Assembly: GCF_032854445.1 (NCBI RefSeq)
Contig: NC_088300.1
Coordinates: 30,549,608-30,613,607 of the forward strand
Origin: Liolophura sinensis
Taxonomy: Eukaryota > Mollusca > Polyplacophora > Chitonida > Chitonidae
Direction of reading: 5' to 3'
DNA: 64,000 nt
The stretch's first letter is position 1. Every line of letters begins with the position of its first letter. The translations under genes were made by a program, and so were the position numbers. The notes below the pieces were generated by a model that did no database searches, was not told the origin of the DNA, and was given only the letters and a program-made list of their open reading frames with translations. Shown here piece after piece: positions 1 through 64,000 of the stretch.

Positions 1-217
1 TATTAACAACCACACTGATGACTCTGCTTTTCCTCCATATCATAATAACCATCCAAGTATTATCCATGGCTACAGTTTATATAAAGACAAACGAAAACAA
101 CTTTAAATAAATCACTTTATTTAAAGCTTTGAAATCAGCCTTCTTGTCCTTTAAAAACTTTAAATATACTGCTCCGAACAGTATCATAGATCAAAAATGT
201 TCATCAAACCATCTTAC

Positions 218-3200
218 TTTGGATGATCCAACTTCAATCCAGCTTGTACTAAATTCTGCACATCTTCAGTCCATGGAATAGATGCATACTTCATCACTTC
301 AAGGACTGCTTCACACTTCAACTGAAATCGACAAATGAGAATGAAGTTAGGATGAGAGTATGGAAGTTGCTTCATGAGAAACTAATCAATCATAACATTC
401 TGCATCACGATCACCTTACTAAAGATGGCTTTACCAAAGCTGTTTTACTATCTGAAATATAGGTTCTTTTAACTTTATTTCCTTCTTTTTCAATCAGTAA
501 TTCTCATCTGTCTTTGAATAAATCTCAGTTTCCTTCAATAGGTCAATTTTATCAAATTTCTAGCTATTGATGATTAAAACGTAACAGATTTCCCATTCAT
601 TTTTGGGGATTCGTATGAGTCCCATTATTCCATACCTAAAATGTCTAACAATTTATCAGCTGTCATGACCAATGGACTTCACAAGCAACAAAAAACTGTA
701 ATGGTAATACCTGTAAACCATTTATCTGGCTTACCTCAGAGCTTTTGATGTACTTGATCACAGCCACAGCTTTAGCCTCCCACCGAGCCTCCCCGTGGTA
801 TGACACTTTTCTTCCCATTCTCTCCAACAAATCCTGAAAAAAATCAAATTTGAGACAAGATCAGCAGTCATAAGCCTTCATGCTGATGAAACATTTTAAA
901 AATTTTCCAGAGAACACTGCTTCCTCAGAGAACTTATATGGTGGCTATTATTAATTTGTGTCTTTTATATATAGCATGTACAATAATTCTGCTACATGTT
1001 GTCCATTCATACAGTTCTGGTAATCAATACAAGTGAATATATCCACTTACTGTGCCCACAACTGCCATTATTACAGGATAGTTTCATTACAAAAAAAAAA
1101 GTTTTCGTAAATTCATTTCACTTACTTTGATGTACTTGGAGAAGATGTCATCTTCTTTGAGGCTGTGTTCTATCATGTAGGGCCGTATCTGTTTCTTCAG
1201 TGTTGTGGGTATAAGCTCTATTGCCCACACCTTGTCCAGCATGCGGAACGCTACGCTTTCAGTGGATTCCTGTCAGGTCAAGTAAGTATACAACTTTTTT
1301 TTAAGTGGTCTTTTACTTCATACTTCCAGGCCCTGGGATCACAGAGTGATCTAATGTCGTAAGCAAATATTTGGACCTTATTATTCAAGAATTTTTTAAA
1401 TTTTGACTTACTGATAATCAAAAAGTGTCTGAAGGTACATGTTGGACAATATCCTCCTGGACAAAGTACAGCTCGTGCTGGCTTCCTCTCTGGTTGTATG
1501 TGGGAAGGTCTACCTGCAACCTGTGGATGGTTGTGGGTTTCCCCAGGGCTCTGCCCGGTTTTCTTCCACCATAATGCTGGCTGCCGTCGTATAAGAGAAA
1601 TATTCTTGAGTACGGCGTAAAACACCAATCAAATAAATAAATAAATATTTGATTTTGGTTAAATTGGCCAGTTTCAGGGCTTCAAGTCTGAGTATAATTT
1701 TATCGGCCAACACAGAATAATGCCTTCATAATATGCATAAATAAACACCTTGCAAACATTCAAAAAGGTTGAAGAATTACACTAAGTTTACTGTTCTTAA
1801 CTGACGGCATCTTTACTCAATGACCGATGCCTACCCTCCTTACCTCCACAAACTGACCATAGGTCAGTTGAAACTTGTACTTTTGCTGAAGGTCATACAT
1901 GTTTTGGAGTTTAACAATCTCAGCGTTGATTGACTGTAGTGCATGGGTCACATTCATCTGGGTCTGACATTAATCAGTTTAAACAGATATTTCAGTTAAG
2001 GACAAACTTAAGACAAGAGATGCCATAGTAATTCATTCCCTAACCTTGACTGGAAATGATTTCTTATTTGAGACTGTTATCATTTAGGGTCATATCTGTT
2101 TCTTGTTTGTTTCTTTTTTTCCCCTCGCCACAATATGGCTGAAATATTTTCCGATGTGGCATTAAGCCATAATTATTCAGTCATTCTTTTCTTTTCAGTA
2201 CTGTGGTTATTTTTTTTTTCTTAAACTCAGATGGTCAGTGTCATGGGTGGAAGAAACTGGAAACCCTAGGCTAAACCACTGACCTTTAGGAAGTTACTGA
2301 TGAGCTTTACCGCAGGGTGATGTACAGGCTATTGTTTTCAATTTTCATGTGTTTTGTGTAACACAGTCAGACAAAAGTGTAATAGACATTTATACATTCA
2401 TTGTCCCTACGATCCATAATACGACACGAGCAATATATTTTCGTAATTCTGATAACTGAAATTTCAACTAGGGTAGCCTTTAATTTAAATCATAACTTGT
2501 ATCATGAGATTCAATGATAATATCTTCTTAGTACTTCCAAAAAAGCTGAATACTGTTTTCTTTTTTTTCGATTACATATGCCGTAGTCGACTAAAAACAT
2601 GTCAAACCCTGAGGACTGTTTCTGCAGGTGTGGCAGACTTGGTGTAGCAGAACTCCATCCCGGCTCTGTGAACTGATCTCAAAAACTTCATGGCATTCAC
2701 TGGCCACTTCTCCTAAAATCACAGGAAAGAATGCACCTTTTGATTGAACATGAAATGGAAAGTCTTGACTGCCAAACAAGTTGTCAATTGTCCTTTCAAT
2801 GATGTACTGATCATCCTGGTCTCAATCCAACCTTTCCAAGAGTTTAGCTTTTTCAGAGGATGCCAAGCGCGACCGACTCAAATTGAAAATGATGCTAAGG
2901 GAATTTGACTTCTTGTGGATGTGCTAATTGTTATAGTCTTTATCCTTCATGAATAACCTGATGATATGAAATCAGAATTACTGTAGGATTAAAGGAAACA
3001 TGGAAGAAATTTTCCTCGTGTAAGAAATACCTTCTCTAGTCTCTCCATGTTCAGTGCCTTACGAACTGACCATTGTAGCAGGACAACCTACAATGAAAAT
3101 GCATTAAAGTTGTGAAGGTGCATAAAAAAACCATTATTTGTCAAAGTTAAAGGCAAAATATTAACAATGGTAACACTGTTCAAGAAGAAATTCATTTTTT

Positions 3201-6200
3201 ATGCAGCAATTTTACTTAGTCACAAATCAAGGTAAAATTCATGCACTTGATCACAAATGAAAGCTTGATACAAGCTATATACTCTTTAAGACAGGAGATG
3301 AAACCATGCTGTATGACACTGTTCTGTTATACTGAGAACAAAATGAAGTCATGAATTTCATACATCGGAAATTATTACTACAGGCACTTTTATATTTGAA
3401 TAATCTTCTTCACTAACAAAAAAACAAGGCTTAAAGCTTGAAAGATTTTTACCTACACTTGTATTTGTTTTAAAAAAACCATGATGTTGAGATTTCCCAA
3501 ATACAATTTGATTTTATATGACAGGTAAAAAACAACTGCCATTTCATCTGTTTGGTTGAAAAACTGGAGCGAGTAATGTTGGGGATCGTTTGTACATGTT
3601 CAGGTCATTTGCACTGTACACTATGTCATAGACTAGCCAATAACTAAGTTACTGAAATTCTTCAACCTTTTCACAAGTTTCCAAGGTGTTTATTCAAGCA
3701 TATTCTGAAAGCATTATTCTGTGTACACTGATGAAGTTATACTTTATATAAATCCCTGAAATCCGTCAATCTAACCAATGTAGTTGTGCCTCCAAAATCA
3801 AATTAGAAACGTAAATAAATTGCACTGAAAGGCTGAGGAACTACAGTAATCCCTAAGGCCACACCAATTTGTTTTGGTGAGTGATTGGCTACTCCATAAA
3901 AAACTGAAAATACTCCTATTAATTTTGTCAGATCTAAATGTTTCTCTGATTGTCCTGCTTTTCTAGGCTTTCTGATCATCTAAATGTGTCTTCAACAGAA
4001 AAAATATCCAGGATATAAAGTTTCACAAATTAAATGATTTTTAAGTTTCCATTTTTATATTCTCCCCCGACACTAAAAAAGAGAGTTACCCTGCCAGTAA
4101 AACTACAATTAAAACCGGCATAGCCTAAACACCATTTGGTGCAGGACAAGGTGGTGACTTACGAAAGCTTTCGGTACAGTGCACAGGATAAAGGGCAGAA
4201 GATCCTGGGTGATCCAGCTCGTGAGCTGATCTCCCGTCACATTCTCTGGGATCACAGTGAGTAAATCATGAAAAGACTCTCTGGTCAGGTCTGTAACCCA
4301 GTCATGCTGCAAAATATCACAATACACAGAGATTTGATCTACTGTATTTGTGTTTTAAGACTGTATCCAAGAATTGTGGTAAGTTTGAATACTGAAGGAA
4401 CCCAAGCTGAGCCCAGAGGTGACCATGCCACCTCACAAGATGCAAGACCAAGCTCCTGATTTAAAGCAAGAACCTGTGATTCAGGGGGATGTTTTTCAAT
4501 GGAGTCTTATCATGGTTTTAGATTTTTTGATCAAAACTGTATCCCCTGGATTAAAGTCATGGCAACACAAATGTATAAAGAAATCAAATTTATAGTCCAA
4601 TTAAAAAAAGTACTGTCATCCTATTTCCACAATTCTGTATAATTACAAAACAATCAAACTGTATAATGTTTATACACATATACTTTTTAAAGTGAAGAAC
4701 CTGGACAATGTAAAAATTGTACATTTATGTTGCAAGAAAACAAACTACATGTAAGTCAATTGTAAAAATTGTATCCAATCGTCTTTCAAGTACAAGCATC
4801 TAACCTGATGTCTTGTCCAGATGGCAAGAGCCTTGCCCAGCTCTCCCTGTTTGAACCAAGAAAATGTATCCTCCCACAAGTGACTCTTAATAAAACGCTC
4901 CCATCTCTCAGCACTGTAACAAAACACATGTACACAAGTCACACTGTTAGAATGTACACTCCCACAAGTGACTCTTAATGAAACGCTCCCATCTCTCAGC
5001 ACTTTAACAAAACACATGTACACGAGTCACACTTTTAGAATATATCCTCTCACAAGTAATTCTTTATGAAATGCTCCCATCACTCAGCACTGTAATAAAA
5101 CACATGTACAGAAGTCACACTGTTAGAATGTACACTCCCACAAGTGACTATGAACCGCTCCCATCTCTCAGCACTGTAACAAAACACATGTACACGAGTC
5201 ACACTGTTAGAATATATCCTCCCACAAGTGACTCTTTATGAAATGCTCCCATCTCTCAGCACTGTAACAAAACACACGTACACGAGTCACACTGTCAGAA
5301 TATACCCTCCCACACGTGACTCATAATAAAACGCTCCCATCTCTCAGCACTGTAACAAAACACATGTACACAAGTCACACTGTTAGAATGTACACTCCCA
5401 CAAGTGACTCTTTATGAAATGCTCCCATCTCTCAGCACTGTAACAAAACACATGTACACAAGTCACACTGTTAGAATGTACACTCCCACAAGTGACTCTT
5501 TATGAACCGCTCCCATCTCTCAGCACTGTAACAAAACACATGTACACGAGTCACACTGTCAGAATATATCCTCCCACAAGTGACTCTTTATGAAATGCTC
5601 CCATCTCTCAGCACTGTAACAAAACACATGTACACAAGTCACACTGTCAGAATATACCCTCCCACAAGTGACTCATTATGAACCGCTCCCATCTCTCAGC
5701 ACTGTAACAAAACACATGTACACGAGTCACACTGTCAGAATATATCCTCCCACAAGTGACTCTTTATGAAATGCTCCCATCTCTCAGCACTGTAATAAAA
5801 CACATGTACACAAGTCACACTGTCAGAATATATCCTCCCACAAGTGACTCATTATGAACCGCTCCCATCTCTCAGCACTGTAACAAAACACATGTACACG
5901 AGTCACACTGTCAGAATATACCCTCCCACAAGTGACTCTTTATGAAATGCTCCCATCACTCAGCACTTTAACAAAACACATGTACACGAGTCACACTGTC
6001 AGAATATATCCTCCCACAAGTGACTCTTTATGAAATGCTCCCATCTCTCAGCACTGTAACAAAACACATGTACACAAGTCACACTGTCAGAATATATCCT
6101 CCCACAAGTGACTCTTTATGAAATGCTCCCATCTCTCAGCACTGTAACAAAACACATGTACACGAGTCACACTGTCAGAATATATCCTCCCACAAGTGAC

Positions 6201-6518
6201 TCATTATGAACCGCTCCCATCTCTCAGCACTGTAACAAAACACATGTACACGAGTCACACTGTCAGAATATATCCTCCCACAAGTGACTCTTTATGAAAT
6301 GCTCCCATCTCTCAGCACTGTAACAAAACACATGTACACAAGTCACACTGTCAGAATATATCCTCCCACAAGTGACTCATTATGAACCGCTCCCATCTCT
6401 CAGCACTGTAACAAAACATATATATGATCAATGACAAGGACTACACACAGGAGAAAGAGACAGTATTACAAAATCACCCACAATACAGTTTGCACCAAAA
6501 CACACATGTAGAACAGGT

Positions 6519-6576
<58 letters not shown>

Positions 6577-9500
6577 TGGTGACAAAATTTTCTAAGTGTT
6601 CAACTCTGGAACTACCCTAAATCTTCAACAAAATCTTCAACAAATTCCACCACACACACAGCGCATGTTTTGGCATATCAGAGTAATGTTACTGGACAGT
6701 TCATTTTAGAATTTCTGACAGGTTCCTATGTGCCCCCACCTAAACAACACATTTGTTGAATTGTTGAATGAATTATAATTTGAAATTACATCTGAAGTTA
6801 TACTTTTCTGGTAGCATTTGTTGAGGATCCATGGTATGCTCAAGACCATGTAAAGTTTCCAGTGTCAAAAAGATCCACATAAAATGCTCCCGAGATCTGA
6901 ATGTGTCATTCACAATCAAAATTCCCATTTGGTGGTACTCTAATTTCTCAATCTTTCTGCATATGAAAGAGCAACTTTTAGTGTAATATATGCACATTTT
7001 TTAAACTGATCATGAAGACAAAACTACACTGGTTGGATTGCCCAGTTTCAGAGTTTCGCAAAGAGTATAATTGTCTCAGTCAACATAGAATAATGCCTTC
7101 AAATATGCTTGAATGAACACCTTGCAAACATGCGAAAGGATTTACAATACTTAATAAAACTCACCAATAGTTATCTTGTCCATACACCAGTTTATAGGTC
7201 ATCAAGCGATGAATAACTTCCAAAAGCTGAAACACAAGAGTGACAAAATCCTTCCACATTTACACAATCCCAACTGAATCCCTTCCCGAACTGTCAATCA
7301 AGAATAGAAAATAGTGCATTCATAAGCAGTATTGTTGCAAACAGGTCAACTGGATGTCCCACACATTGGTTACAAATGTTCAATCTTTGACGTCACAACT
7401 GTTTTCACTGGGAATGGAATGACAAGTAACGAAGAGGCGGTGGGACATCAGATGTATTGGATCCATCAACATGGATGGCTATAAATGGATAGGTGTTCAA
7501 GACAAGTCGGAATGCTTCTAGCTCAACTGCCGTATTTCACCAAAAAAGTTTGGTATGTAAAAATGCACTTTCAGAAGTACATAAAATTCTTAAAATGATA
7601 TTTCCATTGCCAATACTTTAGTTTTTCCGATAAAAAAATTAATTAAACTTCACAAAAAATTCTTTGAGTGACCCAATTTGATGGCTGACTCCATCGGAAT
7701 AAAGCAAAATTGGTCACTTGAAACATGCTTAACTTTAGGTCAAATACAATAAGAGGCTCCACAATGTCTAGGAGATTATAGGAGATGCTCCACCTACCCA
7801 TCACAAACAAACCAATCACATAATAACCTAATCTGCCACAAAACATCAGAGTCAATCACATTTTGCTGGTACTGAACATTTACCAGTGCCGCATCTTTCA
7901 CGAATTAACTCTAACAACATACTGATAACTCTAATAATCCACCTTAAATACACCTCAGGACCAAATACAGCTTTTTAATTTGGGCATCCTTTCAGTAGTC
8001 TAATTTGAGCTCATATATTTTCAGATATTAAGAAACCTGAACTTTATGCCTTATAAGATACCAAATTTTAACATCACAATTGTATAAAAATCTTGTCAGT
8101 GCACATGGTTGTAGGGAAATGTTTCTAACATTCAAGTTAAATTTATCAGGCAATATTCCTCAGATGATCACTTGAGATTCAAAAAATCTCAGTGATGAAA
8201 AAAAAGTACTTTCAAGCAGATAAGCAATGACAATAAATAAAAGTTCAAAAGGTTTCCTAATGTTGTATGGAAAACTACAGCTTACACTGTTTTGAATAGT
8301 ATTTATTTATTTGATTTGACCTCCAGGACAAACAAACTTCACACAAGGCCTGGACTGCCAAATAGGCAATGGAAACCGTTTTTGCAATAAAAACAAAATG
8401 ATTTATTTGGCTCTGTGACACAGTCAAAGACTGAAAAATACCTTCTTCAAATCATTTGTGGCTTTGCTTCTTTGAACATCTGTTAAATCTTTCCTTGCTC
8501 CCAAATAGGACTTCATCTGTAAAATATAAAAATAAATGAGACTAAACAGTGAACAGGATAAAAGTTTAGGATTTTACAATCACCCTTTTATAATATCAAG
8601 CATTACATACAATGCTTTAATACCTCAATGCTAATTTTCAAAAATTAATTATTTTATCTATAAATGAAATTTTTTTTATCTTGTAATACACTGTACATTA
8701 TTGTTTTCTTAAACAAAGATCTCTTTCATGGAAACAAACTGCTGCCTGTTTATCCACCAGTCCTTCATCATTCCTACACTCTGTAAAAATAAATATATAT
8801 ACCATGCATGATCAGCTTTCAATTTACACCCTTGTTCCTTACCAGTTTCTTGACGTACAGCAGTATCTTGTGAGTGTCATGTAGGGTTGGTAAAGCAACA
8901 TAGGTAAACAGAGACACAATATCTGCAATATCCTGAAACAAACCGATAAAAAAGAATTGATTGAACTTTCGAAATATTTAGAAAATATTTATTATTTAAT
9001 AATGTATACATACTGTTCAAACTTACAGTTCTTACAGACCTTCCCACTTGCGGCCGGAGAGGAAGCCAGCGTGAGTTCAAGTCCAGCTCATGCTGGCTTC
9101 CTCTCTCGTCGTAAAGTGGGAAGGTCTGTCAACAACGTGCAGATGGTCCTGGGTTTCCTCCAGGCTCTGCTCGGTTTCCTCTCACCATAATGCTGGCCGC
9201 CGTCGTATAAGTGAAATATTCTTGAGTATGGCGTAAAACACTAATCAAATAAATAAATAAATACAGTTCTTACATGAACTTTACCAAATATATTTTACTT
9301 TTAGCTTTCTAGAGATATATAAAAAAATGATTAGGACTAATGATTCTGTGGATTCTCCTTGAAAATATGTTTATTTTTTTGGAATGTATTGTAGAGAGTG
9401 AATTTATCTTTTGATTAATTGTAAGTCTTACAGGGTTCTTCAGTGTTGAATATTTAAGGTAAATTATGGCACTGGATTGGAGGTAGAGAATATTATTTTT

Positions 9501-12500
9501 TTTCTTTTTTGATATCAAGTTCCTCTGAGCAGTATGACTGGATGACCTCTAACCTTGATGAAGGACAAACAGGTGTGAAGGTCGCTGATCATCTCCTTGA
9601 CAACATCTGGCTCGTATTTCCCCACATTCCACGCTGATACTTGGTCCAACAGGTACTTACACTTTGCTTTATAAACAAGCTAAAATAAATAAAATCACAA
9701 AACAATGTAGTTCAAATGAAATGACCTAGTGGCACGTACAAAAGTTTTAATGTATAAAGATTAATTGGCATCAATCAGACCAAGATAAATAACACATAAA
9801 AATTCTTCTATTTCAAACTAATTATAGTAAATGAGTAAATAATTACGCACAGAGCAAACTTTTGGCTAGGGATGGTTTTAACGGCATGCTGAACAATGTT
9901 TCTCTTACAATGGCTGCCAAGTCTATGGATGAACGAAACACGAGTGCGGGAAGTGAACAACAACCTTCACCAAGTACCCGAGAAGCCTCGTGGGAAGGGA
10001 CTACATTTGGCAAAAAACAATCAATCAATGCAAATCATATTGAATTTTTACTATTATTTTAGAATATCTAAAATAATTTCATTTACAAAACAACATTATC
10101 TGTGCATGTTACCATTCCAAATCAGGAAAAAAGTTTGTTATAACAGTTATCATGCAGGTCGCTTTTCAACTTCTCCAAACGTGAGAATCAATTAACTTAA
10201 GCTATTCTTTATAAAAGGAGAAAATTTGAGTTGATTAGCTAATATGAATTTTTTATAAAAAAATCTCTGGTATAGTCTTTATTAACATTAGCAGACTAAG
10301 TGTCTGTTGACAACATGTTTGGGCAAAGGCCTCTCAGCTGCAAGAAGAACAACTTTAAACTGAGAGAAGAGATGATCAGAAAACTCTTGTTCAGGAACTC
10401 ACTTCTGTATCCAGGCTGAACATTTTAGCAAACTGCATTGCTTCATCAAATCTGTTTTTATTGAGCAGTCGAATAAGTCTGCAAACAGAATAAACAGAAG
10501 AACATTTTATGATCCAGAACTGTAAAAGATTTTCACCGAACTACTGCAATGACTGACAGTATCTAAGCAACAAACAGGCTAGGAGGATAAAGCAAGAAAA
10601 AGTTCATAAAAAAAAAATAAAACAAATATGTTTCAAAGTATGCTAAATATAATACTTGTATAAGGATACAGAATGAGAAATAATCAGTAAAGACAAATCA
10701 TGAGAGAACCTCTGAGGATTTATTTACATGTATATGGTTGATTGTTGTCTCATGTTAACATTGTTCATTTTTCACTTAAACAATTTTATGAGTGTGATAA
10801 TACAAGAAAAGCAGATGAAGCCTCCAAAGCAAGTAACATGTTGATGTAACTGACAATTTTAGGGTGGACCTCAAAGCATAGCTGATTTTGCATGAGTAAT
10901 TTAAGCACTGTTATCTCAGTGTAACCTGATCATCACACAAAAGAATACAGGCTTAGATCAGGTATGGGGAAAAAAAATGAACAAATTACAATCCCTTTAA
11001 AACAGTGATACACAATCCTCAGGGAACGGGCTTACCTGGTCTCTGGTAAAGCTTCTGTCAGGCACCTAACCCGCAGGTGTGGGTCCGTACTACAACAACA
11101 CAAGCCTCCTTATGAAGCAGACAATTTCCGTAAGTGCCTGAATATACTGCCTATCTAGGGGTGAAAGTACACTCCTTGAGAGAATAATGACTTCAACACT
11201 TGAAAGAATAGTTCATTTAAATTAAACATTTGGTCTATTTTCAATGATTTTTTATATTTACCTGCCTCAACATTTAATCACTGAATTAAAAAACACGGTA
11301 GGATCATTCCTCAAGGCACTTTGTGGGGCGAAGACGGCTGTCCACTCCAAAACTGCAGCACATGCCGACTTTGGTGGACAATAAAGAGAATAGGACCTTC
11401 ATAACCACTCCTGCCAGTGTAAATCTATTCCCAAGTCGAAATGTTTTTGAAATCCACAGAAATATTTCCTTTCCCCTTGTTGAAATAACTTTGAGCTGTC
11501 ATGGCGAGTCAGGTGTACTTAAATCTCAGAAGCACAAGCCAAAAGATACAGAAATGAAGAAACCAGGCAACCAATCTTAAATGACAAGATTACCGATGAT
11601 TTCATCAGCCATCATGAATGTAGAAAGAAACATTTGCCCAGTCAGTCGAGCAAGAAAAAGTAATTCTAATTGCTCTAATCAAGGTTTGCGTCTATCGGGG
11701 TATGGACATTTTCCCCTCCCTACATCTCTACATGTATATATGATCAGTGGGAAATATAAATATGATCTTCTAACTGAAGTGTCTTGTAATGAATAGCCCA
11801 GGGGGGTCAAAATAAGCAATTTTTTTACATATTCGCAAACTTCTGGTATTTGTCTTCATGGGGGTGAAGATTTTAAGGCCTCTGTAGCCCATCAGGGTGT
11901 CAAAACAATAGTTTTTTTTTAAGAGCAGTGGGCCATTACATCAGATCGTAACACATGAACTATGTCAGGCAGTGGAGGGTCTTGGTGGGGGGTGGGTGTT
12001 TGAGGGGGGGAGGGGTGGGGGGAATGTCCTACATACATTTTGGATGCACTTCATGCATCACAAATGCACACCACAATTTTGAAGAGAGAAAACACTTTTT
12101 TCAGATTTTATAACTAGTCTAAAATGGGTTTGAACATGTATCAGTGATTGAAAGCATCATTTTCTCTTCAATCCTCAACAGAAATCGGCTTGTGCTGCTT
12201 AATTAGAAATCACTGGAAGTAGACCTCAACATTTAATTTAACTAACATATTGAAAGGACTGGTTTTATTTCTTAATGTACACTTCAGGATGTGTCACATA
12301 TTAATACAAGAAAAGCTTCTCAGACTTCCTCTTGGTAGAAAAATCTTCCTAAACAGGTGCCATGTTGCCAGTAAGTTCATCCTTGAAGTAATTCCCAATA
12401 ATTTCCCACCGTCAGTGGTAAATATGCATAAAATAGAGGGCTTATTAAGACATGTCAAATATGCCTCAAAAATGCAAAGGGGGACACAGAATTTCTTTCA

Positions 12501-15500
12501 TTTTATTAGAACTATAGTTTTCATTTTAGAGTTCTTTTTTTATGTACATGTATGCTTCCAGAAGAATGCTCCGGCTTCCTTGCATATGTAGGAAACAACA
12601 ACAACAACTGTCGCTGACTATGAGCCAGAAACAAATGATCCAGACTGCAGGGAAACTGACAAACTGGTACTCACATGTCATTATTTTCATCTGTGTCACA
12701 CCACTCTATAATGTAAAGAGACTCCTGCAAGCAAATGAGCAGATTCCTCTCTTAAACAGGACTAAAAACATACAGGCTCCAGACCTATAGATGGGCTTTA
12801 CATTTGGAATCTCAATGTCTTCCACCGGTTTCTCCCTACCACAATGCTGGCTGTTGTTGTATACGTCAATTATTATTGCATACAGTATAAAACACCAATC
12901 AAAGAAATAATTTCAACAGCACCAAAAAGGCATATACCACTCCTCTTATCTATTAAGTTGTCTTAAAGGAGAAGAAAATTTAAATATCAAACAAATACCA
13001 CTGAGAAGCGTATGCATTTCCTTGCAGGTGCATACCATAAAAAAAATTCTAATATGTACCTCAAGTTGATAAATTATAAGTAAAGTCAGTGCCAAAATCC
13101 ACTGTGGGAGACTCCATTTTGCCTAAAAACTAGTCCTGAAGCTGTCTGTGTTAGGAGGAGAATTGCCGTTGGAAACCGCCAAAGTGCAGTTCGTACATTT
13201 CCGGTAGAACTCTTCTTCCCAGTAGGTAGTCAACAGTACAGTTTGTTTCCGCCTGACGATCGGGAAACCGGAATGCTGGATGTAGGTTCCGAATTTATAT
13301 GAACAAGCTGGCAGTTTCAACGGCTCTCATTGGCTGAGAGGCAACACACGCTGAGCATAAATTATAGGGTGTTAAAGATGGAGGACGCGATGGACTTACC
13401 AATTTATGCCAGCTTTGCTGTTTTCAGACTTTACATGTATGCCAAGGAAAAATCACGAAATTAAGCAGCAGGCACCACCAGATAGAAACAAATGTGCTCT
13501 TTTCAGCCTATAGTGTCATTTTTTAAAGTTTTCTTCTCCTTTAATATTATTTCACTAATATTTATATAATCAGGCTTTCCCAGAAAAAGTAACTATGATA
13601 TCTACTATCACAATAACTTGAAAATGTCACACACACACATACCTGGAAAGGAAATGACTCAACCAGGTGAGTGGGGAAGAGTTGTAGGGTATAGGCTGTA
13701 TCCCATCCAGGCAGATTCTTCACCTGAAGACAGTTCTTGCCCTTTGCTGATGTAATCATCACAACTTTAACACCTTCCAGACTGAAATAGCATACAACAA
13801 TGTCTCACTAAACACATGATGTTAGTATTCAAATGAAATGACTGTTAAGGTTAACAATGGTTTTATGTAAATCAGGTCAGGCCTTCCTTAAAAAAAAATT
13901 CTCTCTTGGTGTCCCATAACTGTACTGTATCACTGAAAATAGGTTTGGGTTAGTGGGTAGAGAAATCTTTTTCACATTCTTTTTAATGAAAGACATAAGA
14001 GATTACTAATTTTAGATTTGGGACAATATCAAACGTTGTGATTGTGCTTTATATGTATTTAAACCATCAGCTCAATAAATGCACCACTTTTTGAGATGCC
14101 ACTCCTAACACTTACTTTAACATCAATTTTAATGCACACTACACCAAGTGGTGAATTTTGTAATTTACAGTAATTAACATTCATACAGCGCATGAAGGAT
14201 GGAACATCACCCTTGTGTTGTTGTACTCAACATGCAAGGCCTGAGCTAAATACATGCAGTTTTGCTTAAGATACCACCCCTAATATTTACTTAATCATTG
14301 CTAACTCTGCTATTGGATGTCCAGGGTATGACAAAAGCTATGAATGTACTCTAGTCAGGTAAGCTAAAAACTGACATTGAGAGACAAATAGAAAAAGAAA
14401 TTCCTTGTTCTCATCCCTCAACCATATATGTATAATGACAAATTTGTCTGACTTATTACATTTCAACCTGAATAACCCACTGATCCCAAACCTTAATCTT
14501 CTTCTTTCGTGTTATTTTCTTACTTTTACCATGTTTCTGTCCTTGAACTCCACATCTTTTTCATAACGTCACTCGTTTAGATAGTCCTTAACAGGTTGAT
14601 ATTTACCTGTACTTATTCTCCTCTTCTGACTCCAACAAGAAGAAAGCCTCGACTGTTTCCTCATCCCACACTGTCAGCAACATGAACTGTGAGTTCAAAA
14701 CTAACAGGTGCTTCTGTAGTCAAACAGAAAACTCCAAACTCACAGGTGCTCAAATTATTTGTATACATTCATGTATCAACCTGTGTTACAATAAACGTAA
14801 AAGCAGATTTTCATGAGGTACATACAGAGAGATAAAGACGATTTCAATGAGAGTTTATTTACTATAATTTCATTTTCTCTCAGTCTGCTGCATACAAAAG
14901 TTTGCATTAATACAGCAATAATGTGTAGAATTTTAAAAATGACCAAAAATGTCAGCTAATTTTGGGTGAAACAGAATTCAACGCATGGAGTCTTCCAAAT
15001 AAAACAAATTTTTACTTATCTGACTCTCGAACAGAGCTACCCTAAAATCACCACAAATTTCATCCATGACTAACTTGCCCATTTTTCCCGATTCTTAGAT
15101 CTGTATTGAATTTAGGAAAGTGTTTCAGGTTAGCTTGGAACATGGGATGATATTCTACTGGAAAATTTTAAGTTTCGGCACCAAAAATATATTTTGTGAC
15201 ATTAATTTCCCTCTAAATATGCACTTTTGTGGGCAAAATTTTAGGGCAATTAGAGTATATGTACCTTTTCATCCAATAGAAGAAGAAATTTCTCATTGGC
15301 TGTGACACAACCAGAGAGGATCCCAGCATCTGCAACAAAAAACATGTGTGGTACAATCAATGACACTTGACATGATTATCCTTCATAATGTGATTCTTGA
15401 TTTCCATTGGTCAATGCAGTCACATGATATTCTACAACACCTAATGTCCACTGCTTACACGCTCAAGGAAAACAACGTCACATTACCAGAGTAACAGTCC

Positions 15501-18500
15501 ACATTCATGAGGCAACAGCCAACAATCTCATGCCAATTTCCAACGATCCTGCGCATTTATTCAACTGCAGTTGCCACTTTTGGGTGTCTCTCAGACGTCT
15601 GCTTTTTTGTAAAATAAACTACGCGATGGCTACCTCCACTATCGATGTACAAATTTAGCGATTTAAAGTACCAATTGCGCAAGAGCTGTTCTTTTTGGTA
15701 TAATATACAATGCATACTGGAGATGGGATATCAGGAATTGTCAACTCTCCACAAGTAATATTCAGTGAGTGCAAATATCACTTCTCTCAAGCTGACAATT
15801 CTTGAATCAGCTATCCATCAGCAAGCACCATATGTACAATTTCTGCACTAACATAAATTAACTTGAGTGAATTCTATTGTTTTAGTTTAATTTTGCCAGT
15901 CTGTCTATAATACTGATAATCCAAAATGACAAAATCTGAAACCATGTACTGAGTGGTGATCACAACTCACCTCGTGTTAAGAAACTGGTGCCCTGCTTGA
16001 TCACATCCAGCTGGCCACTGTCCGAGGACCACACGCCTACAATATTCTCACCGAAGCCCTAAAACGCACAAACTAAACACTCTTCAATAATTCATAACAG
16101 AGAAATGATTCAACACAATGATGCTTACAATGGTTTTCAAATAATGCACCCTGCCCGGTTTCCACCAACCATAATGCTGGTCGCCGTCGTATAAGTGAAA
16201 TATTCTTGAGTACGGCGTAAAACACCAATCAAATAAATAAATAAAATAAATAATGCACACCACTCTTTATTTGGTGGATCTCTGGTGGACAGGTAACCGT
16301 AACAGGCAAAGTAACACAAACTACTTTTACAACTCACTCAGATACGCTACAGATTCTTCAGAGAAGTGGCCACTGATTAGTCAACTCACCAGAGTGAGCA
16401 CTGGCTAATGATCACAGATGTGAACTTTGACTAACTGGAGAGGTTTCCCTGTGCCAAGAAAACACGTCATTATTCAGACTGTGCATGCTGCCCCCATCCA
16501 CAAAAATTTAGCACAAGTTTCACTGTTTTTCTCTTTACGGACAATCAATGTATTGTCACAGATTCATATGTTTGGGCGATGAATGACTGTTATAAGTTCA
16601 TAGGCAACAAATTACTGTTACACCTTCACAGACAGTGGATCACTGTTACAGGTTTACAGACAAGAAATTACCTCTACACACTAACCTGCTGGCTATGCGA
16701 GATTAACCACCTGCTGGCTCTGTGACATTAACCACCTGCTGGCAATGTGATGTTAACCACCTGCTGGCTATGACATTAACCATCTGCCAGGTATGTGATG
16801 TAAACCACCTGCTGGCTATGTGACATTAACCACCTGCTGGCTATGTGATGTTAACCACCTGCTAGCTTTGCAACATTAACCACCTGCTGGCTATGTCACA
16901 TTAATCATTTGCTGGCTTTGTAAGATTATCCATCTGCTGGCTATGTGGCATTAACCAACTGATGGCTATGTGAGATTAACCACCTGCTGGCTATATGACA
17001 TTAACCACCTGCTGGCTATGTGATGTTAACCACCTGCTGGCTATGTGACATTAATAACCTGCTGACTATGTCACATTAACCATTTGCTGGCTTTGTAAGA
17101 TTACCCATCTGCTGGCTATGTGACATTAACCAACTGATGGCTATGTGAGATTAATCACCTGCTGGCTATATGACATTAATAACCCGCTGGCTATGTGATG
17201 TTATCCACCTGACAGCTTTGTGACATTTACCACCTGCTGAAATTGTGATGTTGACGACCTGCTGGCTATGTGACTTTAACCACCTCCTTGGCAAGTGGCA
17301 TAAACCACCTGCTGGCTATGTGATGTTAACCATCTGCTGGCTGTGTGACGTTGACCATCTGCTGGCTGTGTGACATTAACCACCTGCTGGCTGTGTGACG
17401 TTAACTGCTTGCTGGATTTGTGATAATTATCATCTGCTGGACAAGTGACATTAACCACATGGTGGACAAGTGACATTAACCACCTGCTGGCTATGTGACA
17501 ATGAACAACATTAACCACCTGCAGGTAATGTAATATTAAGCACCTGTGTTTTATGTGACATTGACGTCGAAACAAGTTTATTATGTGACGTACCAATGTT
17601 ATGATGTTTCTCCTCAGGAAAAGAGCACATGTTGTATCTCTGGTATGAACAGTCGTCAAGTCACCTATTTCAATGGTCAGCTTTTCCTGCAAACTCTTTG
17701 AACCTGAATGGTAAATTAAAACACAAAGCATTTACTTACTATTGTTAAACCTGATAACTGTAAAGAATAAATAAAAGCATAAAGCACTAAAACTTAACAA
17801 TATACACAAATTTTAGACTGTTATCACTGAGTTTGTAGAATTTACTTCATTTTGAGAATAAATCATATCTCTAAATTACATAAACTTCATTCCTTATGCT
17901 AAAGCTCACCATCCATGAAGACTGCTGGAGTTGCCTCCCTTATCACAAACATCTGTGATGAAGTTGATAGAATAACTATGTCATACCCATCTGAAATAAA
18001 CGAAAGATTGCATGTGAAAATGACGGAGGAAAGTTCTTATCTTTTTACTATGATGAACAAAAAAGGCATGCAAGCGAGATATGCAGGAAACTTCTCATAG
18101 CATCCCCAAAACCATCTCTTGACACTCTAATTTAAAAAGTTTCATCAGATACAAAATCTTCATAGAATGAACGTAAATAAACACTGTTTGGATTTAGAAG
18201 ATTGAGCAATTCCACATAATATCTGTGTTCAGCGAATAATAATTTTATGCGAATGATGTCAATTCATACTGAATTTTTTCATCACGCATAAGATATGAGC
18301 AAACTCTTCAGTATACTTAGGACGTAGTCCTGCAACATCTGTGTTAAATACTCACTGGTGAATTTCTTGACAACAATACTCTGGAAAGTTTTCCCTCCTA
18401 TTTTATTTGGGGGCAATATGGACTGTAAAGTCAAAATTATAAACTATGACAAAAAGCACATCACTGCACACATCCATGTTACCAAAGATCAATGTGAATC

Positions 18501-20340
18501 ATCTCTTAAAGGACAGACTTCACAACATAATCTGACCATTACTCTGTGTAGGTTGACAGAACTATACTTCTTAAGAGGCCCCGAATTTGGCCAACCCAAC
18601 CAAGGTTGTTTTGTCTTTAAATTGAATAGAAAATATGCAAAAGTTGCAATGAAAGTTGGTCTTCTGAATCCGAAAAGATTAAGGAACTATTGTATGAGTT
18701 AAGATTCTGGGAAATGGCTAACCTTAACTTTTAAAATTTTCTTTGAAAGGATGAAAAAGATTATGATAAAATGATAAAAACAATACAAAAACTGAAAACA
18801 CAGAAAGACTGTTTTATATACAAATAACAGTTTCAAGTTAAAAAAACAAACTACAAAAGATCCTTTGTCTTACAGTGTTGCAGATGACTTCCTGTGAATT
18901 GGGTTCCACCACATACAGTGAGCCTTTGCAATCTCCCAATACCAGGAAAGCTCCATCTGGACTCCAGGCCAGTGTATCTATTACCGCATCTGTAAAGATT
19001 AAGAATGAAATCAAAACAATTGCAACATAGGAAGGACAAAGTGTAATATCCCAAGTACTGTATTTCATCTATATTTTAGCATTTTTGAAGTGACACAGTT
19101 TAGTTGATTCTGACTGATTTGTGCCCCTTATAAAGTCGCTTAGTAGTTTTCTGTTAAGTCTGATTGATTTCTTATCGGTTAAACTTAACTGTTGGCATGA
19201 AAGTTTTCATTTATGGTCTTGCTGTGCTTCTGAAAGTGCATTTTTACGCACCAAATCTTAGATGAAATACAGTACAGAAAACTGTACAATTAAACTGATG
19301 GACAATAAACTTGAAACATTAGTGACGCAAACACTGAAAGGCAACAATTCACATTAAATTTTAAAAGTCACACGACTGCCAGATCTTTTTGAAAAACTAA
19401 GGCGTACAACATATACAAAATTAGCATGATAGGATGTAACAACCTTTTTTGTGATTCAATTACAAGAAGTCATAATTAAACAATTATACAATTAAAACCT
19501 ACCAAATTCCAAGGTCTGTTCAAACTGAAGATCCCGAAACACAGAGAGATGCTGATTGGCCACAACAGCAATCAACTCTCCAACCACAGCTGCTGAGAGG
19601 TGGGGCATTTCACAACTTTTATTCTGTTCATTCAAAAGAAATTACAAAACTATTCAATATAAGTTTTTATATTAGTAACATGCATATAGAACCAAGTTGT
19701 CCCAATTTCAGAGTCTGTTGGTTGGGGTTTTAACGTCGTGCTTAACAATTTTTCACTCATATGACAACAAAGGAATCCCTAGAGTACATGTAATGTGCCC
19801 TCTTTTTGCAGCACGGATTTCCATGGCTCTTTTATCTAGAGCTGCTTCATTGAGACGCCTTACCGAAGGCAAGTAAGCCGCCCCGCCCGAGCCGTTATAC
19901 TGATAAGGGTCAACCAGTCGTTGCACTATCCTCTTTATGCTGAATGCCAAGCGAGGAAGTTACAACTTCCTCTTTTAAAGTCTTAGGTGTGACTCGATCA
20001 AGGATTGATCCTGGATCTACCGGTCCCGAATCAATCCTGATCTTAAATACCAATATTTTAACCTGGAAGACTCCTCGGCTGTCATCTACACCTAACCCCA
20101 CATTAAAAGATCACTGCCGAGATCCTTGGCTAGGACCATCCTCGGCTGAACAAGACTTTGCCAAACCTAACGTCAGAGCAATCCTCAACTATAATACATG
20201 CAGAGATATACCGGTTCACGTTGTCCTATTGTAGCGATCGTGTTCACTTCGTAAAGCGCTGATCCAGATTCCTGTCGCGGCCCAAAATTCCTTGTTTCAT
20301 CCCCAAAGTCAGTCTCCACGCAATCCCAAGACGACGCCAT
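218..20340 (-). CDS. KNTC1: KNTC1 / ROD, kinetochore-associated protein 1 (5' part, continues past left edge)
   Basis: Known role: the large subunit of the ROD-ZW10-Zwilch complex, which brings dynein and Mad1-Mad2 to unattached kinetochores for the spindle checkpoint. Seen: located coding exons in transcript order are 20340-20212, 19623-19503, 18989-18874, 18380-18356, 17990-17910, 17703-17594, 16058-15971, 15329-15265, 14686-14607, 13781-13643, 12724-12675, 11089-11036, 10478-10403, 9679-9554, 8932-8843, 8516-8442, 7226-7165, 4913-4805, 4306-4163, 3087-3031, 1963-1844, 1269-1126, 833-735 and 321-218, giving 754 codons with all junctions in frame. The product begins MASSWDCVETDFGDE and has WD-like propeller strands (LAWSPDGAFLVLGDCKGSLY). 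Stretches such as RLLNKNRFDEA, LVYKAK, CLTEALPE, ELIPTTL, WEAKAVAVI and LDHPK match the vertebrate protein. Exons are numbered here with the non-coding first exon as 1 and a place (22) kept for an exon not found: about 40 residues expected between 3031 and 1963. Vertebrate KNTC1 is about 2,200 residues, so roughly 60% lies outside the window. Confidence 0.95.
1465..1652 (+). mobile_element. SINE family A copy, 3' two-thirds
   Basis: Truncated copy of the commonest repeat in the window: a ctgtgggt-type linker, a gggctctgcccggtttt core, the conserved gaaatattcttgagtacggc block, then an (AAAT)n tail. It lies in a KNTC1 intron. An open frame on its complement (1278-1713) is a by-product of the repeat. 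Confidence 0.85.
1665..1781 (+). mobile_element. MITE-like family M2, partial copy
   Basis: Similar to 7028-7152 (same strand) and to the complements of 3652-3846 and 58811-59016. They share a cagtttcaggg start, aataatgccttcat, aataaacaccttgcaaaca and a ttgaagaattaca end. The left end is missing next to the SINE tail. Confidence 0.6.
2128..2195 (+). mobile_element. SINE 3' end fragment (another family)
   Basis: A short piece with caatatggctgaaatatt, gatgtggcattaagccat and an attcattc-like tail, as in 3' ends of molluscan SINEs. No head is present. Confidence 0.45.
2235..2325 (-). mobile_element. Degenerate SINE family A fragment
   Basis: The complement shows a worn version of the SINE A core (ggtttcc, cttccaccca, actgacca). 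Too diverged for firm limits. Confidence 0.35.
3652..3846 (-). mobile_element. MITE-like element M2 (195 bp, TA target duplication)
   Basis: Imperfect terminal inverted repeats: CTGAAATTCTTCAACC at the left and GGCTGAGGAACTACAG at the right, flanked on both sides by TA. It lies in the KNTC1 intron between 3087 and 4163. TA duplication and CTG/CAG ends suggest a non-autonomous Tc1/mariner-type element. No transposase is present. Confidence 0.6.
4867..6420 (-). repeat. 88-bp minisatellite derived from KNTC1 exon 19 and its 3' splice site
   Basis: About 18 tandem units with a period of 87-88 bases. The unit nearest the gene's 3' side is the real exon start (4913 downwards); the other 17 lie upstream in the intron. 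Read on the minus strand, each unit has tgttttgttacag/TGCTGAGAG, so the acceptor and the first 47 or so exon bases are repeated. In the older half of the array, units with GAAATGCTCCC and GAACCGCTCCC alternate. Confidence 0.95.
6524..6572. repeat. (AT)n microsatellite
   Basis: About 49 bases of uninterrupted AT dinucleotides in a KNTC1 intron, just upstream of the 88-bp array. Confidence 0.95.
7028..7152 (+). mobile_element. MITE-like family M2, copy
   Basis: Matches 1665-1781 in order (cagtttcagag, aataatgccttcaaatatgctt, aacaccttgcaaacatg). It ends about 13 bases before the donor of the KNTC1 exon at 7165-7226. Confidence 0.5.
9035..9266 (+). mobile_element. SINE family A copy with an inverted 5' duplication
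   Basis: The 3' part is a normal SINE A ending in an (AAAT)n tail. At its 5' side, 9035-9070 is an inverted copy of 9092-9128, with 9071-9091 as the loop (contains the B-box-like gagttcaagtcc). The arms share cagaccttcccactt and gaggaagccagc. In a KNTC1 intron. Confidence 0.85.
12275..12475 (+). repeat. Dispersed repeat R2, copy 1
   Basis: Shares ordered blocks with 24046-24366 and 60862-61080: an aggatgtg start, a tcttggtagaaaaa-like block, and an end resembling atgcataaaatagagggctt. In a KNTC1 intron. Class unknown; no terminal repeats seen. Confidence 0.5.
12675..12724 (-). CDS. KNTC1: KNTC1 short coding exon 12 (50 nt)
   Basis: Listed separately because it is easily missed. Acceptor tttgcttgcag and donor AT/GTGAGT bound a 50-nt exon reading ESLYIIEWCDTDENND. 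It supplies the two bases that complete the first codon of the exon at 11089 and aligns with the vertebrate DTIYLLEG segment. Confidence 0.85.
12800..12913 (+). mobile_element. Degenerate SINE family A 3' end
   Basis: Recognisable by ccggtttctccctaccacaa, tgctggctg and taaaacaccaatcaaa at the 3' end. In a KNTC1 intron. Confidence 0.6.
12967..13540. mobile_element. 574-bp terminal-inverted-repeat element with TTAA ends (M3)
   Basis: Left AGGAGAAGAAAATTTAAA and right TTTAAAGTTTTCTTCTCCT are inverted copies, flanked by TTAA at 12963-12966 and 13541-13544. TTAA duplication is typical of piggyBac-type elements. The interior (about 13100-13460) is clearly more GC- and CpG-rich than the intron around it and has no transposase. 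In a KNTC1 intron. Confidence 0.65.
15040..15260 (+). repeat. Dispersed repeat R1, copy 1
   Basis: About 220 bases matching 45970-46190 along the whole length (aaatttcatccatgactaac, tgcccatttttcc, ggaacatgggatgatattct, gtgggc.aaattttagg). It ends about 4 bases short of the 5' splice site of the KNTC1 exon at 15265-15329. Confidence 0.75.
16142..16254 (+). mobile_element. SINE family A 3' end
   Basis: Short, well preserved 3' fragment: cctgcccggtttccacca through cttgagtacggcgtaaaaca and an (AAAT)n tail. In a KNTC1 intron. Confidence 0.85.
16684..17570. repeat. 25-bp minisatellite (about 35 units)
   Basis: Unit accacctgctggctatgtga followed by catta, period 25, with many point variants. A block of units beginning at 16891 (ctatgtcaca) recurs at 17066, exactly 175 bases (seven units) later, showing a higher-order duplication. 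It fills most of the KNTC1 intron between 15971-16058 and 17594-17703. Confidence 0.95.
18356..18380 (-). CDS. KNTC1: KNTC1 microexon 5 (25 nt)
   Basis: Bounded by ttccag and A/GTGAGT, reading SIVVKKFT plus one base. It keeps frame between the exon ending QEVICNT and the exon starting GYDIVILSTSS and aligns with the vertebrate NAFVQK segment. Its size makes it easy to miss. About 15-20 vertebrate residues after it have no counterpart found here, so another small exon could exist. Confidence 0.75.
19058..19272. mobile_element. MITE M1 copy 1 (215 bp, TA target duplication)
   Basis: Inverted ends CTGTATTTCATCTA and TAGATGAAATACAG, flanked by TA on both sides. Same length and ends as 26983-27197. 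Non-autonomous, probably Tc1/mariner type by its TA duplication. In a KNTC1 intron. Confidence 0.8.
19722..20045 (-). mobile_element. SINE family B copy, head truncated
   Basis: The complement reads ccaggatcaatcc, gagtcacacctaagacttt, gttgtaacttcctcgcttgg, caacgactggttgaccc, gtcatatgagtgaaaaattg and a taaaaccccaac tail, as in 26383-26747 and 37428-37775. In a KNTC1 intron. Confidence 0.85.
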
Positions 20341-20342
20341 AT

Positions 20343-20638
20343 CTGAAAAAGCGAAGAATGAAATGTCAAAATTTCACACCGAAAGTCTCGAACTCGAAAC
20401 TGACACAATCATAACTCCTTCCACACCTTAGAAATTAGATCACTACTTCATGAGTACCACCAACCTTTGGAATATCCTGATAAAAGACTTACTCGATGAC
20501 GTCGTTCAAAACTGGCATAAAAATGATTACAATGAATGAAAATAGAAGAGATCTTTAACGTGACTTACCGGTTGTTTTTGCCTTTCCCGCCAACGTTCCA
20601 CACGATCTCGCCGCGCACGAGAACATATGGGATTAAAC
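20343..20638. promoter_or_regulatory. Shared divergent promoter of KNTC1 and PNPT1
   Basis: KNTC1 starts translation at 20340 on the minus strand and PNPT1 at 20639 on the plus strand, leaving 298 bases between them. KNTC1 also has a spliced leader exon ending at 20569, so both transcription starts must lie within, or just to the right of, this interval. It is CpG-richer than the introns on either side and shows no obvious TATA box, as is usual for divergent housekeeping promoters. The exact start sites are inferred, not seen. Confidence 0.7.
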
Positions 20639-20690
20639 ATGGCAGCCCCCATAACCTCCACACGCCGGTTGATTTGTGGATGTGGTAAAC
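20569..20690 (-). other. KNTC1: KNTC1 non-coding exon 1 (donor end fixed, 5' end unknown)
   Basis: The coding start at 20340 lies two bases after a good 3' splice site (cttttttcag at 20352-20343), so an upstream exon is expected. A matching donor (caaccg/gtaagtc) ends an exon at 20569. Its transcription start is not visible, so the right-hand boundary given here is arbitrary. If it extends past 20652 it contains two in-frame upstream ATGs (20652 and 20640) and overlaps the first exon of PNPT1 on the other strand. Confidence 0.6.
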
Positions 20691-23600
20691 ACATCTTACA
20701 CTATTCAAAAAGGGGTGGTTTAAGACCACGTTTCAATCACACCAACCCGTGGAAGGATAAGTCACTTCAGGGATCGGTGGAAGTTGACATTGGTGGCAGG
20801 TGACAAACATTGTTTTTCAGCTGACGTCAAAGCGCAACAACAACAGCAAACATTACCCCCTGTGCTAGTATGCGAAAACGAAAGTGAATAGCCTTCAGTG
20901 CCACTGAGCTAGTTTTCAACGAATACATACTCTCATAAAGGAATGGACATTTGTACGCTTTGTTGATAACTTGAAAGTCTTAATTTACAATTTATTCATA
21001 AAGTAAAGAAGAATTCACTGGGTTGGCACTACACACTCTCGATTTCATTTCGTTTCCTTTCATTAGTGTCAACCCAAGTGTACTTAGTCACAGTGTGCTA
21101 GCAACACTTTCTGACATTATGCTGTTGGTGTAGTGTGATAACTGTGAATGTATTACAGCTAGATCACCCTTTGTATTTCTATTGTGTATTTCTTCGCCTA
21201 ACCACTCTGGCGCACACATTGCATTATCACTGGCAGAACTTCCTATGTACTACCAGAGAAGAAGCCAGCATGAGCTGAACACATTGCATCGTAAGCAACT
21301 GTGTAGTCCCATATGTATGACCGTGTGTTTTAATGCTGATAACATAATTATCTGTCATTCACTTGACCATGATTAATGGTCATATATACTCTCGTTAAAG
21401 ATTTAAAAAGTAAGATGCTCTTCTACTCTGGCAAAGAATACAGTACCGAAAGTATATATCGTGAATACATTTTATCTTGTCTACAGGCCACTGAAATTAT
21501 CTACAGGACAGTTTGCCAGGTTTGCAGATGGAACAGCAACTGCCCAGGTATGTTTCAGCAAAATTTCATCACATTCTCAGGATTATGTTAACATTAGGTT
21601 TAAGTTAACATTAGTAAACAGAAAAAAGTGTGACATTAAGCATTATACCTTGATTAATGAAAGTACATTTGTTAATTCTCTTGTCTTTCTCAGCATGGGG
21701 ACACGTCAGTCTTGGTTACTGCTGTCAGCAAATCCAAACCTTCCTCTTCGTCCTTCTTACCTTTAACAGTGAGTATACCATTCAAATGCATTGGTCTCCC
21801 ACTGGGCCGTGATTAAAGGGAGCATTAGGAAGACAAAAGGTGCATTTTATATACCAAACAGAACATGCAGGTGCATCAGTGCTGCACTGTGGAAACTGGT
21901 TACAACAAAGCATATATTATCAGTTGCTCTGTTGGTTAGGAGACAGAGATACATGTACATGTAGCATGCCAGGCTATTTTGCCTTCCTCACTTTCCCTTA
22001 TTTTACATCTCTTTTTGTACTGAAATGGCCAATAGAGCAACTGTTTACATATTTGCAACATACTTCCATCATGTGGCCAGGCTGATCTAGGCTGAAAGTT
22101 TTGGGACCCTTTTGAACTTAATGCTTGTCTTTTTCACCATTTTCTATGCAAAAGACTAAAAAAGGTTTTGGTATTTAGGATCCCAAACTCCTGACCTCCC
22201 AGTGCCTTTGACAGGTTGAAAAAGGCGCTTGATTTTTTCTTGTCTTAAAGGTGGAGAAAACATAAAAAGGACATAAAGTTCACATGAAAAAGACACTTGA
22301 AAATAATTTTTGTATGGTGGGTATTTGGGACCACCTTTTTGGTCTTTATAGGCTTTGTTTAATAATGTCATAAATGAGGATGTAACACAGGTTCAATAAA
22401 TATTTTTGCACTGGAATTTGTTCTTTTCAGCTAACAAATTTATTAAATCTCAATTTGGATCATATTTTTATTTTTTACCAAGTTTGTAGGGTGATCATTA
22501 CAGCCTACACTTACAAACTCTGTTGTGAAAGGTTTGTATACACTATATAAATCATAAAATCTTTTCACGGGTTTGGAGTAAAAATTTTAACACCTCTTAC
22601 TGCTTTATCATAAGCCAAAATTTTTCATGTGGTGTGAGGTTGAAGTATGCATGTATATATTCTGTTGTTATTTTTATTTCATTATTACAGGTTGACTACA
22701 GACAGAAAGCTGCAGCTGCTGGCAGAATTCCCACAAACTATCTGAGACGAGAACTAGGGCCAAGTGAAAAGGAAATACTAACAAGCAGAATGATAGGTCT
22801 GTATCCATTTATACCCACACTTATACAGGCTTCCCACCTGTTTTACCTTTCCTAATTTTGTTACAAGCCCCCACCCATGCTACTTTTCCTACTACTTTAC
22901 AGGACCCCCAACATGTCCTACATTTCCTACTATTCTTTTATAGGCCCCCTCACCTGTCCTACTACTTTTTTACAGGCCCCCTCACCTGTCTTACTATTTT
23001 TTTACAGGCCCCTCATCTGTCCTAATTTTCCTAATATTTTTTACAGGACCAAATACTCAAATATATGGTGTCAGTAATCCCAATATGAGGATTATAGACA
23101 CCATATATTTGTGTATCCCATCACTGAGTGACCATGTAACGCATTTATCCTACAAAGACCCATTAGTTCAGTGCAGAAGACGGATGTATAGGTGAAATGC
23201 TTCAGCTATGTGACCATTATTGGATCCCAACAAAGGGAAATAACCTGTTCAGCAGACACATTTGACATCGTCTGCAGGATTTGAGAATATATCTGTACCC
23301 CATGTGACTGTTGTTACATTGTCTACTGAATGTAATGAACCATATCCCATTCTGACAGTTTGTGAAGTCAGTCAGTTTCTCTTAGCTTTAAAATACTGGT
23401 AAACATTTATCTTTTGGAACTTTAATAGGAAATTCAGTTCTAAGAGTTTTTGGTTTTCATTACAGTAGCTTCTTTAAACAGTATTACATGGCAATTCTTC
23501 CCATTGGTCTAATATTTTCATACAATTTAGTGGCAAATATGAATGTTTGTTTCTGTTAAATTAGAAATTGTTGGAGAAAATTATAGTTATTACAGTTTGA

Positions 23601-24878
23601 ATACATTTTTAGTTGCCTGCACAAACTATATGCCTCGATCAGCAAATAGAAACAACATCCAACATCCAAAGCAATGTTAAGGTAACTGTTAAGGATATTA
23701 TCTTATAAAGTACTGCATATAATGAGGTCAGGATTTGCAGGCATGTAAAGCACAATAACATGAAAGGTATCTTCTATGAATATATAAGTACTTCATATAG
23801 TGAGATGAAGTTTTGCACTCTTGTTTCTCCTACAGGCCCGAGCTCTTTAGTAGGCTTGCTACAAAATCTAAGATAACTTTGTAGAGTTATTTTGGGATTT
23901 GTATTTGAATGTGATGCTCTTTGTCCCTTTCAGATCGCTCACTTCGCCCTTTGTTTCCACCTGGCTTTTTCTGTGAGACACAGGTAAGAGTAGTTGGTAG
24001 TCCTCAAAGCACACATGAAATGCTTGGTGTTTACTTCTTGATATGAATATAGGATGTGGCCTGACATATTAAAGTAAAAAAAAACTTCACAGCTTTCTTA
24101 GTGGTAAGTAAAAATGGCTTCAAAGCACAGTCTTCCTGAGGCACCAGCAGCATTTCCAGAAATTAAGTACCCTACTGTGGTGAAGTCAACAGTGATAGCT
24201 GTCAAAACTACTTTGGCAGAGGAAGAGATGGATTTGGGAGCAATGAGCTGGTTCCGGCTTCCCAGTATGTTCATCGATGACGTGATACCCTGGAATCTAA
24301 ACCCCTGATGAGAAATGTACATAAAAAGGAGGGCCTATTAAGAAGTATAAAATATTCCTCAAGTATGAAATTTTTTTTTTTTTTTTTGGCATATATGTTT
24401 TTATGATTCTTAAAACCATTCTGTTCATTTTGTGGTACATTTTCATGTAACCTTTAATTCATGCCAGTCTGAGATTCACGTAGCCCGTTCCCAAGAATGA
24501 AAATGGCCATGGTATATAATGAAACACCATGTCAATTTATCGGTTCAAGCTAATACACAGTGTTTTGATCTCGAGTTCAGTTTACTCCGATTCATCTGAT
24601 GTTTATAATACGTGCTAAATCTTTTTTTTAATATATCTTTCAGCTGATGTGTAACTTGTTGGCCGTAGATGGAAAGAATGATCCAGATGTCCTGAGCATT
24701 AATGCAGGTATTAAACACGGTTACAAGAGCAGTTTTAATGAGATTCACAGCCATTTGTGGGAAGGTCTGTCAGCAACCTGCAAAATGGTCATGAGTTTCC
24801 TCCCACTGAGACTGATCGCTGTTTTATAAGTGAAATATTCTTGAGTACGGCATAAAACACCAATCAAATATAAATCAA

Positions 24879-24914
<36 letters not shown>

Positions 24915-27900
24915 GAGATTCAACCCACACAGAAAATCTCTGCATAATAAAGCAGAGAAACATGTAATAAAATATTTCCTTTTTAAGAACACGTTTATTA
25001 CCAGGAACCCTGAATAAAACAGTGTGAACTTTGTGTATTATTTTATTACACCAGCATTGTTGTTATGCTAGATGATAAAATGAATTCTTTTGTATCTGCT
25101 TACATACAAGACTTACACAAAATGTTGTTGAGCCACTCTCTGGGAATTTTTTTTTTTTTTTAGAAATGACACTGTGGATGTTAAAATGTGATGAAATGAA
25201 GGAATTTATTAGAAAATCGATTGACAAAGAGTTTATTTTTTACAAAGATATCTCATAGCCAAACCATCGTGAGTATTTTTAGTATTTCTTATTGGCAAAT
25301 GTGGTATTAAATCGTTAACTATTTTGAAATATCTTCACCATTTGTTTTGTTTTAGCCTCAGCAGCGTTAGCGCTGTCAGATATACCATGGAATGGTCCTG
25401 TAGGTAAGAGATGGATAACATATGACAACACAGAATGTTCAGAGACAGAGCAGTTCTCTGCTTGGTTTTGTACTGAGTAAAAGATACAATGTATTGGAAT
25501 CACTGTTATTTCGGTTTTGTTTTCAACGTCAGGAGACTTGGGTTCAAAGCCAGGTCATAAAATGGTACTCGCTTCTGTCTTGCTTAGCATGACACTAAGA
25601 GTTCAGGGCAAAGAAACTGGTTGGTTTCATGTCAGTATAATGTGACTTGGTGGGGTGTCATGTCTGGTGTCTTCAGCATGATACATCAGTAGCAGCAGCA
25701 CTTTGGCAGTGTGGGCTTGCTCTGCCACTGGAAGACACAATCTGTGTACATGCCCCTAATGACTGCTTGTTGTCATATGACTGACAAATTGTTAAGAACC
25801 TCATAAAACCCCAAGCGTACATAAAATGGCAGTGTTCGAAAAGCCATGTACATGTAATTTTGATATATTAAAGGTCTGCTCAGCTTATGTCCACCATCTT
25901 GGTAGCATTTAAAAAAGCAGAATTGGAAGTCATTATTTGCAAGCTGTAATTCGTTTATACTTAATGCCTTGAAGTTACTTTAATTCCAGCGGCAGTTCGT
26001 GTAGGATTTATTGATAACGAGGTCGTGATTAACCCCACTCGCCGTCAGATGTCACAGAGCACATTAAACCTGGTGATAACTGGAGGAGAGAGGAGTCAAG
26101 TAGGTCAGTGAATGTCATTACACAAGTTTCACTTTTCAAAACATGATTTTGGAAAACCTTAAAAATGGAGTTAGTGTTTTGCCAAAAAAATTACATTTGC
26201 TCATGACAAGATTTGTTAATATTTATATATTTATTTGATTACTCTTTTACACAATTTGAGATGTCACCCGAATTATGGTGGGAATTATGGTGTTTTGCCA
26301 AAAAAATCACATTTGCTCATGACAAGATTTGTTAATATTTATATATTTATTTGATTACTGTTTTACACAATTTGAGACCGGCCCGGATAGCACAGTTGGT
26401 AGAGCGTCCGCTTCGGGACCGGTAGATCCAGGATCAATCCTTGGTCGAGTCACACCTAAGACTTTCAAAGAAAAAAAGAAAAGTTGTAACTTCCTCGCTT
26501 GGCGTTCAGCATGAAGGGAATAGTGCAACGACTGGTTGACCCGTATCAGTATAATGGCTCGGGCGGGGCGGCTTTCTTGCCTTCGTTAAGTCGTCTCAGT
26601 GATGCAGCACTAAATAAAAGAGCGGTGGAAATCCGTCCTGCAACAAGAAGGCACATTACACGTGCATGCACCCTAATGATTCCTTCGTCGTCATATGACT
26701 GAAAAATTGTTGAGTATGACGTTATACCCCAAGCACTCACTCACTCACAATTTGAGATGTCACCCGAATTATGGTGGGAATTATGGTGTTTTGCCAAAAA
26801 AATCACATTTGCTCAAGACAAGATTTGTTAATATTTATATATTTATTTGATTACTGTTTTACACAATTTGAGATGTCACCCGAATTATGGTGGGAAGAAC
26901 CTTTCAACTTTCAACTTTCAAAACATGATTTTGAGGTGATTAAAAATGGAGATCTGATGTGCTTATGATTGTTCCAAGACCTCTGTATTTCATCTAGATT
27001 TTACCATTTTTCAAGTGGCACATTTTGCTTTCAGCCATTAAATATGGAGGAAGCGATTCATATAAGGTCACTTTTTTTTTGTGAAGTTCGATTAATTTTA
27101 TGTCAGAAAAACTTAAATGTCAACATCAAAGGTATCATTTTAAGGTTGCGAGCGTCTGAAAGTAGATTTTTACATTCCAAACTTAGATGAAATACAGTAT
27201 ATTTTTTGATATTAATCTCCTCAAGAATGGTGCACTTGTACAAGAGGAGTCAAGTTTATGGCCATAGCTAATCCATACTCAATAAAAATGTAAACGCACG
27301 AAGCAGTTTTATATTGTTTTCTCTCAGTATTAAGTAACGTGTTAACTGAACAATTAGGGTTAGTATTCTTTATCAAGTGTGGCTTCAATTTCCACCAGAT
27401 TTTCACATTTTAGGGCCATAATCCAGGAGATATGGCAGCTTGAAAACAGAGTAGTGGGTAACCACAGTTCACTTTGTGTGTGAGGCTAACGGTGGACACA
27501 CCCAGTGAGTGCCGTGAATTGTGATTATTGACCACTGTTTTCTCACGCTTCAATAGTTTCTGGATTATTGCCCTAAAATGTGATAACCTGGTGGAATTTG
27601 AATTGGTGACCTTTTTTTTTTTACGCAAGGGCTCACATTGGTAAGAGACAAGTGGTGCCAACCGACTTATGACTGCACCATGATATCATGCCAGCATCAT
27701 TATATTAACTTGTTTCTTGTTTGCAGTCATGTTAGAAGCTTCGGCTGAAAATATGTTACAACAGGACTTCATGAAAAGTATCAAACAAGGAATTAAGGAA
27801 ACAAACAGTATCATCTTGAAGGTAACATTTGTTTGGTGTTAAATTGTTTTGACAGATATCTCTGATGCCTGTAGCGGGGAAAAGCTTTTTGTGTTTAATA

Positions 27901-30900
27901 TATCTTCGATTTGATCTTACCTGGTATAAGCCAAATTTGGAAATGATGCTAATTGTAAACCTTTTTTTAGACAGATCATAACATGCCACAGATTATGTTT
28001 TGTGTTTCAGCAAAGGACTTATCATGTTTAATTTAATATATTTGCTTCAAGATTCAAGAACTCCAAAGAAAATATGGAAAGCCAAAGAGAGAACTGACTC
28101 TTCCAAACCCTTATGATAATGAACTGGTGGATACTGTGAAAAGGTTCGTAGAGATTAAAGTAAAAGAGGGCTCAAATGTGAAGTAAGGTTCATCATACTG
28201 AAAACTATGCTAAAATTACTTTTTTAAAATATTTGTTCAGATTTTTTAGGATTGTTGAAAGATATTCAAATTTTAGAATAGTAAGGTGGGCCTAATGAGC
28301 CATACTGATGGCATCTATAAACTCTGACGTCACGTCACTTTTTTTCCTGATGTTCATCACAAGGAAGCAGTATTTAGGAATGTTTTATCAGTAATCTTTT
28401 ACTCATGGGTAAAAAGAGTTATTGCAACATTCATTGTCATGATTGGAGAAAAACTTTCTGTGAGGTCAGAGCTCCTAAGCTCTGATAGTATGGTCCATAA
28501 AGCCCACCATAGAATTCAAATGTTTGGCCGCCTTTGACTCTCTTCACAAAAATCTAAAAAAATAAATGAAAGTATATTTATGCATAGTTTTAAGTGGTCT
28601 ATTTAGTGATGCATACTTCAATTTTTAGAGGGTTTTTCCTTTAACGGCACATGATTATGCAGAAACACCAGGCATAGCCAATCATTTATGACCTGATTTG
28701 CTATTATTGTTACATGATTGGTCCTTATGGGCTGGCGACACCAATGTTTCTGTGTAATCTTTAGAGCCTTAAGTCTCTGATTTAAGATATACTTTCTTTA
28801 ACATAATGCCATTGACTTTCACAAATGCAGTTACTGTAATATTCAGCTATTTCCTGTTGTGTGATTTATCACCCGAAGGCAATGGTGCTCTGCTTAATTT
28901 CATCTCAGTTCTCAAAATCTCAATTAAAATAAGTGAAATAGTTGTAAGTGTTGTTTAAAACACTAATATTGAAAGGACGAGAATAAGTCTTCAGATATTT
29001 GAAATATATGTGATCTTAAATGGTAGCATTTGTGTAAGATCATAGGTGTGTGATTGTGATGAGTCTTTTGAGAGTGTGATGACATTTCTGCTGAATTTAT
29101 CAATAAGAAAATATTGAGATTCAAATTACTCTGATCTTGTGTTGGATGTCTATATATCTGATATATATGATTTTCAGCCTGACCTCTGCTAGACTAGAGC
29201 AAGTTTTGACAGATGAAACACATGATAAGGTTTGGAACTTTATTACTGAAAGCAATGACATAGCTGGTAGTCTAGTATTGATATACATGTCTTAACATGT
29301 ATGGATTTAAGATTGTTTGACATTACTATAAAGCTTACATTTAACGTTATTAAAGCTTACATTTAACATTATAAAGCTTACATTGAATGCTGAATTTTTT
29401 AAAGATTTTCTACAAATGATTCAGTAGAAAAATACTAAAGCAAAAATAATCTTGCTATTTGAGAAAGTTGATGAAGTGTGTTTGAAGTGATACTTTGTTT
29501 AATAGAATGGAATAAAAACTTCAATACAAGGTTGTACATTGTTGTAACATCCATTATAATCTCTTGCTTTTGAATATTTCACACACTTTAATTTTTTTTT
29601 AACCAACAGTTTTCTAGAGATAATGCTTTAACAGAAATAAGGCAAGGTACCCTGGAGAAGTTGAAAGGTATTTAGCAGCTTTCTGGTAATTCATGACTTA
29701 TTGTTGATAACTATTGATGGTCATATTTTCAAATAAAATTATACAAACCAATGCAAATACTATGCATTCATTTACACTATATAAATATGAGATAATTACA
29801 TTTGTAAGAATGAAGTATAGCTCACTCTTTTTATAAGGCCTGTTTATTTTATTACTGGTGAAAAAATTATTGTGACTGTGTGTAGATTTGACTTTGCACT
29901 TACCTTGTTTTTCAATTTTAGAAAATTATCCAGATAAAGATCCGGGTTTATTGATGGAAATTATAAACGATGTGGTGAAAAGTGTTTTTAGGAGTTTAAT
30001 CTTGGATTCTAATAAGAGGTAAGTTTTCAACATTCTGAAAGTCAACAATGCTGAATAATAACTATCACCCCTTAATGCAACCTATCAACAAAGTTGTCTC
30101 CCCTTAGTCCGATTTGTAGTGATTGTCCAGATGATCCTGCCTAGAAATACAACTTTGCCCAAATTACTGCTGTGTTTTTCACCATTATTCTTGTCATGTA
30201 GCATAAGAAAAATGATGTATAAAATCAGATCAAACAGTTAAGAGTGATTTAAAGCCAGCTAAATTGAAGAAAACAGTTGCAAATCAAAAATCACATTAAA
30301 TGTTGTTTTTACATAATACGCATAATAAGAGCATGCCTTTTATTTGCTTGAAAACACAAGATGTGTGTTACTAAATAAATGGTCAGTGACACCCGTGTGG
30401 CTGTTTGTACAGTCTGACATCCATTGGAGTAAAAAATTCTTCAGTATGGCATTTAGGCGTATCAAATAAGTAAAATAAACAATATATAATCTTAAAACTA
30501 TCATTAAATATAATTCTTATAAAATGATCTTTAATATCCAGGTGTGATGGAAGAGAGCTGACTCAACTGAGGGACATATCATGTAAAGTTGACCTTTTCC
30601 GACCTCTTCATGGTTCGGCAGTCTTTCAGAGAGGCCAAACTCAGGTGAGAATTTTGTTATTTTGTATGATAAAAATTGTAATGTGTAAGAATTTTGTTCA
30701 GATTAGAGAATTTACCAAAGTGGTAAATATTTAATGACATTAAATACACACATTGTAGCAAATGAAGTAATTTTTAAATTATTCTCTCCTGGACTATAGA
30801 ATTCGGATGCCAATTTACATCAAGAGGATTGTCAGGTGATTGACGAAAGGTCCATGGGTTATTGTAAGCTCTCTGGTTTCCTTCAGCTGACAGCTGTCAT

Positions 30901-33900
30901 ACATTTGGAAAATTATTGAGAAAAACATTTAAGAACAACCAAAAAAGAAAAGGAGGGAAAAAAAGCTTGATGTAAAGCTATAAGAAGATTAAATCCAAAT
31001 AGTAAAGCAAAGTCATGTTGTTTGCAGGCTGTAATCTACAATCTAACGTCTTTTGGTAACATTTCAGGTGTTATGTACAGTTAGTTTTGACTCTCCAGAC
31101 TCTGCTATGAAGGCTGATCCAATATCTGTGATGACTGGGTAGGCAGATCTTGTCTTATAGACCTAATATACTCTATTTAACTTAGTATTTAAGATATGAC
31201 TTCAGTAACACATTCTGTGGGAATATGAAATTTTCTGTCATCTAAGAAGTATGCTTTAGAGGTTGTTTTCGAGGGTTGATTTTGAAGGCTGGAAAAATTT
31301 ACCTTCCTACAAAAAGCTACATATTAACATAATTATTTTCATTTTAAAACACCGGTCGCTGTGAGTTCAAGTCCAGCTCATGCTGGCGGCCGTACGTGAG
31401 AAGGTCTGTCAGCAACCTGCAGATGGTCGTGGGTTTCCCCCGGGCTCTGCCCGGTTTCCACCCACCATAATGCTGGCCACCGTCGTATAAGTGAAATATT
31501 CTTGAGTACGAAAAAAAAAAAAAAAATTTTAAAACGCAGTCATTATATTGTCCAGAATTTAAGATTATATATGAAAAGCCCTGAGAGTATTTTTCCATCT
31601 GTGGAACTGGATAGATCATATACTATTGTCAGTGTTGGTGATATTTTAAATATAGCAGCTGCAGAGATTAAACTGACAGCAAGCTGTTAATTGTTCAGCT
31701 TTTGGATGTACATACATTGCATCCAGAAACTTTGTGTATGTACATTAAGTAACAATGCTATGTTATCAGTTTTAGCCGTTTAATGCATTTTCTTTTCATC
31801 TTGTATTTATTGTTCTCCTTTTTTCTTAGGGGACTTAAGGAGAAAAATTTCATGCTTCACTATGAGGTAAGAATTTAGCTTTTTTTTTTCTTTTTGGGCA
31901 GTATTCTACCCACTCATTTCATTGTTCATCTGAGTATAATATAGTACAGGTAGATATGACTCGTTGTTCACATCTCTGTCAAGATGCCAAGATTTACAGT
32001 CAAGTATTTCTTGTAGGATATCAAAAGACCACCAAGGGTTCAAATTATGCAGTTCTTATTTTTGTGAGAATTGTCATAAAAAGCACAATTTCATCAAACT
32101 GATTATTCAAAGCATCAAGTTAAATTTATGTGTTTACATTTATTTATAATGCCTTTTTATCAATATAATCTTTGTTTATATAAAGCAATGTTTTTTTTCT
32201 TTTTTCAGTTTCCGCCATATGCAACAAATGAAACCGGTCGACCTGGAGCCATTGGTCGGCGGGAATTAGGCCATGGTTTGTCATATATCTTTTTTTTGAC
32301 AGCACTCTTAATTACTCAAAGTTCTAAATGATACCTCCGCACAAAGTTTATGAGAAAGAAATTACATCAGAAATACAGCAAAATTATTTTTTTGTTCTGA
32401 ATCATATTACAGGTGCCCTAGCTGAGAAGGGTTTACGCCCAATATTGCCCAGTAACTTCCCCTTTACAATTCGGCTGACTTCAGAAGTATTAGAATCCAA
32501 TGGTAAGACTCAGTTATCTGTAATTTAGAATCATATTTGAAAGTTATATTTTTCAGTATCTTTCTTCTGGGATTTTATCTTTCTCACCCACTCGAGCAAT
32601 GTAACCCTTTAACAAAATATACAGCATTAGAACCATGTCATATTTAGTGTTATATGAGTATGTGTGACTTGGTTTTGGCCGAGTGGTGCTTGTCTTTTAA
32701 TAACTAGGATACATTAGGTGCGAGTTCAATCCCGGCATTTGACTCGGAATTTGTAGATTCCCCTGATCTCACTGTTCATAGGGTTTTAGTGACAGCAGGT
32801 GACGCTGCTCGGTGGTGATTTGTAGAATCTAGCATTTGTTGAAGACCACTTGTCTTTCAGCAATACATTTTGCATATCTGTATGTCTCACATGAGTAAGG
32901 TTTCTTAGGTTTACGTCGGGTACTCTGGTTTCCTCCACCCACAAAGCTGACCGAAGTGAAAATTTCTTGAATATTGTGTTAAACAACACTGAACTAAATA
33001 TATTGTATCATTTCATTTTAGACGGCTTCAAACCTGGGTCAGGTCATACCAAAGATTATATTTATTTATTTATTTGATTGGTGTTTTACGCCGTACTCAA
33101 GAATATTTCACTTATACGACGTCGGCAAGCATTATAGTGGGAGGAAAATGGGGCAGAGCCTCGTGTAAACCCACAACCATCCGCAGGTTGCTAGCAGACC
33201 TTCCCATGTACGGCCGGAGAAGAAGCCAGCATGAACTGGACTTGAACTCCCAAACGTTTTATAAATGTTACTTGTTGCTGCCTGGCTTGGCACTCAGCAC
33301 TGATAGGTTAGAGCAGAAGGACTGGTTGGCCCGGTGTCAGTATAATGTGACTGGGTGAGGTGTCATATCTGGTGTCTTTGGCATTATATTTCAGTGGCGG
33401 AGGCACTTTGGCAGCATGGATTCGTCCTGCCATAAGAAGACACAGTGTGTGTACACACTCTTACTGACTCCTCGTCATCATATGACTGAAAACTTGTCAA
33501 GTATAACGTTAAACCCCAAGCATTCTTTCATTCATCCCTTTCATTTGTATCTGGGGCCTCCGTGGCTCAGTCGGTTAAAGCGCTAGCGCAGCGTAATGAC
33601 CCAGGAGCCTCTCACCAATGGGGTCACTGCGAGTTTATGTCCAGCTCCTGCTGGCTTCCTCTCCGGCCGTACGTGAGAAGGTCTGCCAGCAACATGCGGA
33701 TGGTCCTGGGTTTCCCCTGGGCTCTGCCCGGTTTCCACCCACCATAATGCTGGCCGCCACCGTATAAGTGAAATATTCTTGAGTGCGGCGTAAAACACCA
33801 ATCAAATAAATAAATAATTTGTATCTGACTGTATTGTATGTATGCTGTTCACCAGGTTCATCTTCTATGGCATCTGTGTGTGGGGGAAGCCTAGCCCTGA

Positions 33901-36900
33901 TGGACGCTGGAGTACCTGTGAGCGATCCAGCCGCTGGAGTCGCCATTGGACTGGTTACCCGATACAATCCCGATAAACCTACTGACATCAAAGACTACAA
34001 AGTTCTAACCGATATCTTGGTAAGTCGTCTGCTTTTCTCCTGCCATTAGCCTAAAGTATGAAAAGCTCAGGGAGCTGTTTTTCTAAAGTGTTTTAACGTT
34101 ACAAAGGTGTAGGTATTTACACAGACTCATTTTTTTCCTACATAAGTTTCTCTGGCTGGTGTAACTTCTACAACCTATCAGCGACTAAGTTTTAGACAAG
34201 AACTGGAACTCTTGCGCATTATGCAAAAAGGTAATAAATGTACGGGCTGATTTAGAGACAACAACTACAACACTGGCACTTGCGCACGCACATTCTTCCC
34301 TGTAGTGTCTTGCCTGATGCTAATGGCGGCATCTGCCCACCACATTTGCAGTCATATTTGCAGGTTTCTCATGGCCATAATCAGACTTACACCACCGCCT
34401 TAGTAAGTGCAAAATTTATGACCTGTAGATGGCATAGATTTGGTTTGAGAAATCTTGATGTGGTAAAGTTTAAGACTTGAGATGGGCCACACTCTGTTAT
34501 AAATCCCAAAGAGAAAAAAAAAACTTGATCTCAATCTGTATAGTTCTGTGCATTTTTACTGCTTGTATGCTTTTAAAAACAAACTGGAAAACGTACATTA
34601 TTGATAATTTGTGTGACATGAACTAAATTCAGGACAAGAACTGAATATGTACAGGACCCAATGTTGAGAAATGTTAAACTAATAAAGCATGCAATGTCTC
34701 ATAAATTTGAAGATTAAGTGAATTGTATTTCAAAGTTTTTGTTAGTAATGATTATTTTCCGTACAATGACCTTGTGATTTACAGGGGATAGAGGACTACA
34801 TGGGTGACATGGACTTCAAGATGGCTGGTACCAAGAAAGGAATAACAGCATTGCAGGTGAAGAACTAGTAATTTTGATCAAGTAATAACGGTACACATAA
34901 TTTCCTGAGACTTTTTTCTTTGAAAGTAAAACAAAACTTTGTGTGGAATATGTAAAAGTATTCAGCAGAATCGTGTGTGACAAAACATAAAAATTGTTGG
35001 ATATAGAATATAGTGGATAAGTAGATGTGACAGTGATGTTTTGTGTATTGCAATATTGCAATGTAATATGTTTTTCTTTGCTTGTCCTTTTGCATCATAC
35101 AAGAAAAAGCAACAAAAGAAAATTATTTATGTATTATTATTTTTGGTTTGGCTTTGCTCTTTGCAGGCTGATATCAAAATTCCAGGTTTACCACTAAGGA
35201 TAGTAATGGAGGCAATTGAACAGGCCAGAGGTAAGGCCTCAGCTTTGTGCATAGATTATAATATGCTAGCTCAGCAGTTATTTTCAAAAGTTTTATCTTA
35301 GTAGTAAGCAATGTGTATACACTCACTAAAGCATGCTAGCCTGACTTTTCCTTGGCAAGATATGAGTGTCCTGAAAACACCCTCCTTTTGTTGAATATTT
35401 ATTTATTTATTTATTTATTTGATTGGTGTTTTACGCTGTGCTCAGGAATATTTCACTTACACCACAAGGGCCAGGATTATGGTGGGAGGAAACCGGACAG
35501 AACCCGGCAGAAAACCACAACCATCCACAGGTTGCTGTCAAGCCTTCTAACTTAAGACCTGAGCAGATTTTTGTTGAATAGGTCAAGGCTTACTACCAAA
35601 TCAGACAGGGTATAGGGCCTTGAATACTTTGAAAAGCCTGGAAGTTAAAAGTAATTTGAAAAGCTTTGAAATTGAGATCTAGCTTGGCACAAATGGTATC
35701 CTTTTTCATATCATTTTAATATTTCCGCATGGGTTTTTTGGGGAATGAAGAGGCACTTTAAATTCAACAAGTACTAGTTTCAGTTTTGCTGTCTTCTGTT
35801 TCAGATGCCAAAAGTGAAATCCTGCGAATTATGAATGAGACTTTGGCACACCCACGAGTGGGGCAAAAAGAAAACAGCCCAGTTATTGGTGTGTTGTTGT
35901 TGTTCACACAAAGCATGTATACATGCATCTTTAATCTTATGACTAGTGGAAGACTACTTAATACAGATGTACACTGCTTCGGTGGCCTAATGGTTAGAGC
36001 ATCTGCTTTGAAATCGGGAGACCAGGGATCAAATCTGGGTCATGTCATAACACAGACTTTGAAAAAGGGTACTTGTTGCTGCCTCGCTTTGCGTTCAGCA
36101 TTGAGAGGTTAGAGCAAGAAACATGGTCCCAGCGTCAGTGACTGGTTAGGGTGTGATGTCTTCAGCATGATATTTCAGTGGCGACAACGCTTTAACGGCA
36201 TGAACTCACTCTGCCACAAGAAGACACAGTATATTCACGCATAGCTAATGAGTTCTCGTCATCATATGACTCTCTAATGTTTATTTATTTATTTGATCGG
36301 TGTTTTACGCCATATTCAAGAATATTTCACTTATACGATGGTGGCTAGCATTATGGTGGGAGGAAACCGTGCGCAGTCCGGGGGAAACCCACAACCATCC
36401 GCACATTGCTGAAGGGCCTTCCCATGTACGGCCGGAGAGGAAACCAGCGTGAGCTGTACTCACAGCAACCGCATTGGTTCTTCTGTAATGATTTTAACTA
36501 CATGGTGCCATACTTGTAATACAATTCTGTTAGATTATTTTATTGAAATAGATTGTTATCCCAGTAAGTTTATTTTATTTTTTGGTATTTATAGAAACCC
36601 TGGATGTGCCCATTGCTAAGCGATCCCGATTTCTTGGAATTGGTGGATGTAATCTTAAAAAGCTCCAATCAGAAGCCGGTTAGTATCTGTAGAGATGAGT
36701 AAAAGAAAAATACCACTTTCTTCATGACTGACGAACAGAAAGAGCCAGTTTCCAAAATCATGTTGGATGACAGTAAAAACAGTGGTATTTTACAAGGGAC
36801 TAGCTTGCTCTTGAGGCAGCCATATAGTATAAAGATTTTAGGAATCATTGTAAATAAAATGTCATCAGTGTACTTACCATAAATCAATCACTTGATGCAT

Positions 36901-39404
36901 AAAATGTGTTTCTGCTGAGCAGTCACTAATAAAACTCGAAAATATCCCACGCGTAAAATTTGTAAAAAATGAAATTGATATGACATTTGTGATCGACAGG
37001 TGTCACTGTGTCATCAATTGATGAGACAAAATTCCAGGTGTTTGCCCCAAATCAGAGTGCTATGGATGAGGCCAAAGAAATGATTGAGGAAATCCTGGCA
37101 GAAGAGGTACGTCATCATATTTTTTTTCTGAAATAAGGTTTCCACCATTCTATAACAATGTAAAGTTTGGTAAATGGGAAAAAAAGTTTTTTCAAAAGAT
37201 GTGAACATTTATAATTGAATACTGAATATTTATTTTACAAAGAGTATTCAATTCTGAACCATTTCTTAACGGCCAAAAACTAGCCTTTGGACAATTGAGT
37301 GTTGTTAAAATTTGAAAATTATGAAAGAGTGTAATCTGACAATAAACGGATTTCATTCTGAATTTTTCTCCCCTTTTGACATGCTTGACACGAAAATAGC
37401 AGCATATGGCGAGATCACACTTCATATGACTGGCCCGGATAGCACAGTTGGTAGAGCATCCGCTTCGGAAGCGGTAGATCCAGGATCAATCCAGGGTCGA
37501 GTCACACCTAAGACTTTAAAAGAGGAAGTTGTAACTTCCTCGCTTGGCGTTCAGCATGAAGGGGATAGTGCAACGACTGGTTGGGCAGGGCGGCTTACTT
37601 GCCCTCTGTATGTCGTCTCAGTGAAGCAGCACTAGTTAAAATAGCGGTGGAAGTCTGTCCTGCAACAAGGAGGTACATTACACGTACATACACCTTAAGG
37701 ATTCCTTCGTCGTCATATGACTGAAAAATTGTTGAGCACGACGTTAAACCCCAAGCACTCACTCACTCACTCATACTTCAATGTAGCTTTGGCATCTATT
37801 GCACTGCCCTCAGCACAAAACTTATTCAAACAAACCCTTAAATATGGATTTATTTATCTGTATACTGCTTAGATAACCTGTTTACTGATTTTTAGAGAGA
37901 ACCAGAACTGGAATTTGGTGCTGTCTATACAGCCACTATTGTTGAAGTTAGGTAAGTATAGAAATTCACATACAACTGTAGGTTATTTTTGGCAGTGACA
38001 AGCCGTTGTTGTTGTTGCCCAAACTAGGTATGGTTTTTTTCTTGTTCTTGATCATGGGGTGCTTTGTTTAATGTTTATGCATCTCGGCTTGTGACCACAC
38101 GAGTCACTTTTTCTTGTTTAGTCTGTGCCAGACAATCTTATATGCAGATTAGGATCTGAAATTAACTTGATATTGCGGATTATAAGTATTATCTGGATTA
38201 AGTTTTCTTCAAGATTTACATGCACCAGTCTGTTTGTTGATACGTGATTAAGGCCCTACCTGAAGAGCTTTTCACTTGATCAATGTCGGCCACTATGGTA
38301 TGGCCTGAGAAAACTGGAGTGGGTTGAGTAATCCTCCAACTTTTCACTGGTGAACTTTCCTAGGTGTGACAAACATGTCATATTGCTGGAAGGCAAGTGG
38401 TTTCCAGCAAACTTCATGTAAGACTGCATGAGAGTGTAGCATTATGGTGGGAGGAAACTGGGCAAAGCCCAGAGGAAACCCGTGACAATGCACAGGTTGC
38501 TCGTAGACGTTCCCTTCTTGTATGACAGAAGAGGATGCCAGCTGGACTTGAACTCAGAGCACTGCATTGGTGAGAGGTTCCTGGGTCATTGCGTGCTAAC
38601 CACTTTGGGGGTGGGGTGTGTGTGTGTGTATTGGGGGTGGGGTACCAAATATAAAGGTTCTAAGACCAATTTGGAAATTAGGAAAAGTAATAAATCCTAG
38701 TATGCAAAATACCAATGCAATTTAAAAAAAGAAATTCCTTCAACTCTGAAAATCTTATATTTATACAGTTGTAATTATACAACTTTCACTTTTTTCTCCT
38801 TCAGGGAAAGTGGTGTTATGGTGCAAATTCACCCCAAAATGCAGCCAGTTCTCATCCATAACTCTCAGTTAGATCAGCGCAAGGTAAGATTTAGTTCCTG
38901 GCTGTGTCATTTTCATAATTAAATGTAGCTTTCAATGCTTCGCAAGCAAGCGCAAGGTGGTACAATGAAACTTGACTTGTTTATTTGAAAAATAAACCTA
39001 ACCTAAATATCTTAAGTACAAGGTGAAGTGTGGATTCTTGTGTGTTAAAGGCAGTTTTTCTCCACACAACTACCCTCCTTATGTCAAGTAAGATAGACTT
39101 CACCTTAAAGGTGTGGTGCATTATGACGATTTGAAATTCACTGCCCCTCCCCCTCTCTGAACTCCTCCACCCCGCTCACTCTCATCCCCAAGCTAAGACC
39201 ATTTTTTTCCAATTGCTTACAATTTGTGCTGTCTAATTGCAGGTTAGCCATCCAAGTGCTTTAGGATTTGAAGTTGGTCAAGAAATAACTGCCAAGTATT
39301 TTGGCCGTGATCCAGTCAGTGGGCGAATTCGATTATCACGGAAAGTGCTCTTCTCTCCTGCAACAACTGTCATCAGAAACTTCACCGGGAATAAGTCAGA
39401 CTGA
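20639..39404 (+). CDS. PNPT1: PNPT1, mitochondrial polyribonucleotide nucleotidyltransferase (PNPase), complete
   Basis: Known role: a phosphate-dependent 3'-5' exoribonuclease (and poly(A) polymerase) of mitochondria, working in RNA decay and RNA import. Seen: 27 coding exons at 20639-20799, 21487-21547, 21694-21768, 22691-22796, 23934-23983, 24644-24707, 25356-25403, 25990-26103, 27727-27821, 28052-28143, 29178-29229, 29610-29667, 29922-30018, 30542-30644, 31068-31138, 31830-31866, 32209-32275, 32413-32502, 33856-34019, 34785-34856, 35167-35230, 35805-35888, 36595-36678, 37000-37106, 37896-37951, 38805-38883 and 39243-39404. They total 2,313 nt (770 residues; human is 783). The order is a basic, acid-free N-terminus (about residues 1-39, a mitochondrial targeting signal), RNase PH domain 1, a helical linker, RNase PH domain 2, a KH domain with GIGG at 623-626, and an S1 domain (about 679-750). 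Active-site features are R445-R446 in GRRELGHG, the phosphate-binding SSSMAS run at 482-487, and Asp539 and Asp545 in [11 protein letters not shown]. Nothing essential is missing. Confidence 0.97.
22818..23050 (+). repeat. Tandem repeat of pyrimidine-rich, acceptor-like units in PNPT1 intron 4
   Basis: Five to six diverged units of about 35-45 bases. Each ends in a run of T followed by acag or atag and then gccccc or gaccccc, with cacctgtcctacta between. Every unit therefore looks like a 3' splice site on the sense strand of PNPT1, more than 800 bases before the real acceptor at 23934. Confidence 0.75.
23058..23111. repeat. Perfect 15-bp inverted repeat (hairpin)
   Basis: CAAATATATGGTGTC at 23058-23072 and GACACCATATATTTG at 23097-23111. 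Inside the loop TAATCC and GGATTA can extend the pairing. In PNPT1 intron 4. Confidence 0.9.
24046..24366 (+). repeat. Dispersed repeat R2, copy 2 (longest)
   Basis: Starts aggatgtggcctgacatatt and ends near tattaagaagtataaaatat, with counterparts at 12275-12475 and 60862-61080. A 64-codon open frame inside (24114-24308) is not kept in the other copies. In PNPT1 intron 5. Confidence 0.55.
24757..24913 (+). mobile_element. SINE family A 3' part
   Basis: gggaaggtctgtcagcaacc through gaaatattcttgagtacggc and a long (AAAT)n tail. PNPT1 intron 6, starting 49 bases after the exon. Confidence 0.85.
25510..25826 (+). mobile_element. SINE family C copy
   Basis: tRNA-like B-box region (gggttcaaagcc), a cagtataatgtgac core, a gccactggaagacacaat block, a gtcatatgactgacaaattg block and a taaaaccccaag end. 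Related in its 3' half to family B. PNPT1 intron 7. Confidence 0.7.
26175..26896. repeat. 116-bp segment present three times in tandem, the middle copy split by a SINE
   Basis: Copies start with tgttttgccaaaaaaatcac (or ttac) at 26175, 26291 and 26787 and end with gtcacccgaattatggtggg. A flanking motif, ttcaaaacatgattttg to aaaaatggag, occurs both before the first copy and after the third. PNPT1 intron 8. Confidence 0.85.
26383..26747 (+). mobile_element. Full-length SINE family B with target-site duplication
   Basis: tRNA-like head (gcccggatagcacagttggt, an A box; ggatcaatcc, a B box), body, gtcatatgactgaaaaattg block and a (CACT)n tail. It interrupts the middle 116-bp copy, and aatttgaga is repeated on both sides, a clear target-site duplication. 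Confidence 0.9.
26983..27197. mobile_element. MITE M1 copy 2 (215 bp)
   Basis: CTGTATTTCATCTAGA at the left and TTAGATGAAATACAG at the right, TA after the right end. Same length as 19058-19272. PNPT1 intron 8. Confidence 0.8.
27384..27602. mobile_element. Foldback element M4 with inverted repeats of about 50 bp
   Basis: Left arm ttcaatttccaccagat, tttcacattttagggcc, ataatccagg; right arm gives the same in reverse complement (tggattattgccctaaaatg, acctggtggaatttgaa). Arms make up nearly half of the element. PNPT1 intron 8. Confidence 0.8.
28284..28509. mobile_element. MITE-like element M5 (226 bp, TA ends)
   Basis: Left aggtgggcctaatgagccat and right atggtccataaagcccacca are inverted copies. 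The similarity extends about 47 bases inwards, including CTCTGAC / GTCAGAG. TA flanks both ends. PNPT1 intron 10. Confidence 0.7.
28653..28759. mobile_element. Small inverted-repeat element M6 (107 bp)
   Basis: Ends gattatgcagaaaca and tgtttctgtgtaatc, with ccaatcat / atgattgg further inside. PNPT1 intron 10, 140 bases after M5. Confidence 0.5.
31350..31526 (+). mobile_element. SINE family A copy
   Basis: Starts at the B-box-like gtgagttcaagtccagctca, runs through the core and ends at cttgagtacg with a poly-A tail in place of (AAAT)n. PNPT1 intron 15. Confidence 0.85.
32661..33002 (+). mobile_element. SINE family D, tRNA-headed
   Basis: Head with ttggccgagtggt (A box) and gcgagttcaatcccggc (B box), a tRNA-Leu/Ser-like pattern. 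The body ends in aatttcttgaatattgtg, taaacaac and a short aactaaata tail. PNPT1 intron 18. It is too degraded and long to be a tRNA gene. Confidence 0.65.
33057..33250 (-). mobile_element. SINE family A copy, reverse orientation
   Basis: (TTTA)n tail, gattggtgttttacgccgta, ctcaagaatatttcacttat, then the core to gaactggacttgaactc. PNPT1 intron 18. Confidence 0.9.
33255..33525 (+). mobile_element. SINE family C copy, head truncated
   Basis: gttgctgcctggcttggcac, gtcagtataatgtgac, cataagaagacacagt, catcatatgactgaaaactt and taaaccccaagcatt. Directly follows the reversed SINE A. Confidence 0.8.
33553..33820 (+). mobile_element. Full-length SINE family A with tRNA-like head
   Basis: Complete reference copy: head ggcctccgtggctcagtcgg with ttaaagcgc (A box TGGCTCAGTCGG), a degenerate B box (gcgagtttatgtcc), core, gaaatattcttgagtgcggc and an (AAAT)n tail. 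It ends 36 bases before PNPT1 exon 19, and its tail abuts the branch/polypyrimidine region. Confidence 0.92.
35391..35545 (-). mobile_element. SINE family A copy, reverse
   Basis: (TTTA)n, gattggtgttttacgctgtg, caggaatatttcacttacac, then a shortened core. PNPT1 intron 21. Confidence 0.85.
35975..36275 (+). mobile_element. SINE family C with intact tRNA-like head
   Basis: Head ggtggcctaatggttagagc (A box) and gggatcaaatctggg (B box), then the same body as 33255-33525. PNPT1 intron 22. Confidence 0.85.
36279..36473 (-). mobile_element. SINE family A copy, reverse
   Basis: (TTTA)n, gatcggtgttttacgccata, ttcaagaatatttcacttat, then the core to gtgagctgtactcacagc. PNPT1 intron 22. Confidence 0.9.
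37428..37775 (+). mobile_element. Full-length SINE family B
   Basis: ggcccggatagcacagttgg A box, gatccaggatcaatcc B box, body with an internal deletion after gactggttgg, then gtcatatgactgaaaaattg and a (CACT)n tail. PNPT1 intron 24. Confidence 0.9.
38432..38605 (-). mobile_element. SINE family A copy, reverse, tail lost
   Basis: gcattatggtgggaggaaac through ctggacttgaactcag and cactgcattggtgagagg, reaching into the tRNA-like head. PNPT1 intron 25. Confidence 0.8.
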
Positions 39405-39529
39405 GATAACATTGTAATCAACATGTGAAACATTAAAAACTGCTTGATGAGGGTATCTGAGTCTAACAAATGACAGTCTAACAAATAACAGTGTAACAAA
39501 TAACAGTAGGACAGAACTTGGGATGGTGA

Positions 39530-39650
39530 AGACATGCAATGGTCAGAACATGGAATGGTCATGACATGCAATGGTCATAAAACGTAATGGCCAGGACCTG
39601 CGATGACCACGGCCAGGATATGCCGTGGTCAGGACATGCAATGGTCAGAA
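39530..39650 (+). repeat. Degenerate 16-bp tandem repeat in the PNPT1 3' UTR
   Basis: Repeats of gacatgcaatggtcag with variants, about seven units. A second short array (tctaacaaatgacag, period 15) precedes it at about 39455-39505. Confidence 0.75.
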
Positions 39651-40005
39651 CCATGACCTGAAGGGATGCATTCATCAAAAATAACCTTCACACTTGATTG
39701 CTGATTTATCTGGATCATCCAGAACCATGAAACGATTCTCTTTATTAATCTTATGATTAATTATCAGCATTAGATGCTTAGATAATCGGTGTGGTACACA
39801 ACCTGTACTACGTGTACATGTACCTATAGGCAAAACTTAAGTTAATGATAGATAATTTTGTATGAGGGAATAAGTATAATTGTCAAATCTACTGGCCTTG
39901 TAAGCCATTGGCAAAATGTTTCCCGTTTGTATTTTATGCGGTCTGTGGTCCTTTGTTGCGACTTTTATCAGTGCTATCTAGAATGAATATTCTGTAGGTT
40001 TAATG

Positions 40006-40080
40006 AACTGCTTGATTAATCAAGCAGTTTATAGAATGAACTGCTTGATTAATCAAGCAGTTTATAGAATGAACTGCTTG
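40006..40080. repeat. 33-bp tandem repeat of a perfect 24-bp palindrome
   Basis: A perfect palindrome, AACTGCTTGATT/AATCAAGCAGTT, occurs at 40006-40029 and 40039-40062. Its first nine bases occur again at 40072-40080. The period is exactly 33. It lies in the PNPT1 3' UTR, about 55 bases before the AATAAA, and would form stem structures in the mRNA. Confidence 0.95.
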
Positions 40081-40133
40081 GTTATTGCATGCATTGTACC
40101 TTCATTGTTAATATAAGTATCAAGATTTGTCCA

Positions 40134-40139
40134 AATAAA
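40134..40139 (+). terminator. Polyadenylation signal AATAAA (PNPT1)
   Basis: First AATAAA after the long 3' UTR, followed within about 30 bases by a GT/T-rich stretch (cacgtgttttta). A second AATAAA at 40228 could serve as an alternative. The choice is inferred. Confidence 0.55.
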
Positions 40140-40566
40140 TATCAAATTTCAGCTGTGAAATTTCACGTGTTTTTACGTAATAGCTGGTTCTTATTGTGAT
40201 GAAGATTTCCAAGAATGCATTTTGCCAAATAAATATAAATCATCTGATTATTCCACGATTTAAAAAGTGCATTTGCTTCTTCCATTGTCCCTGCCGAATA
40301 TAATGTACATGTAAGTGGATACGAAGCCTATATGCTAGAATCCGAAAGGTTGATCGATTCAAGAGTGGTTCTTGCAGCAGGGCATTAGATATAACTTCAT
40401 CACACAGTATCAATATTAAAATCTTCAGGGAAATCCATTGTTCTCCAGTGCTTTTAAGCTTTCGAAGTTTATTGGAAACGACTTGAATTCTGCCAATATG
40501 ATATATGTCACATGTGGGAGGGCAGCCTAGTAACTGGCCTAAGCTCAATGAATTACTCCGGCACTC

Positions 40567-40655
40567 CTTGCTTCCACAAGACATAATACTGGCCTTCATA
40601 ACTGTATATCAGTGAAAAATTCTTCAGTGGCATTAAACAACAATCAGATCAAATT
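40567..40655 (+). mobile_element. Degenerate SINE family A 3' end
   Basis: acataatactggccttcata, gtgaaaaattcttcagtggc and attaaacaacaatcagatca are worn matches to the SINE A tail. Confidence 0.45.
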
Positions 40656-41414
40656 AAACTCTTCATTGAAATAGATGTTAGCCATTCTACCATAAAAATG
40701 ATCGTTCATGCTATTCTCTCACATTGATGTACCACACCTTTATTAGCTTATTCAACAACAAAAAACGCTACTGTTTTCAAACCAAGATACACATTTATTG
40801 CAGGTTCTTTGAGTTTATAGCATTTTTTAGGATTCAAGTCGCCCAGTACCTCCATTCATTGCTTTGGCGTTGGCTGAAATCCGGCATACACATTAACTCA
40901 AGACCCAACTCAACTCAGCTCAACCGTTGGGTCGCTGGTGCTCGTGTTTATGAAATAACGACGCGAACCCACAGGAATACCACTGCAATCCGAAGTCGTT
41001 TGACTATCAGCGACTGGGTCCAACTCCATGGCACAAGTTGAGTTACGTCTTATGATCTCGTCTGTGACGAGCTTTGAACTGCAACAGCAGTGTCAAAAGG
41101 TCACAGTGCCCCTTCCTTTCAACCAAACATAAATGTCATCATACTTTGAGATGTTTCACTCTCATTGAGTTGCAGCAGTTTTTCACTAGTAACATTTACG
41201 GCATGTAAAAAAAAAATGCCGTGGTTGAATACCCTCTCTGGCTTATTGAGTTAAAGAAGCCGCTTGGCCTTTGACTAACGCAACGCTGCGGTTTTAACTC
41301 CAAAAACATGTAGTATCTACTCCACTGTGAATAAACTATATTATTTTTTTAAAGCCGAATTTCCTAACATCGAACTCTGAAGTGATAACGACGGTGAGAT
41401 CATATAGCTGCAAG

Positions 41415-41668
41415 TACCAAAGACTTTAAAACTGGTTCTTTTTGCTGCCTTGCTTGGCCCTCAGTACTAAGAGGTTAGAGCAAGGAAATGGGACTGGTTG
41501 GTCGGGTGTTAGTATAATGTGACTGGGTGGGTGTCATGTATGCATGGTGTCTTCTGCATGGTACTTCAGTGGCGGCAGCACTTTGGCGGCATGGACTCGC
41601 CTTGCTACGAGAAGACACAATATATGTGGATACACCTAATGACTCGTCGTCATATGACATACATATAA
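41415..41668 (+). mobile_element. SINE family C copy, head truncated
   Basis: gctgccttgcttggccctca, gttagtataatgtgactggg, cagtggcggcagcactttgg, gagaagacacaata and gtcgtcatatgac, as in 33255-33525. Confidence 0.8.
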
Positions 41669-41806
41669 ATATACAGCTTATATAAATATATAGCTTAATT
41701 TCATTTATTATGTTATATCATAGGCTTACTAAAACTTGAAAACAAGTTTCAAACATGCAAGTGTCAGAAGCATGGTTTAGAGTTGCTCTGAGATCGCTTA
41801 CCCCTG

Positions 41807-41858
41807 TTCCCAGCTTAGATTTCATACAAACGTTGTATTCTGAAAGCTAAGCTGGGAA
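41807..41858. repeat. Imperfect inverted repeat (hairpin)
   Basis: ttcccagcttagatttcata and gaaagctaagctgggaa pair with a short loop around aaacgttgtatt. Confidence 0.7.
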
Positions 41859-42824
41859 GAATGAAACAGATCCCAGATCTAGGTTTAGATCTGTCGATCA
41901 CAGGTTATATGTAACTGCTGCCGTTCTCCGTCAAAACATACTGGACTCGGCACATTACCCAGCATACCACTTGTTTTGGAATAATTATGACGTCAACCAA
42001 GACATTGAGGTCTTCATCCAGAAAACAGCCTTGTGGAGTTTAACATTATGAATTAGAAAAAGTATTCTAACAGCATTGTCTGGGCAATGAAATGAACGGG
42101 CAAACAAAAAGGGTGGTAAATGAGGACGTGGCAGAAAGAGGGACAAAAACAAGGCGTCGTAAAATATGTTACAATGGCGATGTCTTCTCCACCCACTCAT
42201 TTTTGTTCGAATTAAAGGAGAAAACAACAACACCAGATAGTTCATCTTTCTTGTAGATCTTTTGAAAAAAACGACACTACATCGTCTCGTTTGACGGCCA
42301 TTATGATCATAAAAGATAACACGTCGCGCTTAATGTTATAAATTGTTTATGGTTGGATAGCAATACATCTGCTATAGGGATTCTGAAGGCTTTTCCCTGG
42401 TGTCCATTATTTAAGAAATGAACAAGAAACCAAGATATACTCCATCACAAACTTCATTCTAGGTTTCTTCCATTTAATTAATCTATATGACATGTTTATT
42501 GGTAGAAAGGAAGGCGAAACTTCACAACTTAAGCGTGGCATTTTTTTATAGCCTTGTGCCTAATTCCACGGAACTTCATAAATATCCGCATTCCTACACA
42601 AACACGATGCTTTTGACATTGGATATCAAATAAAACGCTAGGTATTTGAAAACTTACAAATATAACATGGGAATGTTGTCGCTGGGTATCCCGCTGGAAT
42701 TTGGATTATGTGCCCGGGTAATTGGCTATTCTTAATTACATGGATAAAAAATCATGACTGCCTCTCCTCTTTAAGTAACTTGTTATATACAACCTAGCTT
42801 ATTTTAATGTCTATACTACTTTAT

Positions 42825-42827
<3 letters not shown>

Positions 42828-42900
<73 letters not shown>
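42828..42900. repeat. (AT)n microsatellite, 73 bp
   Basis: Uninterrupted AT dinucleotides. A poly-C run of about 15 bases follows at 43087. Confidence 0.95.
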
Positions 42901-42901
<1 letters not shown>

Positions 42902-43335
42902 GACGGTCACGGTCGAGATTGAGAGAGGATAAAACCGGAGGGATCCCAGTAATTCACCACCCTTTGTCTTACATGTATACCGGACCTTCTGACTTAAGAG
43001 ACCACAACTTGCAAGAGTTAGATTCGATTCTTGCGACCTCATTGCTTTTGACGAGTGATAAAATTGACTGCTACAGTTAATAACCGCCCCCCCCCCCCCC
43101 CACAACTCGCCCACCCTGAACTCGCCCACCCAACACCTTTTCCTTTCCATCTGTGTGTATGCATGCCTATAATGCGAGGTGAACGTGCATAGTTTTAAAA
43201 TAACGTCGTAAAATTATTGGCGGGTAAAGTTATACTGTTTGATAACATAACCTATAAAGTATACCCCCAGATTGCAAGAGTTGGGCCTATATACGTTTTG
43301 TTAAGGTTTTGTTAAGGTTGTTAAGAGCCACAGAT

Positions 43336-43432
43336 ATTTATTTATTTATTTATTATTTGTTTGATTGGTGTTTACGCGGTACCTAAGAATATGAGTGGGA
43401 GGGCAGGTGTGAGGAAACCGGGCAGAGCCACA
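43336..43432 (-). mobile_element. SINE family A fragment, reverse
   Basis: (TTTA)n, gattggtgtttacgcggtac, aagaatatg, then gaggaaaccgggcagagcc. The middle is deleted. Confidence 0.7.
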
Positions 43433-44365
43433 GTCACATGTTACTTTTACATGATGGATTCAACACAATTCAGTGCAGAAGAATTAACTGCACAATGAAA
43501 GCAACTTGCACCTGTCTAAATTGTTTTAAGAGAAAATAATACGCTATGACAAGAAAGCTGACTAATTATATAAGAATCCAAGTTTCTTAATTGGCTATCA
43601 AGAAACATCGTAGTTATTGTTCTTTTTTGATCCGTTTGAAATGTATATATAGCTGTATTTTGAAAACCCTCCGAAACATTTACATCTCGTCAAATTAACT
43701 GTACAGTTTCCCCTTTTTGCCTTAATTGGAAAATTGCCGAGCTAAATTGTCTCGTCAGCTGCTAGCATGTCATTTACACGAAAAACAATGCCAAGGTTTA
43801 TATTTTCTTTGTATTTTAACTGTACATAGCGATTTTTGGTACGTCGAATTCATTAAGCTATAATTGGATAGCTACGTCTTTTTACTCCAAGGTTCACTTC
43901 ACATGTTCACTGAGTAATAGACGGCTTAAAAACGGTTCTCTGTAAAAATGATTCTAAATACCTGACGTGATTGCACCTCTCAAAAAATCCATGTGACTTT
44001 CCTATATATGTGTTCAGGTTTGTGGATTAATAAAACTTTCAATGCCATGTGGATCATGCATAATTCAATAGCAAGTTTATTGTTTAGTGGCGAATTTCAA
44101 AGAAACACTCTGAGACCGTGAACGCGATAACCATATATATTATTCGCAAAACAGGCGAAAACTTGTGGTACATGAGTATGCATGTCCGAGGGAAAAGTCA
44201 ATAGGGATTAGTCAGTTTCATCGAAAAAGGCAAAAACGATGAACTTTCTTCTCTTCGAAAAGGCGAAAAAGACAAAAAACATGGGTATTGATATATCGGG
44301 TGAGCCAGAGGTGAAAAAATATAACCTTTTTCACTCCACAAATATTTAAAATGTTTTAAACGTAT

Positions 44366-44370
44366 ATGAC

Positions 44371-44405
<35 letters not shown>

Positions 44406-44492
44406 TATAATTGGTGTTTTACGTCGTACTCAAGAATATTCCACTTACATGACGGCGGCCAGCATTATGGTGGGAGAAAACCGGGCAGGTTG
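44366..44492 (-). mobile_element. SINE family A fragment, reverse
   Basis: Long (TTTA)n tail, attggtgttttacgtcgtac, tcaagaatattccacttaca, core cut off at ggcaggttgctg. Confidence 0.8.
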
Positions 44493-45161
44493 CTGTAAGA
44501 CTTTGATATTTGGCACGCAGCATTATATATCACACCTTTCATGAAAAATTCAGCAACAAATTTAAAAATGCACGCTTGAAGTATGGAATCAAGCTTCTGT
44601 GACGCTGTGTTCCCCGAGGTGTGTGGTTGCCATATATATGATATCTGTCATGCACTTTTGAATGTGTTGGTATGTTAACAGTTTTTATAGTATTCCACAT
44701 ATCAAGCGGAAAAAGTCTAGTGTTCACAGGATCATTGCGTTTATTTAATAGACCTATTCAGTAGCTTTTTGTGACATATAGATAATTTCCTACATTCGCC
44801 ATTTTCCCGTTGTTTCCGGGGCAATGTCAAGAAACGGTCGAAGGTACTCCCTCGTATGGTCTTATGTGAAGTTAAGTGGACACCACTTGTTTTAGTACCG
44901 ACTAATATGACTCGTGGGAGAATTCATCAATTATTTGCTAAAGCTCAGTTGTTTTCAAGGCAGGCACTCGCACGTTTCCTACATCCATAAAACCGTCATC
45001 GTATATATAAGTGAAACATTCTTAAGCAATATAGGTGTGAAATAACAGTCAAAGAAATGAAATACATTTTTAAAACATGCACAAAAACATAAATTCTGTA
45101 AAATCGGAGAGAAAACAAATCCCTCAGGTCAGTAATCATTGTTTGTATGTCAACTTTCACT

Positions 45162-45256
45162 CTAGTACTTGCACCATCATCTCTAATACTTGCACCATCA
45201 TCTCTGTTACTTGCACCATCATATCTAGTACTTGCACCATCTAGTGCTTGTACCAT
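45162..45256. repeat. 20-21-bp tandem repeat
   Basis: About five units of tactagtgcttgcaccatca type (acttgcaccatca core), with slight length variation between units. Confidence 0.8.
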
Positions 45257-45399
45257 GAAGATCGAGTATACGGTATACACCTATATACGTGTACATTTCT
45301 CAAGATTCGCCATGCGTGCATGCAACGTCTCCACATCCCTGACGGTTTTGAAAGTAAGCCCTGTGTACACACTCTCTGGGTGATCTAATAGTTACACGG

Positions 45400-45834
45400 G
45401 CACTGTAGGTTGTGACAGGTAGCATGTGTTAATCACCGGGTTGGGGAGTAAGGGGCACTGCGAACCCCGGGAATGTCGTGATGACGCACACAGCCTGCTT
45501 ATCCTCCACTGAAAAGAAAACACCACAATGGCGGAAATGCCGACGTGACCACGGCGAAATACCGCGAGATCAGTGTGTAGCGTTAGGCAAGCTCTTGGCA
45601 ACTGTATATAGCAGAATTAGCAAATCACTGGAACACCTTTTGGCTCGGGAAAAAAACACGGAGGACAAGCGAAGATTTGACAACCCGATGGGGAATGTTT
45701 TCATCCATTGTCTGCGCGCGATGTTAAGTTTGTTCCCTCACCCACGCGCAGGATGTTTGTCAACCCTTCTTAGTGTACGAAATGCCTTGCCCTTAGATAA
45801 TTGGCGTATCACAAAATGCGCTTTACAGAAATAG
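45400..45834. other. CpG-richer block with an unassigned 118-codon open frame
   Basis: Sequence around 45450-45790 has many more CG dinucleotides than its flanks. A plus-strand frame (45478-45834) is open for 118 codons, and a shorter one is open on the minus strand (45392-45601). The predicted protein is basic and shows no domain I recognise, and I see no convincing splice sites. It may be an unmethylated promoter-like region or chance. Confidence 0.25.
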
Positions 45835-45969
45835 TTTGAATCAAGCGTTTACCCTGGCTTGCTGATAGTAAACATATATTGGCCTAATCTAAAAGTTGTA
45901 CAGGGAAAGCTCCAGATTTTTCGAGCATCAATCACAGTTATATCGCGAGATACCGATTACATGTACCTT

Positions 45970-46190
45970 AACTGACCATAAATTTCATCCATGACTAACT
46001 TGCCCATTTTTCCTGATTCTGAGATTTCTATTGATTTTAGCAAGGTGTTTTGAGGTTTTCTTGGAACATGGGATGATATTCTACCGAAAAATTGTAAGTT
46101 TCAGCGACGAAAATAATATTTTGTGCCATTTATTTACTACTAAATATTAACTGTTGTGGGCGAAATTTTAGGTCATTTAAGGTGCTTTCA
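45970..46190 (+). repeat. Dispersed repeat R1, copy 2
   Basis: Collinear with 15040-15260 over about 220 bases. No terminal inverted repeats or tail seen, so the class is unknown. Confidence 0.75.
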
Positions 46191-47499
46191 TACGTATGTG
46201 TTAATCCCCAAGGATTCATTCATTCACTCATTCATTCATTCCATATATATGTCGTTTTAAATATTTCAGATTAACGTATAGTTGAGGGCAGATTTAAATG
46301 CAGAGTATAATGCATGCGTATTTTGAATTGTGAGTTTGAATTGTGCAATTAGAGCTTTGTGCATGTATAGTAGTTATTTGCGCTCCCGGGACCGCTCTGT
46401 TTCGCGTGTGTGTCATTTCGCATAACCCGGGGTTTGGGCCTGTATGTATATTCATCGTGTTGAATAAGATCGCCACGTTTGATACATTGACAGTTACATT
46501 CAATGCACAACTGAGTTACATATTTTGTTATCGACAATTTATATTCTAGTATGGTGCACGACTTAAATACTGGTTTCACTCACTCGTCTACAACATACTT
46601 TGCGTCTTTCCAACATCATTGAAAACTGTTGACTGCTTCTCTTAGCGAGATTCCGTCCTATTTTCGTACTTTATATGCTGTCTTAGTTCTTTAGCAGTTT
46701 GTGTTATACGTAAAATTTGTTATTTTGTTTAATACTATTTCATGACTTTTTTCATTGATTTCTGCTTTTCGCCGAATAATTTTCTTGCACAAACATCCAG
46801 TTTTGTGTCATCATGTTGTGCTGTCAGTTTCATCGTGTTTCCATGACGACCCATCAAAAGTAAGATAGGTGCGCATGACAGTTTATAAATATACACACTA
46901 CTGACAGATGTAAGAGGCGAAAATAAATAGGAGTACCACGACGTATATAGCTACTATATACCAGATTAGCCAACATATTTATAAACAGGTTTCATTTAAC
47001 AATGATAGAATTCTAATAAAAAATTATTAATCAAAAGAGTAATTTTGCAGGTGTGATGTCTGTCTTGATTCTCATGCCATTATCTTGTCGCGTGTCACGT
47101 CTTGTTTGATGTGGATTTCCTGTTTTACAGCTTTATATATCATTTATTTGGCATGAACTAACAAGGCCTTTTCATATAAAAATTACATGTTTCTTAAGAA
47201 AAAAGCCAGAGAATCATTTTACATACTATATTCTGCACCTGATTCAAGAAGACTTGGCATAACATACAGTATATATACAATTGCGGAATGCACATACGTG
47301 AAGTTTAGAATGTATGTCATTGGTGATGTTGACATTGATTTGATAATATGTCTATCTTAAATCCTACTCAATTATAGTTAAATTTGAAAACTAAGGTTTT
47401 TAAATAGGCTGATCCATTTCTACTTTTCAATGCATATACAAATAGGTCTATAGGCATGTATATACTGGCAGCAAGTATATTGTCATTACCCCTTCTGTC

Positions 47500-47580
47500 G
47501 GTATGTCAGCCTTTCTGTCTGTCCAACTGTCAGTCTGTCTGTACAACTGTCAATCTGTCTGACCAACTGTCAGTCTGTAT
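47500..47580. repeat. Degenerate 20-bp tandem repeat
   Basis: ctgtctgtccaactgtcagt type units, about four, with variation. Confidence 0.7.
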
Positions 47581-47689
47581 GTGCCTATATTTGTGACTGT
47601 AATATCTATGAACCTATATATATAACTCGCTGTTTTTATTTATTTATTTATTTATTTATTATTTATTTATCTATTGATTGGATTGGTCG

Positions 47690-47957
47690 GGATCTACGTG
47701 GCTCACTTGGTTAGCGTGCCAGTGCAGTGTACTGACCCAGGAGCCTCTCACCAATGCAGTCGTTGTGAGTTCAAGTCCAGCTTGTGCTAGCTTCCTTTCC
47801 TGCCGTACGTGCTAAGGTCAGCGAGCAACCTGCGGATGCTCCTGGATTTGCCCCGGGCTCTGCCCGGTTTCCTTCCACCGTAATGCTGGCAGAATATAAG
47901 TGAAATATTCTTGAGTACGGCGTAAAACACCAATCAAATAAATATAAAAATAAATAA
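47690..47957 (+). mobile_element. Near full-length SINE family A
   Basis: Head tctacgtggctcacttggtt, gacccaggagcctctcacca, B box gtgagttcaagtccagc, core, gaaatattcttgagtacggc and an A-rich tail. It sits between two reversed fragments: a (TTTA)n remnant at about 47635-47690 and a reversed 3' end at 47958-48022. Confidence 0.88.
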
Positions 47958-48022
47958 ATTTGATAGGTGTTTATGCAGTACTCAAGAATATTTCACTTAT
48001 AACGACGGCGGCCAGCACTATC
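47958..48022 (-). mobile_element. SINE family A 3' fragment, reverse, tail-to-tail with the previous copy
   Basis: tttgataggtgtttatgcag, tactcaagaatatttcactt and acggcggccagcac. It forms an inverted pair with the end of 47690-47957. Confidence 0.8.
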
Positions 48023-48257
48023 GCTGCTTTGAGCCCTTGGTGACAACATATATAAGTGGTCGGCAGTACTGGTTTAAATTATATGGCCCGCAACAGACCA
48101 CGTCTCCCACCAATACGACATGCAAGTCTGAACTCACTTTCACAAAATTTTGTCAATACATTTTTCTCGCCCATCACATTGCCTTATGGGGATTTCAAAA
48201 TCAAAAACGTCGTCCAGGAAAGAAACTTATGAGAAATATGAGTGGCCGCTGGACGTA

Positions 48258-48400
48258 CACAAGTTAGTCAGCAACTTGCCGAAGGTCAGTGGTTTACTCC
48301 TGTTTCATCCACCTATAAAACTGACAGCCATCGTATGTACCAGTATGTAAAAACTTATGGACTATATGGCGTTGACAAACAATCAATCAACCAATCATAG
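48258..48400 (+). mobile_element. Degenerate SINE family A or D fragment
   Basis: gtcagcaacttgccgaaggt, tttcatccacctataaaact and a caatcaatcaacc end. Weak similarity. Confidence 0.35.
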
Positions 48401-48892
48401 ACAGATTGCAAGTTATTAATTTATTGACTACATAAACATATACAAGCAGACATACACTATAGAATCTGCATGGTGTTAGCTACACTGCAAAAGATATGAC
48501 TCAAGCAGATGTCATTTTCACTTGAAATGTCCTCTTACATATAGTTAACACGTACTACAGTGACATGTATGTTTGGCGATTGCCGATGATACACTCATGT
48601 ACGTTAAGATTCATTCTCCGCATGAATAATGCATTGATTGCACGATTTGTTATCAGTGATTAGGTCATTATCAGGATTATTCTAATTGTATGACTGATTT
48701 GTTGGAAGAACATATCTCATTACGTCGGGGACATATTCGGGGACATATTGAATTACGATTCATCTCATAATAATTAAATCACACACTGATTGCCTTACTG
48801 ATCACCTGCATGTCTCCCTAACTCTATATAAGCCTTGCCCGGTTATTGATTTCAAATCTCTATATATATAGATTTAGCAATTCACATCACCT

Positions 48893-49052
48893 ATTGCCGT
48901 ACGTGACAAGGACTGCCAGCAACATGCGGGTGATATTTCTTCAGGGTTCTCTACGGTTTCCTCCTACCATAGGGCTGCCACCGTCGTATATGTGAAATAG
49001 TCTTAAGCAACGGTAGGGCGTAAAACTCCAATCAAAAAAAAATTAAATTAAA
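48893..49052 (+). mobile_element. SINE family A copy, diverged
   Basis: gccgtacgtgacaaggactg, ccagcaacatgcgggtg, gtgaaatagtcttaagcaac and taaaactccaatcaaaaaaa. Confidence 0.75.
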
Positions 49053-49559
49053 TAATCTATTGCAGTCAAACATATACACCCTTCTAGGATTAAATCGTCC
49101 TCTTTCCCGTTATTCTAATTCGCAGATTAACTGTGGTCGGTGGCCTACATGTTGTTTGCAGGGCGCTGTAAAACGAAGTTCATGGATTCACATAGGAAGC
49201 TAGACCTAGTCTAACCTTTCCTTGCTCACAGCTGACTTTCAAATCCATCAATCACTTTCAATTAGAGAACTCGTCAGCATGATTGCACATAAAAACCAAA
49301 CAAAAATGTACTTAACAAGAAACAGGCGCCGTCGAAAATCGCTCGAAGAAATTCCTCACATATTTTTATGGGGCAAAACCATCTGATGTTTGTTCCTACG
49401 TCCTTCCTAGTCTTTCCTCAGCATTTTAAAAACGTTTCAGAAAACTCTGTCCAGAGTCGTGACCTGTTTGTGAAGAAAAAATGGAAGACTGGTTAAGAGT
49501 CGTGGTGTATTTTTTGTTAAGCTCAGTGTCGTAAATTTTTATGTTTTCGATTGATACAA

Positions 49560-49906
49560 ATTAAGCTGTAGCCATTCCACCCAGGTAGTAATCAGGCACG
49601 CAAGCTGGGCAGTGGCAGAGGCCAAACTGAGATCGGTCAGCTGGCGCCACCTGTCGGATTCTGACGAAGCTACACTGATTGACGCTGTCGGCCACCAGAG
49701 GGCGTGGTTGTCATCCCTCTCTTGACAAATCGCACGATTCAGACTGACTTCACCGAGTGGAACGGAGCTGCTGTATGTTTCAGCGGATTACGATTAAAAG
49801 AGAGCTTTCGCTTTTGTCGCATGGACTAACAAGGCATAGGAAAGAGGTGTTTTACGAAATGACCAGCGTGTGACTCGTCAGTGGATACGGTCGCCAATCC
49901 TAAATG
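49560..49906 (+). other. Candidate first exon and promoter of an unidentified plus-strand gene
   Basis: The segment is CpG-richer than its surroundings and ends in a near-perfect splice donor, TAAATG/GTAAGT, at 49906. The last three exon bases would be an ATG preceded immediately by an in-frame TAA, so translation could start at the very end of this exon or in a later one. No TATA box or matching coding exon can be tied to it with confidence. The 5' limit is arbitrary. Confidence 0.4.
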
Positions 49907-52204
49907 GTAAGTAAAATGTGTTTTCAATCCGAACATACCTCGTTTGTAAAAATATATAGAAATAGACGGGCCTGTGTCTCAAAACATAGCTAAAACGTTC
50001 GCAATCCAAGGCAGTGGTCGTGCGAAGACGCTTGTTGTATCGCGAGTACTCACCACATATCGCCAGACAGCTGCAGGTGCACAGTACTATTACAGCTGCA
50101 TGGTTAATGTATTATATTGATACATGTAGTTCAGGCTTAAGTACTGAAATTTGCATATTTAATTAACTGGTTATTATGGTGTTTACCTTTGTCATTATAT
50201 GGTTAATCTATCGTACAATGGAAAAAAAATATGTTGAAGACAGACATTGAAATTAGAATCTCTAGTTCATTGTAGGCATGCCGGTAAATAGTAATGTAAT
50301 TTCCAGATACAATATGTAATGTACATCTTGTACATACAGGCAGACCCTATTAATATAGTTATGTATTGTATATATTTATTTTGGTAGCTAGCAGAAATGG
50401 AATAATTAACATTATTTTGGCAGTAGGAAGGAATTTTATATACCTGTAGTATTTAAGTGTTAATATGTAGCCTACATGTATGTGGCTCCATAAACTAATG
50501 TGAATATTTTTATTTCAAAAAAAAAAAATTAAAAAAAATTCTTTTTTCATTTAGCTTTTAATTTTTTAATTTTTTTTTTACAGTTTGAATTTTACATTAT
50601 TTGTATCATAATAGTCCAGGTACATTTAAAGTGTGAAAGAGAATATGAACTAGAACCTCCTTTCAATGCAGCAGACTTTCATTCATAGTCCACTTTCATT
50701 GGTTGTTTTGCTGAGCTATGACATCATTATAGTTTATGTCTCATTCGAGGGAGAGTTCATATACCAGGAGATTCTCCATGTGCCCTGACAGCATTATCAA
50801 GTGAGGAAATTAATGGCTGTGAATTGTGAAATAAAATTATGGTAATGCCTGTTTTCTCCAACTTCTTGCACTGAAAACCAACTTAAGACGCAGATTTTGA
50901 AATGAACACTAGCAGTAACATGGAGTACAGCTGACTTATCCAGATTTATAATTGCCATTCTGATACAAATATAGAAATACATGTAGATGTTTATGCAGCA
51001 AACGTAATATTTTCTCACAATGTACATCCCATATACAGTGTGCCAATGTATAAAAGATGTTAAGGAAAGCTCTTTAAGACATTCTGTTGTAGATGTATAC
51101 ATGTGAGGCATCTTTAACTCGTGTATTTTTCAGAATTTTATGGCAGTCTGTTAGAATTATAATGTGGTGTTAAATAATGCCTGTAATATAATGTATAGGC
51201 CTATGTATAACCCAAATGAGTTGTTAGGTTACATGTGTAAATGGAAAGATGTATATTTACAGTATTTATGTAAATTTTGTTGGACATCTAATGAAAATAT
51301 AAATATAAGCAACAGTTCATCACACCTATGTAATTGGCTGCTTAATTGGATTTACCTGTATTTTACATTCATATTCTCATGTTAAGATAATTCTGTACGC
51401 CACAGTGTGTATGCCTTAACATATCTCAGAAACATGCCCACAGATGTTTATAGCTGACCATGTAAGTTACCAGAACAGTACATTTCTCCTGTCATTCAAG
51501 AACAGCTGCCAACCTGCTATCTCCATCCTTTTCAGTCAGCCATTTCCTCCTCAGGTAATGTGACGATATAGCCTGTTTTCGTCATGGAATGCTGTTTCCA
51601 TTTGATTTATTGAGTCCTATTGTACACAGTGAAAGAATTTAAATTCTAGTCTTTATTTTACGGTTGAGTTTTTTCTCAATTACATCTGAGCAATGAGGTG
51701 GAGCGTTGAGTTTGATGTACAACAAACCCACTGGTGCATGACCAGGTGATAATGAGATTTGTAGCTGTCCACACCTGTAGTGTACATATATAAGTAGATA
51801 TATAATCAACTGACATCGCCCTATAATGAGCACTAGTACGTGCACTATGGGGGGTTTTGGAGAAAGAAGTCGTTATATACAACTCGTTGAGATATATGAA
51901 ATGAGATATATGAAAAGATATAATATGAGTATATATGAAATATTAAATCAGATATGAAATGTACAGTATTTTAAGCATGAATGTTACGTTTAGTTTCCTA
52001 GTAAATTTTACCATACATTTACATCTCTTTCCAGCGATAACTGTTTACACTGCTTGTAAGGACACCCTGTTGTAATTGCTTCTGCTACCTACATGTGTAC
52101 ACAACTGGCTCAATGCAGCTGTCAGGCCTTTGACTAATGAGGTCACATGTTCAGATCCAACTTGCTGATGAGGCTGTAGCTTTAAGTCAGGAACTTTAAG
52201 ACAT

Positions 52205-52345
52205 GTGTGTTAGGTACATGTTGTAGTGTGTTTCCTAAGTGGGCATAGCAGTCTCCTCCACCCATTAACCTGACTGCTGTCGTACAAAGTGTAAAATTCT
52301 CCAGTATAGCATTCAAACGCAAATGAAATAAATAAATAAATAGAT
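52205..52345 (+). mobile_element. Degenerate SINE 3' end
   Basis: ctcctccacccattaacctg, gctgtcgtacaaagtgtaaa, attctccagtatagcattc and an (AAAT)n tail. Confidence 0.55.
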
Positions 52346-54984
52346 TTATGTAGAATAAAACTGCACAGTGCTAAAGTTAAAGGACGTTTACAAATTATGT
52401 GTAGAAAGGGTCGAATACCCACCCCCATCTCCCCTTTTTTATCTTCAAAATGGCTAAGAAGACCAGATTTTGTTCTTCCATTATGGATCAAGTTGTTTAT
52501 GTACACATGTGTCTGCATGCACACAGTTATCATGATGAAAAAAGGTGAATGCAACAAACTATATTTTATGTGAATAAAATGCGGACATCTGGATTTGCTC
52601 GGGCGTGTCTCCCTGTCAGTGTGTTTGCCTCAATTTATTTTATTTAATTTTTTGAAAATAATAATTACCATATAATTATTTGACAACTTTTGGGCTGTTT
52701 TCCTAAAGTGTGAGTTTTGAACTGTGAGCAGGTCTGAACCACGCAGTACATGTGGGTGTGTTTCTCATTCAAAGGAAGCCTCTAGTTGAGTCTTAAAAAG
52801 TATTGTAGGGTTACGTCAGCTTTTTTTTTCTTCATCCATATGTAAATATATCTGGTTAGTGTTCAGATAAAATTTAATGTAATTTAAGTGAATATACAAG
52901 TAGACCATGTAGAAAGTTTATAATAGCTTGTGTCAGTCATGGTTACAGATTCCCCTGGGAAACCCTTCATGAAATCACATTACACTGTCAGTTATGTACA
53001 TGAATCTCAGCTACTTAATAACAAATGGGAAATTCTCTTTATCTGTTGGACGAACATTTGATATACACATAATATGACGTAATAAAAGTTACACACGTAC
53101 ACTAAAGGGCTGTCTGTGCTCTGAATCATTTTGACCCGCTAAAATGTGTTTTAACAGATTTCTGCTCATAGATTAGTCTGTCTCACAATAATGAATCTAA
53201 ATACAGTTCCTCGCTTAACCATTTGACACATCCAACTGACAAGAGTGAAAGGTGCGCACACTGTATATAATACAGGTGCATTTATAGTGCTGGCTCACTT
53301 GAAAACCATGTTTATAGCGTAGTATCAAGATTGTCACATTTTAGTCCTGACCTGGTATAGGATTGACATCAGGCCTCCCCCAATTACAGGGCAGATGCTT
53401 AAAGTATCCATTGGTTTAGACACATAGGCATGCATGGGTTAAGTGATAATAAGAGAGAAATAAGAGGCATCACCACATAGATGCAAAAGGTTTAGTGCAA
53501 GAAGCAAAAAGATTGTTTAACCTGTTACATTTACATACTAATGCCTCGGTGGGGGTGAGGAGGAAGGTGGGGGGGGCACAACCATCTTCTGTTGATTGAT
53601 GGTAGTCCTTAATTCCCACATATGAAAGCTTATTGTTACTTTGATCTATGTCCAGAGTTGCATGAGTCATTTTTTAAGGCAGATGAAATGTTGATTTCAG
53701 CCTGTGTCTGATCATTATCATATTTGTATACATTTACATTGCATAATTACAACATTAGATTATGTAAATGAAATTAGCCTTTTGTAGCCTTTAAGAGTTT
53801 CCTGTCAAAGGTTTCATTTACAACTATGCAAAGAATTTTAATAAAATTACCCATTTAAAATTCATCGTATTTCATATCAGAAAATGAAAGGAAGTGGGTG
53901 GCGGTACATTATTCATATTTGTCCAATGTCAGAAATGATTGACGCAATCGCTGTTTTCATCAACCGCATCTCGTACCTAACTACAGGCACTATGATCCAG
54001 TTTGGGGAATGTAAGCATGCTTCAGACAAGTCCAACACAGCGTAGTAATATTCCCAGCTGTGAACTGCCTGAACTAGAGAGCAGCGATACTGATGTACAT
54101 GTCTGTCATGAGGTAGTTTTACTTATGATAACAGGATACCAGTGTTAATTGCAGAGGAAGGTCTGTAGTTGCCCGTGATGATATGCATAATCAGTCGCCA
54201 CCGGAGCGCCTTTACTCCCCAAGGGTGCCCCAGAGCCAGTTGAATGTAATAAATGTGATTTGATGGCCCATATGGACAATAGGAAAGGTATCCTGGAGGG
54301 GATTCGGGTGTGCCGGGGCTCAGTTTTAATATCGTTGATTGCAGATCAAATTGACCCATGAGAAAGGAACGATTTATTGCGAGTTGATGAGAACATACAT
54401 GTACGTGTATCTAGGTGAGCTCAACATGTAAGCTAAGCCTGTCTCATTGACCAAGTGAATCTCAAGTGATTGACTGTAACCATAGCAAAATGCCCTCAAA
54501 TAAAGTACAGCTTGGATATTTGATGTTAGCTACACGTGAATAAATACTTATTATTAGCAACAGTCTGCAGCACATTTACCTGTATGTACCAATGTTCGAT
54601 TTGGAGGTGGGAGAGGGGTGGTGGTGGTGGAGCTTTGGGGGGGGGGGTGTGTGGTAAAGTTGGTAACCCACTATGATTTCATCCGTGAACCTGCTTAGTA
54701 TTTTGCACATAAATTAAGGTTTGCTGTGTTAGTTGAAGTGCATTAAATCAAATAGTACTATTATAATGTATTTGTGTACATAGATGTATTTTGCTGTCTG
54801 TTTTACAATGTTGAATAGTATAAATTGTAACAACTTTAATTTTTTTGAAATAATTTTGAATGTATGCAGTACTTGTTAATGTTGGACAAAGTGAATGCTA
54901 ACCACATGAATTTGTGAATGAACTACAGGTGTACATGTCCAGCTACCACTGCTATGTAGGTACATAGCCGTACAGATGTATATT

Positions 54985-54987
<3 letters not shown>

Positions 54988-55052
<65 letters not shown>
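54988..55052. repeat. (AT)n(GT)n microsatellite
   Basis: AT dinucleotides to 55044, followed by four GT units. Confidence 0.9.
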
Positions 55053-56348
55053 AATATGTGTTGTAGGAGAGCCCGTTTTAAAGTGAATGTCCATCTCAAG
55101 GGCAACAGAACCATTTGTATGTAGAATAATACACACAGTTGTGTGTTAAAAAAAATTGTGTTGTGTCATATGTGAGTTAATCTATGTGAATACAGTGAAG
55201 CCGTAATAACTGCATGAGGGAAAGATTGGCGGTTGTAGCACATATTGCCGTGCGTTCTCGGTGCTCAAGATGTGGTTAGCTGTAGCACCACTGTAAGCCC
55301 TACTCCATATATGAGGAGGCTAAAAATCAATATATGCTTTCCACCGCTCTGGCTTTGGCACACAATGTAGTAGAGGGCTTTGGAATTACTTCGCCATGTA
55401 GTCCATTGGCAGCCTGATTCATCTCCTGCTGGAAAGACGGGTGGCAACAGTGTTTGGGGTGAGGATGAGGGGTTGAGAGGGGGAGGTGGTTGAGGGTAGG
55501 GGGTGGCCACATCCTCAGGCAGGCAGGCAGTACTTGACATAAGCATTAATGAATTGTCGCCTCGAGACTACATCATAGACCGTTACGATACTGGAATATT
55601 ATGTTTTGAGCATGCACATGCTGATGAAAATCCCAGGAGAGTGTAGAATGGCTATGATTCTGCATGAATGACAAGTGTGGTGAATGACATGTACGATGTA
55701 GCACACTGACGTGGTTTTCTGTCACTACAGGTGTATGCATGCGTTAACAGATGATACTGTAATAATGAACAACTGTTATGAAATTACAGCACAGTTGATA
55801 TATGTTTCAGTATAAATTTTTATTGGTGAATCTATGTGTTGTGTTTGCTCATATATTTGGGGTTATTTTGTGAGGTTTTTTTGCTACGCTTGTATACCAG
55901 TCATTATACCAGTTTAGGGCTGTTCAGGTGATGTAGAAAAAGAAAATAAATGAAAAATATGTTATTGTATAATTCTGTGTACAGTAAATGTCAAGTACAG
56001 GTATAGTTTCAGCAAAAATGTTATACACATGTAGTTGCAACTTGCCTTACATTTCACTACATTTTACGTGCAAAGCTTCCATTTTGGGTGCACAATAATT
56101 CATGTATGTATATGCGTGCACATTAGTTCATGTGTGTGTGATCTGTGAAAGCTGATCACATTTCTAGATTCTCCTATAAAAGTCCCTAAACCTAGCTGCA
56201 TGTAAAATTTAGTATTGCGATAGTAGATAGATATTACATTTATCAATATCTGTCAATCGATACCTGACAATCCTTCCAGTGCCTTCAGAGCAATTCTAGA
56301 AGATTTTCCATTGATAATAACCTTGGTGACTGCCTGTATACCATACAG

Positions 56349-56498
56349 GTAGATGCGTTGTGTACATCTGCATGTATGTACCTGCATGTCTGGGTCTGAT
56401 GGAAATGGTGGAGCAAGAAGAAATCGATACTGTCAGCTGGGAACTGGTTCTTTTGATGGCTGTCTTGTCTTGTCTTCATCTCGTAATAGTAGAATCAG
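56349..56498 (+). CDS. Possible coding exon of an unidentified gene
   Basis: Bounded by ataccatacag (acceptor, weak pyrimidine tract) and ATCAG/GTGAGC (good donor). One frame, with ATG at 56353 and again at 56386, reads MSGSDGNGGARRNRYCQLG onward with no stop up to the donor. Its mixed composition looks more like real protein than the surrounding frames. A TAG precedes the first ATG, so this would be a start exon, spliced to the candidate leader exon ending at 49906. I do not recognise the protein. It could be chance. Confidence 0.22.
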
Positions 56499-56689
56499 GT
56501 GAGCAGCGTATGAATCCACACTGTAGCTTCATATGTATTCATTGATGTTTATAGATGTACTCTGGCACTGTGAATGATTCAGCTTACTCCCATGTCATAC
56601 AATCTATCTTTACAACCAGTGGCTGTTTTTAACTGCAGCCAATGTCGTTCTGTCAGTCAGTCACTCAAATTTTTTTTACTGCAGGACCT

Positions 56690-56940
56690 AGTGGTTAAAG
56701 TACAGGCACAGCACAATGACCCAGAAGCCTCTCACTACTGCAATTGCTGTGAGTCCAGCTCATACTGTCTTCCTCTGCAGTCATTTGTGGGAAAATCTGC
56801 TCAGCAGCCTGTAGATGGTCGTGGGTTTCCCCTGGGCTCTGCCCAATATCCCCGACCACAGTGCTGCTTGAAAGTCCTCTTATAAGTGAAATATTCTTAA
56901 ATCGGTAGTAAAACAGCAATGATATCAATCAATAAATCTT
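56690..56940 (+). mobile_element. SINE family A, near full length, diverged
   Basis: ggacctagtggttaaagtac (worn A box), gacccagaagcctctcacta, gctgtgagtccagctca, gtcgtgggtttcccctgggc, gtgaaatattcttaaatcgg and a short tail. Confidence 0.75.
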
Positions 56941-58566
56941 TAAGCACAATCCATTCACTTCACAAGGCTTTGTGGGATTTTGTAGCAATTGGAAATTTTG
57001 CAGCTGCTCTTCCAGCAGTTCAGTTGTTCCACATGAAAGTCTATGATTATGTGATTGTAAAAACGTGGACTATAGCATGCTATATACCGATATGGCGTGA
57101 ATCTCTAACCAAATAAACAAATATGATGTGCTTTTTGGCTCCACATACACGTAGCTGCAATGAGAAAGCCTCAGTTGGCTCGGTTTTTCAAATTTTTGTC
57201 ACCCTTACTTTTAATTTGGGCCATTCTCTTAACGAGTGCAAGACAACATCAGCGTTTGGCAGGATATTATAACTGAGCCATTGCAAAATTTTTACCCTTG
57301 TTACAGTAATACTTATACATACATGCACATGGAACTATCATTGAACATGTGTCTAAGTCATGTACAGAAGTGTTTCAGCAGGTGGTTTTTGAGTAGACAG
57401 CCTTAAGTTCACAACTTAGAATGTGTTCACAATCATATGATAAGCACAAGCAATGTTAATGAGACGTGTTGTGTTTATGAAGTTTCAGACTTCTCTTTTA
57501 CCAGTCCCAAGTACTCCCATGCTGCTTTTACTATTGAAGTCAGATGGGTTTCTGCAAGGTCGCTCTTTAGATCTGGGAGGGTTTATTGTAAAGCTGGAAT
57601 GGATCTGTTAAATGGGTTACACATGTGACCCTTAGAAGTGGGAAAGGCCAAACCACACAGAGATTGGCAAGTCCACTCAAGGCTTAGGCCGCAGTTCATG
57701 AAGATTTTTCTTTCTTTCCCATTTTTTTCCCTGCGGAAGGATTTTTGAATGTGAGCACGTACACTTCAGATATCGTAAACACGTTGAGAGATTTCCAGGC
57801 GCAAGAGACATCTGGTGACGGAAATCAGCGATTGGCGTTTGGCAGCGTGTGTTTGTGTGCTCACAAGTGCAAGGTAATCAACGCGCTTGTACACCGTTTG
57901 TTTGTATTTTAGGACGAGGGCCATGTTTGTTGTTTTATTTAGAGTTTTCAAAGTGCCCCCTTTGCTCTAAGGAATTCCACTTCAGCTTGGCTAAGACTGT
58001 ACCTCTACATATACATGTAGATCTTGATGTACATAAACACATAGCTCAGTGTTCGGCATGTAGAATTTGCAGCCCATGTGATCTATAACCTATGATGACT
58101 TGCATGTAGCTCCAGTCAAGCACCTGTGAAGCTAAGTAATTACTTTATCCCTACATCAGACATATGTACGTGGGGTATTTCATCTACTGACTGTAAAATA
58201 GACCCGAGCGTTGTAAATTACACCTTTAAGACGGAATGTTGCTTGCCTGGCGTACTTTTAGCCTTGAAATGATGGTATTGTAGGTAAATGTACAAGTATA
58301 ATGGTCCTAATCCCAGAGAACTGACCAGTGTGTCATTTGCGTGTCTTAGAACAGGACACCTGTTTGATCACATTCTATTACATTTAGATTGCATACTACA
58401 TGTACATTATACATGTCAGAGGTGATTGTCAGAGGATCTGGAAATCAACACAGGGCAGCTGTGGAAATTGGCACGTCTCACAGTAAAATGACAGGTGTGA
58501 TGATAGATTCAACTACATTTGTGCCCTTTAGTTGTATGTGAATACTAAAAGAAATATTAATAGGGA

Positions 58567-58568
<2 letters not shown>

Positions 58569-58620
<52 letters not shown>
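58569..58620. repeat. (AT)n(AC)n microsatellite
   Basis: AT dinucleotides followed by about seven AC units. Confidence 0.9.
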
Positions 58621-58621
<1 letters not shown>

Positions 58622-58810
58622 TGCTGATTCTTGTAAATGAATATTATGGTTGTTGAGTATGAAGTTTACCTTCAGCTTGAAACAAAGATGTGTGTCAAGT
58701 CAGTTTCTTGCTTTCATATATTGAGAAGTGAATTAAATTGTGTAATTGTAACAACGGTTTGGATTTGTAGAGAGAGCTCATTGGACGGGCTGGCTTCAGA
58801 TCTAGATGTC

Positions 58811-59016
58811 CTGTAATTCCTCAACTTGTTTGTAAGGTGTTTATTCAAGCATAATCTGAAGGCATTATTCTCTGTAGACTGATTAAATTATACGCTTTGT
58901 AAAGCCCTGAAATTGACCAACCCAACCAATGTAGTTTTGTCTACAAAATTAAATTACAACAGTGCTTACAGTGCACTGAAAGTTGCTCTTTCACATGCAA
59001 AAAGGCTCAGGACTTA
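58811..59016 (-). mobile_element. MITE-like family M2, copy
   Basis: Left end CTGTAATTCCTCAAC and a weaker right end (ggctcaggacttagg), with an interior matching 3652-3846 (ggtgtttattcaagcataat, tgaaggcattattctctgta, aaccaatgtagtt). Confidence 0.65.
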
Positions 59017-60861
59017 GGGTTGTCTGTGACAAGTCAGTTTAGGGAGTGGTTGCGAGATCTGACTTTAGTCAGGTTGCCTTTAAACAGAATCGTGGTATAG
59101 CTGGATCCATACTTGGCTGCACTGAATCTCCAACAGATGTATAAAGCTGGCTAAATACATCCTTTTTCCTCAAGAGCACAGCCAAACATTGCCTGAACTC
59201 CCAAAGAGTACCCCTCAAGCATCTCTCGTGGGGAAATGGTCATGCAAAAATGACGTCATGCGAACAAAAATAACTAAGCTTGGACCAGAGTAGCCCTAAG
59301 GCAGACCACTGGTACTGTTACTCAAATGGTGGGTCAATACGGTTCGCTTATGCAGATTAGAAGGGGTTTACTATTGCCCCTAGCCTGTGACCTGTGAATC
59401 CTGCTTTATACAATGTAAGTCTCTCCTGGAGGGTCAGTCTCCAGATCAGCAAACTTGATCGTTCTTGATCAATTCAAGCCAGTATGGTTGATCATGATGA
59501 TAAGATTGTCAAGGACTATATAAAGTTACTGCATTTTACCTTAAGTTTAGCATTTTCCGAGTGACACTTTTTGTGAAATTTGGTTAATGTCTTAATTATC
59601 AGAAAAATTGAGGCGTTTGGAATCAGAAGTACCATTTTAAGGTTATTATATTCCAGTTTTAATTTTTAAAGGACATATTACATGTGCATAATAATTTTGT
59701 TACACAATATTATATGAACTAATAATTCTTTTATAAAGGAGAAACCTGTTTTCAGTTATTGACATAGAATTTTATAAAATGTGCGTGTTGCTTGTTGTTA
59801 AACTTGTTGCCAAGTTTCGAGAGCTATATAATGGATCTGGAATATATTATCTAGTCACAGTGGCATGTTAATAGCATGTTAATTTCAACAGTGTCATTGT
59901 TAGGAGGTGCAGGTGATAATTTGAAAGAGACATATACATTTAGCTTTGAAGTAAGTAAGTTTGGATACAAGTGTTAACATGTATCTGTATTGAGGCTAGG
60001 GATTATGTTGAACCTTTGCCAGGTGTTGTTCATTGATATTTCAAAGTCACATACAGAAACGTTACTTTTGTTGCTACATAGGTGTTGGAGTCTCCCCAGG
60101 TGCAGATGTGAAGTGGTTAATGTAAACCATTGCTGAGACTTTCTACAGTTTAATAATATCTCTTGCTCATGGATATTGTGTACCTAAATCTGAAATGCTA
60201 GCTGGTCAGTCATCTGGCATGCCTGAATTGACGGATGAGTCTGGCCACTAGCTTGGTCAGCCACAGGATCAAATTGACTGTTGGCTCAAGGATGACCAGA
60301 GCAAATTGAGACCAACTGTATCTGCTGACCAAGTGTTTGGGAAAGGTTTAATGGGATCACGCTGTCCATCAGTTTGCTTTAATGGTCAATGCAGCCTATA
60401 GAGAAGCCAGGAATTCCAGCGGTCAGTGTGTCGTGGTGGTAATCAAGCATGTGGGTGGCTAGGGCATTGAATTTCATCAGTTTTGCCCGTTCTGACCATT
60501 GTTAGATGGACTGTTTGTAGTGGCGCTTTTTTGTCTCTGGTTCATTGAAATACATGGTGACTGAGTTTGGAGAGGTGTTACGGGTCTCTAAGAATAAATG
60601 ACCAGGTGAACTCCGTCATTTATGTTAATTTGCCTTGTGAAGTTTTCCTGAGGCCGGCACATCCCTTAGTTGAAATACTGTCAAATTTATTAGCAAGTAA
60701 ACACTTGGTCTTAATAAATGTATAAGGATCTGCAGGTATAGTAACTTAGACCTCATACATGCAGCCTTGGGCCGGCTAGTGTTTTAATTGCTATGATAAA
60801 CAGGCCAAGAAAAAAATCCAGGCATATACAGAAAAATGTGAAACGTTCGGTACTTATTTCT

Positions 60862-61080
60862 AAATATGCAGTTTAGGATGTGTCCTAACATATAAAGGTA
60901 CAAAGAGGTTCTCAGTTTTCTTCTTGGGAGGTAAAAATGGCCTTAAACTACAGTTTAAGTAGGCAGCAGTAAATGCTGTCAATCAACTTTGAGAGAAGAG
61001 CCGGGGTAAATAGGAGGTGCTAAACTGACCTGGCATTTTCAGTGGGTTCATTGATTGAAGAGATATAAATTATGACTCAA
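60862..61080 (+). repeat. Dispersed repeat R2, copy 3
   Basis: gcagtttaggatgtgtccta, acatataaaggtac, ttcttcttgggaggtaaaaa and tggccttaaac match 24046-24130. The later part is more diverged. Confidence 0.5.
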
Positions 61081-62573
61081 ACCAGTTTATATTTTGTGAA
61101 ATAAATTCTTATTGCAAATAAATTCATATATACATTCACATTGATAGTTGATGCCATTTTTTTCTAAAGGGGAATTGCAGTATAATTCTTGAAAGTTTTA
61201 GGTTTAAGTTACATATTTGCATTAATTTCATTCAGTTTTCATTTTTTTAACATGTAGAAAGCCCAAGTAACATCAAACTGCCTTTCTAAATACATGTGTG
61301 TGTATCAGATCTAGAGTTTCTGAAAAGCTGTCTATTTTATTGCTAAATTTTACACATTCATTGTCTTATATCATCCTAAATGTCCAATACTGTCCATTTT
61401 AATGGATTTGTTCCTATTCTTTTAAAAATTTTAAACTTTCTGGTCAGTTTCACAATGTTGTACTGTCATTGAAGAGAGCAGTGAGATGGACGTGTTGATC
61501 TTGTCAAGATATGAAGGCTTTGTATGAGTTATATAATCTGTTACCGATGTACTAGATCTAGTTGACAATTACACACTTCATTTCACACAAACTGGTTATT
61601 TGCTCCACTGGTTTTAACGGATAATGTTTAACATTTGTGTCTTACTGGACATTCCAATACCTTCATACAATGTGCAACTGCCCAAAATAATCACACTGCA
61701 AGCATTATTTTGTTAACCGAAGCATTGACTTTTTGTAAAAGTAAAACAGTCCTTGTAAATTGTGAATTGTTGCGCATTTGTGGTTGAACAGTTTTTAACT
61801 CAGATGCTTATCGGTCCTTGAATAATTTGTCCTTGTTGTAAGCCAGTTTTACAACTAATCTGTGCATTTACATGTAGTAAGCCTTTTTATACCAGTGCGT
61901 GCCTGATGTGCACTAATTAGATATAACTAGAGTTGAACAACAGTGACAAATTTTAAACAGTTCAAACATGACAAATTTGCATTAAGAGCTCAAGTGTCCT
62001 CTGCAAACAAATTTTACCAGAAGGAACATGAACAATTGAGTCACACTTGTGGTTAAGTTGTGCTTAAAAAGCCCTGCTTTTTTTACAGTGAAAAACTAAA
62101 TTAGCATCGAAAGTAGGGCCTTGTTTTTCTGTGCTGCATAGGTCAGTAAATAGTGTGCTTAGAGCATTGATTCCTGTGTGAGATAAAAACAGTACAACAT
62201 CACAAACATGCCGATCCTCTTTCCACCATAGTTGGCAAAGCTGTGTGTGTTTTAAACAGGTCTTGTGAGCCCAAAGTAAATGTTTGTTGAAAGGGCTTAG
62301 CTTGCAATCAACTGTACATTTTGTCCCAAGGTTAGGACATGTGGGTTCTTTTTATAGTCTTAGCACCCATTTAGAGCATATTACTGCATTATATGTTTGG
62401 AAAGTTTGTCATTTTTGGTGGCCATTTGGTCACTTTAACATTATGTACAACAAATCTGAGAGCAATAAATGCTGCAAAAATATATAATTTTGATGACTAT
62501 TAATTTGCATTGGTCACTTGTGACTTGTCAGTGCACAAAAGTCACAAGTAAATAGACATAAATAGGGTTGTCT

Positions 62574-62925
62574 TTACTATTCCAACCAGCATGCCGTTAC
62601 TATTCCAACCAGTATACCATTACTATTCCAATCAATGTGCCTTTACTACTCCAATCAGTATGCCTTTACTATTCCAACCAATATGCCTTTACTGTTGCAA
62701 CCAATATGCCTTTACTGTTCCAACCAATATGCCTTTGCTATTCCAACTAGTATGTCTGTACTTTTCCAACCATTACGCCTTTACTATTCCTTCCAGTATG
62801 TCTGTACTTTTCCAACCAATATGTCTGTACTGTTCCTACCAATATGTCTGTACTATTCCTACCAATATGTCTGTACTATTCCAGCTAATATGCCTTTACT
62901 GTTCTATCCAATATGCCTGTTCAGG
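62574..62925 (+). repeat. 23-bp tandem array (about 15 units) open in all three plus-strand frames
   Basis: Unit atgcctttactattccaacc plus aat, with variants such as atgtctgtact. Since 23 is not a multiple of three, each frame cycles through all three phases, giving a 23-residue repeat every 69 bases. No frame meets a stop inside the array. The encoded peptides are Tyr/Ser/Gln/Pro-rich and no flanking gene context supports translation. Confidence 0.9.
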
Positions 62926-64000
62926 TCATGATCTTAAATGTGTGCACATATCTTATTCATGTTTTACTTTGTTGTTTGCATGCTTGATGCACAACAAATG
63001 TGGATGGTACATATTGTGTTTAGAAGAGTCTTTATTATGTGAGAATTTTTTTTTGTCACCATTCACTGCAAAGCGATAGTGTGCAAGGAATATTTTATAA
63101 GGTTTTATTATAAACATGACTACATGCTTTGCTTTGGTTTTAAGAATTGAAATGTACATCATCTGCAGATGGTACCCTAGCATCTGGTGTGCATGCCAGT
63201 GTACAGTATACATGTACATGTATGGGTCTTTAATCCTTCAGTTTACAGGTACATATTTTTTGGCTATTAGAACTCTCCTTCTATAATGCATGAATAACTC
63301 GTATGGACCCCGTCCATTCCTGGTCAAACTGCTTCTCACAACTCAAACTGACCCAACAATAGTTGCTGTGTTTGACCCCCTCAGGCCAGACTAGCTGGCA
63401 TCTACACACAGTACACCTGTCAAAGGCCTGTAACCTGCGACTATCCTACAGTGTAGTCAGAGCTTTCTACTTACCTGTACTCATACATACCTAAGTGGTC
63501 AGGGGTAAATGTCACCCTGAGGGGTACATACTAGATCTGGACGGCTTACCACTCTCTCTACAGGCTATCTGATGGCTAATCGACCCACTATCTCACCCCC
63601 TTGGAGCCAGGTTATACTGGTATGTGTGTCTGTTGCTTGCGAAAAATTAAGTTTTAATTAAAAAAAAAGTTTAATCCTACTATTTTAATTGTTTAGTCAC
63701 TGCACCTTGTGTAGAGTAAAAAGGGTTGTTTTTGTTTCCCCTTGAGAAGCATTAGTGTGATTTATACATGTATATTATTTATTATATCAGAGAATATTAT
63801 TTTTTAATGTAGCCTTCACAATTAGTTTAATACAGATATCCATCCATTTTCACTTGAATGGATCTTATGTGAACGGCAGACTAATAGTGGTAATGGTGAA
63901 TGTCATGTTTATTGACAAGTACATGTACATCTATTCTTTGATGGCCATTTAATGATATAAATGTAAATGTACACATACTTTATACCTACACACCTTAATG

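Follow-up and report, generated by a model that had tools for sequence, protein, structure and literature searches.

How does the splicing machinery find the productive acceptor of an exon when near-identical copies of that acceptor stand in a row in front of it, and does such a row matter to the gene that carries it? The question is raised by a minisatellite in a 64,000-nucleotide stretch of contig NC_088300.1 (hereafter the window) from the genome of a chiton, a species published as Liolophura japonica and assigned to L. sinensis by a later correction (PMC12441733).

A tandem array at the start of a KNTC1 exon

An earlier note on this DNA had assigned the locus to KNTC1 on the minus strand and had placed a real exon, numbered 19, at the end of the array. 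That exon (4805..4913, minus strand, 109 nt) ends in the donor CAG|GTTAGA and is repeat over its first ~51 nt. The exon upstream of it, numbered 18 in the note (7165..7226, minus strand, 62 nt), was read from the sequence with acceptor CAG|CTTTT and donor TTG|GTGAGT, and the next one, numbered 20 (4163..4306, minus strand), measures 144 nt if its end, picked by eye, is ...CTTTC|GTAAGT. The introns on either side of exon 4913-4805 are 2251 and 498 nt long, and the longer of the two (4914..7164, minus strand) holds the array, which fills 1505 nt of it (4914-6418). The open frame across exon 4913-4805 matches PF24520, the Pfam family of the first ARM-repeats domain of KNTC1, above the cut-off, and the exon from 4306 extends the same profile, falling just under the cut-off when taken alone. 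When the peptides of 7226-7165, 4913-4805 and the first part of the exon from 4306 are joined, the product covers PF24520 positions 114-212 (E 1.6e-24) and aligns with residues 775-867 of human KNTC1 (PDB 7qpg, chain 7qpg_R; E 1.4e-4), while exon 4913-4805 alone gave no useful match in a library of solved structures. Gene, strand and exon are thus supported by the family profile and by the human protein, as is the join of the exon to its upstream neighbour. A search of the assembly (609,464,459 bases in 632 contigs, all match counts being lower bounds) found one KNTC1 gene, four of at least seven matches lying within it (two of the seven over the family cut-off). A second KNTC1 gene or a retrocopy, which would expose the splice form, was not found among these matches, the remaining three of the at least seven being below the cut-off.

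The array itself is a single one in TRF (4863..6418, minus strand; period 88, 17.7 copies, 92% matches, score 2608), and TRF, unit alignment and comparison of the edges give a unit made up of the last 13 nt of the intron, the first ~51 nt of the exon and a junction of ~24 nt. The units match the exon closely until roughly exon base 43-47, and the similarity stops around base 51; on its upstream side the array opens with the last 13 intron bases, and the ~24 remaining bases of each unit match neither the exon nor the upstream flank. There are 18 acceptors on the minus strand, at 6405, 6317, 6229, 6141, 6053, 5965, 5877, 5789, 5701, 5613, 5525, 5437, 5349, 5261, 5173, 5089, 5001 and 4913, and they are spaced by 88 bases in 16 of the 17 intervals and by 84 in one (the 84-bp unit is that of 5173). 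By unit alignment, 16 of the 17 decoy units, with acceptors 6405 to 5089, occupy 5002..6405 (minus strand), and unit 17, which bears the nearest decoy, occupies 4914..5001 (minus strand); acceptor 4913 takes its CTAAC branch-like motif, its pyrimidine tract and its CAG from the tail of this unit. The full exon and its donor are reached from copy 4913 only. The earlier claims of 17 upstream units, each with a 3' splice site and the first 47 exon bases (~47-51 here), and of a last unit that alone continues to a full exon and donor, therefore hold, the TRF array and the unit alignment agreeing on the former. The array was found at this one place in the genome, with at least nine matches. A search for older, diverged units in three flanks outside it gave best local matches no better than shuffled scores, since out of 200 shuffles 28 and 37 equalled the match in the upstream flank, 9 and 32 that downstream of the exon, and 67 and 62 that in the rest of the exon. 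About 100 bases upstream of the array lies an AT dinucleotide run (6520-6577).

Differences among the units carry a record of their history. The pairwise distance among the 17 averages 0.063 (range 0 to 0.167), units 2, 8 and 10 are identical, and a two-unit alternation runs along the array (lag-2 permutation p 0.0095); identical units and a lag-2 pattern are typical of tandem turnover. The most diverged units are 13, 15 and 16, on the exon side, with a mean distance of 0.111 for unit 16; unit 1, at the upstream edge, is not among them. Among the 16 full-length units, the part derived from the exon has a diversity of 0.071 and the remainder one of 0.047; for the 13 bases up to and including the acceptor the value is 0.028. 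Values of 0.028 or less also occur in 24 of 88 windows of the same size and in 20% of random 13-column sets, and exon-derived columns differ from the others with p 0.20 (variable columns 12/47 vs 7/41, Fisher p 0.44), so that the low diversity of the acceptor part is compatible with selection on the decoy acceptors and also with its absence.

Eighteen acceptors ahead of one donor

On generic consensus matrices the real acceptor scores 2.76, as do 12 of the 17 decoys, three others scoring 2.24 and two -1.72. The low pair, 5965 and 5001, carries AAG, which qualifies the earlier description of the acceptors as near-identical: AG is present in all 17 and CAG in 15. Of the 17 decoys, 16 have a branch-like YTNAY motif no more than 50 nt away, in 15 of them as CTGAC or CTAAC at the distance found at the real site. 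Judged by acceptor score and by placement of the branch-like motif, most decoys are therefore not visibly weaker than 4913. The one that stands apart is the nearest, 5001, which ends in AAG, has no YTNAY motif within 50 nt, and is the sole decoy of the 17 without both a YAG and such a motif; the second nearest, 5089, retains CAG and CTAAC.

Whichever of the 17 decoys the upstream exon is joined to, an in-frame stop follows, and open protein continuity is obtained via acceptor 4913 only. The premature stop behind each upstream acceptor supports the decoy character of these copies. The stop falls at TTC TGA or TTC TAA in 14 of the 17, earlier in two (5965 and 5089) and later in one (5173, the 84-bp unit); the sequence GAG GAT ATA TTC TGA, given in the earlier note for the stop into which the copies read, is the commonest form, and others exist, such as GAG TGT ACA TTC TAA. 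Exons derived from the decoys would measure from 197 to 1601 nt, with 197 nt for 5001 and 285 nt for 5089.

Several other uses of the array can be set aside from its splice signals. Internal units are unlikely to serve as cassette exons, since every GT in the array scores below the donor of the exon (best 1.69 vs 2.55 on the same generic matrices, a small margin), and cassette exons inside the array were ruled out on this ground. Recursive splicing at AG|GT was ruled out by reading, the copies having AG|TGC. A splice VNTR of the donor type, as in ABCA7, does not fit a unit that bears a 3' splice site and GTs below the exon donor score, and intron gain by tandem duplication was rejected because the array is without a competitive donor and the existing intron accounts for the continuity of the exons.

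We consider the array to be a mirage minisatellite, in which exon definition would pick the last acceptor and which would be near neutral, and we give this reading a probability of about 0.77. The tandem unit spans the intron/exon boundary of a real exon, and the units hold splice signals able to act as cryptic sites, as their AG and CAG show. A tandem duplication would have happened to cover the boundary, 17 extra copies may then have been added by unequal exchange or slippage, and exon definition would start at the donor of the exon (4804) and reach back to the closest acceptor (4913). Since the copies lie upstream of the sole intact exon and have no competitive donor, they should behave as intron. 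According to a splicing study, exon definition takes over above an intron length of 250 nt and brings a preference for the sites closest across the exon (PMC9225289). Both introns here exceed 250 nt, which argues for exon definition and so for the use of 4913; under exon definition between 4804 and 4913 the decoys would mostly be ignored, leaving the array near neutral. The same source reports from human data a preference for upstream 3' splice sites, present overall and reduced when both introns are long, and does not state that the preference reverses (PMC9225289). As the preference is merely reduced, some use of decoys would be possible.

The closest known parallels to the array come from amphioxus, for which mirage minisatellites are described in Adh3, the globins BflGb6 and BflGb9, troponin C and PGBD5 (PMC3087553, PMC3902484), the PGBD5 report citing those of Adh and troponin C (PMC3902484). 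As in KNTC1, the BflGb6 unit joins the 3' end of an intron to the 5' part of an exon, and many amphioxus units keep their splice signals (PMC3087553). The amphioxus units are 81-100% identical and are described as evolving in concert within an array (PMC3087553), to be compared with pairwise distances of 0-0.167, identical internal units and a lag-2 pattern in KNTC1. The chiton array sits in a mollusc and in another gene, and its 17 extra units measure 88 bp, whereas the units of BflGb6 measure 150-160 bp and number 6 and 3. The two BflGb6 counts belong to two haplotypes and represent copy-number variation (PMC3087553), and by analogy it is plausible that the number of KNTC1 units varies between individuals. 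Among titles and abstract openings of the open-licence literature searched, none concerned a mirage minisatellite in a mollusc. What is seen in KNTC1 is thus a structure of a known though rarely described kind, earlier known from amphioxus; the present example comes from a mollusc and exceeds the amphioxus globin case in copy number.

Two human systems offer further comparison. The intronic 25-bp VNTR of ABCA7 likewise has a splice site in its unit and lies between two exons near a boundary; it differs in that its unit holds a donor and the KNTC1 unit an acceptor, and in that the influence of the ABCA7 repeat on splicing and expression has been measured (PMC5954066). Human segmental duplications also contain minisatellites at exon-intron boundaries that are able to alter splicing (PMC2812944). 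Those repeats are linked to novel introns or retained repeats in recent paralogs (PMC2812944), whereas for KNTC1 one gene was found and no new intron is proposed.

The earlier note had further suggested that the array might affect the dosage of a checkpoint gene. We find no support for this: in amphioxus, Adh3 data and RT-PCR suggest that mirages leave regular splicing undisturbed (PMC3087553), although the human ABCA7 VNTR does alter splicing and expression, and a regulatory role of the KNTC1 array is unlikely. Constructs with duplicated splice sites are classical experiments, and the KNTC1 array is their natural counterpart. With 18 near-identical acceptors ahead of one donor, it sets exon definition against first-come recognition in a natural test.

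Arrays at exon boundaries elsewhere in the genome

Exon boundaries of the same genome were surveyed in a sample of 71 exons, consisting of 62 of 81 myosin head matches and 9 of 24 tRNA-synt_1 matches; six of the nine synthetase exons were covered by the automatic scan only, and the other three fell outside the overlap test. Donor-side arrays, whose unit holds the exon end and the donor, were found in 7 of the 71 exons as judged by eye, and acceptor-side arrays in 0 of the 71 after curation by eye. The seven are L057 7960-8043 (31 bp, ~6 copies), L060 304-429 (~32 bp, ~7 copies), L063 9230-9415 (66 bp, ~8 copies), L063 6715-6840 (31 bp, 18 copies), L065 982-1176 (104 bp, 2 copies only), L066 529-702 (~130-140 bp, at least 4 copies) and L068 1388-1582 (124 bp, 8 copies), on contigs C1, C11, C12, C3 and C8 of assembly G000. 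Like the KNTC1 array, these myosin arrays repeat an exon edge and its splice site in tandem beside an intact exon; they differ in lying on the donor side, the KNTC1 array lying on the acceptor side.

Before curation, the automatic scan had returned eight donor-side arrays and one acceptor-side array among the 71 exons (binomial p 0.039). Two donor-side candidates, at L061 and L042, were removed by eye because their arrays begin inside the intron, and L060, missed by the scan, was added by eye. The acceptor-side candidate at L057 6792 was removed as one of three similar exons taken as alternative exons; these three adjoining myosin exons lie at L057 5696-5800, 6192 and 6792 and are probably alternatives to one another. 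The curated 7 against 0 gives a sign test p of 0.016, for a hypothesis framed after the data had been seen and in a small, non-independent sample, in which two of the seven arrays share L063 and all seven are in myosin exons. In this sample, an acceptor-side array such as that of KNTC1 is the rarer polarity. The rarity would fit a cost of decoy use, and the bias, donor 7 and acceptor 0 of 71 in a small sample, leads to a prediction, open to test, as to the kinds of splice-site duplication that are tolerated in evolution.

Minisatellites are dense in this genome, arrays called by TRF with a period of at least 10 covering 27,297 of 147,627 bases (18.5%) around the 62 myosin exons, as compared with 5.5% in the window. 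An array overlaps five of the 62 exons, where circular shift predicts 12.7 (P 0.003), and 330 exon bases lie within arrays against 2045 under the same shift. Nearby direct copies were found for 9 of 65 exons and, in length-matched sets of 65 intronic segments, for 14, 14, 16 and 16. Arrays thus arise widely, and exons carry fewer of them, as under purifying selection. Boundary-spanning arrays seem to be common in this genome, as a spill-over of its dense minisatellites, and they probably involve nothing beyond dense minisatellites at exon boundaries; an array at a boundary would survive where the intact exon is left with a good site of its own. The chiton survey suggests that minisatellites of this kind are possibly frequent in a genome.

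Alternative readings and neighbouring arrays

The mirage reading could be extended by the weakness of the nearest decoy. Acceptor 5001, whose exon of 197 nt would be of ordinary size, may have been disabled by selection, so that the array was tolerated. The loss of both signals at 5001 alone of the 17 decoys and the position of the most diverged unit, 16, next to it would fit, but the argument is post hoc, the chance that a single doubly defective decoy is also the nearest is 1 in 17, divergence is common anyway at the edges of mirage arrays (PMC3087553), and 5089, with an exon of 285 nt, has kept both signals. We regard this addition as doubtful. A broader picture that contains it, possible yet tentative, would have minisatellites routinely crossing exon boundaries in this chiton (7 of 71 sampled exons) and mirages genome-wide outside amphioxus, with donor copies tolerated and acceptor copies purged because in a transcript the true acceptor would come after any added one; KNTC1 would then be an exceptional 18-way competition of acceptors, kept workable by exon definition together with decay of the nearest decoy.

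It could also be considered that the array acts as a poison, some KNTC1 transcripts joining decoys, running into a stop and being degraded, with copy number tuning the level of KNTC1. The stops behind all 17 decoys, the 15 of 17 decoy acceptors that score equal or nearly equal to the real one, and the length-dependent change of splicing and expression caused by the donor-bearing VNTR of ABCA7 (PMC5954066) are compatible with this. The acceptor part is moreover the least variable of the unit (0.028), but that value is not unusual by the diversity comparisons given above, amphioxus mirages are reported without disturbance of splicing (PMC3087553, PMC3902484), and comparable arrays stand at unrelated myosin exons. 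Such tuning is unlikely.

Use of whichever acceptor is transcribed first would make the acceptors from 6405 onward the common ones, the allele producing little KNTC1 and the array being recent and mildly harmful. The overall preference for upstream 3' splice sites in the human data (PMC9225289) points this way, as do the identical units, which suggest recent amplification, and the 0 of 71 acceptor-side against 7 of 71 donor-side arrays, a pattern that general harmfulness of acceptor arrays would produce. On the other hand, this is the single KNTC1 gene found, with an intact exon and an intact frame, and exon definition favours the acceptor closest to the donor, so that predominant use of the early acceptors appears distinctly improbable. 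An artefact or false expansion of the assembly, conceivable because a single haplotype is represented and tandem arrays are prone to misassembly, is very improbable for an array of ~1.5 kb set against PacBio HiFi reads with a mean of 8,347 bp at 14x (PMC11068029) and for units that bear distinguishing variants in an ordered pattern. The mirage reading is accordingly the one that we retain.

Two more arrays of the window were examined as mirages and rejected. One (16684-17500; 25 bp, ~33 copies) lies in a KNTC1 intron, begins shortly past the donor of the exon ending near 17590 and does not include that exon. The other (22925-23024; 32 bp) is wholly intronic in a gene on the plus strand, repeats the pyrimidine-rich, acceptor-like ...TTTACAGG and has its next exon ~900 bases further on. 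This gene (22690-36100, plus strand), which we take from its motifs to be PNPT1-like, stands head to head with KNTC1; its exons resemble mitochondrial polynucleotide phosphorylase, with Pfam RNase_PH below the cut-off only. Elsewhere in the assembly, contig C99 of G000 carries COX1 at about 8.3, 23.9, 39.5, 54.9, 70.5, 86.0 and 101.5 kb, seven copies ~15.5 kb apart, one of them shorter, which look like a head-to-tail mitochondrial concatemer, real or artefactual, and a separate single copy lies on C632.
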